In this document: one piece after another, positions 1 to 64,000 of the stretch
How the letters are laid out: every line of letters starts with the position of its first letter
Numbering within the stretch: position 1 is the first letter of the stretch
From: Verrucomicrobiaceae bacterium
Lineage (GTDB): Bacteria; Verrucomicrobiota; Verrucomicrobiia; Verrucomicrobiales; Verrucomicrobiaceae
Reading direction: 5' to 3'
Assembly: GCA_016795485.1 (NCBI GenBank)
Contig: JAEUHM010000003.1
Span: 62,001-126,000 of the forward strand
Length of the DNA stretch: 64,000 nt
Position numbers and translations under genes: made by a program
Notes under the pieces: generated by a model
Database searches by the model: none
Told to the model about the DNA's origin: nothing
The model's input: the letters and a program-made list of their open reading frames with translations, nothing else

Positions 1-384
1 TCAGGGAAGGGGACTTGCATCGCCTGCCATCGTATAGGTGACAAAGGGCGCGCGATTGGACCAGATTTGACCCACATCGGTGCGATAAGGAACGAGCGTG
101 ACTTGCTCGAAAGCATTCTGTTTCCCAGCAACACACTCGCGCGGGACTACGAAGCGCATTTGATCGAGACGACCAAGGGCGAGAGCATCCTCGGGGTAGT
201 GAAGAGCCACACCGCAGAGGGTTTGCTCGTCTGTGATGCTGCTGGAATGGAGAGGAACGTTCCCCACGAGACGATCACGGCCGACACGACATTGACCACG
301 AGCTTGATGCCGATGGGGCTGGATCAGGTGATGCCAGAGGGTGAACTTCTTCAGTTGGTGGCTTATCTCAGAAGCCTGAAGTAG
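1..384 (+). CDS. PVC-type heme-binding domain protein, C-terminal fragment
   Basis: Only the last 127 residues are inside the window; the reading frame is open to base 1, so the start lies to the left. Residues 6-10 of the visible part form a c-type heme motif (CIACH), followed by the GPDL segment that supplies a typical downstream context, then the conserved block of the TIGR02603 PVC heme-binding domain (ILFPSNTL, YE, ETTKGE...LGVV, MP.GLDQVMP, LVAYLRSLK). A very similar C-terminal domain ends the gene at 46487-48838, which suggests this is the tail of a TIGR02604-type membrane-bound dehydrogenase or a related secreted protein. It precedes, on the same strand, another cytochrome-type gene (37 bp gap), so the two are probably co-transcribed. 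Substrate unknown. Confidence 0.85.
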   Translation, partial: SGKGTCIACHRIGDKGRAIGPDLTHIGAIRNERDLLESILFPSNTLARDYEAHLIETTKGESILGVVKSHTAEGLLVCDAAGMERNVPHETITADTTLTTSLMPMGLDQVMPEGELLQLVAYLRSLK

Positions 385-421
385 CGCAAGCCGCAGGCGA
401 CTGGCTGCGTTCTAGTCCCCC

Positions 422-3400
422 GTGATCTTGTTTCGAACGTTCGTCCTCATTCTGCCTACTGCACTGCTCGCCCAGGATGGGAGGGTTGAGTTTTTTGAGA
501 AGAAGATTCGGCCAGTGCTGGCCCAGGAGTGCTACGAGTGTCACTCGGCTGCTGGGAAGCAGAAGGGCGGCCTCCTTCTCGACTCCCGTCCCGGCTGGCA
601 GGCTGGGGGCGACAGTGGCGAGGCTATCCTGCCCGGTAATGCGAGTGCCAGTCTGCTCATGCAGACCATCCGTCACACCCATGAAGACCTGAAGATGCCG
701 AAGAACGGAGCACAACTGGATCCAGTTGTGCTAGGGGACTTTGAACGATGGATCAACGAAGGAGCCGTTGATCCGCGCGACCAACCGCCCTCAGCAGAGG
801 AAGTGACACGCGACACGGACTGGAAGGCGGTGCTGGAACGGCGCAAACAGTGGTGGGCATTTCAACCGCCGAAGGTGAGTCGTTCAGATGGTCTTTCGAT
901 GGATCACTTCGTGAATGAGAAGCTGGCTGAGAAGGGGCTTCAAGCAGCACCGCGCGCTGATGATGGCACGCTCATGCGGCGCTTCCATTACGTGCTAACA
1001 GGTTTGCCACCGTCAGTCGAGGAATCTGAGGCTTACCTCGAAGCCTGCAAAACCGATAGGCAACGGGCAACTCGGGATCTTGTAGACCGATTGCTCGAAT
1101 CGCCTCGATTTGGTGAGAAGTGGGCGAGGCACTGGATGGATTGGGTGCGCTATGCGGAAAGTTATGGAAGTGAGGGCGACCCACCCATTCCGTATGCTTG
1201 GAGATACCGGGATTACCTCATCCGAGCCTTCAATGCGGATGTCCCGTATCCACAGATGGTGAGAGAGGCGATTGCAGGTGATGTGCTGCCCAATCCTCGC
1301 ATCAATACGGAACTCAACATCAACGAGTCGGCTATCGGCATCGCGCAGTTGCGTATGGTGCTTCATGGCTTTTCTCCCACCGACTCGTTAGACGAGATGG
1401 TGACGTTTACCGACAATCAGATCGACACGGTGTCCAAGACCTTTCAGGCAATGACACTAAGCTGTGCGCGCTGCCACAATCATAAGTTCGATGCCCTGGG
1501 CCAAGCCGACTTCTACGCATGGTTTGGCGTCTTCAGCAGCACGCATCCTGGGGTGCTGGATGTTAATCTCCCGCAGCAAGAGGTGCGAGCCAAGCTGGTA
1601 AGCATCAAGGAGCAGATTCGTTCAGAGATAGGAAAAAGCTGGTTAAGTGCTGCAAAAACACTGCCAAAGACGCCCGCAAAAGACGCCAGCATGGGTTCTG
1701 TGACCCAGGAGACGTGGTGTCATCCAAAAGCACGCGCGGGAGACTTCTCGGTGGCATTGGAAGGAGACCGGATCATCCAAAGAGTCTATCCGGCAGGGAT
1801 GGTCAGCGACTTGATCACGGATCGGGAGCGAGTCGTGACCATCTCACCGACTCAGAAGTGTGAAGGAGGAACCCTGTGGGTGCGGTGTGCTGGCGGTGGC
1901 GGTGCTCGTGTGCGCTACATTGTGCAGAACTATCCGCGCACCGGAACCATCCACAAAGCAATCGATCTCAGTAAGCCAGAGGACAGTAAGTTCCGCTGGC
2001 GCAAGCTGGACCTCGAGTACTGGAAGGGCGATGACATCTTCATCGAGTGTGGCACAGCAGCGGATCGGCCCGCTGAAGCGCAGCTAGACGCAAGATCATG
2101 GTTTGCGATATCGGACGTCAGATTCGTGCAAGGCGACTCCGTTCCTGCCGATCCTGAGATTGGCGGTGATCCTGTGTTAGCCGTTCAAAGCTGGCTGAAT
2201 GGCGATGTGACGAGCGAACAGGCAACATTGATCCAACTTCTCTTGGAACAAGGAAAGCTGCCGAATGGCGTGGAGGGCAACCTGGGTCGTTTAGTCGAGC
2301 AGTATCGTGCTGCGGAACGGTCTCTGAGACCACCCACACGTGTGCCTGGTGTCCTTGAAGACAATGGTCGTGATGCGCTGTTGTTTACTCAAGGGGATCA
2401 CAAACGCCCCGCTCAGCCGGTAGCGCGTGGATTTCTTGAAGCCATCGATCCAAAGCCATTCGCCACTAAAGGCACTGGTCGTTTGGAGTTGGCCAACGCG
2501 ATCAACCATCCGAACAACCCACTGACGAACCGCGTGATCGTGAATCGTCTTTGGCATCACGTGTTTGGCCAAGGATTAGTAAGCACCGTGGATAACTTTG
2601 GCAGACTTGGAAAGCTTCCCACACACCCGGAGCTGCTTGATTGGCTTGCGCTAGAGTTTCAGAAGTCAGGCGGCTCAATGAAGCAGATGATTCGACGGAT
2701 GGTGCTCACGGACGCCTTTGCCCGTGCAGCAGGCCGGACCGATAAGGATCCTGACAACCTCTATCTGAGTGCATGGAAGGTGAGGCGTCTTGAGGCAGAG
2801 GCCGTTCGAGACACCATGCTTGCCTTGAGTGGTCAGCTTGAGCATGGCTCTCCGGGAGAGGCTGTGTCTGGCGACTCACCAAGACGCAGTGTTTACGTTC
2901 AAGTCATCAGGAATCGACTTGATCCACTGCTCAGCGTCTTCGATGCGCCCGTGCCTTCAGCGACTCGCGGCAGCAGGGATGCCACCAATGTGCCAGCACA
3001 GGCTCTGGCGCTGATGAACGATGTCGGAGTCAAGGACTGGGCGCGCAGTTGGGCTTCACGGGTTTTGGCTGACAAGAGTTGTTCAACCGCAGAGATGCGC
3101 GTTGCTCGCATGTTGAATGAGCTAACGGGCCGCTCTCCCTCTGCGAGTGAGAAGTCTGGAGCACTTGCTCTCGTGACGACAGCAGAAACGGAGCGACAAA
3201 CTCAAGCGGCGACTTTGGACAAGCTAAAGGCCGAGCAATCAAGGCTTTCTCAGGAAGTAACAAGGATCATGGTCCCTGCCCGCACTAAGCTACTCGCTGC
3301 GAGGTCACCAGCAGCTGTCATAGCCGATGCGCCTGAGCCGTTTGCGGAGTGGGATTTCGAGGAGAATGCGAATGATCGCTCTGGGAAACTGCCGCTTAAG

Positions 3401-4150
3401 CTTCACGGCGGTGCCAGAGTGGATGGTGGTGCTCTGATCTTGGATGGTAACGCTTCCTTTGCCCAAAGTGTTCCGCTCCCGCAAACGATAGGCGCAAAGA
3501 CGTTTGAAGCTTGGGTGCAACTCGACAGCCTCGACCAACAGGGCGGTGGCGTGATGACTTTGCAGGATCGGCGGGGTGAAGTTTTTGATTCCTTGGTCTA
3601 TGCCGAGAAGGAACGCGGCTGCTGGGTGGCTGGGAGTGACCACTTCCGGCGCTCAGAGCTGTTTGGCGGTCAGGCAGAAACCGAAGCAAAAGGGCGAGCC
3701 GTGCACGTGGCCATCGTTTGGACCAATACTGGCAAGACGACCGGCTTTAGGGACGGAGTCATGTATGGGAGGCCTTTTAATGCAAGTGCGCGAGTCGACT
3801 TCAAGGCTGGCGAGAGCGAGTTGCTCCTGGGCTGCCGCCACGGTAGCCCATCGGGCAATCGCTTGCTCAAGGGGCGCATTTTGCGCGCCCGTCTTTATGA
3901 TCGTGCACTGAGTGCTCAAGAGATCAGCCGCAGCAGCAAGGTGGAGCAGTCAAATGTTAGCGACAAAGACGTAATCAATGCGCTTTCGCCAGTAGACCAG
4001 TCGCGGATTGCTTCACTGCAAAAGCAAATCGATGACCTGGAGCGTCAGCTTACCTCCATGCGCGCGACTGCCATCAGCAGCGAGCTCGACTCCTGGGCAG
4101 CGCTAGCGCAATCTTTGTTCAGCTTGAAGCAGATGATTTATCTGAAGTAG
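422..4150 (+). CDS. PSD1/DUF1549-DUF1553 planctomycete-type cytochrome c protein with LamG-like domain
   Basis: A 1242-residue exported protein beginning at GTG, with a short signal peptide (about residues 1-17). Domains in order: planctomycete cytochrome c domain with CYECH at 37-41; DUF1549 from about 155 to 365, containing a second heme-like motif CARCH at 348-352; a middle region with a carbohydrate-binding-like fold (about 430-570); DUF1553 from about 680 to 950 (NPLTNRVIVNRLWHH, FGRLG, HPELLDWLA); a coiled-coil stretch near 920-960; and a concanavalin/LamG-like domain (EWDFEEN..., TFEAWVQLD) near the C-terminus. Such proteins are abundant in Planctomycetes and Verrucomicrobia and are thought to be extracytoplasmic electron-transfer or polysaccharide-related proteins; no reaction is established. 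The LamG insert suggests glycan binding (inference). Confidence 0.9.
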   Translation: MILFRTFVLILPTALLAQDGRVEFFEKKIRPVLAQECYECHSAAGKQKGGLLLDSRPGWQAGGDSGEAILPGNASASLLMQTIRHTHEDLKMPKNGAQLDPVVLGDFERWINEGAVDPRDQPPSAEEVTRDTDWKAVLERRKQWWAFQPPKVSRSDGLSMDHFVNEKLAEKGLQAAPRADDGTLMRRFHYVLTGLPPSVEESEAYLEACKTDRQRATRDLVDRLLESPRFGEKWARHWMDWVRYAESYGSEGDPPIPYAWRYRDYLIRAFNADVPYPQMVREAIAGDVLPNPRINTELNINESAIGIAQLRMVLHGFSPTDSLDEMVTFTDNQIDTVSKTFQAMTLSCARCHNHKFDALGQADFYAWFGVFSSTHPGVLDVNLPQQEVRAKLVSIKEQIRSEIGKSWLSAAKTLPKTPAKDASMGSVTQETWCHPKARAGDFSVALEGDRIIQRVYPAGMVSDLITDRERVVTISPTQKCEGGTLWVRCAGGGGARVRYIVQNYPRTGTIHKAIDLSKPEDSKFRWRKLDLEYWKGDDIFIECGTAADRPAEAQLDARSWFAISDVRFVQGDSVPADPEIGGDPVLAVQSWLNGDVTSEQATLIQLLLEQGKLPNGVEGNLGRLVEQYRAAERSLRPPTRVPGVLEDNGRDALLFTQGDHKRPAQPVARGFLEAIDPKPFATKGTGRLELANAINHPNNPLTNRVIVNRLWHHVFGQGLVSTVDNFGRLGKLPTHPELLDWLALEFQKSGGSMKQMIRRMVLTDAFARAAGRTDKDPDNLYLSAWKVRRLEAEAVRDTMLALSGQLEHGSPGEAVSGDSPRRSVYVQVIRNRLDPLLSVFDAPVPSATRGSRDATNVPAQALALMNDVGVKDWARSWASRVLADKSCSTAEMRVARMLNELTGRSPSASEKSGALALVTTAETERQTQAATLDKLKAEQSRLSQEVTRIMVPARTKLLAARSPAAVIADAPEPFAEWDFEENANDRSGKLPLKLHGGARVDGGALILDGNASFAQSVPLPQTIGAKTFEAWVQLDSLDQQGGGVMTLQDRRGEVFDSLVYAEKERGCWVAGSDHFRRSELFGGQAETEAKGRAVHVAIVWTNTGKTTGFRDGVMYGRPFNASARVDFKAGESELLLGCRHGSPSGNRLLKGRILRARLYDRALSAQEISRSSKVEQSNVSDKDVINALSPVDQSRIASLQKQIDDLERQLTSMRATAISSELDSWAALAQSLFSLKQMIYLK

Positions 4151-4168
4151 CACAAGGAGACTTGAGCC

Positions 4169-4765
4169 CTACTTGACCAGCGGCACCGATTGTCCTTCAG
4201 CATTAGTGATGGTGGCTCCCGTGTTGAGACGGCTGAGCTCACGATCAACTTCATAGGCCGTTTTTGAGACCTTAACATTATCCCCGTCTACTCTGCCAAA
4301 AGCGACAACCGAGCGGTTCTGACCTGCAACCATCGGCAAAGCAAGCTCGGTGCCGAGACGATCAAGAAGCGATTTCTTTGCCTCCGAAAGGGTGATCTTG
4401 CGGGCAGGACGACGTTGCTTGCGGGCAAGTTGATTCTCAGCCTGCTGCAATGTTTCCCGTTCCACGGCTACGAGCCCTTCGAGCACACGACTGAGCCTCT
4501 CTTCGAGATCAGCGAGTTCAAACTCGTCGAGTTCGCGGAACTTTGCGATGACACGGGCTGAATCCGCCAACTCACCAATGCTCAGCGGCCGATCTGAAGT
4601 GATGGTGTAGACAGGGCCAGTATCTTGTTGAGGCGTCTGGGCGCAACCTACGGCTAGGACGCCAACGGCTGCTACTGCAAGTCGGGAAATGGTCGGTTTT
4701 GTGTGGATGGGGGCATCTGTAGCTTGTCGATTTTCGCGCTCAATGGTAAAACGAAGCCGATGCAC
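4169..4765 (-). CDS. putative lipoprotein, unknown function
   Basis: A 198-residue protein with a lipobox (AVGC) at about residues 38-41 after a short hydrophobic run, so it is probably a lipoprotein. The mature part is rich in charged residues, with a probable helical segment (about 75-135) containing leucine-spaced Glu/Arg, then a Lys/Arg-rich patch. I do not recognise a family. The only in-frame ATG/GTG/TTG is a GTG at 4765-4763, which makes the N-region before the hydrophobic stretch unusually long (about 28 residues) and makes its start overlap head-to-head with the start of the beta-barrel gene at 4760. A non-standard start further in (an ATT codon exists) cannot be excluded. Confidence 0.6.
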   Translation of the reverse strand: MHRLRFTIERENRQATDAPIHTKPTISRLAVAAVGVLAVGCAQTPQQDTGPVYTITSDRPLSIGELADSARVIAKFRELDEFELADLEERLSRVLEGLVAVERETLQQAENQLARKQRRPARKITLSEAKKSLLDRLGTELALPMVAGQNRSVVAFGRVDGDNVKVSKTAYEVDRELSRLNTGATITNAEGQSVPLVK

Positions 4766-5704
4766 CTCTCCCAGCTCGGCCTTCCGGCCCTGATCCTTGT
4801 TTCAAGTCTTGCTCTCTCCCGCGCTCAAGATGCCCCTAACCAGGGTGAGATCGCGCGTGAGGCGCTCACCAACTCCGGTGATCGGACCACTTCAGCGCTT
4901 GGCGCTTCACGGCCAACCGCCGGGACAGTGTTGAAGGCGCCTGATCCGAATGGCGAGTTTGGAGACCAAGTTGTGGTAAGAAGTCGCGCCGCATTTGATC
5001 CGTGGAGGGTTGAGGTCGATGTGCAGGGCTTCTTTACAGACAATGTCGCACTCGCACCTACTGAGGTAGAAGACTTTTTTCTCCGAACAGGTGCCAACGT
5101 GAGGTATTTGAACCGCATCGCGTCTGACTGGACAGCGGAGTTTGGATTGGGCCAGGAGTTCATTCGCTACGATCGGTTTTCCTCGCTGAACTTTGATAAA
5201 ACCAATCTCAACGTAGGTATCGCGACTCGTCTCAGCTTCTTGGGTGGTGCCACGGCACTCGTACGCTACGACTTCGACAATCTCACCGAAGAAGGTTTTG
5301 GAGACAGCATCTTTACGAGCCACGCTATCACTGTGGGGCTCATTAAGTCCTGGAAGATCGGAGATGCCCACAAGTTCACGCTTGGGGCCATTTCAGAGCC
5401 GGACTTGGCCGTTGATCCGGATATTTCGGTGCGCCATGAACATGGGCTTCATGTGGGTTACTCGGTGAAATTGACTGAGAAGTTGACCGCCCGCCTTCTC
5501 GGTCGTGGCGGCTATCAAGTCAGTCCTAACTCAGGCAGGGAGGACTGGCGTTACCAAGCACGGGCAAGCTTGCTCTATGAGTTCACCGAAATGCTAAGTG
5601 TAGGAGCCTCAACAGCCTTTACCTGGAACCTGTCCAATCAAGACCGCTACGACTACAACAACCTCCTCGCAGGAGCTTACGTAAACCTTCAATATCGCTT
5701 CTGA
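4760..5704 (+). CDS. outer-membrane beta-barrel family protein
   Basis: Starting at ATG 4760, the 314-residue product begins with a clean signal peptide (MHLSQLGLPALILVSSLALS, cleavage near ALSRAQ). The mature protein consists of alternating hydrophobic/polar strands and ends in YRF, the aromatic C-terminal residue typical of outer-membrane barrels recognised by BamA. An upstream GTG at 4703 would add 19 residues in front of the signal peptide and is rejected. The next gene, a FecR-domain protein, begins 5 bp downstream, so the two are almost certainly co-transcribed. In Verrucomicrobia such barrel proteins next to FecR proteins are common, but their role (pore, assembly or adhesion) is unknown. 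Confidence 0.75.
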   Translation: MHLSQLGLPALILVSSLALSRAQDAPNQGEIAREALTNSGDRTTSALGASRPTAGTVLKAPDPNGEFGDQVVVRSRAAFDPWRVEVDVQGFFTDNVALAPTEVEDFFLRTGANVRYLNRIASDWTAEFGLGQEFIRYDRFSSLNFDKTNLNVGIATRLSFLGGATALVRYDFDNLTEEGFGDSIFTSHAITVGLIKSWKIGDAHKFTLGAISEPDLAVDPDISVRHEHGLHVGYSVKLTEKLTARLLGRGGYQVSPNSGREDWRYQARASLLYEFTEMLSVGASTAFTWNLSNQDRYDYNNLLAGAYVNLQYRF

Positions 5705-5709
5705 TTCAG

Positions 5710-6624
5710 ATGAAGACGAATCTCTTTCTTATCGCATGGATTGCCATGTCATCGTTTGCGGCCCATGGCGCTGCAGTCATTAAGAGCACTCGCGGCCAGA
5801 CTAACGTCAAGGCACAAACGGCGCTGGTCGACGGCGCAATGGTCATGACTGCGGCCAAAAGCAGCGCTGAACTCGCTCTAACCAATGGGGTGGTGCGCAC
5901 TGGGTCGACGACGATGCTTCGAGACGATGGCAAGGATCGAGTCACCCTGCAAAAAGGCCTCGCTGTCGTTGCCTCCAGGCCGCGTTTCTTCCGTCCTTCT
6001 CTTCAAGTGACGACGGACAAACACCTGATCAAGGTAAAGGGCACGGCACAGATCTACAATGAGCCAGGCAAGGCACTCAGGATTGTCGTCATTGAAGGAA
6101 GTCTGTCTATTGCGCTACAATCTCTTTCCCGTGAGCGCGTGACTCTTCGTGCTGGTCAAGTTCTTGTCGTTGATCCGGTCGAGAGCGCGATCCCTGAACC
6201 GCTTGAAGTCGATTTGGATCGACTGATTGAATCCGCTCACTTGCTGTCGGCGCGCGGCCTCGAGTCGCTGCCAACTCAGGATCTTGTAAGCCGAGCGGTC
6301 GAAGCACAGGAGCGCGAGCAACGTTCCATGGACCGAGGAGAGGGTAGGGGAAGTGGGCCAACGGATGATTCTGGAGCGTTCGGTGCTTCGGGTGATCCAG
6401 CAGAAGATCGCACCGAGGAAGTCGTTCATCGCGAACTCGCAGACGAGATCGACGACCTGGATGGCGATGGTGAACCTGATGATGACTTCATGGATGACCT
6501 CGACGGCGAAGATGATGATGACTTGGACGACGACGATGGCGAAGATGAAGACGCCGATCCGGGTGATGACGATGCTCCTGAGGATGACGGGCCACCAGCG
6601 GACGATGGTGCTCCCACTGAATAA
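5710..6624 (+). CDS. secreted FecR-domain protein with Asp-rich C-terminal tail
   Basis: A 304-residue protein with a signal peptide (about residues 1-20, cut near AAHGA) and a FecR domain spanning about 22-150 (RGQTNVKA, LTNGVVRTGSTT, LITTDK-like VTTDKHLIKVKGT, VVIEGSL, LRAGQVLVV). The last 60 residues are extremely acidic, with DxDGDG-like patches around 250-260 resembling Ca2+-binding loops, followed by an Asp/Glu/Pro tail. It has no transmembrane anchor of the sigma-regulator FecR type, so it is likely a free periplasmic or surface protein rather than an anti-sigma signal transducer. It follows the beta-barrel gene by 5 bp and converges with the kinase gene at 6632. Confidence 0.75.
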   Translation: MKTNLFLIAWIAMSSFAAHGAAVIKSTRGQTNVKAQTALVDGAMVMTAAKSSAELALTNGVVRTGSTTMLRDDGKDRVTLQKGLAVVASRPRFFRPSLQVTTDKHLIKVKGTAQIYNEPGKALRIVVIEGSLSIALQSLSRERVTLRAGQVLVVDPVESAIPEPLEVDLDRLIESAHLLSARGLESLPTQDLVSRAVEAQEREQRSMDRGEGRGSGPTDDSGAFGASGDPAEDRTEEVVHRELADEIDDLDGDGEPDDDFMDDLDGEDDDDLDDDDGEDEDADPGDDDAPEDDGPPADDGAPTE

Positions 6625-6631
6625 ACAGCGG

Positions 6632-9055
6632 TTACTTGGCCAGTTCAGCAGCGGTTCTCCGCCACTCAGCCGACTCCGGTGAGTCCGGCAGCAGTTTCAG
6701 CGTCTCCAGAGCTTCGGAGGCGCTCACCCTGGATTGATCTGGTTTCCTACTTCTGAGTAATGCAGCAGAAAGGCGCACCTGTGCGGCTGCGAGTTCTCGT
6801 TCGGTTCCTCGCATCGTTTTGAAGATGCTTATCGCCCTCGCAAACCCATCGGTGGATGCTGCGGCATCTCCCGCCATTTCATGTGATGCTGCTACGTGCA
6901 ACCAACCGAAGCCCAAGCCGAGCTTCCACTCGCGGTTTGCTGGATCGTGCTCGTGCAAGCGAGCAAAAAGCACCTGTTCTTGTTGGGCATGGGTCATGAT
7001 CACTGCGTGATCCGCTTTGGTCTTGAGAAGGGCTGCACAAAGTCTGCCATGAAGGGTGGCCATCGCGGCTTGCAAATGCCTGTCCTCGGCATGCAGAGGT
7101 TCCTCCGCCATTGCTGCTAAGCCTTCGTTGAACCGGGCAGATGCTGTAGCATAATCACCCGCAGATTCTGCCAGCGTTCCAAGTCTCTCGAGGTAGATGG
7201 CGCGTTTGCGATGAGACGTTTGGAGTCGCAGTCCAGCCTCGAAGTGTCTGCGGGCTTCATCGAAGTGCTGTTCTTTGAGTTCTAGATCTCCAAGGCGCTC
7301 ATGAGCAAGAGCCAAATCTTTTTCCCATGCCCCTTTTTCACCGGTGAGGTGGCCTAGAACCCTACTGGTTTCTTCATAGTGCTTTCGCGCTTCGGTAGTG
7401 CGCCCGAGTTGCTCGAGAGCAATCCCCAAACGCTCATGCGCGAGCGCGAGATCATGAAGTCTCGGAAGTTCTTTTGGTTCAGCGATGGCCCGCTCAGCAA
7501 TGAGTTTGAGCGATGCATCGAACTGAGCCAAAGCAGACTCTGTTTCCCCTAGTGACAGGAAGATATTGCCCCGGTTCTGATGCATGGCAGCGCGATTGCG
7601 GCGCTGTAGGTCGTTATCGCTGCTCTGCGGGAGTGACTGAAAATACGCTTCTGCACTGTCTGATACTCGCGCCAGTAAGCTCGTGAGTCCATGCGGCTCC
7701 AATTGATCCCGAAGATCATAAAGCATGTCAGCGATGAGTGTCTCTCCTCGCGCCCGTGCAGCATCAGCCACATTACGTGCGGTCGCTTCGGCAGTTCTGG
7801 CCTGGATAGCTTCGTCTCTTGCACGCTCGGCCTCTTGTCGCGACTTCACTGCGGCATCTCGTGAAAGAGATGCCTCTATCGCGCTTTTTTCAGCGGCGAC
7901 TTTAGCAGCGTCCGCCCGTGCGCGTTCCTCCGCCTCTCTCTTATAGGCACTCAGCGCCACAATGAGACCAGAAACAAGGCCCAAGAGCATCACTGAAGCG
8001 GCGGTCACTGCGATCCGGTGCCGTTTGAGCCATTTCTTCAGCAAGTAAAGGCCAGCCGGAGGCCTAGCTGTGATTGGTTCATCATGCAAAAACCGGTGCA
8101 AGTCATCTGCTAAGGCCGCAGCACTGGTATACCGGCGATTGGGGTCTTTCTCCATCGCCCGCTGGATAATCCAATCGAGTTCACCCTGGATCAGCGAGGA
8201 ATCGCACGTGACCGAGTTGTTCTGCTTTGCTCGCGTGCTGGCTAAGGGAGGGTCAACTTCAAGAATCTGTCGTGCAATCTCCTCAAAGTGGGCGCGCTTC
8301 ACCACATCATCAGGCAATGGCAGCTTCCCAGAGACCAACTCATAGAGAATCACCCCCAGCGTGTAGACGTCAGAGCGTGTATCAATGTCGTTTTGACCTC
8401 CCGTTGCTTGTTCGGGACTCATGTAGGGATATGTTCCTGATGGCCGCTCGCCGATTCTTGTCCGCATGGCATCTGATTCCGCCTCACCATCGCCACTCAG
8501 AACACGAGCGATGCCGAAGTCGATAATCTTTGGCACGGGCCGCCCATCAACCTCAGCAATGAGGATGTTGGAAGGCTTCAAATCACGATGAACAACTCCC
8601 TTTTGGTGGGCGTGCTGAACAGCTTCACAAATAGTCGTGAAGAGCTCCAATCGAGTGTCCAAATCCAATCCCTTCTCTTGGCAGTACGAAGTCAGTGGCT
8701 GCCCAGAGACGTACTCCATCACAAAGTAGGGGATCCCCTCTTCAGTGTTGCCTGCATCCAATAGAGTGGCGATGTGGGGATGCTGCATCCTCGCCAATGA
8801 CCTTCTTTCCTGATGAAATCGGTCAACGATGTCTCTGCGCGAGTGAAACCCTGTCCGAATCAACTTCAACGCAACTGTCCGCTTCACTGGCTGAAGTTGT
8901 TCTGCTCGGAACACGACTCCTAGGCCACCCTCGCCAACTTTCTGTCGGAGTTCATAGTTGCCCAACACATCACCCGCAGTCAGGCCATCATCAGACAAGC
9001 CGAGATCAAACAGCGCTTGGCCATCGTCCAACCATGAATGCGTAGTTTGATTCAT
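6632..9055 (-). CDS. Ser/Thr protein kinase (PknB-type) with TPR region
   Basis: An 807-residue Hanks-type kinase. The glycine loop GEGGLGVVF is at 41-49, the ATP-binding Lys at 64 (VALK), the catalytic loop HRDLKPSN at 156-163 and DFG at 179-181; all key residues are present, so it should be active. A single transmembrane helix lies at about 346-369, followed by a charged coiled-coil (about 370-440) and TPR repeats to the C-terminus (for example the EHERLG-type helices around 540-620). The kinase domain is therefore cytoplasmic and the TPR part probably outside the membrane. It follows the sigma factor gene by only 4 bp, so kinase and sigma factor are one operon; TPR partners are unknown. 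Confidence 0.93.
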   Translation of the reverse strand: MNQTTHSWLDDGQALFDLGLSDDGLTAGDVLGNYELRQKVGEGGLGVVFRAEQLQPVKRTVALKLIRTGFHSRRDIVDRFHQERRSLARMQHPHIATLLDAGNTEEGIPYFVMEYVSGQPLTSYCQEKGLDLDTRLELFTTICEAVQHAHQKGVVHRDLKPSNILIAEVDGRPVPKIIDFGIARVLSGDGEAESDAMRTRIGERPSGTYPYMSPEQATGGQNDIDTRSDVYTLGVILYELVSGKLPLPDDVVKRAHFEEIARQILEVDPPLASTRAKQNNSVTCDSSLIQGELDWIIQRAMEKDPNRRYTSAAALADDLHRFLHDEPITARPPAGLYLLKKWLKRHRIAVTAASVMLLGLVSGLIVALSAYKREAEERARADAAKVAAEKSAIEASLSRDAAVKSRQEAERARDEAIQARTAEATARNVADAARARGETLIADMLYDLRDQLEPHGLTSLLARVSDSAEAYFQSLPQSSDNDLQRRNRAAMHQNRGNIFLSLGETESALAQFDASLKLIAERAIAEPKELPRLHDLALAHERLGIALEQLGRTTEARKHYEETSRVLGHLTGEKGAWEKDLALAHERLGDLELKEQHFDEARRHFEAGLRLQTSHRKRAIYLERLGTLAESAGDYATASARFNEGLAAMAEEPLHAEDRHLQAAMATLHGRLCAALLKTKADHAVIMTHAQQEQVLFARLHEHDPANREWKLGLGFGWLHVAASHEMAGDAAASTDGFARAISIFKTMRGTERELAAAQVRLSAALLRSRKPDQSRVSASEALETLKLLPDSPESAEWRRTAAELAK

Positions 9056-9059
9056 TGTG

Positions 9060-9821
9060 TTAGCGACTTAGTGCTGCTCGTAGGGCGACTAGTTCTTCGT
9101 CGATGGCTTTCCCGTCATGCTCGTGGAGAGTATCAGCAACGGTTTGGCGAAGAAGGTCGCGAAACCTCAGACGCAGTCTCCGAACGGCCTGCCGCAGTGC
9201 TTCGAGATTCATTCCGATGGATTTTGTGAGCTGCTCATAGGACTCCACATCACCCGAACCAGTGATTAACGGACTAACCGCGGCAAACAGGTCAGCCTTG
9301 CCTGATGCAGCACATTCGCGCTCTAGCGCATTCCCGGCTTGATCCAAAACAGATCGTGCCCAGGCACGGTCAAAACTCTCATCTACAGACTGCTTGTCCG
9401 GAATCGACTCATGCAGAAAGCGCTGTTCGCCAATTTCAAAGTCGAGGGATAAAACTTCCACGTCGCCTCCGCGCTTTTGAGCTTGTGCCCGATCCCATTC
9501 GTCCGCCATGTGCCTAGTGAAGGCGGTCAGCAGAAACGAGCGCATTTTGCCCTCCGTTTCACGTGCGTTGGCAAAGAGTCCTCCACCCAAGATGCGCGCA
9601 AAGAAGCTCTGAGTAAGGTCTTGCGCATCCGCTACACTTTGGCCCTTTCTTCTAGCGAACGAGTAGATCGGATACCAATAGGCAGCGCAAAGATCGCCGA
9701 GAGCACGTTGCCCCTCGGGGGAAGTTGGGTCCCGCCGTAGCATCGACACGCAACTCCAGCGCGTGGCAGGAAACATGCCGGAGCGTGCTTGAGAGAGGCT
9801 GGCTTCCACAGGGGATGTCAT
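9060..9821 (-). CDS. ECF-type RNA polymerase sigma factor
   Basis: The chosen ATG at 9821 gives a 253-residue protein beginning MTSPVEASLSQARSGMFPATRW, matching the start of PVC sigma factors with an FPATRWS motif; the longer frame from 9878 adds an unlikely Cys/Gly-rich leader. Region 2 shows LCAAYWYPIYSFARRKG and DAQDLTQSFFARIL; region 4 near the C-terminus contains the helix-turn-helix ESYEQLTKSIGMNLEALRQAVRRLRLRFRDLL. This type is common in Planctomycetes and Verrucomicrobia and is typically encoded beside a Ser/Thr kinase, as here. The kinase may activate it by phosphorylation, in place of an anti-sigma factor (inference from known kinase-linked ECF groups). Confidence 0.9.
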   Translation of the reverse strand: MTSPVEASLSQARSGMFPATRWSCVSMLRRDPTSPEGQRALGDLCAAYWYPIYSFARRKGQSVADAQDLTQSFFARILGGGLFANARETEGKMRSFLLTAFTRHMADEWDRAQAQKRGGDVEVLSLDFEIGEQRFLHESIPDKQSVDESFDRAWARSVLDQAGNALERECAASGKADLFAAVSPLITGSGDVESYEQLTKSIGMNLEALRQAVRRLRLRFRDLLRQTVADTLHEHDGKAIDEELVALRAALSR

Positions 9822-9996
9822 CTTGGGCCTACACACAACGCCATCCGGGCCACCGTGCAACGTCCGAAAAATGGGCATTGGGAAGAAAAGTTCACTTTCT
9901 TTGTCACACGGCCTCTAGCGTTCCCGAACTGACCCATAGAACGAGTCTGGCACTCCGCCTGCCGTCCTGATCCAACTCAGATTGACCCATTAACCT

Positions 9997-11817
9997 ATGA
10001 AAACGAAAACTCTGTTTACCCTACTTGCACTTGGGGGCGCGACTTGCCTCCAAAGTGCCGAAACCCGCATCGTGGGTGGCACCAATACCACTGCTGGAGC
10101 TTACCCATTCATGACGGCCCTAGTCGAGAAGGGCGCATCACCCTCCAACGGGCAGTTCTGCGGTGCTGCCTTAGTAGCGCCTCAATGGGTGCTCACCGCA
10201 GGTCACTGCATGGAAGGGACTCCAGCATCATCTGTGGAGGTTTGGATTGGGGGGCGGGATCTGCGCAATACAGCTGAGGGAGTTCGGGTAGCTGTGTCGC
10301 AAGTCATCATGCATCCCAACTACGGCGAGAACAGTCAGGGAGCCTTGGTTTACGATTTTTGCCTTCTCAAGCTTGCTCGCGCCGTTACAGAGCGTTCGAC
10401 CTTACCATTGGTGGAAACTTCGGCTCAAGTGGCAGCCGGCATCACTTCACGTGCAGTGGGCTGGGGTGCAACGTCTGAAGGTGGATCGGGGTCTCAGATC
10501 CTTCGGCAGGTGGATTTGCCACTCGTCTCGCTGGCGATAGCGGGGCAGACAGTCCCTGGCCTTGGAGCATCTCACCTAGCGGCAGGTCGCGTATCTGGTG
10601 GAATCGACACCTGCCAAGGCGACAGCGGTGGGCCGCTACTGGTCAAAAATGCAGCCGGCCAGTGGCTCCACGGCGGAACCGTAAGTTTTGGTAATGGGTG
10701 TGCCCGCCCAGGAGAGTACGGCATCTACGGCAACACTATCTCGGTGAAGTCGTGGCTGCAAAACTACATCGGTGGCGGCGGAACGACACCAACCGATGAT
10801 CACAGCAATACAACGACCAACGCGAGCACACTAGCTATCAATGGCAGCGCCACTGGCCAACTCGAAGTCGGCAGTGACAAAGACGTCTTTAGAGTTCAAG
10901 CGCTGAATGCAGGTACACTGGTAATCACCTCCAGCGGCAGCACCGATGTCGTCGGTGAACTACTAAACTCTGCAGGAACGCTACTCTCCTCAGACGACAA
11001 CGGCGCTGGTGGAGTCAATTTCCGCCTGACACGCACGCTCACTGCCGGAGCCACATTCTTTGTGAGAGTCAGCGGAAAGACGGCAAGCACCACTGGGGGC
11101 TACGGAGTGAGTGCAGTCCTAACCAGTGCGCCAACAAATGGTGAGATCGATGTCATGAACGGCACGGTTGCACTTGCTCATAATGCGAGCAGCCTCGACT
11201 ACGGAACACGAACGGTGAACGGGACAGCCCTGACAAAAACAATCACCATCTACAATCGTGGCCAAGGTGCCCTTGCCATAAATAGTGCCAGCATCAGTCC
11301 TGCTGGAAGCTTCACGGTCAACACGCAGCCCGCCAAAAGCTTAGCTGCTGGTGGGAAAACGAGCTTCATCGTTGGCTTTAAGGCCCAGCAGTCCGGCCCC
11401 ATCTCTGCCACGCTCAGCATCTCAAACAATGACACGGACGAGAATCCATATCTTGTTACACTCACTGGAGCAGGCGAGGGAGGTAGCACCAGCGGTGACC
11501 ATGGCAACACACTCGCAACAGCTTCAGTCGTAGCCTTTCCCAGCACCACACCCGCCAGCATCGCTTCTGGCACGGATGTGGACGTATTTAAGTTCACACT
11601 CACGAGTTCCAGGTCAGTGACCCTAAAAACGACAGGCGCACTGGACACCTACGGTACGCTTTACAACGGCTCAGGCGCCTATCTCACCGAAGCCGACGAC
11701 ACCACCACCGACTACAACTTTCGGATTACAAGAACATTGGCCGCAGGGACCTACTACCTCGTCGTGGAAGGTTACGACGCCTCTGAAATCGGCGCTTACA
11801 GCCTCGTGATTCAATAG
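9997..11817 (+). CDS. secreted trypsin-like serine protease with PPC and choice-of-anchor domains
   Basis: A 606-residue exported S1 protease. The signal peptide covers about residues 1-21, followed by the mature N-terminus IVGG at 25-28, a classic trypsinogen-activation site with Arg24. The catalytic triad is visible: His70 (TAGHC), Asp120 (DFCLLKL), Ser210 (GDSGGP); Cys55-Cys71 fits the usual disulfide. After the protease (to about 262) come a pre-peptidase C-terminal-like domain (about 275-370), an Ig-like choice-of-anchor D/ASH-type domain (about 383-495) and a second PPC-like domain to the end. All catalytic residues are present, so the protein is probably an active extracellular endopeptidase. 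S1 proteases of this kind are scattered among soil bacteria. Confidence 0.93.
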   Translation: MKTKTLFTLLALGGATCLQSAETRIVGGTNTTAGAYPFMTALVEKGASPSNGQFCGAALVAPQWVLTAGHCMEGTPASSVEVWIGGRDLRNTAEGVRVAVSQVIMHPNYGENSQGALVYDFCLLKLARAVTERSTLPLVETSAQVAAGITSRAVGWGATSEGGSGSQILRQVDLPLVSLAIAGQTVPGLGASHLAAGRVSGGIDTCQGDSGGPLLVKNAAGQWLHGGTVSFGNGCARPGEYGIYGNTISVKSWLQNYIGGGGTTPTDDHSNTTTNASTLAINGSATGQLEVGSDKDVFRVQALNAGTLVITSSGSTDVVGELLNSAGTLLSSDDNGAGGVNFRLTRTLTAGATFFVRVSGKTASTTGGYGVSAVLTSAPTNGEIDVMNGTVALAHNASSLDYGTRTVNGTALTKTITIYNRGQGALAINSASISPAGSFTVNTQPAKSLAAGGKTSFIVGFKAQQSGPISATLSISNNDTDENPYLVTLTGAGEGGSTSGDHGNTLATASVVAFPSTTPASIASGTDVDVFKFTLTSSRSVTLKTTGALDTYGTLYNGSGAYLTEADDTTTDYNFRITRTLAAGTYYLVVEGYDASEIGAYSLVIQ

Positions 11818-11854
11818 CCCAAACTCTAGCATTCAACTCAAGCTACAAGTCATC

Positions 11855-12535
11855 ATGAACTCCAAGCCCATGACCATCGCTGCCACCAGCTTCGTGCTGG
11901 TGGCAGCACTCGCTGCAGTTGGCGGATACTATTTGGCCAACACGAGTGCACCAGCAGTCATTAGTCGACAAAGTATGTCCCCGTCTCCTGCGGCTTCCGG
12001 CCAGACAAAGAGACAGACTGCAATGACGGCTGAGAGTCCTGTTAAGATCGGCCACACCCAACTAACAACCGAAGCTCCACCACTCAAGATCGACCCAATC
12101 GTCCAGAAGGCTAGCCAACTAGCTGATGAAAACAGTGCTCCGGCCACTCACGAACTCATCGCCCTGATCAAGAACACTCCAGAATGGGGCAAACGCGCTT
12201 CGTTAGCCAAGCACCTCCGTCAATTGTCCGATCCATCTACACTGGAAGCCCTTTTACCAGCACTGATGGAAAACTACGGAAGGGGTAACACCATCTTCAA
12301 TGAGATATCCGATGCAATCGCGCGCATGGCACAGCCGGACACCGTGGAAGCTTTGGAAATGATGCACTGGCAAGCCTCTGTCCACGCTGGCCAAGGTCAC
12401 AAAGTGCTGCGAACAGTCGCTTCTGTCTGCAATCCGCCAGCAAAACGTGCACTAGCCCGCCTTGCCCAACACGCCGAAAGCCCAGCCCTGGCCGCAGCTG
12501 CAGAAGAAGCGCTCAAGACTCTCGGACAGCGGTAG
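11855..12535 (+). CDS. membrane-anchored HEAT-like repeat protein, unknown function
   Basis: A 226-residue protein with one N-terminal transmembrane or uncleaved signal segment (about 8-28, AATSFVLVAALAAVGGYYLA), a low-complexity linker rich in Ser/Pro/Thr (about 30-85), and a helical C-terminal half resembling HEAT or armadillo-like repeats (ASLAKHLRQLSDPSTLEALLPALM, ISDAIARMAQPDTVEALEMM, LARLAQHAESPALAAAAEEALKTL). It starts 37 bp after the protease gene and may share its transcript, which would suggest a role in its handling, but nothing in the sequence proves this. No named family recognised. Confidence 0.65.
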   Translation: MNSKPMTIAATSFVLVAALAAVGGYYLANTSAPAVISRQSMSPSPAASGQTKRQTAMTAESPVKIGHTQLTTEAPPLKIDPIVQKASQLADENSAPATHELIALIKNTPEWGKRASLAKHLRQLSDPSTLEALLPALMENYGRGNTIFNEISDAIARMAQPDTVEALEMMHWQASVHAGQGHKVLRTVASVCNPPAKRALARLAQHAESPALAAAAEEALKTLGQR

Positions 12536-12563
12536 ATGTGTCGCCGAGTGAAATGACCCAGGC

Positions 12564-13904
12564 TTACTCGATTTTGTGATCACCATGATTCAAGCGATAC
12601 CCGTGGGCGTTGCTTGGCCAGGTGGCTAGAAAGAGCAGGGTGCCGAGGACGCTGGCTACGACAATGGTCATAAGGCCGGTGTTCCAACCGTAGGTTTCTA
12701 CTACCTTGCCGAGTCCCCATCCCGTGTAGATGGTGCTGAAGTAGCCGATTAAGCCAGTGAAACCTGCCGCAGTAGCGGCTCCTCGTTTGGTTGCGAGATT
12801 TGCTACTGCGATTCCAATTAAGGCCTGAGGGCCGTAAATGAAGAACCCTGCAACACAAAGGAGTATCGTGTTAAGCGCTCTCGAGTCTGGGTTAAGTTGC
12901 CAGAGTGCGAGCATGGCTAGGCCCGCACCAGCCATGTAGAAAACACAGGTTCGCGCTCCGCGTCCGCCGAACACCTTGTCAGTAACCCAGCCTGCGAGGA
13001 GCATACCCAGGACGCCTGAACCCTCAAATGCAGCCATCATCCAGCCAGCGAGCTTGAGTTCGATATGCTTGGCTTCGTTCAAGAAAGTGGGACCCCAATC
13101 GAGCACTCCGTAGCGCACGATGTAGACAAAAAAGTTGGCCAGGGCGAGTAGCCAGATATATCGGTTGCCGAACACTGATGTGCGCAGAAAATGACGATGG
13201 TCGGCACTGTTGCTGTCCGGTGGCGAGGCTCCCTCTGTTCCTTTCACTTCAGGAAGTCCGAGCGACGGAGGAGTGTCACGAAGTGTCATCCAGAGCACAA
13301 AACTGCCCATAATGGCGAGGACCGCAGGTACGCTGAAACACAGTTGCCAACTGTGCATTGCGAGGTAGCCGCAAAGGATAGCCACAAGGCCCGCGCCGAT
13401 GCTGTGTGATGTGTTCCATATGGATTGTTTTGTGGCCAGCTCACGTGGCTCAAACCAATGGGCCATCAGTCTGGCACATGGAGGGAATCCCATACCTTGC
13501 ACCCATCCGTTAAGCATCCAGAAGACCCCCATGCTGAGCACGGATGCGCTCCAACCGAATCCCAGATTCATCAACGCGCAAAGAATCAGGCCCGAAACCA
13601 TGAGCATGCGTGCATTGGTCCTATCGGCCAGAGCTCCATTTACAAATCGTGAGACTCCATAAATGACCCCATGCAGTGTCAGGAAGAGTCCAAGGTCTGA
13701 TTTGGTGATTCCCATGTCTTTACCAAGTCCAGGCATTGCGAAGCTAATGTTCTTCCTGACGAAGTAGAACAGAATGTAACCCAGCATGGTGGATAGCAGG
13801 ATGCGCATCTGCCACCGTTTAAAGGCAGCGTGCACTTCCTCGGGCGTGCCTTTCATGGCAGGTGCGGGCGCGGGTGGAGCAAAAAGAGAGAGTAGTGAGT
13901 TCAT
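12564..13904 (-). CDS. MFS organophosphate transporter, GlpT/UhpC-like
   Basis: A 446-residue twelve-helix major facilitator of the organophosphate:phosphate antiporter family. The N-terminal block YILFYFVRKNISFAMPGL contains the FYxxRKN-type signature typical of GlpT/UhpT/UhpC, and VNGALADR follows the second helix. It is the last gene of the six-gene operon and overlaps the dehydrogenase gene by 4 bp. Given its neighbours, glycerol phosphate is the likely substrate, brought in after the periplasmic phosphodiesterase releases it; whether it distinguishes sn-1 from sn-3 glycerol phosphate cannot be seen. It could instead be a UhpC-type sensor, but no two-component system is nearby. The gene converges with the HEAT-like gene ending at 12535. 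Confidence 0.85.
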   Translation of the reverse strand: MNSLLSLFAPPAPAPAMKGTPEEVHAAFKRWQMRILLSTMLGYILFYFVRKNISFAMPGLGKDMGITKSDLGLFLTLHGVIYGVSRFVNGALADRTNARMLMVSGLILCALMNLGFGWSASVLSMGVFWMLNGWVQGMGFPPCARLMAHWFEPRELATKQSIWNTSHSIGAGLVAILCGYLAMHSWQLCFSVPAVLAIMGSFVLWMTLRDTPPSLGLPEVKGTEGASPPDSNSADHRHFLRTSVFGNRYIWLLALANFFVYIVRYGVLDWGPTFLNEAKHIELKLAGWMMAAFEGSGVLGMLLAGWVTDKVFGGRGARTCVFYMAGAGLAMLALWQLNPDSRALNTILLCVAGFFIYGPQALIGIAVANLATKRGAATAAGFTGLIGYFSTIYTGWGLGKVVETYGWNTGLMTIVVASVLGTLLFLATWPSNAHGYRLNHGDHKIE

Positions 13905-15211
13905 GCAGCAAAGAGTCGATCAAGAGCTTGGTTCAGAAGACCTGTACGCATAGCGAGATCCAAGACGGTGAATCTTCGGCGAATGAAAAACGCTAAGCGG
14001 TAGGTTGCGCGCAGTCTTTCTCTTGAGATGCCAATCTCTTGGGGGGTAGTTGGTGCCCCAGCTGCCTTAAGTCGCGCCCTGAGAGTTTCTAGCGGGACGA
14101 GTTGATCTCTGAGTTGTTGCTGCAGCTCTGGCCAGACTTCCATCAACTGCTGAAGTTGTGTCCGCAGTGCGCCAGGGGATGAATGCTTTGCGGTGAGTTC
14201 TCGCTGGGCAACTGTTCCAAGTTCGTCGTCGTTGAGCTCGGCTTTGGCTTGATGAATCCAGTCATCAAGATTTGGCCAATCGTGAACACACTTCTCAATA
14301 TCAAGGCTGCCGAGATTCATATCTAGCAGCGCTTCGTAAAGAGCTGTGATTGCTAGTGTGCCAATAGCCACTTTTGCGCCGTGGGAAGGGGCTTTTCCAT
14401 TGTGCGTGTGATGCTGCATGTCCCAAAGATGGCTGAACTGGTGCTCAGCACCTGATGCAGGTCGGCTAGTGCGGGTAGCCTGCATCGCAAAACCTCCGAG
14501 CATCAAGCCTTCAACGAGACTTCTGTAGTCGTTTGGGTCACGAAGTGCATCGTGAAGGCGGCCCTGAACTACGTTCCACGCCATCGAATCGATTCGTTCA
14601 ACATCAAGGGCATCTGCGATGATCCAGTCTGCTCCGGCGGTTACTTTTGCAAAAAGGTCCGCATAGCCCCACCCCCGCATTTCAGTTGGTGCAGAGCGCA
14701 TAACATCGAGGTCAGCGACAACTGCAACTGGAGCAGGGCAATCAAATGTCTGCTTTGATCCCCTGTCAGTAATCGATGCGCCAAACGCAGTGTAGCCATC
14801 CATCGAGGCCGCTGTTGCGACACAGAGGTACTGGCGAGATTGCCGGTGCGCTGCGAGTTTTGTTAGGTCATTGATCGTTCCTGATCCTACGGCGATCGCG
14901 ATTGCGTTGTTGTTGGTCAAGGCCGCCTCAACTTGATTCACGAATCGAGTCTCAGCGTATAGTTGAGGGTCCGTGAGAATGAATGGATCTAATGCTGGAA
15001 TCGCTGCTGACTTAAGGCGGCTCTGAACGAACTCACCAGCAACTCGAAATGTATTCGGGTCAGCTATGATCCGCGCGGGTCGCCCAGGGAACACATAGGA
15101 AAAAAGTGGCGCGACCTGCTCTAAAGCATTGTCATCAATGACAAGGTGCTTTGTCTCCCTTGCTGTCGCCAGTGCCTCTTCGATTGTAAGTGGGGAAGTC
15201 GGCGGCATCAC
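13901..15211 (-). CDS. araM: sn-glycerol-1-phosphate dehydrogenase (AraM/EgsA type)
   Basis: A 436-residue member of the iron/zinc-containing alcohol dehydrogenase-like family, AraM branch. Diagnostic blocks are VGSGTINDLTK at 108-118 (nucleotide-binding), ATAASMDGY at 132-140, WGYADLFAKVTAGADW with Asp185, SRPASGAEHQFSHLW with His257 and His261, and SHGAKVAIG with His277; Asp185, His257 and His277 fit the usual metal-ligand pattern. The enzyme interconverts dihydroxyacetone phosphate and sn-glycerol-1-phosphate with NAD(P)H. Bacterial homologues are known in Bacillus subtilis, where araM sits beside the HAD phosphatase gene araL; here a NagD/AraL-like phosphatase is also in the operon. It overlaps both neighbours by 4 bp. 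Confidence 0.9.
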   Translation of the reverse strand: MMPPTSPLTIEEALATARETKHLVIDDNALEQVAPLFSYVFPGRPARIIADPNTFRVAGEFVQSRLKSAAIPALDPFILTDPQLYAETRFVNQVEAALTNNNAIAIAVGSGTINDLTKLAAHRQSRQYLCVATAASMDGYTAFGASITDRGSKQTFDCPAPVAVVADLDVMRSAPTEMRGWGYADLFAKVTAGADWIIADALDVERIDSMAWNVVQGRLHDALRDPNDYRSLVEGLMLGGFAMQATRTSRPASGAEHQFSHLWDMQHHTHNGKAPSHGAKVAIGTLAITALYEALLDMNLGSLDIEKCVHDWPNLDDWIHQAKAELNDDELGTVAQRELTAKHSSPGALRTQLQQLMEVWPELQQQLRDQLVPLETLRARLKAAGAPTTPQEIGISRERLRATYRLAFFIRRRFTVLDLAMRTGLLNQALDRLFAA

Positions 15212-16137
15212 TTTTTGGTGCTGTAGTAGGCAGAGACAGCCTCTTTTGTGACTTCTGGGTGGTCTGTGGCGAATGAGGCAAACCCAAGATCGAGGAGAGT
15301 TTTGTAAATCGAAGGGTCTTTGGCACCGTAAGGAAGCGTTTGGAACACGATGCCACGAGGTCCGAGATCTTCTGCCACCTCGATCAGGAAGGCGCGAGAC
15401 GGCGTGAATGGCTCCCCTGTTTGAATGTCCTTGGCTTCTGGATCTCCGGGAAGACGAACGTGTATTTGCAACTGCGTGATGCCATTGAAGCCCGACTCTT
15501 TGAGTAGTTGGAAGCGCTCGCGTTTTGTCTTCTCAGTACCGCTCATCCAAAGCAAGGTTTGGGCATCGGAAACAAGGTGTTGCCATGCGAGCAGCGTTTC
15601 GTGCTTCGGGGCTGCGAGAATAACTTGAGAACCCACTCCAGAAGTGCGCACTTCCTCTGCGAGTTGCTTCAAATCCACTTGTTTGATGTCCAGGTAAAGC
15701 CGTCGTTCAGGTTTTCCATGCATGGCGGCAAATACGTCTCGAATGCGTGGGATTTGATGTCCTGTGAACTCAAGCCCCTTCCACGCGCCCACGTCCAGTG
15801 ATTGCAACTCGGTGAAGGTGAGGTCTTTGATGAGTTTGTCCTTCCATTTGCTCGGCAGATCCTTGACGACACGCGCGAGATCCTTGTCGTGGAAGGCGAT
15901 GATGACTCCGTCCTTGGTGGTGTTCACATCCGCCTCGGGAATGGTGTGAAGCTGCCAACCCAGTGTGAACGCCTCAATGGTATTATCAGTCGAAAGTTCG
16001 CCAGCTCCACGGTGACTTTGAATAATGAAATCCTGTAGTTCACAATGTTGTGTGACATTCCATCTCGACCGCATGGGTTCAGTGCCGTGGAGCCAGGTCG
16101 CCACGATCAGCAGGGTTAGGATTGTGTTAGTTCTCAT
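15208..16137 (-). CDS. periplasmic glycerophosphodiester phosphodiesterase (GlpQ-like)
   Basis: The start is placed at ATG 16137, whose ATGA overlaps the stop of the upstream regulator, rather than at 16164; this also gives a proper signal peptide (MRTNTILTLLIVATWLHG). The 309-residue product carries the GDPD catalytic signature: HRG at 42-44, DNT.EAF, Glu68 and Asp70 (EADVNTTKDG), and His83-Asp84 (AFHD). The known reaction is hydrolysis of glycerophosphodiesters to an alcohol and glycerol phosphate. With the carrier gene downstream, the product probably works in the periplasm and feeds glycerol phosphate to the cell. Confidence 0.92.
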   Translation of the reverse strand: MRTNTILTLLIVATWLHGTEPMRSRWNVTQHCELQDFIIQSHRGAGELSTDNTIEAFTLGWQLHTIPEADVNTTKDGVIIAFHDKDLARVVKDLPSKWKDKLIKDLTFTELQSLDVGAWKGLEFTGHQIPRIRDVFAAMHGKPERRLYLDIKQVDLKQLAEEVRTSGVGSQVILAAPKHETLLAWQHLVSDAQTLLWMSGTEKTKRERFQLLKESGFNGITQLQIHVRLPGDPEAKDIQTGEPFTPSRAFLIEVAEDLGPRGIVFQTLPYGAKDPSIYKTLLDLGFASFATDHPEVTKEAVSAYYSTKK

Positions 16138-17081
16138 GATAAGGAAAGCAATGCGGAGGCACATGTGTCGTCAACGACCAGCGACTTGACCAAGCCTCCG
16201 CGTATCGCTGCAAGTAATGCAGGTGCGCGATCACTGCCCGACACGACAGCGATGACCTGCGGCACCTTTTTCAATTGGTCCAGGCTCATGCTAATGACTC
16301 TATCCCGCCATGGAGTCACACATTCCCGGCCTCGATGGTCAAAGAAACGGCCAAATATCTCACCTACAGCTCCTGCGGTAGCAAGTAAGGCGAGGTTGCT
16401 TGGCGAAAGCACTCCTCTCTCGACGAAAACGGAGTTCCTCAATGTTCCAATCCCAATGAGAGCGACATCAACCGACTTAAACTGCTGCCAAACAGTCTTG
16501 AGTTGGTCGAGGCCAAGGAATGCGTCTCGCGTCTGCTTATCTGGTACAAAGGCAGGAGTGTTTATCGTCACAAAGCGTGCTGCGAGCCGCTTGGCCACTG
16601 TTCTGCCGAGTTCTAGGGCATCGACATCGGTTACGGTGGAGTCAATGCTTCCCATGGCCTGGATGACGGTAAGCTGAGACTCACTGGCCTGTGGGAGCAT
16701 CGATACGAGTTCGCGCATCGTTCTTCCACCTGCTATCGCAACAGTGGACTCTGCGGGAATCAAAGTTCTGACAAACTCTGCCCCAAAGTGGCCAGTGACA
16801 CGCCTGATATCTTCTGCGGTGCTGCCATTTAGGGTCTTGATTACGGCCACGGATTGCAACCGAAACTGCTCTTTCAATTGTCGTTCGAGGCCTACGTCCC
16901 TCGGCTCATACTCGGCAACGGAAATACGGACGATTCCCCGTTCACGTGCAGTGGAGAGTAAGCGGGAGACTTTGGCTTGAGAAACCCTTACAAAACGAGC
17001 TACGTCGGCTTGGCCAAGTCCGTCCAGGTAGTAGAGCCGAGCGGCAAGCCGCAACTGGTCATCGCTAAAGGCCGCACTCAT
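16134..17081 (-). CDS. SorC/DeoR-type sugar-binding transcriptional regulator
   Basis: A 315-residue regulator with an N-terminal helix-turn-helix (about 12-45: LAARLYYLDGLGQADVARFV, then VSQAKVSRLLSTARERGIV) and a C-terminal SorC-type effector domain from about 60 on, with the AIAGGRTMRELV loop near 114 and typical LIGIGTL and AVGEI.GRFFD blocks. SorC proteins bind phosphorylated sugars and often control the operon they sit in. Here it is third of six genes, so it probably autoregulates, with glycerol phosphate or DHAP as a plausible effector. Candidate palindromic operators lie upstream of the first gene (19324-19364). Confidence 0.88.
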   Translation of the reverse strand: MSAAFSDDQLRLAARLYYLDGLGQADVARFVRVSQAKVSRLLSTARERGIVRISVAEYEPRDVGLERQLKEQFRLQSVAVIKTLNGSTAEDIRRVTGHFGAEFVRTLIPAESTVAIAGGRTMRELVSMLPQASESQLTVIQAMGSIDSTVTDVDALELGRTVAKRLAARFVTINTPAFVPDKQTRDAFLGLDQLKTVWQQFKSVDVALIGIGTLRNSVFVERGVLSPSNLALLATAGAVGEIFGRFFDHRGRECVTPWRDRVISMSLDQLKKVPQVIAVVSGSDRAPALLAAIRGGLVKSLVVDDTCASALLSLS

Positions 17082-18496
17082 GAGCTTGCGACATAGCGAT
17101 GCAGTTCACTTTCTCGTTGTTGTTCCGTCCATCCAAGGGCCGATGCCATCCAATGGGAAGCCTGTTCTGCGAGTGTAACTGCGTTTCTGTGGTAATAATG
17201 CCAACTCGATCTGCGGATCATAACGTCTTCCAGATGTTGAGCCCACTCGTTTTGGCAAAAATGCCTGACCGCGTCTTCACAGAACGTGGGAGGAATCAAA
17301 CTACTGTACTGCGGATCATCGACTATTCTTTGCTCTGCTGTTTCGCATGGGCTCGCACGCAGTTCTGCACCGCGAACGAGTTGATCCACTGTTTGCTCAG
17401 CCATGAGTCTACATGTGGTCAGTTTTCCGCCTGCAACGTCCCACCAGTTGGGTTCGGGACTTTTGATTTCATGTGAACGAGAGATGTCCGACGGGCGACC
17501 TTTTGGATCAGCAATCAGCGGTCGCAATCCGGCCCAAGTGCTGATGACGTCTGATGCCTGAAGTTGGGCCTGCGGAAAGTGCGCATTTGTAATGCCGAGC
17601 ACATACTGAACATCGGTGTCGTCAGCGCACACTTTGTCGAGCGATCCGTTGAAGTCGGTGTCTGTGGTGCCAACGATCGTTCGCTCACCCCAAGGGATAG
17701 CGAACAGGATGCGAGCCCCTTCGGTCATGACCACTGTGTCAGTGACGGGAAGGCGCGAGTGATCGACCACCAGATGGATACCCTTGGTAAGGCGCAATTT
17801 GACGGCGCTATGGGGCAGTCCGTGTGCCCATGGCCCAGTGGCGTTAACGACTGTTCGTGTGCGAATCAAGACAGGTGTGTCTGCCTCCACTTGGCACTCC
17901 CAGATCTCCGCCCGATGTGCATTGGCAAATCTTGCGCGATTCAGAACTAATGCCCCATGTCGAGCGGCCGAACGGAGAGTGTCGATTACCAAGCGTGCAT
18001 CATTGGTAAAGCCATCAAAGTAGCGGACCGCTCCTTTCAGACCGTCCGGATTGAGACCGGGAACTGATCGTAGAGTCTCAGCGACATCAAGCCAACTGGA
18101 GTGCCCAAGATTGCGTCCACCGCAGAGCAGATCATAGATCTTTACGCCAATCATGAGTTGCCACAGTTTCCATTTCGGATTTTGGCGATAAGTCGGAAAA
18201 ACGAACGGCAATGGCCCAGCCAGATGAGGTGCAATGCGGTGAAGAACTGTCTTCTCAACGCTCGCCTCATGCACCAATCCCACGCGTCCTTGGGCCAGGT
18301 AGCGTATGCCACCGTGAAGCAGCCTGCTAGACCGGGAACTTGTCCCAAATGCAAAGTCATGCTGTTCAATTAGTCCGACTTTCAAGCCGCGCATCGCAGC
18401 ATCACGCGCGACACTTGAGCCAACAATGCCACCACCTATCACGAGGACATCTAGGACCTCCGATTGTAGCTGTGTGATAATGGCTGTCCGAGTCAT
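17078..18496 (-). CDS. glpD: glycerol-3-phosphate dehydrogenase, FAD-dependent
   Basis: A 472-residue flavoprotein. The dinucleotide-binding motif GGGIVG is at 21-26, followed by the GlpD signature SSRSSRLLHGGIRYLAQG (residues 53-70), and further conserved blocks VNATGPWA, GTTDTDF and AGLRPL. GlpD oxidises sn-glycerol-3-phosphate to DHAP and passes electrons to quinone at the membrane. At 472 residues it is a little shorter than the E. coli enzyme (about 501), consistent with a reduced C-terminal domain. It sits second in the operon with 4-bp overlaps on both sides. Confidence 0.93.
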   Translation of the reverse strand: MTRTAIITQLQSEVLDVLVIGGGIVGSSVARDAAMRGLKVGLIEQHDFAFGTSSRSSRLLHGGIRYLAQGRVGLVHEASVEKTVLHRIAPHLAGPLPFVFPTYRQNPKWKLWQLMIGVKIYDLLCGGRNLGHSSWLDVAETLRSVPGLNPDGLKGAVRYFDGFTNDARLVIDTLRSAARHGALVLNRARFANAHRAEIWECQVEADTPVLIRTRTVVNATGPWAHGLPHSAVKLRLTKGIHLVVDHSRLPVTDTVVMTEGARILFAIPWGERTIVGTTDTDFNGSLDKVCADDTDVQYVLGITNAHFPQAQLQASDVISTWAGLRPLIADPKGRPSDISRSHEIKSPEPNWWDVAGGKLTTCRLMAEQTVDQLVRGAELRASPCETAEQRIVDDPQYSSLIPPTFCEDAVRHFCQNEWAQHLEDVMIRRSSWHYYHRNAVTLAEQASHWMASALGWTEQQRESELHRYVASS

Positions 18497-19302
18497 GATT
18501 GTAAAAGTTGGCCCAGTGACTCTAAATCATTCACAACGATGTCAGGTTGGTTGGAGGCAGCGTCCACATCGCGCTGAGTTGCCTCGCCAGTGAGCACGAG
18601 TATTCCAAGCGCGCCTGCACGTCGTGCCATCTCGATATCGGTGTAGATGCGGTCTCCGACCATGGCCATTTCGTGGGGTGAAAGACTGTGACGGCTGGCT
18701 AGGCCCAGCAACATTCGTGGATCAGGCTTGCCAGGCACTGCAATGGGTCGAACACCAGTAGCCGCAGTGAGCGCTGCACAAATCGAGCCGCAATCGACAA
18801 TGACAGTGGGTTGGTCGGTTGGGCAGACAAAATCAGGGTGCGTGGCAAAGAATGGTTTCCCTTGCTTGATCCAGTAAGCGGCTCGGCAAAGAGATGCAAA
18901 AGTGAGGCTCATATCAAATGCCACAAGCACGGCATCTGGCTCATCTTGAGGATCGTCTGCGGTGAGTTGAAAACCGGCGGCTTGGACTTCAGCGGTAAGG
19001 CTAGGCGTGGCTATCAAGAACAAGCGATGGAGGCCAGCATGCTCGGACTTGAGATACTCGAAGGTTGCGTGGGCCGACGTGTAAATCTGTTCACGCCGTG
19101 CGCTCACGCCCAGCGAGTCAAGATGGGCTTTGTAATCATCGAGTGACTTGGAGCAATTGTTGGTGAGGAACGAGTAGCTGATTCCAAGCTGATCGAGCAA
19201 TCGGAGGAAAGGATTTGTGAACGGGAATAGAGTGCCGCCGCGATAGATCGTCCCGTCCATATCGAGGGCGAGGTGTCGAATGTTGGTAAGGCGTTGATCC
19301 AT
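18493..19302 (-). CDS. HAD phosphatase, NagD/AraL-type
   Basis: A 269-residue HAD hydrolase, first gene of the glycerol phosphate operon. Motif I is LDMDGTIY (nucleophile Asp14, Asp16), motif II is FLTNN around 45-49, a mobile C2 cap follows, motif III is GKPDPRML and motif IV is GDRIYTDIEMA. The NagD/AraL branch includes phosphatases for glycerol phosphate, sugar phosphates and phosphoglycolate; AraL of Bacillus is encoded next to AraM, as here. The probable job is removal of excess or toxic phospho-intermediates, or dephosphorylation of glycerol phosphate to glycerol. Substrate not determinable from sequence. The start ATG at 19302 lacks a strong ribosome binding site. Confidence 0.88.
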   Translation of the reverse strand: MDQRLTNIRHLALDMDGTIYRGGTLFPFTNPFLRLLDQLGISYSFLTNNCSKSLDDYKAHLDSLGVSARREQIYTSAHATFEYLKSEHAGLHRLFLIATPSLTAEVQAAGFQLTADDPQDEPDAVLVAFDMSLTFASLCRAAYWIKQGKPFFATHPDFVCPTDQPTVIVDCGSICAALTAATGVRPIAVPGKPDPRMLLGLASRHSLSPHEMAMVGDRIYTDIEMARRAGALGILVLTGEATQRDVDAASNQPDIVVNDLESLGQLLQS

Positions 19303-19323
19303 CTGGGCAACACCCTGGTCGGA

Positions 19324-19364
19324 ACAAGTATCTTGTAAATGTATTCTATGCAGAATAAATATTC
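19324..19364. promoter_or_regulatory. candidate SorC-type operator palindromes
   Basis: In the 110-bp divergent gap between the glycerol phosphate operon and the methyltransferase gene there are three short perfect inverted repeats: ACAAG-TAT-CTTGT at 19324-19336, ATTCT-N4-AGAAT at 19343-19356, and GAATA-AA-TATTC at 19353-19364, the last two overlapping. The minus-strand reading also contains TAGAAT as a possible -10 element. This is where a regulator encoded inside the operon would be expected to bind. No -35 was convincing and the assignment to the SorC protein is inference. Confidence 0.4.
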
Positions 19365-19412
19365 ACTCCGTTTTAGTGGCATCAATCCACCTTACCGAAC
19401 ATCGTAGACACC

Positions 19413-19997
19413 ATGAGCTTGGACCCCTCAATCGCAGCAGATATGAAGAAGCTGGACGCCCTATTGCGCGGCCATGTTGCGCCGCGTTTGGGCCGGAAAA
19501 AAGCCGAAGCGCGCATTTTGAACCTCGCTTGTGGGCGTTGCGATGAAGCAGATACCTTGGTCTCTGCCATCAAGGCTGGGACAGAAGCAGATCAGGTGAA
19601 GTTGGTTGGCGCTGACATTCGGATTCGCGAGATCCTTCAAGCAAGGGAGCGAACTTCAAAGCTGGGAGCCGAGTTTTTGCTTGAAGATGCAAGGCAGTTG
19701 GGCGCGCATAAGGAACTGGGTGAGTTTGATCTCGTGTTCATGAGACACCAAAACTTCTGGCACGGGTCTGAGGTGTGGAAGGAGATTTTTGACACCGGAC
19801 TGGCCAAACTGAGTGATGATGGTCTGCTCGTCATCACTAGCTATTTTGACAAAGAACATCAGCTTGCGATTGATGCCCTGACCGATTTGGGTGCAGAGTT
19901 GGTTGAGACCAAACAGAATGAGCTATCTCGCGGACTCAGTGATGCTCCGGGGAAGAGCGTCGACCGACATCTCGCGATTTTTCGCAAGCCTAAGTAG
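19413..19997 (+). CDS. SAM-dependent methyltransferase, class I
   Basis: A 194-residue Rossmann-fold methyltransferase. Motif I is ILNLACGRCDEAD (about 34-46), motif II is LVGADIRIREI, motif III includes FLLEDARQLGA, and motif IV is FDLVFMRHQNFWHG, followed by a beta-strand block DDGLLVITSYFD. The substrate is unknown. It is transcribed away from the glycerol phosphate operon and converges with the M48-like gene, so the context gives little help. Confidence 0.8.
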   Translation: MSLDPSIAADMKKLDALLRGHVAPRLGRKKAEARILNLACGRCDEADTLVSAIKAGTEADQVKLVGADIRIREILQARERTSKLGAEFLLEDARQLGAHKELGEFDLVFMRHQNFWHGSEVWKEIFDTGLAKLSDDGLLVITSYFDKEHQLAIDALTDLGAELVETKQNELSRGLSDAPGKSVDRHLAIFRKPK

Positions 19998-20001
19998 GGA
20001 G

Positions 20002-22233
20002 TTAGGCTGAGAGTGCAGGAATGGATGTTTCGTCCACTCCTGGCTCTATTTCCAAGTTGTCGACGAGGCGCATGGCCATCATGGGGTCCACAAAATGCCA
20101 CTCGGCTAATTGAGTTGCCTTGGTTACCCAGCCGAACGCTTGGTGGTAAAGGTCAAGGTAGTTGTCGATGAAGGGTGATACGGTCTCGAGCAGTTTGCGC
20201 CCGACTTCCTGGCCTGCTAACTTATGATCGGTGCCACTTATTGACTTCGCACACGAGACAGCAAGCTCATCTGCGGTGAACTTTGTCATCCCGAGGTGGT
20301 CTGCGAGAGTCATGCGTTGCCCATCAATGGTCGCGAAAGGATACGGCCAATCATGTAGTGCGGAAGTGACTCTCGCTAAGTGCTGCATAATGCGCGGCAC
20401 GAGAGTTTTGACGGTCATAAGAAAAGCTGCGGACTCTACCCGACCGGAAACTTCGGCTCCGAGTGCGTTGAACGCGTGGTAGGCGGTGATGAGATCTCGC
20501 AAGGCTGGGAGATTAAGCCCAAGTGCCTCATAGATCAGCACCCAGTGTGGAAGTGTTTTGCGAATGCTCGAAATCTTGTCGGGAAGCTCCGACTCGGGAG
20601 TGCGCCAGAGCAACTCTAGGCAGCATGCCATCAGTGTTTCCAGTCGAGATTCAAAATCTTTCAGCACGCCTTCGAGATTCTCCATGACGTCCATCTGTCT
20701 TTGGAGTTCTTCACGCAGCCCTTCCGTCGTGCCGGAGGCAAATTGCTGACGGTGAATAGTCATGCCTGCATTCAGGAGAGCAAGCGCGGCTTCTATGGCC
20801 CTAACCAGTCTCCACGTTCTCGACCATTCTGAGAGAGAGGTGGTCAAGCGATCGCCGTACTTTGCAAGCCAACTGCGACAGTCCCGGAGTTCGCGTTTGA
20901 GGGTCGCATCGTCGGAATCATTGTGCCGTTCTCTGGTAAGGCCACAAAATGCTCGCTCAGGATGCGCAAGGCCTTTGAGGTATCGGTTCATCGTGGTCAC
21001 CAGTTCGTTAGAGTCACGCCCTGCATGAAGACACTCGTCGACATTGATCATCTTTATCTGCGACAAGACGAGACCCCAGTCGTTCTGGTAGTGAAAGTGC
21101 GTTGCTCGTCTGGCTTGTTCGTGAAAACTGACCACACACTGAGTTGCAGATCCGCTGAAATCAAACACACCGCTGTCTGATGCCTCCCTTGCGGTTTGGA
21201 CGCGAAACAGATCGTCTGGTGCAAGACGTAGCCAGTGGTTTCTCACCCCAGTCACGAGCGCGGAGACGTCAGAGAGGTGATAGCGTCTTCCGATGAGGAG
21301 CGGAATGTTGTCGGGCAACTCGGTCACTGCTAGTGGATCTTCGGGCTGGTGGTAATGATCCTCGCACTGCTGCCGGAAAGCGCTGAGCCTTGCACGCAGA
21401 GTGAGGGCATCTGCATATTGAGGCCCACCGATCAAGGCGGTGGCGCATTTATCGGATGCACTCACCTGTGCATGAACCACTGGTTTGTAGGCCAGCGTGA
21501 AGAGGCTGTGCAACAATCTCATCGGTAGAGATGCGATCATCACCGAAAGCCACATGGGTATCCGACTGAGGCGCTGAATAGGCCTCCCCTTACGACTTGA
21601 GAAAGTTTTCAACCACGGGTCGTGTCGGACTCGAAGCAGAAACCAATGGTCAGTCCAATTCATCACGCGGAAGGCTCTCGCCCCGCGCCCTGTGGCGAGG
21701 AAAGCTAGCTCATGGGCCAATAACCCAGCAAATTGGTTCATGCTGAGTGCCACTGGTGTCGAAAGACCGATGCGTAGATGGCCTGGAGTCGCGGCAAGTT
21801 CTGCTGAGGAATCAACGATGATGCTTGCCGGTGGTGTGGCTCCAACGCGTGTCGACAAATCCTTCATCAGCGCGTGGATGTGAGGTTGATCCGCTGTGAG
21901 CAACTCCTGACGCGTTTGCGACTTTACCGCGGGCGTAAGCATCTGCCGGAAAAGGAGAATGCAGAACCAAAGCTCTACCGCCATGGCTGCAAATGCTGCA
22001 ACGTTCTGCCATCGAAAGCCCTGATCAAAAACCATGCTCGAAACGAGCACATGCCCGTGCCAGAGAGCTGCTAATGAGGCTGCGATCACGACAGCCAAGA
22101 AGCCCAGTAGACAGATTATGCCGTATACCGCTGCAAACCCAGTCATGAGGGCCAGTGGGCCGGTAGAGGGTACGTCAAGTCTGGTCGGCTGGCTAGGGGC
22201 CGTCGTTTGTGGACTTGAGGGAGAGGGGGACAT
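20002..22233 (-). CDS. M48-like membrane protein with degenerate zinc site
   Basis: A 743-residue protein with two or three N-terminal transmembrane helices (about 25-58 and 78-98) and then an M48-peptidase-like region: QPHIHALMKDLSTRVGA, a strand block, and FAGLLAHELAFLATG. In active M48 proteases this last block is HExxH; here it reads His174-Glu175-Leu-Ala-Phe178, so the second zinc His is Phe. The usual downstream Glu of the ExxAD motif is also not visible (QVSASDKCA at the matching place). The fold is probably kept but catalysis lost, which fits a regulatory or scaffold role. The remaining 450 residues are alpha-helical and unrecognised. Confidence 0.65.
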   Translation of the reverse strand: MSPSPSSPQTTAPSQPTRLDVPSTGPLALMTGFAAVYGIICLLGFLAVVIAASLAALWHGHVLVSSMVFDQGFRWQNVAAFAAMAVELWFCILLFRQMLTPAVKSQTRQELLTADQPHIHALMKDLSTRVGATPPASIIVDSSAELAATPGHLRIGLSTPVALSMNQFAGLLAHELAFLATGRGARAFRVMNWTDHWFLLRVRHDPWLKTFSSRKGRPIQRLSRIPMWLSVMIASLPMRLLHSLFTLAYKPVVHAQVSASDKCATALIGGPQYADALTLRARLSAFRQQCEDHYHQPEDPLAVTELPDNIPLLIGRRYHLSDVSALVTGVRNHWLRLAPDDLFRVQTAREASDSGVFDFSGSATQCVVSFHEQARRATHFHYQNDWGLVLSQIKMINVDECLHAGRDSNELVTTMNRYLKGLAHPERAFCGLTRERHNDSDDATLKRELRDCRSWLAKYGDRLTTSLSEWSRTWRLVRAIEAALALLNAGMTIHRQQFASGTTEGLREELQRQMDVMENLEGVLKDFESRLETLMACCLELLWRTPESELPDKISSIRKTLPHWVLIYEALGLNLPALRDLITAYHAFNALGAEVSGRVESAAFLMTVKTLVPRIMQHLARVTSALHDWPYPFATIDGQRMTLADHLGMTKFTADELAVSCAKSISGTDHKLAGQEVGRKLLETVSPFIDNYLDLYHQAFGWVTKATQLAEWHFVDPMMAMRLVDNLEIEPGVDETSIPALSA

Positions 22234-22351
22234 TCGGGAACCGCTATTTTATAATTACCATAACTTAAAATCAAACTGAAATCTGACCTTCAGGGCGCTT
22301 GATCTCTAAAACTTCGGTGACAACCAGCCGCTCTCCGCTCTACGTTTGGGC

Positions 22352-22633
22352 ATGATGCGAGTGAAAATTGGCGAGCTGAAGGATCAACTCTCCCACTATC
22401 TGCGGCTGATTCGTGAAACCAGCCAGGACGTGGAAGTGTGTGTCAGGGATGAGCCTGTAGCATTGCTCCAGTCCATTGATCGGGCTGTTAGGACACCCCA
22501 GGAGGTGGTTGTGGCTCGGTTGCGGTCCCGTTTGATGAACCAGGGCCTGATTTGGGCTGAAGGTAATCACGGTGAGGACAGGCTCCCTAGCATTGTCGCT
22601 AGCCAAGCAGGAGACGGTCAACTAGGGCTTTAG
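22352..22633 (+). CDS. Phd/YefM-family antitoxin
   Basis: A protein of 93 residues from ATG 22352 (a second ATG follows at 22355, and an upstream TTG at 22346 is less likely). The N-terminus MRVKIGELKDQLSHYLRLIR followed by VEVCVRDEPVALLQSID matches the DNA-binding and dimerisation part of Phd/YefM antitoxins. The C-terminal part is loosely structured, as expected for the toxin-wrapping tail. It lies 1 bp upstream of a PIN-domain toxin gene, which supports a type II toxin-antitoxin module; the pair should be autoregulated at its own promoter. Confidence 0.85.
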   Translation: MMRVKIGELKDQLSHYLRLIRETSQDVEVCVRDEPVALLQSIDRAVRTPQEVVVARLRSRLMNQGLIWAEGNHGEDRLPSIVASQAGDGQLGL

Positions 22634-22634
22634 T

Positions 22635-23048
22635 ATGGACCAGAAGACACCAATTGAGACTTTCTGGGACCCGAGTGCGATTCTCGCGCTGCTTCTTTTG
22701 GGGCCTAACACCAATGCTGCTGAAACGGCTTGGAGCACGTCAGATCGTGCATGGATGTGGAAGTGGACCCGGCTGGAAGTAGAGGCAGCGCTAAGTCATC
22801 GCCGTGCTCCTCCGGAAGCATGGACCGCCTGGCGTAGGTTGCAGGCTGCCGTGCAGATTGTGGACCTTGTTCCAGACGAGTTCTCGGCTCTCTGCCAGTT
22901 TAACCGGACGGCCAAACTAGGTGCTTCAACTGCCAGTCAGTTGTTTGTATTTGATCGCACGTCTGCTGCCGTGACTTCGCTCAAGCTGGTCACGTTTGAT
23001 CGGGAGACGCTTTTGGGTGCCGAGATGTTGTCTCTGCCGCTCATGTGA
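22635..23048 (+). CDS. PIN-domain toxin (VapC-like), possibly with altered active site
   Basis: A 137-residue PIN-domain protein, the presumed toxin partner of the Phd-like antitoxin encoded immediately before. The first acidic residue is Asp12 (WDPSAILALL), a second is Glu48 (TRLEVEAAL), and the C-terminal LVTFDRE block with Asp122 is present. However, the DALHLA segment usually supplying the third acidic residue reads SQLFVF at 101-106, so that Asp is missing unless Asp107 compensates. PIN toxins are endoribonucleases acting on tRNA or rRNA with Mg2+. Activity therefore needs testing; the pair could be a decayed module. Confidence 0.8.
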   Translation: MDQKTPIETFWDPSAILALLLLGPNTNAAETAWSTSDRAWMWKWTRLEVEAALSHRRAPPEAWTAWRRLQAAVQIVDLVPDEFSALCQFNRTAKLGASTASQLFVFDRTSAAVTSLKLVTFDRETLLGAEMLSLPLM

Positions 23049-23085
23049 TCGAATCGCTAAATCGTCTACGTTCTGCCTCGTCATC

Positions 23086-23877
23086 ATGAGCGCTGCTGCA
23101 CGACCCGCCCGGATTTTGAAAGATAAGCTGATTAAGGGCCAAACGGTCTTTGGCACCTTGATTCAGCATGCTGTTGTCCCAGCCATCGTCGATTTCATTC
23201 CTGACGGCTCCATAGACTTCGTCATCGTGACGGCGGAACACAATGCATTGGATATTGCGGATTTCGTTGGGCTTAGATACGCGTTAGCTAGTCGAGGAAT
23301 CGCAACTCTTGCCCGCACTCACAGTCGGGATCCTGATGACGTAGCAAAAGTGTGTGATTCGTTTGATGGTGTGGTCATCCCGTATGCTGAAGATGTGGAG
23401 CAGATCAAGCGTCTGGCAGCTGCCGCAGTTTATCGCCCCCTGAAGGGTGCCGCCCTTGAGCGCGTGATCCGTGAAGGTAAATGGCCCAGTGAAAAAACTC
23501 GTGACTATGTCACCGAAGAGAAGTGCGCCGATACTCTATTCATTCCCATGATTGAGTCTGTGCCTGCACTGGGTCGCCTGGACGAGATTTGTTCCATTCC
23601 AGGAGTTAGTGCGTTGTTTATCGGCCCAAACGACCTGACGACCAACATGGGCATACCCAACGAGTATGATCACCCCGAGTTCATTTCCGCAGTGCGGAAG
23701 GTCATTGACGCAGCAGACAAAAAGCATATCCCGGCAGGATCGTGGTTTGGCAAGGTTGAGCAGCAGCAGCGAGCCATCCGACAGGGAGCGCGCTTCATCT
23801 GCCATTCCAACGACAGCAGTCTCCTCAAAGAAGCGTTGGCCGCTACATTTGGGGCGCTCAGAAACACGGGAGCTTGA
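23086..23877 (+). CDS. HpcH/HpaI-type aldolase family protein
   Basis: The ATG at 23086 is preferred over the ORF start in the preceding PIN gene, because the 263-residue product then begins MSAAARPARILKDKLIKGQ, as family members do. The TIM-barrel signature is visible: FVIVTAEHNALD, IPMIESVPAL (metal-binding Glu) and FIGPNDLTTNMG (metal-binding Asp and phosphate loop). Enzymes of this family catalyse reversible aldol cleavage of 2-oxo acids to pyruvate and an aldehyde with a divalent metal. Substrate unknown. Its stop is 24 bp from the convergent ispH gene. Confidence 0.88.
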   Translation: MSAAARPARILKDKLIKGQTVFGTLIQHAVVPAIVDFIPDGSIDFVIVTAEHNALDIADFVGLRYALASRGIATLARTHSRDPDDVAKVCDSFDGVVIPYAEDVEQIKRLAAAAVYRPLKGAALERVIREGKWPSEKTRDYVTEEKCADTLFIPMIESVPALGRLDEICSIPGVSALFIGPNDLTTNMGIPNEYDHPEFISAVRKVIDAADKKHIPAGSWFGKVEQQQRAIRQGARFICHSNDSSLLKEALAATFGALRNTGA

Positions 23878-23901
23878 GAATGCAGCAGGCTCTTGGTGCC
23901 C

Positions 23902-25140
23902 TTAAGCGCTGAGTACCTCGTCAACTTGACCCTTGTCTACGCCGCGGAGTTCCAGCACACGGACAATGGTATCTTCAATGAGGTTGTTTGGGCAGGATGC
24001 TCCTGCCGTTATGCCAATGGTCACTGAGTTCTCAGGCTGAAAAAGCTTGGTATATGAAGTGATCTCCTCCTTCTGGTGAAGATCAAAGTGGACAATCTTT
24101 TCCAAGTCACGGAGGCACTCCGCATTGCGAATGAAGAAGGTAGGTAGGTATTGTTCTCCAATCTCCACCAAGTGTGTGGTGTTAGAGGAGTTGTAGCCAC
24201 CCACGACTAGCAGCAGATCCAAGGGCGTCTTCAGTAGGCCAAAAAGCGCATCCTGGCGCTCCTGCGTTGCTCCACAAATCGTGTCGAACACCTGGTAGTT
24301 CTTACCTCCTTCTTCAGGACCATCACGATCAATGATCGCCTGACGAATCCGCCTTTGAAAGTCCTCCGTCTCGCTCTTCAGCATGGTGGTTTGGTTGGCC
24401 ACTCCCACGCGGCGCAAGTGCTGGTCCGGGTCAAAGTTGACTGAGTAGGCACCAGCAAACCGGTCCAAGAACGCCTGTTTGTCGCCACCGTTTCTGATGT
24501 AATCACAAACGTAGTCGACATCGTCTAAAGTAAGCACCACAAGGTAGTGGCCATCACCCTTATCACCCAGTGCGCGTGAGGAAGTCGCCCTGGTTTCTTC
24601 GTGAGCAGACTTGCCGTGAATGATGGATGTCACCCCCTCTTTGGCATATCCGCGCACTCGCTTCCATACCGACATCACGTCGCCACATGTGGTGTCCACA
24701 GTCAGACATCCGCGCTCACTGATGAGCTTCATCAGCTTCGTTTCTGCACCGAAAGCTGGAACGATCACCACGTCCTCACTCGAAAGCGTTGCGATGGTTT
24801 CTTCCTGCTGCTTCAGCGGGATGCTGATGATACCCATCTCAGAGAGTTGGCGATTGACCTCTGGATTGTGGATGATTTCTCCAAGAAGGTAAACTTTCCG
24901 CTCGGCAAACACCTTCCTGGCAGCGTAAGCGAGATCAATTGCTCGCTCCACGCCGTAACAAAACCCAAAGTCCTTGGCTAGCCGGAACGTCGTGTTGCCG
25001 ACAGTGATGCTACCTCCGCCTTGGCGGATTTTCTCCACAATCTCAGACCGATAATGAGTCTCCACCTGAGCCTGGACGCGCTCCATGACCTCGGGAGTGC
25101 GGACGTTGACCTTGCGTGCGGTGGTTGGAGCGGCGCTCAT
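23902..25140 (-). CDS. ispH: 4-hydroxy-3-methylbut-2-enyl diphosphate reductase (long form)
   Basis: A 412-residue IspH of the longer, cyanobacterial/plastid-like type (E. coli IspH is about 316). The three [4Fe-4S] ligands are visible: Cys61 (FGFCYGV), Cys152 (DTTCGDV) and Cys289 (DTICGAT), with substrate His91 (IIHNPEV) and His180/Glu182 (SAHEE). The enzyme makes IPP and DMAPP in the last step of the MEP pathway. The approximately 50-residue N-terminal extension and internal insertions distinguish it from the short form. No other MEP gene is in this window. The gene stands 24 bp upstream of an L,D-transpeptidase gene, possibly co-transcribed. Confidence 0.95.
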   Translation of the reverse strand: MSAAPTTARKVNVRTPEVMERVQAQVETHYRSEIVEKIRQGGGSITVGNTTFRLAKDFGFCYGVERAIDLAYAARKVFAERKVYLLGEIIHNPEVNRQLSEMGIISIPLKQQEETIATLSSEDVVIVPAFGAETKLMKLISERGCLTVDTTCGDVMSVWKRVRGYAKEGVTSIIHGKSAHEETRATSSRALGDKGDGHYLVVLTLDDVDYVCDYIRNGGDKQAFLDRFAGAYSVNFDPDQHLRRVGVANQTTMLKSETEDFQRRIRQAIIDRDGPEEGGKNYQVFDTICGATQERQDALFGLLKTPLDLLLVVGGYNSSNTTHLVEIGEQYLPTFFIRNAECLRDLEKIVHFDLHQKEEITSYTKLFQPENSVTIGITAGASCPNNLIEDTIVRVLELRGVDKGQVDEVLSA

Positions 25141-25164
25141 GTCGGAAATCTGGGGCAGGGGAGG

Positions 25165-25782
25165 CTAGAAGTTGTAGAGCTTGCCGTTCCGGGCATCCGT
25201 GAACACCTGGGAGCTCAGCATGTAGCTATTGGGCGGATCGGGCATGTAAGTATCGTCAAGCAGCGGCATCTGAGCGCCGACCGTGGCATCTTCAGCGTGA
25301 CTGCGAGCGACATGGACGGGGGTTCCCACGCTGACGAGATCAAACATCGCCTTGGCAGTGCGGATTGGGAGACGAACGCAGCCGTGGGTGCACGGATAAG
25401 GCTTCACGAAGCCCCAGTGCATCCCATACGATGCCGAGTGGAATGACATCCAATAAGTCATAGGATAGCCAGCTCCAGGGCTGCTCTGGCGGCGGCGATC
25501 AAATTGCTTGGACAGGATGCGGAAACTGCCCTGTGGGGTCGGGTCCGAAGCCGTTCCAACGGAGCACGGCGAGGCGAGCAGTACCGTGTTCCCCTCCATC
25601 ACGTAGATACGCTGGGCACCCGTGCTGATCTTCACCCGCACCGCAGAGCGATTCGTCGGTTGCGTCACTTTGGGCGTGAATGTCGTCGAGTAGTTCCCAG
25701 ACGTCTTCCGGGTGGCCGTGCAGCTTGCCAGGAGAGCCGTCAGGGCAGTGACGGTGAAGAGAATAATGCGGTGGCGATTCAT
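25165..25782 (-). CDS. L,D-transpeptidase, YkuD lipoprotein
   Basis: A 205-residue lipoprotein: signal peptide with lipobox LLASC (Cys21), then a YkuD domain from about 48 to 165. The catalytic block is CTHGCVRLP with Cys135 as nucleophile and His133 plus Arg137; the upstream HWGFVKPY element is also typical. L,D-transpeptidases cross-link peptidoglycan at the third residue or attach lipoproteins. It lies directly downstream of ispH on the minus strand (24 bp). Confidence 0.93.
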   Translation of the reverse strand: MNRHRIILFTVTALTALLASCTATRKTSGNYSTTFTPKVTQPTNRSAVRVKISTGAQRIYVMEGNTVLLASPCSVGTASDPTPQGSFRILSKQFDRRRQSSPGAGYPMTYWMSFHSASYGMHWGFVKPYPCTHGCVRLPIRTAKAMFDLVSVGTPVHVARSHAEDATVGAQMPLLDDTYMPDPPNSYMLSSQVFTDARNGKLYNF

Positions 25783-25891
25783 GAGCGGGCAGTTAGCACA
25801 GCCATTCAGGCGCTGCCAGTCGCAACTTCATCTGAAAGCCGGACGAAAACGAACGTCTTATGCCGTCGTTGATATCGCTCTACTATTTTCC

Positions 25892-27379
25892 ATGCGTTCC
25901 CTTCTGCTTCTCCTCGCCACCTCTGCGTTTGGCGCCCTCCCTTCTGAACCCGACTACTACGCGGTCACCACCTATGCTACCCCACCAGGAACGGCACTCG
26001 AGGTAGGCAGTATCGACCTCCTACCGGATGGACGATTGGCCCTGGGGACCAGGCGAGGCGAGATTTGGCTAGCCAATCCCAGGGAAGGGAACCAGTGCGA
26101 CTATCAACTCTTCGCTTCGGGCCTTCATGAAGTTCTGGGGCTTGCGTGGAAAGACGGCTCCCTCTATGCCACCACCCGCTACGAGGTGACAAAAATCACT
26201 GACCAAGACGGTGACGGGCGCGCGGATGTGTTTGACTGCTTCTCCGACGGCTGGGGCGTCTCGGGCGACTATCACGAGTACGCCGTTGGCTCCCGCTTCG
26301 ACAAGCGAGGCGATCTTTGGGTAACGCTGTGTCTCACCGGTTCATTTAGCAGCGCCGTGCCCTTTCGCGGTTGGGCCTTGCGCATCGGACCCGATGGTAA
26401 AATGACCCCCACATGCTCCGGCATTCGCTCTCCCGGCGGAGTAGGGTTTGATGCTGATGGCGAAGTCTACTATTGCGACAACCAAGGCCCTTGGCACGGC
26501 TCCTGCACCCTCCAGCACCTCGTGCCCGGCAGCTTTCAAGGTCACCCTGGAGGCAACCAATGGTACGAACTCGCTCCCAACATGGGCAAGCGCCCCGTGG
26601 ACCCAGTACCCGAGGCATTCCAGAACGGCAGAAAGCGCGGTCAGCAGAATCCCGATGGCGATCACGACCGCATGGTCCTTGAGCGCAAGCGCATCAAAGA
26701 ACTTCTGCCGCCCGCAGTATACCTCGTGCATGGCAAAATCGGCAACTCGGCCACCGCAATCGTTTGTGACGAGTCCATTGGCAAGTTTGGGCCATTTAAC
26801 AAACAACTGTTCATCGCCGACCAGAGTCACAGCAACTTCAGCCGGGTCTACTTAGAGACCATCAATGGCATCAAGCAGGGCGTAGTGTTCCCATTCCGCT
26901 CTGGATTCAAAAGCGGACTGATCGGAGGTCGCATGACCCACGATGGCGTGCTCTACACCGGCGGAAGCGACCGCGGTTGGGGCGCTCGCGGCGGGCAGCC
27001 GTTCTGCTTTGAGAAACTAGAGTGGACTGGGAAAGTCCCCTTCGAGATGCATGAAGTTCATGCCGAACCTGATGGCTTCACCATCACGTTCACCCAGCCT
27101 GTGGACCCACAGACAGCCCGAACACCAGCAAGTTATAGCGTCCGAGCCTTCACGTATCCATATAGAGAGGAATACGGCGGTCCAGAGGTCGACGAGACGA
27201 TGCTCGCCATCACCTCAGCCCAAGTCGCAGAAGACGCAAAGTCCGTGCGGCTTAAACTTGATCGCGTGATTCAAGGACACATCCACGAGCTACACCTAGA
27301 CGGTCTAAAATCCACCACAGGCAACCCGCTGCTTCATTCCGTCGGCTACTACACCCTCAATGAGATTCCCGTGAAGTAG
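25892..27379 (+). CDS. secreted glucose/sorbosone-dehydrogenase-like protein
   Basis: Beginning at ATG 25892 gives a signal peptide (MRSLLLLLATSAFGA) and a product of 495 residues; the longer frame from 25712 overlaps the convergent transpeptidase gene and is rejected. The protein contains beta-propeller-like repeats (VGSIDLLPDGRLALGTRRGEIW, SPGGVGFDADGEVYYCDNQG, DGKMTP) typical of PQQ-dependent sugar dehydrogenase-like proteins of Verrucomicrobia, with a cluster around residues 190-205. No c-type heme motif is present. Enzyme activity is unproven; it resembles the N-terminal propellers of TIGR02604 proteins without their cytochrome tail. Confidence 0.7.
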   Translation: MRSLLLLLATSAFGALPSEPDYYAVTTYATPPGTALEVGSIDLLPDGRLALGTRRGEIWLANPREGNQCDYQLFASGLHEVLGLAWKDGSLYATTRYEVTKITDQDGDGRADVFDCFSDGWGVSGDYHEYAVGSRFDKRGDLWVTLCLTGSFSSAVPFRGWALRIGPDGKMTPTCSGIRSPGGVGFDADGEVYYCDNQGPWHGSCTLQHLVPGSFQGHPGGNQWYELAPNMGKRPVDPVPEAFQNGRKRGQQNPDGDHDRMVLERKRIKELLPPAVYLVHGKIGNSATAIVCDESIGKFGPFNKQLFIADQSHSNFSRVYLETINGIKQGVVFPFRSGFKSGLIGGRMTHDGVLYTGGSDRGWGARGGQPFCFEKLEWTGKVPFEMHEVHAEPDGFTITFTQPVDPQTARTPASYSVRAFTYPYREEYGGPEVDETMLAITSAQVAEDAKSVRLKLDRVIQGHIHELHLDGLKSTTGNPLLHSVGYYTLNEIPVK

Positions 27380-27424
27380 CAGCGCGACTCAACAACCAAC
27401 CGCCCCCCGAAAGTGGCTGTCGTT

Positions 27425-27456
27425 GAACCCCTCGTGGCCCTCCGTGCCCTCCACGT
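27425..27456. repeat. partial copy of the hairpin repeat
   Basis: The stretch reading ctcgtggccctccgtgccct-ccacg matches the left arm of the ~101-bp repeats at 30127-30460, where the arm is a run of CTCCGTGNC and CTCCGAG-type blocks. It lies in the 164-bp gap between the sorbosone-like gene and the ACP-like gene, so the element family is dispersed rather than confined to one place. Similarity is by eye. Confidence 0.45.
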
Positions 27457-27543
27457 ATGGCCAGCACACAACGTCTCGTTCGCGAACAACAGTAAACGAT
27501 ACCCTGGACTTGACACAATGGGCGCATCGTCTACCCAGCCACC

Positions 27544-27804
27544 ATGGGCTTGGACGGCGTTGAACTTGTCATTCGCTTCGAGGAGGAGTTCGGGATCGTC
27601 ATCCCAGACTCGGCCGCCGAGACAATGTTCACCCCATCAGACGTTGTGAGCTTTGTGACGGATCAACTGCATACCAGTGGCAGTGCCATCACCAGAGCCC
27701 AAGTCGCTGATCGCGTGAGACAGATCGTTCTGGACCAGACCGGAATCGCTGAGGCAGTCTACAGCGAGGAGAAGCGTTTCATTGAAGACTTTGGTATCGA
27801 CTGA
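27544..27804 (+). CDS. acyl-carrier-protein-like protein lacking the serine, permuted order
   Basis: An 86-residue protein. Residues 1-45 ([41 protein letters not shown]) match ACP helix II to helix IV, but the DSLD phosphopantetheine site reads MGLDG, so the Ser is absent. Residues 50-86 ([25 protein letters not shown]) match ACP helix I and its loop up to the point just before DSLD. The halves are thus in swapped order, and the protein ends where an ACP would present its serine. No in-frame start exists upstream before a stop at 27511. Similar proteins starting MGLD.VELV exist in PVC genomes to my recollection, but I know no function. It could be a decoy or structural mimic. Confidence 0.6.
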
Positions 27805-27913
27805 AAATCACGAGCCGATCATTTACTCGGTGCCTTCTGGCAGACCGAGGCCTCCGTGCGCCCCACTTCTTCTTGCCCGATTCTGTAGGTTCAACGAAAC
27901 TCGCCGCCCCTTG

Positions 27914-30118
27914 ATGCCCATTCCTGACCTCGCTCCCCTGCTGAAGCAAACCTTCGGCTACGACACTTTCCGCCCGCTTCAGCGCGAGATCATGCATGCG
28001 ACCTTGGCGGGCCGAGATGTCGTCGCGATCTTGCCCACCGGAGCAGGGAAGTCCCTCTGCTTTCAACTTCCAGCGCTCGCTCGGGAAGGCATCACCTTGG
28101 TTGTCTCACCCCTCATTGCCCTGATGAAGGACCAAGTCGATGCCCTGGTGGCCAGCGGGGTGCAGGCGACCTTTCTCAACTCTTCCTTGGAAGGAATCGA
28201 AGCCGCCCGCAGACGCAGTGGCCTGGAGCATGGCCAATACAAGCTCCTCTATGCCGCACCAGAGCGCGTGATGCAGCCAGACTTCATCACCGACCTCCAG
28301 CGATGGAACGTCACCGCCATCGCCGTGGATGAAGCGCACTGCATCAGCGAGTGGGGCCATGACTTCCGTCCGGAGTATCGCATGCTCTCCCAACTGCGAG
28401 ATCATCTGCCCGGCGTGCCCTTCCTCGCACTCACCGCCACGGCTACGGAACAAGTGCGTGCAGACATCATACGCCAACTCCATCTGCGCCAGCCAGAAGT
28501 CTTCCTCGCCAGCTTCAATCGCCCCAACCTCAGCTACACCATCCTCCCCAAGGCAAAATCCACCAGTCAAGTCTATGACTTCGTCCGTCAGCGGCCAGAC
28601 GAAGCCGGCATCGTCTACGTGCAATCGCGCAGAAGCGCCGAGTCCCTTGCAGCAGCGCTTTGTGCGGAGGGTGTCAAGGCCGTGGCCTACCATGCCGGAC
28701 TTCAGCCCCACGAGCGCGCTGCCAATCAAGACGCCTTCATCCGCGATGAGGCGCGCGTGGTTTGCGCCACCATCGCCTTCGGCATGGGCATCAATAAACC
28801 AGACGTGCGCTACGTCATTCACGCCGATCTGCCAAAAAACATCGAGGGCTACTACCAGGAGACCGGTCGTGCCGGGCGTGATGGCCTACCAAGCGACTGC
28901 GTACTCCTTTACTCACGTGGCGATCTCGTGCGCAATCTCAAGTTCCTCGATGAAATGACGGACGCCAAAGCCGCAGACATCGCCGCTAGGCAGATGCGCA
29001 TGATGGCAGACTTTGCTGAAGGTACCGAATGTCGCCGTGTCTCTCTGCTCGACTACTTTGGTGAGCAGTGGCCCGGCGACAACTGCGGCGGCTGCGACAT
29101 CTGCCTCCAGCCCCGCGAGACCTGGGACGCCACCACGCACGCCCAGAAGCTCCTCAGTTGCATCTTCCGCATCAAGCAGAAGAGCGGCTTCACCACTGGC
29201 CTCAATCACGTCGTCGAGGTCCTCGCCGGAGCCAATACCGAGCGCATTCGCAAGTGGTATCACGATCAACTCAGCACCTACGGCATCGGCAAAGACACCC
29301 CACGTGAGGAATGGGCCGCCCTTGGTCGCCAACTCATCCGCCTCGGCCTCATCGAGACATCACAGGACAACTTCCAAACCCTCAGCCTCTCCAAAACCGG
29401 CCTCGCCACCCTCATGAATCGCACCCCGGTCATGCTCACCCGCATCCCGGTCGTTGCTAAGACCAGCACCAGCAGCACCAGCAGCACCAGCACCGCAAAG
29501 GTCGCCAAAGCTGGCAGCATCGCCTGTGACGAGGCCCTCTTCACGGAACTCCGCGCCTTGCGCAAACAATTGGCCGATGACCGAGGCGTTCCGCCCTATG
29601 TCATCTTTGGCGATACCAGCCTCCGCCACATGTGCCGCACCTATCCGCGCACCGACCGCGACTTCCTCGCCGTCCCAGGAGTAGGCAGTCAAAAACTAGC
29701 CGACTACGGCACCGCCTTCATGGGCACCATCGAGCACTGGCTCCAGACCCACGAGCCACAACCCTTCACCCACGAAGCCCCACCCCCGCCTCCCCCCAAA
29801 ATGAAGAGCGAGTCCGGCGTCAATGGTTCCGCCATGGAGAGCATCCGTCTTTTCATCGAAGGAAAAAGCGTGCAACAGATCGCCGATCAAAGATCCATGT
29901 CACGCGGCACCATCGCCCAGCATTTGGCGCAAGGCATTGTTAGCGGCAGCCTTCAGGCAGATCCTCGCAGGTTTTACACCGAAGCGGAAGAGTCCCTCAT
30001 CCGAGAAGCCGCTGCCACCCACGGCCACGAGCGCCTAGGCCCACTTCATGAAGCCCTCGGCGGCCAGATCACCTACGACAAGCTCCACGCCTACCGAGCC
30101 TTCGCCCAACGAAAGTAA
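27914..30118 (+). CDS. recQ: ATP-dependent DNA helicase RecQ
   Basis: From ATG 27914 (or the TTG at 27911) the product is 734 residues. Helicase motif I is LPTGAGKSLCF at 40-50, the DEAH box is at 139-142, and QTGRAGRDG is motif VI. The RQC zinc module has four cysteines (CRRVSLLDYFG ... CGGCDIC), then a winged helix, an HRDC-type domain, and a C-terminal HTH_40-like helix-turn-helix (SVQQIADQRSMSRGTIAQHL). RecQ unwinds DNA 3'-5' in recombination and fork repair. The ORF as found starts at 27782 inside the ACP-like gene, but the family N-terminus and a good start favour 27914. Confidence 0.95.
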   Translation: MPIPDLAPLLKQTFGYDTFRPLQREIMHATLAGRDVVAILPTGAGKSLCFQLPALAREGITLVVSPLIALMKDQVDALVASGVQATFLNSSLEGIEAARRRSGLEHGQYKLLYAAPERVMQPDFITDLQRWNVTAIAVDEAHCISEWGHDFRPEYRMLSQLRDHLPGVPFLALTATATEQVRADIIRQLHLRQPEVFLASFNRPNLSYTILPKAKSTSQVYDFVRQRPDEAGIVYVQSRRSAESLAAALCAEGVKAVAYHAGLQPHERAANQDAFIRDEARVVCATIAFGMGINKPDVRYVIHADLPKNIEGYYQETGRAGRDGLPSDCVLLYSRGDLVRNLKFLDEMTDAKAADIAARQMRMMADFAEGTECRRVSLLDYFGEQWPGDNCGGCDICLQPRETWDATTHAQKLLSCIFRIKQKSGFTTGLNHVVEVLAGANTERIRKWYHDQLSTYGIGKDTPREEWAALGRQLIRLGLIETSQDNFQTLSLSKTGLATLMNRTPVMLTRIPVVAKTSTSSTSSTSTAKVAKAGSIACDEALFTELRALRKQLADDRGVPPYVIFGDTSLRHMCRTYPRTDRDFLAVPGVGSQKLADYGTAFMGTIEHWLQTHEPQPFTHEAPPPPPPKMKSESGVNGSAMESIRLFIEGKSVQQIADQRSMSRGTIAQHLAQGIVSGSLQADPRRFYTEAEESLIREAAATHGHERLGPLHEALGGQITYDKLHAYRAFAQRK

Positions 30119-30126
30119 CACCTCCC

Positions 30127-30460
30127 CTCCGTGCCTCCGAGTCCTCCGTGCGAACCAAAAGCAGCCGACTTATTTTCGCACGGAGAGCACGAAGACCACG
30201 AAGGCCCAGAATCATAAAACCTCCCCCCTCCGTGCCCTCCGAGCCCTCCGTGCGACCCAAAAACAGCTGACTTATTTTCGCACGGAGGGCACGAAGACCA
30301 CGAAGGCCCAGAATCATAAAACAACCCCCTCCGTGCCCTCCGAGTCCTCCGTGCGAACCAAAAGCAGCCGATTTTCGCACAGAGAGCACCGAGACCACGA
30401 AGGACCAAATGCAGAAAACAAACCATCCCCCTCCGAGGCCTCCGTGCGAACCAAATCCCC
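30127..30460. repeat. tandem ~101-bp hairpin repeat, three full units plus a decayed fourth
   Basis: The motif CTCCGTGCG recurs at 30144, 30246, 30347 and 30440, i.e. periods of 102, 101 and 93 bp. Each unit carries a left arm of about 29 bp (repeated CTCCGTGCC, CTCCGAG, CTCCGTGCGAA) and a right arm (TTCGCACGGAG...GCACGAAG.CCACGAAG) that is its imperfect inverted complement, around a loop containing CCAAAAGCAGCCGACTT. The transcript would fold into long stems. The array fills the gap between the convergent recQ and 30515-31405 genes. It resembles REP/BIME-type elements. Open frames through it are by-products of composition. No RAYT transposase gene is in the window. Confidence 0.8.
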
Positions 30461-30514
30461 CAAGTTAAACACCCCGATGAGCCCCAAGAGCTAGATCGGA
30501 GCTTGTGCTTCAGC

Positions 30515-31405
30515 CTAACCACCCACCACGACCTCCACGGGCAGACTCCATTGTCCCACTTGGGCATCATCCGTGCGGTAGATGCCGCGATACTTCCACT
30601 TCGTCAGTGCGGCAGGGTGTGGTGCCGTGTCCAGGTAGCCAGGTGTGCTGTCGAATGCTAGGTCGCGGAAGCCTTGGCCATCGCCACGGTCCACTTGCAG
30701 TTGCAGCATCTCCAGCCAAGCCGAGAGCCCCTGCCATCCCCAGCCCACAAACACATTCGGTCCCGTCACCTCCACCGTCAGTTCAGGTCGGCTCGTATTC
30801 AGGTCCGGTGTCACCGCCTCCGTGCCCGTCGTACCCAGGTCAGACGCAATAGCTTCCGTGTAGCCAGGTGATTGTTTGATCACTTGGACGAAGCTGAAGA
30901 TTCGATCCAGCGCGCCAGCGTTCACTGGAACCACCGCCGGCAGTCCAGCGCCAGCATCCGCAGGCGGCAGTGGGGGCGGCGTAAATACTGGCAGCACCAT
31001 CAGCGCCCCGCTGTCAGCAAATTGCGCCTCCTTCACCGCGTCCGTGCATGCCTTGGCCCACGCCTTAGCCGCTGGTTGCCAACTGCCCATGATGTACACC
31101 AGCCAGCGGGCATCCGCTATGGTTGCCGCTACCTTCAGTGCTTCTAGACCAAGCACGGCGGTGTAGCCGCCGATCTTGTTGGAGTAGTTCGTCAGCCAGA
31201 CAATCTGCTGGGGAGCCGGACTAGGATAATACGAGTTATGTTTCATCTGCTTCTGTTTGGTTTGTCGTTTCTGGTTTGCATTTGGGGGAGGGATATAGCC
31301 GGGGTCTCCGGGCTCTAGGATGCCAGACCACGTCAGATTCGGTGAATCCCAGCGGTAAGGCTGGCCCGTAGCAGGATCGATCGCGTCCCAAGTCAACGGC
31401 TTCAT
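30515..31405 (-). CDS. hypothetical protein with FN3-like C-terminus
   Basis: From ATG 31405 the product is 296 residues; a second possible start is at 31246 (MKHNSYYPSP...), and the first 53 residues (MKPLTWDAIDPATGQPYRWD...) look like a separate Trp/Asp/Pro-rich leader. The middle (QIVWLTNYSNKIGGYTAVLGL) is helical, and the C-terminal region (about 215-296) with W.Y...Y and QWSLPVEVVV resembles an FN3-type beta-sandwich. I believe this family recurs in Verrucomicrobia as MKHN..YYP proteins, but give it no function. Its 5' side abuts the 21-bp array. Confidence 0.6.
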   Translation of the reverse strand: MKPLTWDAIDPATGQPYRWDSPNLTWSGILEPGDPGYIPPPNANQKRQTKQKQMKHNSYYPSPAPQQIVWLTNYSNKIGGYTAVLGLEALKVAATIADARWLVYIMGSWQPAAKAWAKACTDAVKEAQFADSGALMVLPVFTPPPLPPADAGAGLPAVVPVNAGALDRIFSFVQVIKQSPGYTEAIASDLGTTGTEAVTPDLNTSRPELTVEVTGPNVFVGWGWQGLSAWLEMLQLQVDRGDGQGFRDLAFDSTPGYLDTAPHPAALTKWKYRGIYRTDDAQVGQWSLPVEVVVGG

Positions 31406-31464
31406 GGGGCGCACCTCCAGGCCCTGGTGGTGATGGCAAAAACATTCCAAAGTCTTCTGAAAAT

Positions 31465-31858
31465 CCCCGCGCTGCACCCCGCACCCGTCCAGAAAATACC
31501 CTCAGCACGCGGGCATCGCCCCCAAACTTCCGCCACACTCCCCCAACTCCCTGGGGCACGCCCCAAAAAGCCTGGGGCGCTCCTCCCCACTTCTCCGGGA
31601 ACGCCCCACAAGTTTTTGGCAACACCCCAAAAATGCTGGGAAACACCCCAACTTTCTCCAGGAGATCCCCGTGGTGCAGGAGGAGCGCCCCGCAAACCTT
31701 CAGAAGCTTCTGGCAAAGCGCGGGAAACACCCCACGACCTAGGGGGCACACCCCGCAGAGCAGGGGTATCGCCCCGCAACAGGTAGGTATCACCCCATGA
31801 ACCACAAAATGCACCCCTTAAACCCCTCCACACACCCCATTTCATCCAACAATACCCT
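31465..31858. repeat. 21-bp phased minisatellite of imperfect G-N-C palindromes
   Basis: On the plus strand a CRCCCC core ends each unit. Core starts (CCCC or CCC) fall at 31477, 31498, 31519, 31540, 31561, 31585, 31604, 31625, 31646, 31667, 31688, 31730, 31751, 31772, 31793, 31814, 31835 and 31855. They follow 21-bp spacing, drifting by only about 1 bp over 18 periods; one unit near 31709 has lost its core. Many units also carry G runs 3-5 bp before the C run (for example GGGAAACACCCC, GGGGCACGCCCC, GGGGTATCGCCCC), making imperfect palindromes. It is not CRISPR: spacers and repeats are not separable and the unit is too short. Confidence 0.85.
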
Positions 31859-32125
31859 CCCACAGACTCCCAGTGCTTGAGCAATGATGAGTCGTCCGCA
31901 AACGCTAAACTGGATGCCGCACGCATATCTAGCTAAATAGATCATGAAAAAATCTCGCCCAAATGACAAGAATCTTTTTACGGCATACACATTTTTTTGA
32001 CTTAATCTGACCAAAGGTTCGCTCTGATTAATCAATTCCTGTGCGATTGAGGGCGAGGAAATGCGCGAGATGTCGGCAATCAACCCTAATACCCTAGCGG
32101 GAAAATCGAGGTTGTATGTTGCCAC
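31790..32125 (-). other. AT-rich stretch with a weak 111-residue open frame
   Basis: Between the 21-bp array and the DUF350 cluster the sequence becomes AT-richer than its surroundings. A minus-strand frame runs 111 codons, but its C-terminal third lies inside the repeat array and I recognise no family. The reading MATYNLDFPARVLGLIADISRISSPSIAQ... could be the relic of a helix-turn-helix protein. I regard coding as unproven. Plus-strand promoter elements for the next operon may also lie here, but none was convincing. Confidence 0.25.
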
Positions 32126-32154
32126 CTACGGCATTCTCAGCAGATTCGCTCCCC

Positions 32155-32919
32155 ATGAGTTGGCGTTTCCGACAGAGCTTTCGGTTGTGGAAAGGGGCCT
32201 CCATAAGTTGGAGTAGGCCGGTTGGCGGCGGGTCCACGTCATCAGCGGGGAAGGGTGGGTGTGGCTTGATCTTTTTCGGCGTTTTGGGAGCGTCGATGTT
32301 GGCTTCAATCTTATCCCGGTCTGACCGTGAAACACCCTACAGTAGCGAACGCAAGTATCACAGGTCTGAGGAGGTCGCGGAGAAACCTACTAATCTGTCT
32401 AACTTGGTTTCAAACCTCAGCCCGGCGGCAGGATTAAAGTTACCAGCGGAAGAACCAACCACTAACGTTACTTCAGCGTCAAAGCCCCAAATATCCCTCC
32501 CCTCACCAACGGAGGTTTTCGACAGATTGGCCCTGGGCAAGCTGGGTTTCACAATGTCTGAGCATAGAGTGGATACGGCAGACATCAGAGACCAGCCATT
32601 CGCGACGTTCCGCAAAACCGATCCGACACGGGAATATACAGCCACGTTTTTGCAGGACCGTGCAACTGGCGCAACAGCGGCCATTACCCTGGAAGTCGTT
32701 TCCAGCAGCGCCGAGCCAGTGGCGCTCGCGACGACCTATTTCCGAACATTCGTCCGCGCTTTGTTGGAAACGGGTGAGGCAAAACTTTTTGAGGATTGGC
32801 TTACTCAAGCCGTTAGAAACCCTGCGTCTGCTGCCTTTGGTGGATTTACCTTTGTAACAAACCAAGCGTCTGACAGCCATCGAAGAATCACCATTCAACC
32901 CTCACCTCGTACCTCATGA
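32155..32919 (+). CDS. hypothetical protein, degenerate DUF4236-like N-terminus
   Basis: A 254-residue protein from ATG 32155 (the earlier start at 32116 adds 13 unlikely residues). The start MSWRFRQSFRL resembles the N-terminus of DUF4236 proteins, followed by a glycine-rich segment and one transmembrane helix (about 36-55). The rest is unrecognised; a conserved-looking block at about 135-235 (GFTMSEHRVDTADI, ATFRKTDPTREYTATF, ITLEVVSSS) suggests a globular domain. The stop overlaps the next start by 4 bp (ATGA at 32916-32919), so this is gene one of a three-gene cluster. Confidence 0.6.
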   Translation: MSWRFRQSFRLWKGASISWSRPVGGGSTSSAGKGGCGLIFFGVLGASMLASILSRSDRETPYSSERKYHRSEEVAEKPTNLSNLVSNLSPAAGLKLPAEEPTTNVTSASKPQISLPSPTEVFDRLALGKLGFTMSEHRVDTADIRDQPFATFRKTDPTREYTATFLQDRATGATAAITLEVVSSSAEPVALATTYFRTFVRALLETGEAKLFEDWLTQAVRNPASAAFGGFTFVTNQASDSHRRITIQPSPRTS

Positions 32920-33134
32920 CTGGCTTATACAACATCCTCTGGTTTTTTGCTTATGCACTTGCTGGGTCCATCGCTATGGCAATGGCCATGACCATTTTTG
33001 TCGCCATTTGGTCCCGAATCACTCCGATTGATGAGTGGGAGGAACTAAAAAAAGGCAACTTGGCCGTAGCCGTCGTGGTCGCGGCGGCAATCATCGGATT
33101 TGCGCTCGTAGTCTCATCTGCTGTTCATCCATGA
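32916..33134 (+). CDS. DUF350 membrane protein
   Basis: A 72-residue protein with two transmembrane helices (about 8-32 and 48-68) joined by ITPIDEWEELKKGNLAVAVVVAAAIIGFALV. The GN.AVA and IIGFAL block is the DUF350 signature (PF03994, UPF0719). Most family members have several such units; this one has a single copy. Function is unknown. It overlaps both neighbours by 4 bp, so the three proteins should be made in a fixed ratio, which suggests a membrane complex. Confidence 0.8.
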   Translation: MTGLYNILWFFAYALAGSIAMAMAMTIFVAIWSRITPIDEWEELKKGNLAVAVVVAAAIIGFALVVSSAVHP

Positions 33135-33589
33135 AGAGAATGCGTTTATCGTTGTTAGTCATTATGTGCCTGGCTCATACTCAGGCGAAAGACCTCCACT
33201 TGGTTGATGGGCGAGTTTTTGCAAATGTTTCACCGATAGCCGAACTTGAAGTTGGCACGTTGCGTGTTCGCCATCAGGCAGGGTTAGCAGTCGTTCCAGC
33301 GTCTCTTTTGAGCCGTGCTGATTTTTACGAGAACAAGCTTCATCTTAGCGCCTCGACTCATTCGTCAATACCAACAGCTAATCCCGTTAGCGCCTATGCT
33401 AACCGAGATTATGCAGCACGTAGTTTTGCATCTCGATCCTACGTGCCATCCGATACAGAGGAAGAGGTGGTGCCCGAAGTGGCTCGAACTCCAAGCCACG
33501 AGCGCTCTTACAAGCCCAAGACTCAAACCGTCCGTGGTTATTACCGGAAGGATGGAACCTACGTCCGGTCTTATAAGCGCAGTAGATAG
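33131..33589 (+). CDS. exported protein with verrucomicrobial DG..V.H..G repeat and basic C-terminus
   Basis: A 152-residue protein from ATG 33131. A signal peptide (MKRMRLSLLVIMCLAHTQA) precedes a small domain of pattern LVDGRVFANV...LRVRHQAGLAVVPASLL (about 22-62), which I associate with SHD1-like surface domains in Verrucomicrobia. A low-complexity Ser/Tyr/Ala segment follows, and the C-terminus (GYYRKDGTYVRSYKRSR) is strongly basic with the GYxRKDGT motif. Gene three of the DUF350 cluster, with an ATGA start overlap. Confidence 0.65.
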   Translation: MKRMRLSLLVIMCLAHTQAKDLHLVDGRVFANVSPIAELEVGTLRVRHQAGLAVVPASLLSRADFYENKLHLSASTHSSIPTANPVSAYANRDYAARSFASRSYVPSDTEEEVVPEVARTPSHERSYKPKTQTVRGYYRKDGTYVRSYKRSR

Positions 33590-33631
33590 TCGCAAGGCTC
33601 AGTTTACGGCTATTTGGTAGCTTTCGCCCTC

Positions 33632-36091
33632 ATGCCCCGTCTTCTCGTCCTCTGGATCGTATCCGCCGTCTCCCTTCATGGCTTGGAGCCGAAGGTGCGG
33701 CCCTTGATCGACGCGCACTGCATCGAGTGCCACGGCGAGGATGTGCAGAAAGGCAAGCTACGGCTCGATGGCGAAGTGAGCGCCAGCACGTGGGTGAAAG
33801 TGCATGACCGCATCGCCGCAGGTGAGATGCCGCCGAAGAAATCCGAGCAACCACCGCAAGCGCTGCGGGATGAATCGCTGAGAATCCTGCGAGACGCCCT
33901 GCACGCCGCGTCTTTGGAGAAACAACGCACGCAGGGCCGCGTGCCAGTCCGCCGTCTGAATGCCACCGAGTATGAAAACACCATGCGCGAGCTCGTTGGC
34001 ACCCACGTGAAGCTCAAAGACCTACTGCCCGCAGAAAACAGCGCGGGCGGGTTCGATAATGTCAGTGACGTGCTCGATCTCTCATCCACTCACTTGTTAC
34101 GCTATCAAGAGGCCGCTGAAGTCACAGTGGCATCCGCAATACCGGTTCATCCGCATCTCCCTGTCAAAGATCGTCGCACGGGCCGTCAAATCACAGACAA
34201 CGGTAACAACTTCAAGCAAACCCTCACCCGCAGTTGCCTGCTCAAGGGCGATGCGCTGGTCGTCTACGCCAAACTCCCCCGCTACGGTCTCGTCATCACT
34301 CCGCACGTGCCCGGAGCAGGCCGCTACAAGGTGCGCATGTCCGCATCTGCTGTCGGCGCGGCTAACATTCCAGTGCCGGTCGCGTATTGCACCGTAGATC
34401 GCGGTCGCGAGCCGCCCGTGGTGCGTGACACGGTCGATTTCCCACCCGGAGAGCCGCGTGTGATCGAAACCGAGATCGCCCTCGAAGCCGGCGAGGCCTT
34501 TGTGCTTCAACTCCAGCTCAACTGGGACATCCGCGCCACCAAGAAGCCCATCGAGGAGCACACCGGCCCCGGATTTCTCATCGAATGGCTCGAAATCGAA
34601 GGCCCCATCGACCCATTCCCCTCACAGGCCTATCGCACGCTGTTTGGCACTGCCGAGCTCATGCCGCGCTCCGTCGCCAAAGCCAAAGCAGAAGGCAAAC
34701 GAACGCAGGACTGGAGCAAACGGAACAACATCTACCAATGGCTCAACGACCCGCTCGAACCTGTTAGCGCCACACCAAAGGAAGACGCGGAAAAACTGCT
34801 GCGTGCCTTCATCCCGCGTGTCTTTCGCCGTCCGGTCGAGGACTCGCTGCTACGCCATTACATTGATCCCGTGATCGCCAAGCTCGATGCGGGCAAGAGT
34901 TTCGTGAACGCGATGACCTTCGGCTACAAGCGCATCCTCACCTCGCCGCACTTCCTGTTCTTCATCGAGTCACCAGGCGCACTTGACCGTCATGCACTGG
35001 CCAATCGACTCTCCTATTTCCTCACCTCGCTCCCACCAGATGCCGAACTGCTCGCCGCAGACGTGACCAAGCCCGAAGTGCTGCAAGAACAAACCGAGCG
35101 CCTGCTGAAGTCACCACGCTCAAGCGGCTTCACCGAGAACTTCACCGGCCAGTGGCTAGAACTCCGCAAAATCGACGCCACCATCCCCGATCCAAATCTT
35201 TACGGCGACTTCGACGGCACGCTGCTCTGGTCCATGCCCGAGGAGACACGCCGCTTCTTCAACGAAGTGCTGCAAAACGACCGCAGCGTGCTCGAGTTCG
35301 TCGATTCGTCATGGACCCTCGTCAATCGCCGCCTAGCAGAACACTACGGCATCGTGGAGGCCTTCAATTCTGCCAAACCACATCCCTCCACCACTCCATC
35401 ACTCCACTCCATCGTCCCCCAATCCGAGTTCCGCCGCGTGAATCTCCCTGCAGGCTCGCATCGCGGTGGCGTGATGACGATGGGCAGCGTGCTGAAAGTC
35501 ACCGCCGATGGCACCACAACCTCGCCCGTGCTGCGTGGCAAATGGGTGCTGGAGCACATCATCGGCAAAGCCCCACCACCACCGCCGCCGGACGTGCCCG
35601 CCATCGAACCAGACATCCGCGGTGCCACCACCATCCGCCAGCAACTCGACAAGCATCGCAACATCGCCAGTTGCAACTCCTGCCACCAATTCATCGACCC
35701 GCCCGGCTTTGCGCTTGAGACCTTTGACCCCATCGGCAACTACCGCGACTTTTACCGCGCCTCCGCCCGCACGCAGGCCGGCATCGTGCAGCTTCCCGGC
35801 TACACCGGTCGCGCCTTTTACCGCGGACCCGATGTCGAAAAAGGCGGCGTCACGCATGATGGCAAAACCTTCACCACCATCGAGGACTACAAACGCCTCC
35901 TTCTCGCCGACCCCGATCAAATCGCCCGCAATCTCGCCCAAAAACTCCTCACTTACGCCACCGGAGCCGAACCCCAGTTCGCCGACCGCGAAATCATCGA
36001 GCAAATCGTCACCAAGATGAAAACCAAAAACCACGGCCTCCGCACGCTCGTGCATGAAATCGTGCAGAGCCGGATGTTTCGCAGCAAGTGA
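33632..36091 (+). CDS. PVC-type cytochrome c protein, DUF1587/DUF1592/DUF1588/DUF1585
   Basis: A 819-residue exported protein; the start at 33632 gives a signal peptide (MPRLLVLWIVSAVSLHG). The cytochrome domain has CIECH at 30-34. DUF1587 begins near 107 (RLNATEYENTMRELVG, LPAENSAGGFDNV), a carbohydrate-binding-like region follows, DUF1592 is about 430-550, DUF1588 includes HRGGVMTMGSVLKVTADGTTTSPV and RGKWVLEHI, and DUF1585 is at the C-terminus (ATGAEPQFADREIIEQI). Such proteins are normally followed by a DUF1552 partner; here the partner lies at 37384 after an intervening gene. Confidence 0.93.
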   Translation: MPRLLVLWIVSAVSLHGLEPKVRPLIDAHCIECHGEDVQKGKLRLDGEVSASTWVKVHDRIAAGEMPPKKSEQPPQALRDESLRILRDALHAASLEKQRTQGRVPVRRLNATEYENTMRELVGTHVKLKDLLPAENSAGGFDNVSDVLDLSSTHLLRYQEAAEVTVASAIPVHPHLPVKDRRTGRQITDNGNNFKQTLTRSCLLKGDALVVYAKLPRYGLVITPHVPGAGRYKVRMSASAVGAANIPVPVAYCTVDRGREPPVVRDTVDFPPGEPRVIETEIALEAGEAFVLQLQLNWDIRATKKPIEEHTGPGFLIEWLEIEGPIDPFPSQAYRTLFGTAELMPRSVAKAKAEGKRTQDWSKRNNIYQWLNDPLEPVSATPKEDAEKLLRAFIPRVFRRPVEDSLLRHYIDPVIAKLDAGKSFVNAMTFGYKRILTSPHFLFFIESPGALDRHALANRLSYFLTSLPPDAELLAADVTKPEVLQEQTERLLKSPRSSGFTENFTGQWLELRKIDATIPDPNLYGDFDGTLLWSMPEETRRFFNEVLQNDRSVLEFVDSSWTLVNRRLAEHYGIVEAFNSAKPHPSTTPSLHSIVPQSEFRRVNLPAGSHRGGVMTMGSVLKVTADGTTTSPVLRGKWVLEHIIGKAPPPPPPDVPAIEPDIRGATTIRQQLDKHRNIASCNSCHQFIDPPGFALETFDPIGNYRDFYRASARTQAGIVQLPGYTGRAFYRGPDVEKGGVTHDGKTFTTIEDYKRLLLADPDQIARNLAQKLLTYATGAEPQFADREIIEQIVTKMKTKNHGLRTLVHEIVQSRMFRSK

Positions 36092-36173
36092 ACCGTGAGT
36101 CTTAATCACGACTCGAAGTGGACGCTCCTTGAGTGGTAGTTCATTGTCGGTTCCCGTCGTTCGGTTTTTGCCC

Positions 36174-37295
36174 ATGCCAACTTCTCCTCTGTTGCTCTCT
36201 ATTGATACTGCTCGCCGCTTCATGCTGCGTGCGACTGGCTTTGGAGGCCGCTTCACAAGCGTCTCACAAGCCATTGAGCATCTTGGATTTGTTCAGATCG
36301 ATCCGATCAATGTCTGCGGACGAATGCATGACCACATCCTGCGGACCAGGGTTAAGGCCTATCGCGAGCATGATTTGATGGCGCACCTGCATCAAGGTGG
36401 AGACCGAACGGCATTTGAGCATCACTTGCTTGGCTCTCATAACCTCGCGGCTATGCCCGTAGAGGCATGGCCTCATTTGCAGAGAGAGATGCGGGAGCGC
36501 ATGAAGTCAGACAGTCTGTGGTCCGGCAAGCTCACGACGGCGGAGAAGCGGCTGGCCGCAGCCCTGCTGGAGCGGATGAGAGATGAGGGTCCGGTTAGTT
36601 CGCAGGACATCGAAAGCGCCCGCAAGGCGAAGTCTCATGCCTGGGACAGCACCACGGTGGCAAAGAGCACACTCCAAAAGCTCTTTTTCCACGGTCGTGT
36701 GCTCATCGCAAAGCGTGAGGGCACTCGCAGATATTATGATGTGCCAGAAAAAGTTCTCCCTCCCGCCATTGTTAATGCCCCAACGCCTTCTGTGGAGGAA
36801 ACGGCGATTTGGCAAGCTCGGTTGAAGTTGCGCCAACGTCGGCTTGCGATCCTCACCGGCACCGAGAAGTCCATTTTGGACACCGAAGTCTGTGCTGTGG
36901 CCGTTGATGGCATTCCCAAGTTGCGACTGCATCTGCTGAGCGAGGATATCCCTCTGCTTGAAGAAGCGGAAAGCTTTCCTGAGCCGCTTTTGATTGCGCC
37001 ACTTGACCCAATCATCTACGACCGCCGATTGACCGAGCAGCTGTGGGGCTTCCACTACCGTTGGGAGGTTTATGTGCCGCCGCAGAAGCGGGTGCGAGGT
37101 TACTACGCGCTGCCATTGCTGCATGGCGGCAGATTCACGGGCCATGCCGATGTCAAAGCGGATCGCGCAACCGGGAAGCTGTGTATTGTCTCTCATCAGG
37201 GGCGCGGTGCTAGGGCAGCGGCGACAAATCTCGCCCGTTTCCTCGGCTTGCGAGGTTGCACCGTAGTTCGCACGCGAGACAGCATCGATCCATAG
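36174..37295 (+). CDS. YcaQ/AlkX-type DNA glycosylase family (winged-helix) protein
   Basis: From ATG 36174 a 373-residue protein of the HTH_42 family, AlkZ/YcaQ superfamily. The catalytic region reads FVQIDPIN: the Q-I-D form corresponds to the YcaQ (QxD) branch rather than the AlkZ (QxQ) branch. Winged helix-turn-helix blocks follow, and the conserved DPIIYDRRL and RWEVYVPPQKRVRGYYALPLL segments are complete. Family members unhook interstrand DNA crosslinks or remove alkylated bases. It sits between the DUF1592 and DUF1552 genes, which usually adjoin, and its codon use looks less GC-rich at third positions than either, suggesting insertion. Confidence 0.85.
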   Translation: MPTSPLLLSIDTARRFMLRATGFGGRFTSVSQAIEHLGFVQIDPINVCGRMHDHILRTRVKAYREHDLMAHLHQGGDRTAFEHHLLGSHNLAAMPVEAWPHLQREMRERMKSDSLWSGKLTTAEKRLAAALLERMRDEGPVSSQDIESARKAKSHAWDSTTVAKSTLQKLFFHGRVLIAKREGTRRYYDVPEKVLPPAIVNAPTPSVEETAIWQARLKLRQRRLAILTGTEKSILDTEVCAVAVDGIPKLRLHLLSEDIPLLEEAESFPEPLLIAPLDPIIYDRRLTEQLWGFHYRWEVYVPPQKRVRGYYALPLLHGGRFTGHADVKADRATGKLCIVSHQGRGARAAATNLARFLGLRGCTVVRTRDSIDP

Positions 37296-37383
37296 TCGAT
37301 CTGCGGCGTGAATCTGGACTCGCAGAGACGAAGCCAAAGCAAACCACGGACAAGATAAACCAACTGATTCGCGTTTTCCGCAC

Positions 37384-38640
37384 ATGCCACGCCCCATTCT
37401 CGACCGCCGCACGTTTTTGCGCTCCTCCGGCATTGCCATCGGGCTGCCGTTTCTCGATGCGATGCTGCCTGTGAGCGCCGCGGAGGCGAAAAAGGCAGCC
37501 ACAGCGCCGAAACGCGTGCTGCTGGTCGGCAGGCCGCTCGGCATGCATGCACCGAATTTCTTCCCGACGGATACGGGCAAGAACTACACGCCCAGCCGCT
37601 ACTTGAAGTTCCTGCAAAGCCGACGCGAGGACTTCACGGTCTTCTCCGGGCTCTCGCATCGCTACGGCGCGGGGCATTATGCGGAGGTCGGGCTCTTCAC
37701 GGGCGTGCATCCCGACTTCATCCGGCCAAACGACATCAAAAACAGCATCTCGCTCGATCAAGAAGTCGCGTCGCACCTCGCGGGGCAGACGCGGTTTAAC
37801 TCGCTCGTGATCGGTGGTGGCAGCGCGGCGTGGAACCGCCGTGGCGTGCGGCTGCCCGCGGAGCAACGCGTGAGCAGCGTCTTCAAACAGCTCTTCATCC
37901 AGGGCACCGCGGACGAAACCGCGCGTGAAATGCGCCGCATCAAGGACGGGCAGAGCATTCTCGACGACGTGCGCGACCAACTCGGCAGCCTGAACGCCAA
38001 ACTCGGCAGCGAGGACCGTGACCGGCTCGATTTGTATGTCTCCTCCATCCGCGAGGCCGAGCAGAAGCTGCAACAGGACGAAACCTGGCAGCTCACGCCC
38101 AAGCCGAAGCTCGACGTGAAGCCGCCGCAGGAGCTGAGCAGCGCGCAGCTCGTCGAGCGCAGCCGCCAGTGGTATGACCTCGTGCATCTCGCGTTTCAAA
38201 CCGACAGCACCCGCGCCATCTCGCTCTGGCTCGGGTCGCAGGACAAGCCGGAGATTCAGGGCGTGAACATCGGCCACCACGATGCCTCGCATCACGGCCA
38301 GGACCCCGGCAAACTCGAGCAGCTCGCGCTCATCGAAGACGCCGAGATGCGCGTCTTTGGCGAGTTCCTCGACAAACTCAAAGCCAGCACCGAGGGCGAC
38401 AGCACGCTGCTCGACCGCTCATCCATCTTCTTCGCTAGCAACCTCGGCAACGCGTCGAACCACGACAACATGAACCTGCCCGTCATCCTCGCCGGCGGTG
38501 GTTACAAACACGCGGGCCACATCGCCCACGACAAGCAGAACAACACCTTCCTCTCCAATCTCTACGTCCGCATGCTCCAGCAAAGCGGCATCGAACTCGA
38601 GAAGTTCGGTGCCAGCACCGGCGTGCTCAGCGAGATTTGA
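37384..38640 (+). CDS. DUF1552 protein with Tat-like signal
   Basis: A 418-residue protein starting MPRPILDRRTFLRSSG: a twin-arginine motif (Arg8-Arg9, RRTFL) precedes a hydrophobic stretch ending near AVSAAEA, so Tat export is likely. The rest matches DUF1552 (RVLLVGRPLGMHAPNFFP, GLSHRYGAGHYAEVGLFTG, SISLDQEVASHL, TRAISLWLG, LPVILAGGGYKHAGHI), a family of predicted secreted proteins that partner with DUF1592 cytochromes. Function unproven. The 3' end overlaps the convergent FG-GAP gene by 14 bp. The composition looks strongly GC3-rich. Confidence 0.93.
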   Translation: MPRPILDRRTFLRSSGIAIGLPFLDAMLPVSAAEAKKAATAPKRVLLVGRPLGMHAPNFFPTDTGKNYTPSRYLKFLQSRREDFTVFSGLSHRYGAGHYAEVGLFTGVHPDFIRPNDIKNSISLDQEVASHLAGQTRFNSLVIGGGSAAWNRRGVRLPAEQRVSSVFKQLFIQGTADETAREMRRIKDGQSILDDVRDQLGSLNAKLGSEDRDRLDLYVSSIREAEQKLQQDETWQLTPKPKLDVKPPQELSSAQLVERSRQWYDLVHLAFQTDSTRAISLWLGSQDKPEIQGVNIGHHDASHHGQDPGKLEQLALIEDAEMRVFGEFLDKLKASTEGDSTLLDRSSIFFASNLGNASNHDNMNLPVILAGGGYKHAGHIAHDKQNNTFLSNLYVRMLQQSGIELEKFGASTGVLSEI

Positions 38641-40345
38641 TCAAGCGCACGTAATCCAGGCCGACATAGCGGTTCTTCTTGGCGGCGGGATTGGTGCCCG
38701 TGATGCGGATGACGAGTTGATGCGGTCCAGCGGTGATCTGGCCGAGTGAGTGCTTCAACACTTCGGTCGTGGTGACTTTGGCAGCATAGAGGTCCACCGG
38801 AGAGCCGAGATCTTTGCCATCCAAGGTGAATTGCACGATGGCGAAGTCGGGGGCGCGAGTGAGAACGGTTTCGAGAGTGTGCTCGGCGGCCTCGGGGACG
38901 TTGAGCGTGATCTCGATGTGGTCGCCCGCCTTGCCGCCGGTCCAGAGGAACTGCGCGCCGCCGCTCCAGCGACCATCGCGGAAGTTTTTCATGTTCTGCG
39001 GCTTCACCGCGCCCGCGCTTGCCTTGATGGAGGCGGCGAGTGCTTCGCCTTCAAGTGCGCCGGGCACGCTTTCGACGGCATCGGCCTGAGTCTTTTCTTT
39101 GGCGACCAATGCGGCGCGTTCTTCCGCTGTCAGCGGCGTCGGCTGCGCGGCCTTCCACTCGGCTTCGCTCACTTTTTGCACGCGATGCAGCAACACATGC
39201 GCACCGACCATGCCTCCGGCGAGGATGTCGGGCAGCTTGTCGCCATTCACGTCTTCGATGATGAGCTGGCGGCCGATGCCGGACTCGCCATCGGCCTTCA
39301 TCGGCAGCCAATCGACGCCATCTTTGCCACGCACGAGCTTGAACCAGTAAACCACCGCGCCCGCATCCCACAGCGGCGATTTTTTGTGATGCGACCAGTA
39401 GGTTTTGCCGGTGACGATGTCCTGCAAGCCATCGCCATCCACATCAGCGAGCTGAACGCTGTGCAGCTCGCTGAAGAGCACGCCGTAGCGGTTCTGCGAG
39501 GCGCGTTCGCCCATGATGAGGTGCTCTTTGAAGCCCTGCGGCGTCTGCTCGTGCCACGACAGGCCAAACTCATGCGCGGCGAGGCTGGTGATCACATCAT
39601 TGTCGCCATCGCCATCCACATCGTAGGCAAACATCTCCGCACCACCACGCGGGGCGAAGGTGGCCTTGTGCAGCTTCCACAGGCCCTGCGTGAGATCTTC
39701 CGGCTGCTCGAACCAACCGTCCTTCATCAGCACATCGAGCCGCCCGTCGCCATTCACATCGCCCACGCCGAGACCGTGGCCAAAACGCTCCGGCGCGATG
39801 CGTTCGGAGATCGGATAAAAATTCCACGGCTCCAATCCATTCGCCGGATTGATCTCCACATAGCCAAAATAGCCGTCACGCGTGCAAACCAGCTCCGGCA
39901 CCGCATCGCCGACGAGATTCGTGAAGTGCGGCGACTCGTTCGAGACCCATTCAAAGACCTGATGCTTCGGCCAAGGTGCCTCATGGCCTTCTTTGCCGGG
40001 GTTTTGATACACAAAAGCCGGCGTGCCGGGAAAACCAGCCGTGAGCACATCGACGAGGCCATCCTTGTTGAAGTCGTAAGGCCAGGAGAAGAAGTTGTTC
40101 GCATAGCCCTCGCGATTCTGCGGCGCGGCCTGGTAGATGAGCTTCTTCGTCTTGAACTCAGGCCCCTCGAACCAAAACGGCCCGTGAATCGCATCTACAT
40201 AGCCATCGCCGTCGATGTCCGCCGCGTTGATGCCCTCCGAGTAGTAGCGATCCGTGAGCTGGATGCGCTCAAAGCTGTGAAGCTGGAAGTCTGCGGCCTG
40301 CGCGGTGAAGACAGCAGTGAGAAAGACGAGGGCGGGCGTTTTCAT
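38627..40345 (-). CDS. secreted FG-GAP/VCBS beta-propeller protein
   Basis: A 572-residue protein: signal peptide (MKTPALVFLTAVFTAQA), then repeats of the D.[DN]GDG..D form typical of FG-GAP propellers: ADIDGDGYVDAI, DFNKDGLVDVL, DVNGDGRLDVL, DVDGDGDNDVI, DVDGDGLQDIV, DVNGDKLPDIL. The C-terminal approximately 100 residues resemble a carbohydrate-binding beta-sandwich (GLDYVRLIKS). It is probably cell-surface exposed and Ca2+-binding. A longer antisense frame (38750-40549) is rejected. Its tail overlaps the DUF1552 gene by 14 bp. Confidence 0.9.
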   Translation of the reverse strand: MKTPALVFLTAVFTAQAADFQLHSFERIQLTDRYYSEGINAADIDGDGYVDAIHGPFWFEGPEFKTKKLIYQAAPQNREGYANNFFSWPYDFNKDGLVDVLTAGFPGTPAFVYQNPGKEGHEAPWPKHQVFEWVSNESPHFTNLVGDAVPELVCTRDGYFGYVEINPANGLEPWNFYPISERIAPERFGHGLGVGDVNGDGRLDVLMKDGWFEQPEDLTQGLWKLHKATFAPRGGAEMFAYDVDGDGDNDVITSLAAHEFGLSWHEQTPQGFKEHLIMGERASQNRYGVLFSELHSVQLADVDGDGLQDIVTGKTYWSHHKKSPLWDAGAVVYWFKLVRGKDGVDWLPMKADGESGIGRQLIIEDVNGDKLPDILAGGMVGAHVLLHRVQKVSEAEWKAAQPTPLTAEERAALVAKEKTQADAVESVPGALEGEALAASIKASAGAVKPQNMKNFRDGRWSGGAQFLWTGGKAGDHIEITLNVPEAAEHTLETVLTRAPDFAIVQFTLDGKDLGSPVDLYAAKVTTTEVLKHSLGQITAGPHQLVIRITGTNPAAKKNRYVGLDYVRLIKSR

Positions 40346-40354
40346 GCCCGCAGT

Positions 40355-41227
40355 TTACGGATTCCGCAGCTCGGACGCCAGAGTTGTTGCAGCTTTTTCC
40401 CACCCCGCGGCATCACTGGCCCCAAACGCCGTCACCATGCGCCAGGTGCCTTCGAAGCCTGCGGGCACGGTGGCGTTGTTGAAGCACTTCAGGTAAAATT
40501 TGCGGTAGGAGTTCGGCACGTTCCAGATCATGGCGATGTGTTCACCTAGCTCCGGAGCCGAAAGCAGTCGCGAGACACCAAACTGGCTGCTCTTCGGCTC
40601 GAAGACAGCCATCCAGTCGATGCGCTGGTTGATGAAAAACTTCCGCGCGGTGTCATCGCCGTCATTTAGAGGTCCGGAGAGCGTTTTGGGCGCATCAGCA
40701 TCCGTTCCAGCGCAGAAGGCGGACACACTCGGAGCCCAAGCATGCATGAAATGATACACGAGCTTCAGCGGAACGGCTTTTTGCGTGCGAAACGTGGTCG
40801 TTTCGTAAACACGGTCATTTTTCAGCTCGGTGAAGCAAGTCAGCTCGAAGTCGCGAACACGTGATTTCCGCTCAAAACGGAAGGTTTGGCCCTTCAGCAC
40901 GGCCTCAGGCTTTTCGACCGGTTTTCCATCGAGGATGAACGCGAGCGATTCGAGCGGCTCCGGCTCGTTTTCGAGATGCGCGGTGCCAATGAAGCCACAA
41001 TCCGGGAACGAGAATACCGTGCCGTAAGCACTGCGCTCCGTCGTCATCGCTTTGCCGCGATAGTCGATGCGTCCCGGCGTCCACTGCGAGGCTTGACGCA
41101 GCAGCAGCGTCACGTTTCCGCAGGTCACGGTGATGGTCGGCAGATTCGGACCAAGATTGGGCTTGAACGGTTCTTTGGCTTCAAGAGCGAGGGCACTTAG
41201 GAAGACAAAGGTGAAGAGTGGGCGCAT
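40355..41227 (-). CDS. secreted protein of unknown function
   Basis: A 290-residue exported protein: signal peptide (MRPLFTFVFLSALALEA), then a beta-rich mature domain with the blocks YGTVFSFPDCGFIGTAHLENE, FRFERKSRVRDFELTCFTELKNDRVYETTTFRT and WRMVTAFGA. I do not recognise a family but similar sequences appear to be secreted proteins of Planctomycetes and Verrucomicrobia. It lies 9 bp upstream of the FG-GAP gene on the same strand, so they are probably co-transcribed. Confidence 0.65.
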   Translation of the reverse strand: MRPLFTFVFLSALALEAKEPFKPNLGPNLPTITVTCGNVTLLLRQASQWTPGRIDYRGKAMTTERSAYGTVFSFPDCGFIGTAHLENEPEPLESLAFILDGKPVEKPEAVLKGQTFRFERKSRVRDFELTCFTELKNDRVYETTTFRTQKAVPLKLVYHFMHAWAPSVSAFCAGTDADAPKTLSGPLNDGDDTARKFFINQRIDWMAVFEPKSSQFGVSRLLSAPELGEHIAMIWNVPNSYRKFYLKCFNNATVPAGFEGTWRMVTAFGASDAAGWEKAATTLASELRNP

Positions 41228-41310
41228 GCTGAGATGGTTGATGAGGGAATCAACGTCTCCCGGGTGCGATCATATCACCGGAAGGTGTCGGCTTCGGAGT
41301 CTCAAGCGCA

Positions 41311-42435
41311 TCAGGCCACTGCCATCACGGAGCAACTGCTTTGTGACTCAAGCGCTGCGGCGAAGATACGATGCGTGGCCAGTGCCTCCTCAGGCGTAGC
41401 ACAGTGAGTACGACCATTGATAGAGCCGTTGCGCTCTGTTAGGAAGGCAGCCCACATTTGTTGAATGATGTCAGGGAAGCCTGGCTCAAAGATATGACCG
41501 GTCACTGTTTTGAACGGCGTATCAAATCCAAGATCGGTGCGTTTCCAGTATTGCTCTTTGCCGCCTTCAAACAACCATAGCGACTTAGGCTCGGAGGTAG
41601 AGAACTTGACGCCACCTTGGGTTCCGCGGACTTCAATGAACCAAGTATTGGTCGCTCCAGGTGCTAAGCGTCTCATTTCAAAACGAATGGGCACTTCATG
41701 GCCATCAATGGTGGTCCAAGCATTCAGCATGGCGTTGTCCCAGGTATCACAGGAAGCAACCCCACCTTTGCCATCAGGGCGCTCCGGGTATCCTTTCTGT
41801 AACTGAGCAAAAACGGCGTTTGGCTTCCACCCGAGGCGGAGAGGAATATGAAGGGCATGCATGCCGAGGTCACCTAACACACCGATTTCACCACAGGTCC
41901 TGCTTTGGCGCTTCCAGTTTGCTGCTTTGGATGCGTCAAGGTCGCTGCTATGATGAAAGCCAGAGACTATGTCGAGCACGCGGCCCCATTTGCCGCTTGC
42001 GGCTTCTTTCATCACACGTTGTGCGCCTGGCATGAACGGAAACTCGGATGAGCAACGTACGAAGCGGCCACTTTTTGCAACAGCAGCACAAATGTTCTCC
42101 GCAGCAGCGAGATCAATGCCGAAAGGCTTCTCGGCAAAGAGATCCTTTCCAGCAGCGAGGACATCGAGATAGATCTTCTCATGCAGATGGTGAGGGACGG
42201 CAACGTAGACGACCTCGACATCAGGATTGGCCAGAAGCTCGTGATAATCTGCGGTGATCTGGGTGCACTCGGGTACTCGGCGAAACCATTCTCTGGTGCT
42301 CTCCACTAGATCAGCAACAGCGACCAACTTTGGTTGAACATCCACGTCCGTGAGTGCGAGCCAACGGCCAAACGCGCTGGCCATCTCCCGGCCCATGAGG
42401 CCGCCGCCAATGATTCCTATACCGACTGATTTCAT
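41311..42435 (-). CDS. Gfo/Idh/MocA-family oxidoreductase
   Basis: A 374-residue NAD(P)-dependent oxidoreductase. The Rossmann motif GIGIIGGGLMGREMA lies at 5-19, the conserved EKPFG at 102-106 includes the catalytic Lys103, and DLGMHALHIPL is the usual substrate-binding histidine block. The family oxidises sugars and related polyols. No specific substrate can be read. The gene has a clear 80-bp gap from the secreted protein downstream and 39 bp from the membrane protein upstream, all minus strand. Confidence 0.92.
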   Translation of the reverse strand: MKSVGIGIIGGGLMGREMASAFGRWLALTDVDVQPKLVAVADLVESTREWFRRVPECTQITADYHELLANPDVEVVYVAVPHHLHEKIYLDVLAAGKDLFAEKPFGIDLAAAENICAAVAKSGRFVRCSSEFPFMPGAQRVMKEAASGKWGRVLDIVSGFHHSSDLDASKAANWKRQSRTCGEIGVLGDLGMHALHIPLRLGWKPNAVFAQLQKGYPERPDGKGGVASCDTWDNAMLNAWTTIDGHEVPIRFEMRRLAPGATNTWFIEVRGTQGGVKFSTSEPKSLWLFEGGKEQYWKRTDLGFDTPFKTVTGHIFEPGFPDIIQQMWAAFLTERNGSINGRTHCATPEEALATHRIFAAALESQSSCSVMAVA

Positions 42436-42474
42436 AAGTTCGAGTGCTTGCGCTCGACTTGAGGCAGCCCTTTG

Positions 42475-43371
42475 TCAACTCCGTCGAAACGCCTTATGTA
42501 TTCCTGGCACATTCACCAAGTAAATGAGTGCGGCGAGCATGTGGGCCTCAAAGTTGAGATTCATGATCTTGCTGATGCTCATGTGGAGAGCAATGATGGC
42601 CACACCGCCGATCAAAGCCCATCTCCGATTGATGAGAATGGCAAACGCCACGAGCTCGATGAACAATCCGCCACCGAAGAGCAAGCGTGCGAGATTTGGA
42701 TACTGAACCAAAGTCTCCGTGATCTGTTGAAGCCACTGCGGTGGCATCTCAAGAGTGTCGTAAAAATGGGAGTAGTGGGTCTTGTAAAGTTGGACGGCGA
42801 GCCAGGGAGCGCGCACGAGCCACATGCCATCCGAGTTCACCACCTTGACGAGACCGCAAACGACGTAGCTCGCAGCGATCACGATCAGTGCGGCCCAGGC
42901 GGCTTGCCGATGGCGCTCGTGATCAGGTCTGATCCAGAGGAAAACGCCTGCCCCACGGCGCGGCCATGCGTAAACGAACATCTGCGCGAGGCCCATCATG
43001 GTTACCATTTGCCAGCTATGATTGATAGCTCCTTGGGAGTTACCTAGCGTGCCAATCAATGTGGCATAGAATGCCCACGGCAGCAGACCGACTGCTGGGG
43101 CGAGGCCAACGACATACAAGAACAAGAACGCGATGACGAAACCCTGAGTCATCATGCCCGGTGGGTTCTTCCCCAGCCACGTTAGGTCAAAGAAGTGGGC
43201 GAGTCCGTTTGGAGACGGTTGATCCAGAAACTTCCGCGTCTCCCACTTCACATTCCAAAATGCGAGTGCGGCGAAACTGAGGCGCATGACAAAGAGTTCC
43301 AGCCGTGACCAGTCAAAGGCAACTGGCTTCCACCAGGGGCGGCCATTCGAAGTATTGATCGAGTCGGTCAT
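42475..43371 (-). CDS. polytopic membrane protein, HTTM/DoxX-like
   Basis: A 298-residue protein with about six or seven hydrophobic segments (for example FVMRLSFAALAFWNV, FVIAFLFLYVVGLAPAVGLLPWAF, AAWAALIVIAASYVVCGLVKVV, LLFGGGLFIELVAFAILINRRW). The N-terminal Arg and charged segments suit a membrane enzyme or assembly factor; there is weak resemblance to HTTM or DoxX families. Its stop lies at 42475 and its start overlaps the 162-residue partner gene by 4 bp, so the two are translationally coupled. Confidence 0.6.
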   Translation of the reverse strand: MTDSINTSNGRPWWKPVAFDWSRLELFVMRLSFAALAFWNVKWETRKFLDQPSPNGLAHFFDLTWLGKNPPGMMTQGFVIAFLFLYVVGLAPAVGLLPWAFYATLIGTLGNSQGAINHSWQMVTMMGLAQMFVYAWPRRGAGVFLWIRPDHERHRQAAWAALIVIAASYVVCGLVKVVNSDGMWLVRAPWLAVQLYKTHYSHFYDTLEMPPQWLQQITETLVQYPNLARLLFGGGLFIELVAFAILINRRWALIGGVAIIALHMSISKIMNLNFEAHMLAALIYLVNVPGIHKAFRRS

Positions 43372-43841
43372 AGATTGACCTCCGCTAGCATTTCAGAAGG
43401 AATGGCCCCAACTCCACCATCGCCTGCCCGAAAAGTGCGGCGGTGGAATCGCAGCGCTACGGTTCCTGCTGGGATAGCCTTACGCTCTAGGTCCGCCATC
43501 AGCGCGTCCAGCACCACTTTGCCTGCCTTTTGTCTCTCCTCTAAGGTAGCGTCTTCCGAGTTTCTGCCGGAGGGATTGGTCAATTTCTTGAGCTCAGTGT
43601 TGAACTTCTTCTTTGAGGTGCCTGAGCTCGTACGAAAAAGCGACTTCATGGCGAGCGGCTCGTCGTTTTGATTCGAGACATACACGACATCCGCTTCTTC
43701 ACTGATATTTGAATACATAGGGAAGTTTGAGAACGGGAACTGCTCCTTGATGATAAACAGCGCCAGAACCAGAACGGACATCTCCGGAAACGGCAGTTTG
43801 TGCCAAAGTGCCCGCAGGCGTGTAGGAATAGGGGCTGACAT
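43368..43841 (-). CDS. single-pass membrane protein, partner of the polytopic protein
   Basis: A 157-residue protein from ATG 43841 (an upstream TTG at 43856 adds five residues). It has one hydrophobic segment (about 22-38, MSVLVLALFIIKEQFPF) then FSNFPMYSNIS, a motif-like stretch seen in proteins paired with HTTM-like membrane proteins, and a soluble basic tail. Its stop overlaps the start of the 42475 gene, so both belong to one operon. Function unknown. Confidence 0.6.
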   Translation of the reverse strand: MSAPIPTRLRALWHKLPFPEMSVLVLALFIIKEQFPFSNFPMYSNISEEADVVYVSNQNDEPLAMKSLFRTSSGTSKKKFNTELKKLTNPSGRNSEDATLEERQKAGKVVLDALMADLERKAIPAGTVALRFHRRTFRAGDGGVGAIPSEMLAEVNL

Positions 43842-43949
43842 AGAGGACTGGCGCAAACCGAGCGCCGGAAGTTGAGGAATGCAAGTGGTGCCATCATTGG
43901 GTCAGTTTTTGACAAACACTGCCCGCCGTGGCAAAGGACAGCAGTCTTC

Positions 43950-44552
43950 ATGCCTCGCACGCTCACCTTTCTCCTTGCTGCAGCCACGTCTATGACGGCG
44001 GTGGTGCCCCAGTTTGTGCAGCAAGGATTCACGCACATCGTGCCGCACGGTTGGGATCACGTGCTTTTTATCCTTGGGCTATTCCTGGTGGCCAGGGACC
44101 TTCACACACTCTTGTTTCAGGTCACGCTGTTTACGCTAGCGCACTCCTTTTCGCTCGGACTTGCTCATCAGGGTCTGGTCGTGGTGCCAAGCAAGTTTGT
44201 GGAGATAGGCATCGGCCTTTCCATTGCCTTTATCGCTGCGGAGAATCTGTTTCACGAGCGTCTAAGCAAGTGGCGCCCCACCATGGTCGTGCTTTTTGGG
44301 CTCATTCACGGGTTAGGCTTTGCGCACTCGTTTGACGCAAGTCAGTTGGCAGTGGGTGCGCTACTTCCAGCCTTGTTCAGTTTCAATATCGGCATTGAAC
44401 TTGGCCAACTCACGGTGATTGCCGCAGCCTATGCGCTGACAGCCGTTTGGTGGTCGCGAGACTGGTATCAGTCGCTCGTAGCGCGGCCTGCTTCGGTGAT
44501 GATCGCTTGCGTGGGCCTGTACTTGGCTGTGCAACGGAGTTTTTCCCTGTAG
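43950..44552 (+). CDS. HupE/UreJ-family membrane protein
   Basis: From ATG 43950 a 200-residue protein with six hydrophobic helices and the HupE/UreJ signature: HIVPHGWDHVLFILGLF, TLFTLAHSFSLGLA and GLIHGLGFA, each with conserved His residues that are proposed to bind Ni or another metal. Family members are linked to nickel import for hydrogenase or urease, but neither enzyme is encoded here. Many bacteria carry this form without urease, so the substrate is uncertain. The upstream frame from 43872 adds a non-conserved leader. Confidence 0.85.
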   Translation: MPRTLTFLLAAATSMTAVVPQFVQQGFTHIVPHGWDHVLFILGLFLVARDLHTLLFQVTLFTLAHSFSLGLAHQGLVVVPSKFVEIGIGLSIAFIAAENLFHERLSKWRPTMVVLFGLIHGLGFAHSFDASQLAVGALLPALFSFNIGIELGQLTVIAAAYALTAVWWSRDWYQSLVARPASVMIACVGLYLAVQRSFSL

Positions 44553-44576
44553 TTTCGTCTTGAGGCGACCTCAGAC

Positions 44577-46490
44577 CTACTGGGAGTCGAGTTGGGTGAG
44601 AACGGCCTGGTCCAACTTTGTGCGGTTGATTTTCGATCGGTCATCTCCTGAATCTCGAATGAGCTTCTGTGCGATGCCGTATGCAGATTCAAACTGGTTA
44701 TTCCCATCAGCATCAATCCACACGGGATTCGTGGACCCAATGACTCTTGAGACAAAGATCTTGCTTGTAGGCTGATACGGTCTCGGGATCTCCCAGAATG
44801 CTTCAGTGACTCCGGGACCCGAGGCGATAGCGACGAGATGAACGTCATGTGCTGGTTTTTCGATCTGCCACACAAGCTTTGCTTTCTCGCCCGGCTTGAA
44901 GTTGTCACGGATCTTTTCTTCTCTGATGGGAATGCCATTGGCAAAGAGCGCGACATGATCTGCCTGGACCCATGAGGGGCCATGAACGCTGACTTCGACC
45001 TTGAGTTTCTGTTTTAGGTTTGAGGCAAGATCGCCAACTCCGAAGTGGTCATCGACCTTGATGTTCACGAGAAGGCCTAGGCTTACGAGGAGGCGCCCCT
45101 CATGATAACTGCGCCAGACTTCATCTGCATCCATGTTAGCAGGGTCCTTATCGCTGGCTGCTACGTAGGTGCGACCTTGGCCAAGGATGAAACGATTCAC
45201 ATCGTGACTGTCGCTTGAGCCGATGGCAGCGATCCGGTGACCACGATTCAGCAGGGCAAACCAATCCCGGTACAACAAGTGGATATCGGATTGCATTGCT
45301 GCGGATGTGATGACTTCGATGGCGTCGATCTTGAGTGCTTCTGCATCACGATGCCGTCCAGTGGAAGGATTGAACTGCAGTCCACCAAAGGGAACGAATC
45401 CGCTGTGTAGGTCACGTGGATGATTCAGCGTGATCACCTGAACGCCTGGCGTGTTGCGAATAGCGGGGATGAGCTTGGCCCAATCTTGTTCTGTAGCATC
45501 GACAAGCGGTGCGCCCGGTTGGATCGGGAAGGCGTTGAAGTGGCCGTGCTTCGTCGTGACCTCGTTACCAATCACAGAAGTGAACGCAGAGACGGTTCCG
45601 GTGCTCTTTGCGATTGGAGCGTAATCCGTGTGGTGGTTGTGATCGGTGGAGATGGCCATTTCAATGCCCTCTCCTGCAATGGTCAGCATGCGATCTTCAA
45701 TCGAGGCATCTCCGTGGCCACTGTGCGTCAAAGTGTGGATGTGACTGTCGGCGGCGATCCAGCCTTGGGTATTTACTTCCCGTTTGATGCTGAGAGCAAC
45801 TTTTAGCGTTTCGCCAAGCTTTGTCGTTACAGTCTGCCGAGCGACACTCCACTCGAAGCCCCGACCTGCGTGCAGTAGGTATTCGCGCGCTGGTAAAGAG
45901 ATCATTGCTCGACCATCACGGGTGTAAACGACACCAGTTCGTGCTGCGACGGAACCACTTGGACCTGCCAAGAGTGGCTGTAGCGTGCCATCGGATCGAG
46001 TTAACGTAAGGCGGCAGGGAACTGCTGAGCCAGATGATTCATCTGTGACTTCGACCTGGATGGAACTCTCGCCCAGAAGTGACTTGAGTGGCCGATCTTC
46101 AAGGATTAGCGGGCCGACTTCAATGTCGTCGAGATTGGGTGGGGCGTCGATGACCAGCACGTTATCGCCGTCGATAAGGGAGCCTGGTGGAAGGACGAGA
46201 ACACTTTCCATCGGAGTCTCAGCGTTGGTGAGATTTCCGACCTTCTTCCCGTTCAGTTTGATCGGCCAGTTCAGTTTCACTTGGTGCTGCCAGATGCGCA
46301 AGATATGCTCCGAAACGTTAGGTTGGCTCTGGAAATGGACTTCTAGGCGCTCGCCATCGACCTTGCGATCCTTGAACTCGTCCCACTCGTATGAACCTGG
46401 TCTACCTAGATGCAGGCGGTTACCTTGCAGGATCAACTCAGCGCCTTGAGCCGTGGCAAAGATGAGTAAAAGAAGGAGGCTGGTTTTCAT
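44577..46490 (-). CDS. secreted PHP-domain metallohydrolase, CehA/McbA-type
   Basis: A 637-residue exported protein: signal peptide (MKTSLLLLLIFATAQG), a beta-sandwich-like N-terminal half, then a PHP domain from about 245: DSHIHT, STDHNHHTDY, GNEVTT.HGHFNAFP, GSSDSHDV. These supply metal-binding His and Asp residues. CehA/McbA members hydrolyse phosphoesters or related substrates, including carbaryl, in other bacteria. Substrate unknown here. The start overlaps the upstream heme protein's stop by 4 bp. Confidence 0.88.
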   Translation of the reverse strand: MKTSLLLLLIFATAQGAELILQGNRLHLGRPGSYEWDEFKDRKVDGERLEVHFQSQPNVSEHILRIWQHQVKLNWPIKLNGKKVGNLTNAETPMESVLVLPPGSLIDGDNVLVIDAPPNLDDIEVGPLILEDRPLKSLLGESSIQVEVTDESSGSAVPCRLTLTRSDGTLQPLLAGPSGSVAARTGVVYTRDGRAMISLPAREYLLHAGRGFEWSVARQTVTTKLGETLKVALSIKREVNTQGWIAADSHIHTLTHSGHGDASIEDRMLTIAGEGIEMAISTDHNHHTDYAPIAKSTGTVSAFTSVIGNEVTTKHGHFNAFPIQPGAPLVDATEQDWAKLIPAIRNTPGVQVITLNHPRDLHSGFVPFGGLQFNPSTGRHRDAEALKIDAIEVITSAAMQSDIHLLYRDWFALLNRGHRIAAIGSSDSHDVNRFILGQGRTYVAASDKDPANMDADEVWRSYHEGRLLVSLGLLVNIKVDDHFGVGDLASNLKQKLKVEVSVHGPSWVQADHVALFANGIPIREEKIRDNFKPGEKAKLVWQIEKPAHDVHLVAIASGPGVTEAFWEIPRPYQPTSKIFVSRVIGSTNPVWIDADGNNQFESAYGIAQKLIRDSGDDRSKINRTKLDQAVLTQLDSQ

Positions 46491-48838
46491 CGAGAACGAA
46501 GAAAGGCGATAATGTCAGCAATTTGTCTTGGAGTCATGGCATCGCCAAGGCCGGCGGGCATCAGGGATACATTTCGCAATGTGCTGATGCTTGCGTGCTT
46601 GCGCAAAACGGTCCGTTCGATGCCGCCAGGCAACCTTAGCGTCAGACTGGTGGGTGAGTCCGAGGCCGAGATGCCAAGCAACAGTTCTCCACGTTTTGTT
46701 TTCACCATCATCGTCTCAAAGCCTGGGCGAGCCGCTTCACTAGGGAAGAGAATGTCACGCAGTATGGTTTCCGGAGCTCGCTGAAACTCGGCATCGAGAT
46801 CTGGGCCAACATTGACGCCTATTCCGTGACTGCGGTGACATGCAGAGCACGTAGAAGTGAAAAGGGTCTTTCCCGCTTCGATGGTTGGTTTGTTCTTCAA
46901 CTCAGCAATCACGAGCGGCACTTGTTTTTCCCATGTTGCATTCTGCGTGCCAGTAGGCGCTGTGGGTGTCATTGCAGGTGGTGTTGCTGGAAGCGGTTTA
47001 GACTCCTCAAGCCCGAGGACCAAGACCTCCCGCACCTTTCCTGTGATGAGTTTTTCTTTCAGGCAGGTCTCTATCTCGCGCATCTCAGAGCGCGCTGCGA
47101 TCACGCCTGCGAGATTGAGCATAACAGGCAGCGAGCGTCCTGGTTCTTTGGCAAGCGCAAGCAGTAGGTCTCGCTCGCGCTTGGGCACGGAGCTCGCAAT
47201 GGCCGCATCCATCCAGCGTAAGTCTCCGTGGGTCTGTGCTAACCGCCGAAGGGCATCAAAGGCCGACGGCGATTTGCTCTGCCCGAGACTCAGTGCTGCT
47301 TGAAGCGCTAGTTGGGGAGGAGTTTGATCGTCAAATGATGTCGCAAGGAGTTCAGCCTCAATTTCAGGCATGGTATTGAAGTGGTCTGCGTCTGCAGCAC
47401 GAAGCGAGAGGACCTTTTTGTCGACCTCTGAGAGATTTTGCTTCATGGGCCTCAAGCGTGACTCGTCTTCGGGAAGTAACAACCAAATGCGTCCTCTATC
47501 ATGTCCATTGATCACGCCGTACTGTTGCTGAAGGTGCCGAGGGATCGCTGAATAGTCCTCAATGATCTCCCGATAGAAATCACAGATGGCAATGGCCCCA
47601 TCAGGCGTTTGAGTGAGGCTTACCGGATGAAACCATGAGTCTCGTGACACGAGGAACTCGCGGGTTTCCTCACCTTTGACCCTCTCAAGACGAAGCCGCG
47701 TGCCGTCACGAATGATTTGAGCACGATGGATGAGGCTGGCTGCTGGCTCACACACCAAATAGTGGCCATGTAACCCAGGTAGCGCTTCATGCTGATACAC
47801 CAGTGGACTGCATGCCGAGGTAAAGAAGCCGGAAGCGGCGGCATCACTGAGGCTGATCTTGCGGTAGAAGGCAAAGTAGTCTGCATGTTGCTCGCGTTTG
47901 ATGCGCCAGGGGTGAACCGGTGCCAAAGGATAGACTTGGGTTTCGTCAGACGCCGCTTCATCTAAGCGCGGAGCCGCCGCATCAGCGTTTCTTTGCAAGT
48001 AACGCCACTCAATAGGAGTCACGAAGAGTCCCGGTGATGTGGTTGATGTCACGAATCGCTCTCCGCCACTCGTGAATGTGGTGCCGATGGTTCGGGCGCT
48101 GCCGGTGACTGGTTCAATTGCGCTTCCGTCGGCGCGGATGCGGAAGTCGCTGTCGGGCAGCACTACTGGAAGCGACAAGTGTGGACCAGTGATTGGTGAT
48201 TTGGTGGACCATCCTTTTCCCAAATAGATCCAGCCATCTGGGCCAACGGTTGGAGCATTGATTCCACGCTCCAGAGCGCCCGTGGCAAAGCCCGTGAAGA
48301 GCTTTTCATGAATCTCAGGGAGGTTGTCGCCGTCAGCATCTTTCAGGAACACGATGTGAGGAGCACAGGCAACGATGAGACCGCCATTCGCTGCCACAAT
48401 GCCGTAGCACGGCGGAAGTCGGTCTGCCCAGACAACGGCTTTGTCCATCTGTCCATCGCCATTGGTATCGGAGAGTAGTTTAACAGAGCCATAGGTGTCA
48501 GCCTCCGCTCTCTTCTTTGCCTCTGTCGATGCTTGAACACGGCGCACCTCAAGGTCCAATTGGCCAGTCGCGTTGAGCGCATCAATGTCATACTGGCCCT
48601 CGACGTTGTACCCGTGCAACTCACAGACGAAAACCCGGCCGCGCTCGTCCCAGCAAATGCCCGAAGGTTCATGGATGAGTGGCTCTGAGGCCAGTAAACG
48701 AATCTTCAGCCCAGATGGAACGATGAACATCTCTGCGCTCCTCTCTGGAGGCAACGGTTGCGGTGCATCCTGCGGCCTCGGTATGGCTGCAAAGGTGCTC
48801 AAGGCAATAAGCCATACGAAGCTGAAGCTAAATCTCAT
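46487..48838 (-). CDS. PVC-type membrane-bound dehydrogenase with C-terminal heme domain (TIGR02604/TIGR02603)
   Basis: A 783-residue exported protein: signal peptide, a beta-propeller-like TIGR02604 domain (FIVPSGLKIRLLASEP, GICWDERGRVFVCELHGY, DTNGDGQMDKAVVWADRLPPCYGI), HEAT-like repeats (about 500-600), then a C-terminal cytochrome domain starting near residue 664 with CSACH and VGPDL, matching TIGR02603 and the fragment at 1-384. Such proteins are thought to be periplasmic oxidoreductases that deliver electrons through the heme. The gene is coupled to the PHP gene by a 4-bp overlap. Confidence 0.92.
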   Translation of the reverse strand: MRFSFSFVWLIALSTFAAIPRPQDAPQPLPPERSAEMFIVPSGLKIRLLASEPLIHEPSGICWDERGRVFVCELHGYNVEGQYDIDALNATGQLDLEVRRVQASTEAKKRAEADTYGSVKLLSDTNGDGQMDKAVVWADRLPPCYGIVAANGGLIVACAPHIVFLKDADGDNLPEIHEKLFTGFATGALERGINAPTVGPDGWIYLGKGWSTKSPITGPHLSLPVVLPDSDFRIRADGSAIEPVTGSARTIGTTFTSGGERFVTSTTSPGLFVTPIEWRYLQRNADAAAPRLDEAASDETQVYPLAPVHPWRIKREQHADYFAFYRKISLSDAAASGFFTSACSPLVYQHEALPGLHGHYLVCEPAASLIHRAQIIRDGTRLRLERVKGEETREFLVSRDSWFHPVSLTQTPDGAIAICDFYREIIEDYSAIPRHLQQQYGVINGHDRGRIWLLLPEDESRLRPMKQNLSEVDKKVLSLRAADADHFNTMPEIEAELLATSFDDQTPPQLALQAALSLGQSKSPSAFDALRRLAQTHGDLRWMDAAIASSVPKRERDLLLALAKEPGRSLPVMLNLAGVIAARSEMREIETCLKEKLITGKVREVLVLGLEESKPLPATPPAMTPTAPTGTQNATWEKQVPLVIAELKNKPTIEAGKTLFTSTCSACHRSHGIGVNVGPDLDAEFQRAPETILRDILFPSEAARPGFETMMVKTKRGELLLGISASDSPTSLTLRLPGGIERTVLRKHASISTLRNVSLMPAGLGDAMTPRQIADIIAFLRSR

Positions 48839-48937
48839 GCCGGAAAGGTCTGCACGTTAGTTTACCCACGCAGTGGACACATCCTTGCGACGAATCGCGT
48901 CCTGCAGGGCAGGGGACTGCTGCTTGATTGTGCTAGC

Positions 48938-49534
48938 TTAGATTCTAGAAGAAGCCTGGAGCCTTTCGATGATCAGCGCCAGTTGTCTTCGATGAATGCC
49001 CATATGCATGGCGGCAAGGGCATGCCAACCCTCTCCATCAAGTGGTCCAAACCAAGGGTGCGCGTATCGTGCTGACGTCTTGAGATGAGGGATAGAGTCA
49101 ATCATCGCAAGATAGTGGTCACATGATGCCTCAAATGCAGCTTCCACTTCGGCACCAACCGACTCCGTGGGCTTCACGTCAGCGGTGCTTGCTTGCTTCG
49201 TTGGCACTTGCTCTTTGGTTAGGCCCTTAATAACAGAGGCAAAGACGGTGTTTGTGATTCGCAGATGCTCTAGCGTCATCCACACCGACCAGAAGCGGCT
49301 GCTATCCTCGAGTCCTCGGAGCCGGGGAATGAGAACTTGCTCGCCTTTCTTGTCCTCAGGGCAAGCCGCCAGCGATTGCCTGATTTGCTTTCGTTCGGCT
49401 TCAAACTGAGCGCAAAAGCTGTGTCTTGAACCCAGTCGTCTCTTCAACTGGAAGATGCTGCGACCAATCCAAAGCTCGATCAGTGGCAGTCCGGCTCCTG
49501 GAGCTTCTAGGACGGTTTTTGTGTTGTTTCTCAT
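48938..49534 (-). CDS. DinB-like/DUF1569-type protein
   Basis: A 198-residue protein from ATG 49534 (the longer frame from 49612 adds a non-conserved leader). The C-terminal block WHALAAMHMGIHRRQLALII is the metal-binding helix of DinB-type four-helix bundles, and LEHLRITNTVF supplies another. The family includes thiol transferases and stress proteins. It is divergent from the HxlR regulator at 49618, with two candidate operators between them, so regulation by HxlR is likely. Confidence 0.72.
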   Translation of the reverse strand: MRNNTKTVLEAPGAGLPLIELWIGRSIFQLKRRLGSRHSFCAQFEAERKQIRQSLAACPEDKKGEQVLIPRLRGLEDSSRFWSVWMTLEHLRITNTVFASVIKGLTKEQVPTKQASTADVKPTESVGAEVEAAFEASCDHYLAMIDSIPHLKTSARYAHPWFGPLDGEGWHALAAMHMGIHRRQLALIIERLQASSRI

Positions 49535-49557
49535 ACCAGGGTAGATATGTCTAAATG

Positions 49558-49599
49558 CTTGCATAATGCAAGTGACTAGACTTTTGAAATGCAAGCATT
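49558..49599. promoter_or_regulatory. candidate HxlR operators between the dinB-like and hxlR genes
   Basis: The 83-bp divergent gap contains CTTGCAT-A-ATGCAAG, a perfect 7-bp-arm inverted repeat at 49558-49572, and AATGCAAGCATT at 49588-49599, a near-palindrome sharing the ATGCAAG half-site. Both lie where an autoregulating winged-helix protein would bind. Assignment to the HxlR protein is inference from position. Confidence 0.5.
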
Positions 49600-49617
49600 G
49601 TTTGTCTATCATTTACC

Positions 49618-49989
49618 ATGCCCAAAAAGACAGTAGCCAAGTCCACTCCACCCACAGCCCGGCGTTCGCCCTGTCCGGTCGCATGTGCGCTTGACCTATT
49701 TGGTGACAAGTGGACGCTTTTGATCATTCGCGACTTGTTCCTGGGCCGCGCGCGCTTCAGAGACTTCATTGAATCTCCTGAGGGCATCCCAACCAATATT
49801 CTCAGTGATCGCTTGGAGCGTTTGCTTGATGGCGGCGTGGTGGAGCAAATCCCTGCGGCTGACGGTAGCAAGCGTCTCGCTTACCAACTCACGGACAAAG
49901 GCATGGCACTTCGTCCCGTCCTACGCTGTATTCGAGACTGGGGTCTCAAATGGGAGCAAGGAACTTCTGCCAATCTGGAGAAGGCGTGA
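49618..49989 (+). CDS. HxlR-family transcriptional regulator
   Basis: A 123-residue winged helix-turn-helix regulator: CPVACALDLFGDKWTLLIIRDLFLG (residues 19-43) is the HxlR signature with Cys19 and Cys23, followed by RARFRDFIE, NILSDRLERLLDGGVVEQ and the wing. HxlR proteins respond to aldehydes, thiol-reactive or quinone compounds, often through the N-terminal cysteine. It is divergent from the DinB-like gene; the shared gap carries inverted repeats. Confidence 0.92.
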   Translation: MPKKTVAKSTPPTARRSPCPVACALDLFGDKWTLLIIRDLFLGRARFRDFIESPEGIPTNILSDRLERLLDGGVVEQIPAADGSKRLAYQLTDKGMALRPVLRCIRDWGLKWEQGTSANLEKA

Positions 49990-50052
49990 ATCGCTTATCA
50001 CTAAAGGAATGCCTGTCGAGATCGGTGTTTCGATCGGTGCACAACATCTGGA

Positions 50053-52626
50053 CTATTCGGAGTATTCAAAGGTGATCTTATCGCCTTTGACTGATGCTGT
50101 GACGGTTTGACCTTCAGCGATCTTTCCATCCAGCACGGCGATGCTCAGTGGGTCCAGTAGTTGACGTTGGATGGCTCGCTTCATCGGTCGTGCACCAAAT
50201 ACGGGGTCAAATCCCTGATCGGCGATCATTCGTACAGCTTCTGGCTTCACCACCAGATGGATGTTTTGCTTGGCCAGACGACTGATCACTCGTTTTAGCT
50301 GGATGTGTACGATCTCATCAAGCTGAGTCGCATCCAGTCGGTCAAAGATGATCGTTTCATCCACCCGATTCAAAAACTCCGGTCGGAAGTGTTTCCGCAA
50401 AGCTTCATTCACCAGGGCTTCACGCTGTTCTTTGTTCTCAACGTCCAAGATGAATTGGGAGCCGATGTTGCTCGTCATGATCAGTACCGTGTTCTTGAAG
50501 TCCACGGTGCGGCCTTGACCATCAGTGATGCGCCCATCATCAAGCACCTGAAGCAGCACATTGAAGACCTCGGGGTGAGCTTTCTCTACTTCGTCAAACA
50601 ATACCACCGAGTAGGGACGCCTGCGGACAGACTCAGTGAGCTGACCACCTTCTTCGTAACCCACATATCCGGGAGGTGCTCCTATCAAGCGCGCCACCGC
50701 GTGCTTCTCCATGTACTCTGACATGTCGATGCGAGTAATGGCGTGCTCGTCATCAAACAAGAACTCCGCTAGTGCCTTTGAAAGCTCCGTCTTGCCCACG
50801 CCCGTTGGTCCCAGGAACATGAAGGAGCCAATTGGCCTGTTCTCATCTTGCAATCCCGCACGTGCGCGGCGGACAGCGTTCGAGACTGCCTTAATGGCAT
50901 CCTTCTGACCGATCACACGCTCACCCAGACGAGATTCCATCTGCGTTAGCCTAGCGCGTTCAGCTTCTTGCAAGCGTGAGACTGGTATACCCGTCCACGC
51001 CGCTACCACTTTGGCTATGTCCTCTTCGGTGACCTGCTCTCGAAGAAGGGTTCCACCTTTTGCATGGTCACCCGTCTCATTCAGTCGCTTCTCAAGCTCA
51101 GGGATGAGACCATACTGAATCTCCCCTGCACGGCCAAAGTCACCACGGCGTTGTGCTTGTTCGAGTTCAGTGCGTAGTGCGTCGATCTGCTCCTTCACCT
51201 TGCGTCCTGCTTGCACAGACTCCTTCTCCTTTAGCCATTGAGCCTTCAGGGCAGAGGATTTCTCTTTCAACTCCGCGATCTCCCTTTCCAGCTTGGCCAG
51301 ACGCTCTTTGGAGGCGGCGTCAGTCTCTTTTTTGAGCACTTGGCGCTCCATCTCCATCTGCATCACCTCGCGCTCCATCACGTCGATCTCCGTTGGCAGA
51401 GAGTCGAGCTCAATCTTGAGCCTTGATGCCGCTTCATCCACCAAGTCCACTGCTTTGTCCGGAAGGAACCGATCCGAAATATAACGATGACTCAGAGTGG
51501 CCGCTGCAATGATAGCGGAGTCCTGAATGCGCACTCCGTGGTGCACTTCGTAGCGTTCCTTCAGTCCACGCAGGATCGCTATCGTATCTTCTACACTCGG
51601 CTCACCGACATGCACCGGTTGAAATCTGCGCTCAAGAGCCGCGTCTTTCTCGATGTACTTGCGATACTCGTCCAGAGTCGTAGCCCCGATTGCATGCAAC
51701 TCACCACGCGCCAATTGTGGCTTTAGTAAGTTGGAAGCGTCCACCGCGCCCTCAGACTTGCCTGCACCCACAATCGTGTGGAGCTCATCGATAAACAAGA
51801 TGATGCGTCCTTCTGCAGCAGTCACTTCTTTGAGGAAAGCCTTCAGTCTCTCTTCAAACTCACCACGATACTTCGCGCCCGCCAGCATTGAACCCAAGTC
51901 CATGCTGATCACCCGCTTGTCCTTCAGCGAGTCCGGCACATCCCCCGCGACGATCCTTCGTGCAAGGCCCTCCACGATCGCCGTCTTTCCCACACCCGGC
52001 TCGCCGATGAGCACCGGGTTGTTCTTCGACCTACGAGACAGCACCTGCATCACTCGGCGGATCTCATCATCCCGGCCGATCACAGGGTCTATCTTGCCCT
52101 GTCGCGCACGAGCTGTGAGATCCGTTCCGTATTTTTCAAGGGTCTGATATTTGCCCTCAGGGTCCTGGTCAGTCACCCGCTGGGCTCCCCGCACCATTTG
52201 CAGGGCCTGTAGCACCCCGCCGTGTGTCAGCCCGTTCTGTTTCAGCAGGTCGCTCGTGTCGTTGTTCACTTTCAGCAGTGCCAGAATGAGATGCTCGACG
52301 CTCAGATATTCGTCCTTGAGCTGTGCTTGCTGCTTCTCCGCCTCTGCCAGCACCTGCCGCAGGTCGTTGGAAATCGATAACGAGTTTGAACCAGAGATTT
52401 TTGGTTGCCGCTCTAGTTGCGCGTCCAGCGCTTGGAGCAGCGCGTCGGGAGATTTTGGAGCAGACATCAGCCGCTGCAAGAGCGGTTGAGCGATCCCGCC
52501 CTCCTGTTTGAGGATGGAGGCCAGCACATGACTGGGCCGCAGTTCAGCATGTCCCAGTTGAGTAGCTAAGGTCTGCGCCTGATTAAGAGCCTCCTGCGTT
52601 TTGACGGTAAATCGTTCAGCGTTCAT
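50053..52626 (-). CDS. clpB: ATP-dependent chaperone ClpB
   Basis: An 857-residue AAA+ disaggregase. The Clp N-domain spans about 1-150, the first Walker A (GEPGVGKT) lies at 208-215 with downstream Walker B, the coiled-coil M-domain at about 400-530 ([21 protein letters not shown]), and the second Walker A (GPTGVGKT) near 610. ClpB works with DnaK to rescue aggregated proteins. No CIRCE or HrcA site was seen in the 450-bp gap upstream, but sigma factor control could not be checked. Length matches the family. Confidence 0.97.
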
Positions 52627-53077
52627 GAAATGTGGTTGGTTTTCCGTCTACTAGTGCATAAACAGAACCAGAATCGTAAGTGACCGATAATCAATGCCTT
52701 GCGTAAAGAATGAGTCATTGTGACACTTAAATCCGAGGGTTAATATTGCGCGGGTAGTGCCAAATGGGCGCATGTATGTTGACGTTCGATAGTGATTGGG
52801 GGTCGACTATGTGGCGCTCCGTAAAGAGAGGGTGTCCTTTTGGGGCAAGGCGCCGGTTCAACGGTTGAACAGCGATTATTTGAATGCCCCTGCGTTCCTG
52901 AATCCGGGAAATCGTAACGAGTTGTGATGTGGGCACCCTGAATCGCCATTTGAGGGTGTCCGAGTGTTCATTTCCCTTTCCACAGCGCTGACTCTGAAGC
53001 CCCTCGGGATTTTTGTTGCCCCTTGGGTGGGATGGTGTTTTCTGCGGGTCCATTCTCAGCCCCTAAACTTATCATCC
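52627..53077. other. 450-bp gap with short inverted repeats, no gene
   Basis: Between the divergent clpB and fabF genes I see no convincing gene. Short structures are present: GTTCAA-CGG-TTGAAC at 52856-52870 (perfect arms), and GGGCACCC...GGGTGTCC at 52931-52961 (one mismatch, 15-base loop). The fabF-proximal part could be a leader RNA; no terminator or riboswitch class was recognised. Small frames here are weak. Confidence 0.4.
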
Positions 53078-54328
53078 ATGTCTGAACGTCGTGTCGTTGT
53101 CACCGGAATCGGTGTCCTTACTCCCATCGGTAATACACTGGAGGATTTCTGGAAGAATATCTTGGCCGGAAAGAGCGGTATTCGTCGCATTCAGTCGATG
53201 GATACCACCAACTACGATTGCAAAATCGCGGGCGAGGTAGTGGACTTCGATCCAACGCCTTGGTTTAACAATCACAAAGAAGCGCGCCGTGCGGATAGGT
53301 TTTTCCAACTGGCGATGGCTGCATCAAAGATGGCGGTGAAGGATTCGGGTTTGAATCCTGATTCTGAAGACCCTCATCGTGTGGGAACAATGGTCGGCAG
53401 TGGTATCGGAGGCTTGAGCACGATCGAAACACAGTATCAGGTGCTTCTGGAGAAGCATCCGTCCCGCGTTTCACCTTTCCTCATCCCGATGATGATCACG
53501 AACATCGCGAGCGGAATGATTGCCGGGGAGTATGGATTCATGGGCCCCAACATGGTGATCGTGACGGCATGCGCTACGTCCAACAATAACGTGGGTGAGG
53601 CGTGGCGGATCATTAAGTTTGGCGATGCGGATGTAATGGTTGCTGGTGGTGCTGAGGCGTCCATTCGTCCCTGCGGTCTTGCTGGGTTTGGCAACATGAA
53701 AGCCTTGTCGATGCGCAATGATGATCCAGAGAGGGCTTCACGTCCGTTTGATCGGGATCGTGATGGTTTTGTGATGGGTGAAGGCGCTGGTGTAGTGGTC
53801 CTTGAAGAGTTGGAGCATGCCAAGCGCCGTGGTGCTCATATTTACTGCGAACTCGCAGGCTATGGAGCTACTGCTGATGCCTATCACCTGACCGCTCCTC
53901 ATCCCGAAGGGCTCGGTGCCATGAAGTGCATGGAGATGGCTCTGCGTCATGCTAAACTCACCACGACTGACATCGACTACATCAACGCGCATGCTACCTC
54001 CACACCTGTGGGTGACATTTGCGAGACTAAAGCGATCAAGCGGACCTTTGGTGACCACTGCAAGAATGGACTTCTGGTTTCCTCGACGAAGTCGATGACG
54101 GGGCACTTGCTTGGAGCGGCCGGTGGCGTTGAACTTGCAGCCTCGATCATGGCGATTCGCGATCAAGTGGCACCTCCTACGATCAACGTGGAGAATCAGG
54201 ATCCAGATGTGGATCTCGATGTGGTGGCCAACACGGCGCGTCCGGCGAAGATCAAAGCAGCCTTGAGCAACTCCTTCGGCTTTGGCGGCCACAATGCCGC
54301 TGTGCTGGTGAAGAAGTTCGAGGATTAA
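53078..54328 (+). CDS. fabF: beta-ketoacyl-ACP synthase II
   Basis: From ATG 53078 a 416-residue condensing enzyme (E. coli FabF is 413). The catalytic Cys165 is in TACATSNNNVG, with His305 (NAHATSTPVGD) and His343 (TKSMTGHLLGAAG) completing the triad; the glycine-rich GFGGHNA block ends the protein. It elongates fatty acids from malonyl-ACP. The nucleophile region is slightly unusual (CATSNNN instead of CASGTHA). The frame from 52964 adds a poor leader and is rejected. A HAD gene follows after 27 bp. Confidence 0.94.
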   Translation: MSERRVVVTGIGVLTPIGNTLEDFWKNILAGKSGIRRIQSMDTTNYDCKIAGEVVDFDPTPWFNNHKEARRADRFFQLAMAASKMAVKDSGLNPDSEDPHRVGTMVGSGIGGLSTIETQYQVLLEKHPSRVSPFLIPMMITNIASGMIAGEYGFMGPNMVIVTACATSNNNVGEAWRIIKFGDADVMVAGGAEASIRPCGLAGFGNMKALSMRNDDPERASRPFDRDRDGFVMGEGAGVVVLEELEHAKRRGAHIYCELAGYGATADAYHLTAPHPEGLGAMKCMEMALRHAKLTTTDIDYINAHATSTPVGDICETKAIKRTFGDHCKNGLLVSSTKSMTGHLLGAAGGVELAASIMAIRDQVAPPTINVENQDPDVDLDVVANTARPAKIKAALSNSFGFGGHNAAVLVKKFED

Positions 54329-54355
54329 GCTAGCAGTGATTCGCTGAGGCTGAAC

Positions 54356-54958
54356 ATGTTGCAGATTCCAGAAGGAGATTTCGAGGGTTACGTCTTTGAT
54401 TGTGACGGAACCCTCGTGGATTCAATGCCATTGCATTTCGTCGCGTGGGTGGAGAGCTTCAAGCGGCATGAAGCGCCGTATGCTGAGGCATTTACGGAGG
54501 AGTTTTTCTACACTCAAGCTGGGATCTCGGAGGTGGATACGGTCAAGAGTTTGAATGCGCAACATGGTGCGGATGTTGATCCACACAGCGTAATGCGCGT
54601 GAAGATGGAGATCTTCTACGAGCGGTTGCCTGAAATCAAAGAAGTAAGGCCAGTTGCTGAAATAGCACGGCAGTTGCACGGCAAAAAGCCAATTGCTGTA
54701 GCCTCCGGGAGTGAAGAAGAGACAGTGCGCAGATGTCTTGAGGCAACTGGGTTGCTGCCGTTGTTTGATGTGATCATTACACCGAAGGATGTGAAGCGTG
54801 GCAAGCCTGCTCCTGACATGTTTCTGCTGGCTGCCGAGCGTTTGGGGGTGAACCCTGCACGTTGTCTCGTGTTTGAGGACGGTCAGAGTGGTATCCAGGG
54901 CGCCCGAGCGGCGGGAATGGATGTGGTTTTTGTGCCTCAGGGAATCGGGCGAGCGTAA
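54356..54958 (+). CDS. HAD-superfamily hydrolase, beta-phosphoglucomutase-like
   Basis: A 200-residue HAD protein with a compact helical cap. Motif I is FDCDGTLVDSM, motif II AVASGSEEE, Lys in motif III within KRGKPAPDMFL, and motif IV FEDGQSGIQGARAAG. Beta-phosphoglucomutase and 2-deoxyglucose-6-phosphatase relatives share this layout; the specific substrate is not readable. It is probably in an operon with fabF and the CbiX-type gene (8 bp downstream). Confidence 0.9.
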   Translation: MLQIPEGDFEGYVFDCDGTLVDSMPLHFVAWVESFKRHEAPYAEAFTEEFFYTQAGISEVDTVKSLNAQHGADVDPHSVMRVKMEIFYERLPEIKEVRPVAEIARQLHGKKPIAVASGSEEETVRRCLEATGLLPLFDVIITPKDVKRGKPAPDMFLLAAERLGVNPARCLVFEDGQSGIQGARAAGMDVVFVPQGIGRA

Positions 54959-54966
54959 TAGCGGGG

Positions 54967-56364
54967 ATGATCAACTCTACTCCTGGAACACGTGATGCCG
55001 CGCTCCTGATCGTGGGCCATGGCTCCACGGTAAATCCTGATTCAAGTGAGCCGACATGGCGTCACGCAGATGAGATTAGGCGGCGTGGACTGTTTCGTGA
55101 GGTGGCTTGCTGCTTTTGGAAAGAAGAGCCTTCCATGCGGGAAGTCTTTGATTCGTTGGAGTGCGAGGTGGTCTATGTGGTGCCCCACTTCATCAGTGAA
55201 GGTTATTTTTGCCAGGAAGTGCTGCCTCGTGAGCTTGGAGTGACTCCTCCAGAGTCCAGTGTACATGGGAAACTCGTCCGGTATTGTGATCCTGTAGGTG
55301 TGCATCCAAACATGACACGCCTTCTGTTGAAGAGAGCGGGCGAGGTAGCTCCTGGCGTGCCGCGTGAACAGACGAGCCTCGTGATCGTAGGCCATGGCAC
55401 GAACTTGAACGACAACAGCACTGCTGCGATCAAGAGCCAAGTGGAGCTGATCCGGGAGGGGGGCTATGGTTTTGCCGAGGTGACGGATGCCTACATGGAG
55501 GAGGCTCCTTTTGTGAAGGACTGGGATACGCTGACCTCTGCTCCCAATGTGGTGGTGGTGCCGTTTTTCATCGCGGATGGACTTCACAGTTACCAGGATA
55601 TTCCTGTGCTGATGGGCATCGCGGAAGACGAGGGCAAGGCGGCAAGCCAGTCGGAAGTGTTTCGTCACAACCCTCATGAGTTGCGTAGTCGACGGCTGTT
55701 TTACAGCAGCGCCATTGGAACGGAATCGTTGATGGCAGACGTGATTCTCGACCAAGTAGCGAGTTTTGATCAAAAGCATGGTTCTCGTGAGGGGATTGTT
55801 GGCTCCCAGATCGCTAGTTATCTGGCGCGCAAAGCAGAGCAGGGGGCATTCGTGATCGGAGAAGTGACGGTCACAAAGATGGACAATGGATATGATGTTC
55901 GCCACACTGCCGATGAGGGTCTAGAAGTGGATACCAAACTGCTAAGCACAGCGCGTGAGATCGGTTGGCTCGACAGGGAAGGGCATTTTCGTCCGCTCAA
56001 AGCTGCAAAGAACTTGGTGCGTGGGTGGAAGCTGATGCCTGCTACGCTTGATGAACTCCGCGCTGCCTTGGATGCGCTTTACCCTGGCAGTTTGGGCTTA
56101 GCTGCAAGTTCTAGCCCAGCCGTGGCACTCCGGCCCTACTTGGAGCGCCAAACGGGTATGTACCGCTTTACCAAACTCATCACGGATGAAGAAGCGGAAC
56201 GCATCCAGAACGATGTTTGCTCATCGTGTTCCAAGAAGCGGCTCTGGACGACCAATGGCGTGGCAGCGCATCCTGAAGAGGGCGCAGATGTGCCGCTTTT
56301 GTGCAAGCAAGCGTGCTCTTTTGTGCTTGGAGCCGCTAGAGTGGCCGCCCGCGGGAAGATTTGA
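54967..56364 (+). CDS. CbiX-type chelatase with DR2241-like Fe-S C-terminal domain
   Basis: A 465-residue protein with two CbiX-like halves: the first His18 in HGS (and YVVPHFISEGY), the second His143 in GHGTN, with VVVVPFFIADGLHSYQD. In the known CbiX chelatases these histidines insert Co, Ni or Fe into sirohydrochlorin. The C-terminal third (about 270-465) matches the DR2241 extension and carries four cysteines, Cys418, Cys421, Cys446 and Cys450, spaced to bind a 4Fe-4S cluster. Such fusions are annotated in other bacteria as sirohydrochlorin chelatase-like proteins. No cobalamin or siroheme gene is nearby, so the tetrapyrrole target is unclear. Confidence 0.88.
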   Translation: MINSTPGTRDAALLIVGHGSTVNPDSSEPTWRHADEIRRRGLFREVACCFWKEEPSMREVFDSLECEVVYVVPHFISEGYFCQEVLPRELGVTPPESSVHGKLVRYCDPVGVHPNMTRLLLKRAGEVAPGVPREQTSLVIVGHGTNLNDNSTAAIKSQVELIREGGYGFAEVTDAYMEEAPFVKDWDTLTSAPNVVVVPFFIADGLHSYQDIPVLMGIAEDEGKAASQSEVFRHNPHELRSRRLFYSSAIGTESLMADVILDQVASFDQKHGSREGIVGSQIASYLARKAEQGAFVIGEVTVTKMDNGYDVRHTADEGLEVDTKLLSTAREIGWLDREGHFRPLKAAKNLVRGWKLMPATLDELRAALDALYPGSLGLAASSSPAVALRPYLERQTGMYRFTKLITDEEAERIQNDVCSSCSKKRLWTTNGVAAHPEEGADVPLLCKQACSFVLGAARVAARGKI

Positions 56365-56418
56365 GATTTTCAGGTTTGAGATTTTTGCTTGGCCAGTGAT
56401 AATCGGCCAACCCCACAC

Positions 56419-57339
56419 ATGAAGGCACTCCTGACATTAGTTCTCGCCGTTGGCATCGGTTTTGCCGCTTACTTCTATGAACCACAGATCGGCGCTTGGC
56501 TTGGTCTCGACATGAAGCCCACCCCACCGCCTGCACCGGTTGTGGTAGAGGCTCCCAAAGTGGAGATTAAAGTGGAACCGATCAAAGAGATGGCTCCAGA
56601 GCCCAAGCCGGAACCAAAGCCGGAGCCCAAGCCGGAGCCTAAGCCTGCACCGCCGCCGCCACCACCTCCGCCGAAGCCAAAAGAGGGCGAGTTTGTGGCT
56701 CCCACATTCCCCAGCATCGAAGAGAGGACCAACAACTGGGCTGTTATTCCACCAACTGTTTTCCCACGTCAGATCAAAGCAACTCGCGCTGTGGAATTGA
56801 AGGGCCAAGTGGGAGGCACGACGATTCCAGCTGGAAATCCGCTCTATGCTTTGTCGCAAGAGGGTGCTGAGCTCGTGGTAGCCCCATCGCCTGAATCGCC
56901 ATTCAGGTCGAAAATTGGTGTCGATGAGTGCGACATCAAAGCGATCGTGACAACTGCCTACAATGGGTGGGTGGAGCAACAAGTAGCAGCAGCCAAAGCC
57001 AAGTATGAACTAGCCAAGGCAGAAGCCGCGAAACCCAAATCCAAGTCTGGTCCAAAAGTGACGGGTGACCCGTCTCCTCCGAAGGATGCTGACGGGAGTT
57101 ATCCTTGGCTTCTGGCGAGCATGAAAGCGGGAGAGGTCACTGAGATCAAACCTGATAACATCAAGGCCTGGGGCGAAGTGAAGCGTGAGAAAATCGAAAA
57201 CAACCAAGTGTGGGTGGTGGAACTTACTTATGAGCAGACGACGCCCTTTGGTAAGTTTGAGACGGTTGCAGTGGCTCACGTGAAGGATGGAGCCGTTCTG
57301 AAGTGGCTCTTCCGTGACAGTGGAGAGGTGATCCCTTGA
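56419..57339 (+). CDS. membrane-anchored proline-rich protein
   Basis: From ATG 56419 a 306-residue protein: one N-terminal transmembrane helix (MKALLTLVLAVGIGFAAYFY), a linker rich in PEPKP repeats and polyproline (about 40-90, a TonB-like spacer), then a soluble domain with an alanine/lysine-rich helix (about 180-210) and a beta-rich C-terminus. TonB itself is excluded because no TonB C-terminal fold is visible. The spacer suggests the domain spans the periplasm. No family recognised. Confidence 0.65.
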   Translation: MKALLTLVLAVGIGFAAYFYEPQIGAWLGLDMKPTPPPAPVVVEAPKVEIKVEPIKEMAPEPKPEPKPEPKPEPKPAPPPPPPPPKPKEGEFVAPTFPSIEERTNNWAVIPPTVFPRQIKATRAVELKGQVGGTTIPAGNPLYALSQEGAELVVAPSPESPFRSKIGVDECDIKAIVTTAYNGWVEQQVAAAKAKYELAKAEAAKPKSKSGPKVTGDPSPPKDADGSYPWLLASMKAGEVTEIKPDNIKAWGEVKREKIENNQVWVVELTYEQTTPFGKFETVAVAHVKDGAVLKWLFRDSGEVIP

Positions 57340-57351
57340 TCAGTGGTGTGG

Positions 57352-58077
57352 TCAAGCCGCCTCCGGCCTGATCACAACAATGGCTCCCAAAAGCTGCTCT
57401 TGCTCAATCTGGAAGTGGTTGAGTTTGGTCAGTTCAAGGATCGCCAAGAATGTCACGATCAGCTCACTGCGAGACGCAGCTGAGGCAAAAAGGCTCTCGA
57501 AAGGTATGCGGGCACCAACCGGGACGGTGTCCAACAGATGGTCGATCTTCCCAGCGACCGTGTAGCGGTCATCCACGATCTCGCGGATGTCATCCGTCTT
57601 CTCAAAGCGCTGAAGCACCTTCTGGAATGCACGGATGAGATCAAATATGCCCGCTTGAGCGACTTTTGGAGCTTCAGAGAGGTCTGGTGGTTCTGGATTG
57701 GCGGCGAAAAACTCGTCGGCCTTGATCTCTTGTAGTCCGAGAAACTGAGCTGCGTCCTTGAACTTTTTGTATTCGACGAGCTGTCGGATAAGCTCCCAGC
57801 GGGGATCATCCTCTTCGGCGTCCTCGTCTGGAGGTTGCTGGACCTTAGGAAGTAACTCGCGGCTCTTGATGTACATCAGGTTAGCCGCCATGACGATGAA
57901 CTCCGAGGCTAGCTCTATGTTCAACATCTTGAAGGTATCCACGTAGTCCAAATACTGCCGTGTGATGCGCTCGATGGAGACATCATAAATGCCGATCTCA
58001 TCCTTTTTGATGAGATACAAAAGGAGGTCCAGAGGCCCCTCGAAGATGTCCAGCTTTACCTTGTAATCCTGTTCCAC
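57352..58077 (-). CDS. scpA: segregation and condensation protein A
   Basis: A 241-residue ScpA: the N-terminus FEGPLDLLLYLIKKDEIGIYDVSIERIT, the IKSRELLPKVQ segment, an acidic insert and the C-terminal winged helix (FLAILELTKLN). ScpA bridges the Smc heads in the chromosome condensin complex with ScpB. Neither smc nor scpB is in the window. Confidence 0.94.
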   Translation of the reverse strand: MEQDYKVKLDIFEGPLDLLLYLIKKDEIGIYDVSIERITRQYLDYVDTFKMLNIELASEFIVMAANLMYIKSRELLPKVQQPPDEDAEEDDPRWELIRQLVEYKKFKDAAQFLGLQEIKADEFFAANPEPPDLSEAPKVAQAGIFDLIRAFQKVLQRFEKTDDIREIVDDRYTVAGKIDHLLDTVPVGARIPFESLFASAASRSELIVTFLAILELTKLNHFQIEQEQLLGAIVVIRPEAA

Positions 58078-58146
58078 TAATGTGGCTTAGCGCAGACTAT
58101 GGCATGGCGCAAGGGGCTGACAGCCCGTGGGTGAGCGTCAGTTTTA

Positions 58147-58175
58147 TTGACAAATCAGGGTGGTGAGTTCATTCT
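58147..58175 (+). promoter_or_regulatory. tRNA-Gly promoter (candidate)
   Basis: TTGACA at 58147-58152 is a perfect -35 element. A spacing of 17 bp brings CATTCT at 58170-58175 as a weak -10 (3 of 6 matches). The tRNA begins 17 bp further on, as expected for a short leader. Confidence 0.55.
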
Positions 58176-58192
58176 CGGATCTCGTGAGACAC

Positions 58193-58266
58193 GCGGGTGT
58201 AGCTCAATGGTAGAGCGGGTGCTTCCCAAGCATCATACGAGGGTTCGATTCCCTTCACCCGCTCCA
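58193..58266 (+). tRNA. tRNA-Gly (CCC)
   Basis: A complete 74-nt cloverleaf with encoded CCA: acceptor stem GCGGGTG/CACCCGC, D-arm GCTC..GAGC, anticodon stem GGTGC/GCATC (one G-T pair) with loop TTCCCAA giving anticodon CCC, short variable loop, and T-arm with TTCGATT loop. It reads GGG codons. It lies upstream of the L,D-transpeptidase gene. Confidence 0.97.
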
Positions 58267-58323
58267 TTGAAAATTGAGATTTTTGTTTGAGATGGAGGCC
58301 TACTGATGGGAGTGAATGGACGC

Positions 58324-58926
58324 ATGAAACGTTATGTCACCTTGGGTTTAGCCCTCGTATCTATGAGCCTGCCTGCATGTCGGACGACCGCAACCACGGG
58401 CACTGGCACACAGTATCTGGATGCGTTTCATCCGTCACAAGTCCCGCAAGCGAGTGCACAGATTGTTGATACGGTGTCCTACTGGGATGGTGATGGGCTT
58501 TCTGGTCCAGCAAATGTAACCATCGATCTCAGCGAGCAGAAGGCCTACTTCTACAAGGGCGGGCAACTTGCTGGTATCTCCGCCATCTCCAGCGGCGAGC
58601 CAAAGCACCCGACAAAGACCGGTAGTTTCAAGATCATGGAGAAGGACAAGTTTCACAAAAGCAATCTTTACGGTGACTATGTTGATGGAGCGGGAAACAT
58701 CATCAAAGCGAACATTGATGTGACCAAGGACCCAGTTCCTCCAGGTTGTAGGTTCGATGGGGCAAAAATGACTCATTTCATGCGGATCGTCGGTGGTATC
58801 GGGATGCATGAAGGGTTTCTGCCGGGCTACCCGGCTTCTCATGGATGCATCCGCATGCCAGCTCACATGGCGCAGACTTTCTTCCACAATGTTTCGATCG
58901 GCACGCCCGTGACCATCAGACCATGA
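58324..58926 (+). CDS. L,D-transpeptidase, YkuD lipoprotein
   Basis: From ATG 58324 a 200-residue lipoprotein (lipobox LPAC, Cys19) with a YkuD domain from about 65: the catalytic block SHGCIRMP has His173, Cys175 and Arg177. The distinct sequence shows it is not a recent duplicate of the protein at 25165. Its stop overlaps the rhodanese gene start by 4 bp. It probably remodels peptidoglycan, together with the carboxypeptidase homologue at 59328. Confidence 0.92.
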   Translation: MKRYVTLGLALVSMSLPACRTTATTGTGTQYLDAFHPSQVPQASAQIVDTVSYWDGDGLSGPANVTIDLSEQKAYFYKGGQLAGISAISSGEPKHPTKTGSFKIMEKDKFHKSNLYGDYVDGAGNIIKANIDVTKDPVPPGCRFDGAKMTHFMRIVGGIGMHEGFLPGYPASHGCIRMPAHMAQTFFHNVSIGTPVTIRP

Positions 58927-59264
58927 GCACGCCCATAGCGCTTGAGATCAACTGGGATGACCTCAATCAGGCTCTTAGCTCAGACGTGAAGCCACGATTG
59001 GTCGATTGCCGTGAAGCTGACGAGTATGCGATCTGTAAGATTGATGGGGCTGAACTCATTCCTCTCAGCAACTTCGTCGACGAAGCCGTGCGGCGCTTAG
59101 GCCCTGACCGTGACCAGTGGATTGTTGTCTACTGTCACCACGGCGTGCGGAGCATGAGAGCTACCGCCTGGCTTCGGCAACAGGGCTACTCCCGGACACA
59201 GAGTCTTCGAGGTGGCATCGATACCTGGGCAGATTGCGTGGACCCCGAAATGGCTCGTTATTGA
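58923..59264 (+). CDS. rhodanese-like domain protein
   Basis: A 113-residue single-domain rhodanese: the active-site loop is VVYCHHGVRSM with Cys71, preceded by VDCREADEYAICKI and followed by WLRQQGYSRTQSLRGGI. Rhodaneses transfer sulfane sulfur. The short loop fits the single-domain GlpE/PspE form. Translation is coupled to the L,D-transpeptidase gene through ATGA. Confidence 0.93.
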   Translation: MSTPIALEINWDDLNQALSSDVKPRLVDCREADEYAICKIDGAELIPLSNFVDEAVRRLGPDRDQWIVVYCHHGVRSMRATAWLRQQGYSRTQSLRGGIDTWADCVDPEMARY

Positions 59265-59327
59265 GGAATCGCGGTTAGGGGGTTCTTCTGGTTGCCGAGG
59301 GCGGGCGTTTGCCTATTCTCGCTGTTC

Positions 59328-60275
59328 ATGACCGCTGTCTTGCCTCGTCTGGCATCCTTTTTGCTAATCACTGCGTTTGTCCCGCTGGCCGGGGCGCAGT
59401 CGATCATCGTAGTGGACACCTACAACAAGAAGATTCATGTGGGAGGCAATATCTCGCAGAAACGCGCGGTCGGCGGAATCGCAAAGATCGCCACAGCCAT
59501 GGTCGCTCTTGATTGGGCTGACGCTTCCAAGGTTTCACTCAACGTGTTGGCAACGGTCCCCACTTATGCGGAGCAGATTGCCGGGGAGCGCGTGCATGAC
59601 CTCAGGACAGGAGACCGCGTGACACTGCGAGACCTGCTCTACGCCACGATGATGAGTTCTGACAATGTGGCGGCGATCACTTTAGGACACTTCGTGGGTG
59701 GAGATCTGCTGCGGAGAAAGCAGGTAGGTGGCGATCCATTGCAAGAGTTCGTGACGCAAATGAATGCCTTGGCAGCGCGAGAAGGTTGCAGAAACACAAT
59801 GTTCGTGACGCCTCACGGTTATGAGAACTCCAGGCCAACGCCTTACTCCACAGCGGCAGATATTGCGCGGATAGGCATCTATGCGGCTTCTCGGGCACCG
59901 TTCCACTTCTACACCAATCAGCAGAGTCGGCGGATCACGATTTACCGAGGCGAGGCACGAGTGCCCATCACGGTGAACAACACCAATGGCCTGCTAGGCA
60001 ACTCGCGCATCGACGGAATGAAGGTCGCTTCAACGCCGGCGTCTGGAGGTTGTGCAGTGATCACCGCCGACAAGCCTGCCACGCTCATTCCGCAGCCAGA
60101 TGGGAGCAACATTGTGTTTAGGCATCGCCTTGTAGTGGTGGTGCTTGGCTCTGGCAGCCCTCAACAGCAGGCCCTGGGAGCGCTACAGCAGGGCTGGGGC
60201 GCTTATGATCAATGGCTAAATGCCGGGCGCCCCATCACGGACCGTTCTCAACTTCTTCAATTTCTCCAAGACTAA
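59328..60275 (+). CDS. D-alanyl-D-alanine carboxypeptidase homologue, catalytically inactive-looking
   Basis: A 315-residue exported protein of the PBP5-like serine carboxypeptidase family: signal peptide (about 1-23), family scaffold with SDN at 111-113 conserved. But the SxxK motif reads Gly50-Ile-Ala-Lys53, so the nucleophilic Ser is Gly, and the KTG motif reads Lys232-Val233-Ala234. Both changes should abolish carboxypeptidase or beta-lactam binding activity. The rest of the fold is well preserved, suggesting a selected structural or regulatory role. It is in line with the L,D-transpeptidase and rhodanese genes (63 bp) and followed by pfkA (12 bp). Confidence 0.82.
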   Translation: MTAVLPRLASFLLITAFVPLAGAQSIIVVDTYNKKIHVGGNISQKRAVGGIAKIATAMVALDWADASKVSLNVLATVPTYAEQIAGERVHDLRTGDRVTLRDLLYATMMSSDNVAAITLGHFVGGDLLRRKQVGGDPLQEFVTQMNALAAREGCRNTMFVTPHGYENSRPTPYSTAADIARIGIYAASRAPFHFYTNQQSRRITIYRGEARVPITVNNTNGLLGNSRIDGMKVASTPASGGCAVITADKPATLIPQPDGSNIVFRHRLVVVVLGSGSPQQQALGALQQGWGAYDQWLNAGRPITDRSQLLQFLQD

Positions 60276-60287
60276 AAACACCCAATC

Positions 60288-61373
60288 ATGCGCATAGGTA
60301 TTCTTAACTCCGGTGGCGATTGCCCAGGTCTCAATGCTGTTATCCACGGAGCTGTTAGCACAGCCGCAAATCTAGGGTGGGAGGTCATCGGGTTCTTAGA
60401 GGGATTTGAAGGGCTGCTGAAGGATGGAGACGAAGGGCATATGGTGCTGGATCCAAACCGCACCATCGGGATCATGAAACTCGGTGGGACTATTTTGGGC
60501 ACGACCAACAAGGGCAACTTTGTGGCCAAGATCGGGGAGAATGGTGTTTCGCAAGTCCCCCAGGTCACGGTGGATCAAGCAAAGGCCAATTTGAAACGCC
60601 TGGGCATTGAAGCCCTCATCGTCGTGGGTGGTGACGGTTCCCTTACTACGGCCCTGCAACTGCAAGACCAGGGCATTAACATCATTGGTGTGCCAAAAAC
60701 CATCGATAATGACTTGGCTGCCACTGCGATGACTTTCGGGTTTGATTCTGCCTATTCTGCCGTGGTGGATGCTTTAGATCGTCTGCACACAACGGCTGAA
60801 TCTCACAAACGTGTGATGGTGCTAGAGGTAATGGGTCGCCACGCTGGTTGGATTGCCTTGTATGGAGGGATGGCGGGTGGAGCCGATGCTATTTTGCTGC
60901 CGGAGATTCCATTCAGAATGGAGCATTTGGCAAGATTCATTAAGGAGCGGGAATCGGCAAATCGCCGTTCTAGCCTTGTCGTTGTGGCCGAAGGAGCTCA
61001 CTGGGAAACCGGCGAGCTTGTGGCTAAGGAAGATCGGGGAACCAAAGGTCAGGTGCTGCTCGGCGGTATTGGAGACCGAGTTGCGAAGGTGATTCAGGAA
61101 CTGACTGGCAAAGAAACGCGGGCCTGCACACTGGGCCACCTTCAGCGTGGTGGCACACCCACAGCATTGGATCGTATTCTGGGACTCCGCTTCGGCGTCA
61201 AAGCAGTCGAGTTGATCCAGACCAAAGAATACGGGCACATGGTGTCTTACCAGCAGTATCACGTGGGATCCGTGCCCATCATCGAGGCGGTAGCCAAACT
61301 GCGGACGGTGGACCCCAAAGGCGAGATGGTGAAGACCGCGCGTGCAGTTGGCATCTGCTTTGGTGACTGCTAA
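60288..61373 (+). CDS. pfkA: 6-phosphofructokinase, group III-like
   Basis: A 361-residue phosphofructokinase. The nucleotide-binding GGDGS is at 114-118, with Gly117 as in ATP-dependent enzymes rather than Asp of PPi-dependent ones; the catalytic PKTIDND is at 136-142, where Lys137 is typical of PPi or group III enzymes. The mixed signature suits group III ATP-PFKs. It converts fructose 6-phosphate to fructose 1,6-bisphosphate. Phosphate donor cannot be read with certainty. Starts 12 bp after the carboxypeptidase homologue. Confidence 0.93.
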   Translation: MRIGILNSGGDCPGLNAVIHGAVSTAANLGWEVIGFLEGFEGLLKDGDEGHMVLDPNRTIGIMKLGGTILGTTNKGNFVAKIGENGVSQVPQVTVDQAKANLKRLGIEALIVVGGDGSLTTALQLQDQGINIIGVPKTIDNDLAATAMTFGFDSAYSAVVDALDRLHTTAESHKRVMVLEVMGRHAGWIALYGGMAGGADAILLPEIPFRMEHLARFIKERESANRRSSLVVVAEGAHWETGELVAKEDRGTKGQVLLGGIGDRVAKVIQELTGKETRACTLGHLQRGGTPTALDRILGLRFGVKAVELIQTKEYGHMVSYQQYHVGSVPIIEAVAKLRTVDPKGEMVKTARAVGICFGDC

Positions 61374-61385
61374 AGTCTCCACGTC

Positions 61386-62738
61386 ATGCAATACATCTCC
61401 ACGCGTGGTCAGACAGAGCCACACACGTTCAGTGCTGCAGTAGAAGCCGGTCTGGCCCCGGACCAGGGTCTCTTTTTGCCCTCTGCACTGCCCGATATCT
61501 CGCAAAAGCTCAGTCAATGGGCAAACCTGTCGTATCCAGAACTCGCGGCTGAGTTTTTTCAGATGTTTGCGCCTGAAATCAGCCCTGATGAATGGAGAAA
61601 ACTCACTGCAGCTGCATACTCCAAGTTTGATGATCCTTTGGTTGCACCGCTCAAGAAGCTTTCGAATCGCACCTTCGTGCTAGAGTTGTTTCATGGACCT
61701 ACATTAGCCTTCAAGGACTTTGCGCTCCAGTTACTGGGCTTGTTGTACAAGCGCCAGGTAGAACATAGCGGGAAGAAACTCACTGTTTTGGGAGCTACCT
61801 CCGGTGACACAGGTTCTGCCGCCATTCATGGCTGCTTGGGGCAAGATGGAATCCGCATATTCATTCTCTACCCAGCAGGACGAGTTGCACCCTTGCAGGA
61901 ACGGCAAATGGCCTGCACGGGGGCTGCCAACGTTTACGCCATCCCAGTTCCTGGGGTTTTTGATGATGCTCAGCGCATTGTGAAGGACATTTTCGGTGAC
62001 ACCAAGTTTGCTTCTCAGACAAACCTCTCGGCGGTTAACTCCATTAACATCGCAAGGGTGCTTGCTCAGTGCGTCTACTACATCTGGGCGTGGTTACGCT
62101 TGCCGGAGGCCGCACGAGACAAAGTGGAGTTTGTCGTACCGACTGGCAACTTCGGTAATGTGCTGGCGGGTTGGCTGGCACGTCGGATGGGGCTGCCTGT
62201 GAGCGGCTTCCGCGTGGCAACCAATCACAATGACATTCTGCATCGTTTCTTCAGCACCGGGACTTACTCGGCAGGAGTATTGCGTCCATCTCATGCTCCG
62301 AGCATGGATATCCAGGCCGCTTCCAATTTTGAGCGATATCTCTATTACCTCGTTGGAGAGAATCCCGCTCGTGTCCGTGACCTCATGGCCGAGATCAAGG
62401 CAGGGCGTTCCGTATCGCTCGACTTGAGCCGCGAGACGGTATTCCGCTCGAGTGCGATGGATAATCATGGAATCGAGGAAACCATCTCAAGGGTATACCA
62501 CGACACGGGCTACGTGCTTGATCCGCACACGGCCACCGCCTTTAGTTCCATGGCTCCAAGCGACACCACCAGTGTGGTGCTCAGTACCGCCCATCCTGCC
62601 AAGTTCCCGGACGTTATCTACAAGGCGATTGGCTTGGAAGCGACTCATCCATCACTTGAGGCGCTCAAGGCACTTCCTTTGCAGACGTATCCACAGGAAG
62701 CCAGTGTGGAGGCGATCAAGGCGTTCATCACGCGCTGA
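61386..62738 (+). CDS. thrC: threonine synthase
   Basis: A 450-residue PLP enzyme: N-terminal YISTRGQ.. of the ThrC family, GPTLAFKDFA with PLP Lys110, GATSGDTGSAA and VPTGNFGNVLAG phosphate-binding loops. It makes threonine from O-phosphohomoserine. It belongs to the longer proteobacterial-like form. Its stop and that of the convergent exonuclease-family gene are 1 bp apart. Confidence 0.95.
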   Translation: MQYISTRGQTEPHTFSAAVEAGLAPDQGLFLPSALPDISQKLSQWANLSYPELAAEFFQMFAPEISPDEWRKLTAAAYSKFDDPLVAPLKKLSNRTFVLELFHGPTLAFKDFALQLLGLLYKRQVEHSGKKLTVLGATSGDTGSAAIHGCLGQDGIRIFILYPAGRVAPLQERQMACTGAANVYAIPVPGVFDDAQRIVKDIFGDTKFASQTNLSAVNSINIARVLAQCVYYIWAWLRLPEAARDKVEFVVPTGNFGNVLAGWLARRMGLPVSGFRVATNHNDILHRFFSTGTYSAGVLRPSHAPSMDIQAASNFERYLYYLVGENPARVRDLMAEIKAGRSVSLDLSRETVFRSSAMDNHGIEETISRVYHDTGYVLDPHTATAFSSMAPSDTTSVVLSTAHPAKFPDVIYKAIGLEATHPSLEALKALPLQTYPQEASVEAIKAFITR

Positions 62739-62739
62739 T

Positions 62740-63741
62740 TTACTCCGGCTTTGTGGGTGTTGAAGCTGTCGGAGGCTCTGGGGCTTCGTCGTCTTTTGAG
62801 TTGTAAGGTTCCAAGTTGATATTGAGCACGATCGGACGGTGATCGCTGGCTTCGTCAAAATCTTTGGACGAATAGATGAATGACTTTCTCCAGCCTGCAT
62901 ACCGCTTCATTTCCGGGCTGATGAAAAAGTAGTCGAGTCGGCCATACTCATCCGCAGTATCCCAAAAATGAGTCCAAACCTCGCCGTTAATGTCCCTCAG
63001 CAATACATCGCTCATGAGGAGTTCTGGCTGGGCACGGTCTCCGATGATCTCGGCAATTGGGGGCTCGTGGCGGCGCTCATTGAAGTCACCATACGCCACG
63101 ACTTTGGTTTTTGGGTCAGCTGTGAGAATCCCATCCAAGTGTTTGCGCAAGAGATGAGCCTCATTGCGCCGCATCAGAGCTTGATCAGCCTCTGGCACAT
63201 CGCGCATCGACTTCAAATGGACTCCCACTGCGCGGAACTTGAACTGGGGATTAACCTCAATAGTGACGTCCAGTATCCCACGCTGCATAGGGAACACCGC
63301 TTCACCGATGAGATACTGAAGTTTACGCTGTGAGTTGCGCTCCACGATGGGGAACTTGCTCAGAAGCCCGAGCATGCGAGTTGGATCGCCACCATTTGCG
63401 ACTTCGTAGTGCGGCAAGTCAAGGCCTGCGAGTTTTAGCCGCTTCTGCATGTCTAGCAGATCAGCTTCTCCCCCAATCTCACAGAGTCCAAGCACCTCCG
63501 GGTGGATGCTATTGATGATCTCCACCACCTTGGCCTTCTCTTTCTCCGGTTTGGAGGCGATCTCAACGCGCTCGCCATACTTCCGGTCCATAAGAAGCCA
63601 GTTCTTCACATTATAAGCACAGAAGCGGAACGATTCCGCCTCGGAGACACCCACGGGCACTGTGGGTTGCTGGGCAATGGAGTTGCCAAAGACCAGCAGC
63701 GAGGCCGCCCAGATTGTATGAAAAAGCCGAGCGGCGCGCAT
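62740..63741 (-). CDS. secreted endonuclease/exonuclease/phosphatase-family protein
   Basis: The ATG at 63741 is preferred to 63966: the product then starts with a signal peptide (MRAARLFHTIWAASLLVFG) and does not run over the TatA gene. The 333-residue EEP-fold protein has the motifs YNVKNW, GLCEIGGE, VHLKSMRD, YGDFNE and SDHRPIV, including the catalytic His/Asp pair. The family hydrolyses phosphodiesters of nucleic acids or lipids; being exported, it may act on extracellular substrates. Lies 16 bp downstream of tatA and may be co-transcribed. Confidence 0.88.
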   Translation of the reverse strand: MRAARLFHTIWAASLLVFGNSIAQQPTVPVGVSEAESFRFCAYNVKNWLLMDRKYGERVEIASKPEKEKAKVVEIINSIHPEVLGLCEIGGEADLLDMQKRLKLAGLDLPHYEVANGGDPTRMLGLLSKFPIVERNSQRKLQYLIGEAVFPMQRGILDVTIEVNPQFKFRAVGVHLKSMRDVPEADQALMRRNEAHLLRKHLDGILTADPKTKVVAYGDFNERRHEPPIAEIIGDRAQPELLMSDVLLRDINGEVWTHFWDTADEYGRLDYFFISPEMKRYAGWRKSFIYSSKDFDEASDHRPIVLNINLEPYNSKDDEAPEPPTASTPTKPE

Positions 63742-63757
63742 GGCGATTGAATCGGGA

Positions 63758-64000
63758 TCAGGCGTCCTGATGGTCTCGCTCACGGGAAACCGTATTGGAG
63801 GCAGAACGCGTGGCATTGGCGTCAATCGAGGGACGCTCTGCTTCATCTTGGGCTTTGTGTAACTCTTGCTCAAACTCTTCACGGGCACGCTTAAACTCGC
63901 CCATGCTCTTGCCCAAACTGCGGGCAAAAGTGGGAAGCTTCTTCGCACCGAAAAGAACGAGGACAAGAATCGCGATAATAATCAGCTCGGGTGTGCCGAG
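63758..64000 (-). CDS. tatA: twin-arginine translocase TatA, C-terminal part (5' end outside)
   Basis: The minus-strand frame is open to the window edge; 80 residues are visible. It begins [23 protein letters not shown], the TatA/E transmembrane helix and hinge, then an amphipathic helix ([21 protein letters not shown]) and a charged tail. It would carry folded Tat substrates such as the DUF1552 protein. The frame ends at 63758-63760. Distinguishing TatA from TatB is not fully possible, but the FGAKKLP form favours TatA. Confidence 0.88.

Follow-up and report, generated by a model that had tools for sequence, protein, structure and literature searches.

Phased arrays of operator-like or centromere-like sites are known from plasmid iterons, from the heptad arrays of the omega repressor (a ribbon-helix-helix protein) and from the centromere repeats of ParR and TubR. 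REP and BIME elements are dispersed intergenic palindromes, and in attenuators or translationally coupled leader ORFs a short open leader overlaps the start codon of the gene under its control. Among short-unit tandem repeats, a survey of prokaryotic satellites found that repeat lengths divisible by three predominate in Bacteria (PMC6749651); the text of that survey mentions neither "21 bp" nor "Verrucomicrobia", and the array system described below is absent from it.

We analysed a 64,000-nt stretch of a Verrucomicrobiaceae contig (hereafter, the window) carrying a 21-bp array directly upstream of an FN3-like gene, together with the counterparts of both in other genomes. Like phased operator and centromere arrays, the system combines tandem dyads or direct repeats, a fixed helical spacing and, at many Verrucomicrobial loci, an adjoining gene for a putative DNA-binding protein, but it is chromosomal, occurs many times per genome and keeps one period with a different unit in every copy, and its constant partner is the FN3-like gene, whose product does not look like a DNA-binding protein. 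As in attenuators and coupled leaders, an open leader overlaps the start codon of a gene; here, however, the leader consists of 100–200 codons of tandem repeats whose amino-acid sequence is free. The arrays share short-unit tandem repetition with satellites and VNTRs, and differ from them in being bound to one gene family, in having ancient units that remain in phase and in being non-coding by substitution tests. Dispersed intergenic palindromes are found here as they are in REP and BIME elements, whereas the strict 21-bp tandem phase, the sequence particular to each locus and the position upstream of one gene family set the arrays apart. Searches of a library of open-access papers found no description of this array-gene unit.

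A phased 21-bp array and its neighbouring gene

The array spans positions 31465–31858 of the window, without assigned strand, and comprises ~17 units of imperfect palindromes with a CRCCCC core on the plus strand (GGGGYG on the minus strand). A preliminary description of this DNA had counted seventeen or so CRCCCC cores, a figure that is slightly high for exact cores, of which there are 13, and that fits the number of units when single mismatches are tolerated. Core spacings (42, 42, 43, 21, 21, 42, 42, 21, 21, 21, 21 and 21 bp) fit a 21-bp grid apart from a single +1 shift, in agreement with the total drift of about 1 bp noted previously; the single coreless unit noted at the same time is located at 31692–31712, and 16 of 20 CCCC starts fall in a common phase within 1 bp. 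The periodicity is real: the lag-21 best-segment score is 36.7, against a maximum of 12.3 among 1,000 dinucleotide-preserving shuffles and of 11.2 across all lags from 10 to 44 (200 such shuffles), and the autocorrelation peaks at 21, 42 and 63. The GGGG-N4-CCCC-like palindromes of the preliminary description are found in many units, where a G run precedes the C run (e.g., GGGG-CACG-CCCC), and the dyad score of the array is 0.55, versus 0.42 in the column-permuted null (p ~0.03).

Tandem Repeats Finder did not report the array because its units are only ~50% alike. A CRISPR array was ruled out, since a single 21-bp unit, diverged throughout, takes the place of a distinct repeat and spacer. The sequence CCCCATTTCATCC, read directly at the outer edge of the array (31835–31847, plus strand), resembles CCCCATTTCGTCC, a boundary motif that in related arrays (L012, L016, L026, L071 and L073) lies on the gene strand. 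The arrays of L071, L073, L031, L012 and L016 flip orientation midway, in the order CCCCATTTCGTCC, GGGGTGNTCC units, CCCCATTTCCCGGA and inverted GGAACACCCC units.

The FN3-like "dark" gene (30515–31405, minus strand; 296 aa) abuts the array as previously proposed, the array lying directly upstream of its ATG start codon at 31405. A Shine-Dalgarno-like GGAGG (31414–31418, minus strand; read directly from the sequence) is located 8 nt ahead of this ATG. The encoded protein consists of a W-rich N-terminus, a basic linker, an MKxxxYYP helical domain and a C-terminal beta-sandwich, the latter predicted by AlphaFold2 for the L035 homologue (mean pLDDT 85.5). The protein had no match in Pfam (the FN3 profile included), NCBIfam, PHROG or PADLOC, and no confident match among PDB sequences. 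Two candidate affiliations of the cassette were dropped: a defence system, since PADLOC returned generic HTH models only, and a prophage, plasmid or viral origin, since the gene is unmatched in phage, viral-contig and plasmid collections. A 102-bp tandem repeat of 3.4 copies (TTTTCGCACGGAGAGCACGAAGACCACGAAGG; 30124–30455) lies between the RecQ-like and FN3-like genes of the window.

The array recurs upstream of homologous genes

The FN3-like gene has 16 matches in its own genome, where all nine paralogues with intact upstream sequence (window copy included) carry a 21-bp array before the start codon, built from units that are all different (CCAATTGGCAACGGCGCGTTT, CCCTCCGTCAATCTGGCGTTG, GTCGCTGGGCGGTACACCGAC, GGTAGCCATACCGGCGGAAAT and others); the exception in this genome is L039, which lacks an array in its 655 nt of upstream sequence. 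Scanning named genomes identified 63 homologous loci, mostly in Verrucomicrobiota, with further hosts among the Methylococcaceae, Nitrosomonadales, Gallionellales, Thiodictyon and Chthonomonas, one myxobacterium and one planctomycete; most of these host genomes are metagenome-assembled, so that individual taxon labels could be wrong. Upstream 21-bp arrays were found for homologues in Verrucomicrobiota, Proteobacteria, Armatimonadota, Myxococcota and Planctomycetes.

When any period between 8 and 34 was admitted, the best upstream period in this set was 21 in 43 of 48 loci (42 of 48 also scoring above the threshold of 0.12), compared with 2 of 55 loci with period 21 and a score >0.12 on the downstream side. 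Loci missing an upstream array are mainly those matching the C-terminal domain alone. A second set from four related genomes, which overlaps the first in part, gave period 21 upstream of 30 of 34 loci and downstream of none (0/34). Copy number of the FN3-like gene reaches 18 per genome, with at least 15 copies in one genome, and the period stays at 21 as the unit sequence varies by copy and is unrelated between paralogues of the same genome. The array is part of a recurring unit with an uncharacterised gene family and lies nearly always upstream of it. In related genomes, where the preliminary description had proposed a search for the unit, the 21-bp step recurs upstream of homologues in different letters, and the prospect it had raised of finding no related array elsewhere is contradicted by arrays in several phyla.

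Dyad symmetry and constraint within the arrays

Folding is stronger than in arrays to whose units one and the same column permutation was applied, on the two strands alike (mean z -1.83 and -1.76), and a dyad at p≤0.05 is present in 18 of 75 arrays, with ~4 expected. At distance 3, complementarity is more frequent in the innermost palindrome pairs than in the remaining column pairs (0.41 vs 0.25), which speaks against an RNA hairpin, because such a hairpin could not form those pairs. In the four orthologues L035, L062, L063 and L064, the arrays can be matched unit by unit in a gap-free alignment, and variable positions amount to 7 of 88 in the arms, 10 of 44 in the loops and 31 of 99 in the spacers, a comparison of arms and spacers that carries a mild bias from choosing the dyad cores on L035. 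Array length differences between other orthologue or paralogue pairs are mostly whole units (21, 42, 84 and 126; also 1 and 10). Support for the earlier proposal of imperfect palindromes phased along one helical face comes from the period kept across phyla, the enrichment of dyads and the constraint on their arms. The 9-mer GGCTCRTCC is common to otherwise different units in the arrays of L181, L142, L037, L218, L238 and L239.

A leader reading frame traverses many of the arrays

An ORF of 174 codons crosses the array of the window (31402–31926, minus strand) and terminates in a TGA overlapping the FN3-like start codon (ATGA). The corresponding +1 frame is open across the array in 52 of 72 loci, and the leader stop overlaps the FN3-like start codon (ATGA or TRATG) in about half of the 72, the TRATG cases being the informative ones, since an open frame leading into a start followed by A necessarily ends in ATGA. 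Stops occur in the leader frame at 5.6 per 1,000 codons, versus 11.9–22.3 in the five other frames. Between orthologues the leader frame shows 60 synonymous to 185 nonsynonymous changes, compared with 375:98 in the FN3-like gene, which is coding in relatives. Between units, synonymous fraction and residue similarity in the leader frame equal the column-permuted null, and the conserved arm positions carry no third-position signal. In Verrucomicrobia, the leader frame appears to be translated without preservation of its amino-acid sequence. The Proteobacterial arrays (L102–L105 and L108) contain stops in every sense frame.

These features could be accommodated by an RNA leader, in which the transcribed array is a chain of small hairpins unwound by ribosomes on the leader ORF, forming an attenuator or coupling device for which the peptide sequence is irrelevant. 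The overlap of leader stop and start codon, the depletion of stops in the leader frame only and the absence of amino-acid selection all fit such a device, as do the strong folding relative to column-permuted arrays and a promoter-like TTGRCTAASG element, found upstream of 11 arrays and in none of the controls, which would place the array within the transcript. Folding is, however, equal on both strands, G-U pairs are not clearly favoured over A-C pairs, the innermost palindrome pairs are enriched and the Proteobacterial arrays lack an open leader frame; in addition, Rfam covariance models gave no family for the array of the window, the sole gathering-threshold match in the window being a tRNA. 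We consider an RNA device of this kind unlikely, and sense-strand hairpins as the sole reading were rejected, given the lack of strand bias in folding and the weak G-U/A-C asymmetry.

The preliminary description had itself offered a heptapeptide-repeat protein as an alternative. The part of this proposal that stood is the open frame, which crosses the array with its stops depleted; the amino-acid sequence is free of purifying selection, which argues against a conserved heptapeptide, and a conserved product was ruled out by six-frame synonymous tests within arrays and between orthologues. The peptide could instead be a hypervariable heptapeptide-repeat polypeptide, free to drift or diversifying, made together with the FN3-like protein. 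The frame kept open and coupled to the FN3-like start would then be expected, and both the length changes by mostly whole 21-nt units and the replacement of whole arrays between near-identical cassettes (L030/L033 and L238/L239) are compatible with it. Such a polypeptide is nevertheless improbable, as the synonymous fraction and residue similarity at the level of the permuted null, the 60:185 ratio between orthologues and the missing third-position signal all count against it, along with 22-bp steps that break the heptad register and a frame that is not open in Proteobacteria.

Neighbouring genes and a candidate binding protein

A same-strand helix-turn-helix (HTH) gene ends ~50–250 nt before the array in many Verrucomicrobial loci. 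These genes include XRE and LuxR types; Pfam assigned HTH_3 in L035 and L030 and LuxR/GerE in L029 and L095, the HTH genes at the remaining loci being recognised by eye or pattern. On the downstream side, 26 loci carry a small gene, coiled or collagen-like, whose product begins with MPFDPTKPANNSP, and L077 gave a collagen match. The window copy has neither the HTH gene upstream nor the collagen-like gene downstream, and HTH genes were not seen beside the array in the Proteobacteria or Armatimonadota loci examined. An ORF resembling a REP-associated tyrosine transposase (MANQFRHQHLRRLDRIW...; identified by eye) lies downstream of the L033 cassette (~2573–3140, gene-oriented).

Array similarity follows HTH similarity when the FN3-like protein is allowed for (partial rho 0.32, p<0.002, N=38; partial rho 0.16, p 0.09 in the same comparison at N=25), and the FN3-like protein is a better predictor of the array than the HTH (partial rho 0.49). 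L238 and L239, with near-identical HTH genes and flanks, show an array similarity of just 0.13, a clear exception that speaks against a simple "one HTH, one array" code. Conversely, L068 and L071 have an array type in common with L069, L070 and L073 despite differing HTHs.

The reading that we favour, tentatively and at somewhat less than an even chance, is that the array is a phased protein-binding array within a translated leader, controlling the downstream operon. With palindromes two helical turns apart, a dimeric, sequence-specific DNA-binding protein would occupy a single helical face, and its cooperative binding along the array could switch the downstream operon, predicted to encode structural proteins. 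In most Verrucomicrobial copies the candidate binder would be the HTH protein encoded directly upstream, and a unit sequence of its own in each copy would insulate the 10–18 paralogous cassettes from each other. A leader ORF kept open would let ribosomes traverse the array, with coupling to the start codon of the FN3-like gene. Protein binding, the identity of the binder, an effect on expression and any role of the FN3-like protein are inferred here.

Operators of this type are favoured because a constant period of 21 goes with variable units and the array is tied to a gene, because dyads are enriched and their arms vary less than the spacers, and because length changes involve mostly whole units. 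The HTH genes that precede many arrays, the correlation of HTH and array similarity, the TTGRCTAASG element upstream and the units that cassette arrays share with arrays away from the gene (below) point the same way. The involvement of the HTH protein is weakened by the L238/L239 and L068/L071 cases, which break the HTH-array match, by the better prediction of the array from the FN3-like gene and by the absence of an HTH gene beside the arrays of the window, Proteobacteria and Armatimonadota; the adjacent HTH regulator is the best candidate binder, and not a proven determinant of the array. A downstream roadblock within a transcribed leader would also be an unusual position for an operator.

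More generally, array and gene family may constitute an undescribed type of cassette, in which a sequence-free, period-fixed 21-bp array with its own sequence in each copy accompanies a dark gene family as the private address or hypervariable module of a multi-copy operon. We regard this as possible, if rather doubtful; constraint would in that case act on phase, dyads and the open leader frame, and not on a particular sequence. In several phyla, a gene family without a named domain is accompanied by an array that keeps its step and leaves its sequence free, and one genome can carry as many as 18 copies, each coded differently. Should the arrays serve as private binding sites, they would provide natural evidence for how bacteria prevent cross-talk among parallel copies of a control circuit, as well as a ready-made collection of DNA-binding proteins matched to multi-site operators; as translated leaders, they would represent an unusual case of a long frame held open while its peptide drifts. 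Either reading offers a testable way into an uncharacterised operon of putative structural proteins.

Solo arrays and arrays of 22 bp

A 1.26 Mb sample of the same genome contains eight 21-bp, four 42-bp and six 22-bp arrays, several of which do not adjoin the FN3-like gene. Solo 21/42-bp arrays without this gene are located at L142:4156-4780, L142:7737-8145, L175:12667-13061, L162:869-1143 and L183:6124-6548; the gene is nearly always accompanied by an array, the array not always by the gene. Four of the five solo arrays share a unit with a cassette array of the genome above the permuted null (L142a and L142b with L181, L162 with L030, and L183/L007 with the window), and L175 shares no unit with the cassette arrays of its own genome. 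Palindromic arrays of 22 bp (or 44 bp) are found at L147:178-478, L149:12452-12719, L156:10941-11165, L125:1-279, L137:16397-16680 and L134:4159-4392; neither these nor the coding-like L174 array has a unit matched among the cassette arrays.

A neutral or selfish satellite, generated by tandem duplication at a permissive site and found near the gene through hitch-hiking, would be in keeping with the solo and 22-bp arrays and with arrays nearly homogeneous, as if recently amplified (L118 and L036), but is improbable considering that several phyla show a single period on the upstream side of one gene family and hardly ever on the downstream side, that old arrays hold phase at ~50% identity, and that orthologous arrays retain unit order and arm sequence. 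For the protein-binding array that we favour, the 22-bp arrays of the same genome weaken the argument from phasing, since a 22-bp step would lose helical phase.

A second gene family may form part of such cassettes: at L181:14076-15582, a 21-bp array with a CGGCTAGCCG palindrome precedes a different gene having the same W-rich N-terminus (MPAPLRWDTNGLTWDSGSTWDE...), after which comes an MPFDP... family gene. The 22-bp array of L125 is likewise followed by an MPFDP... gene.
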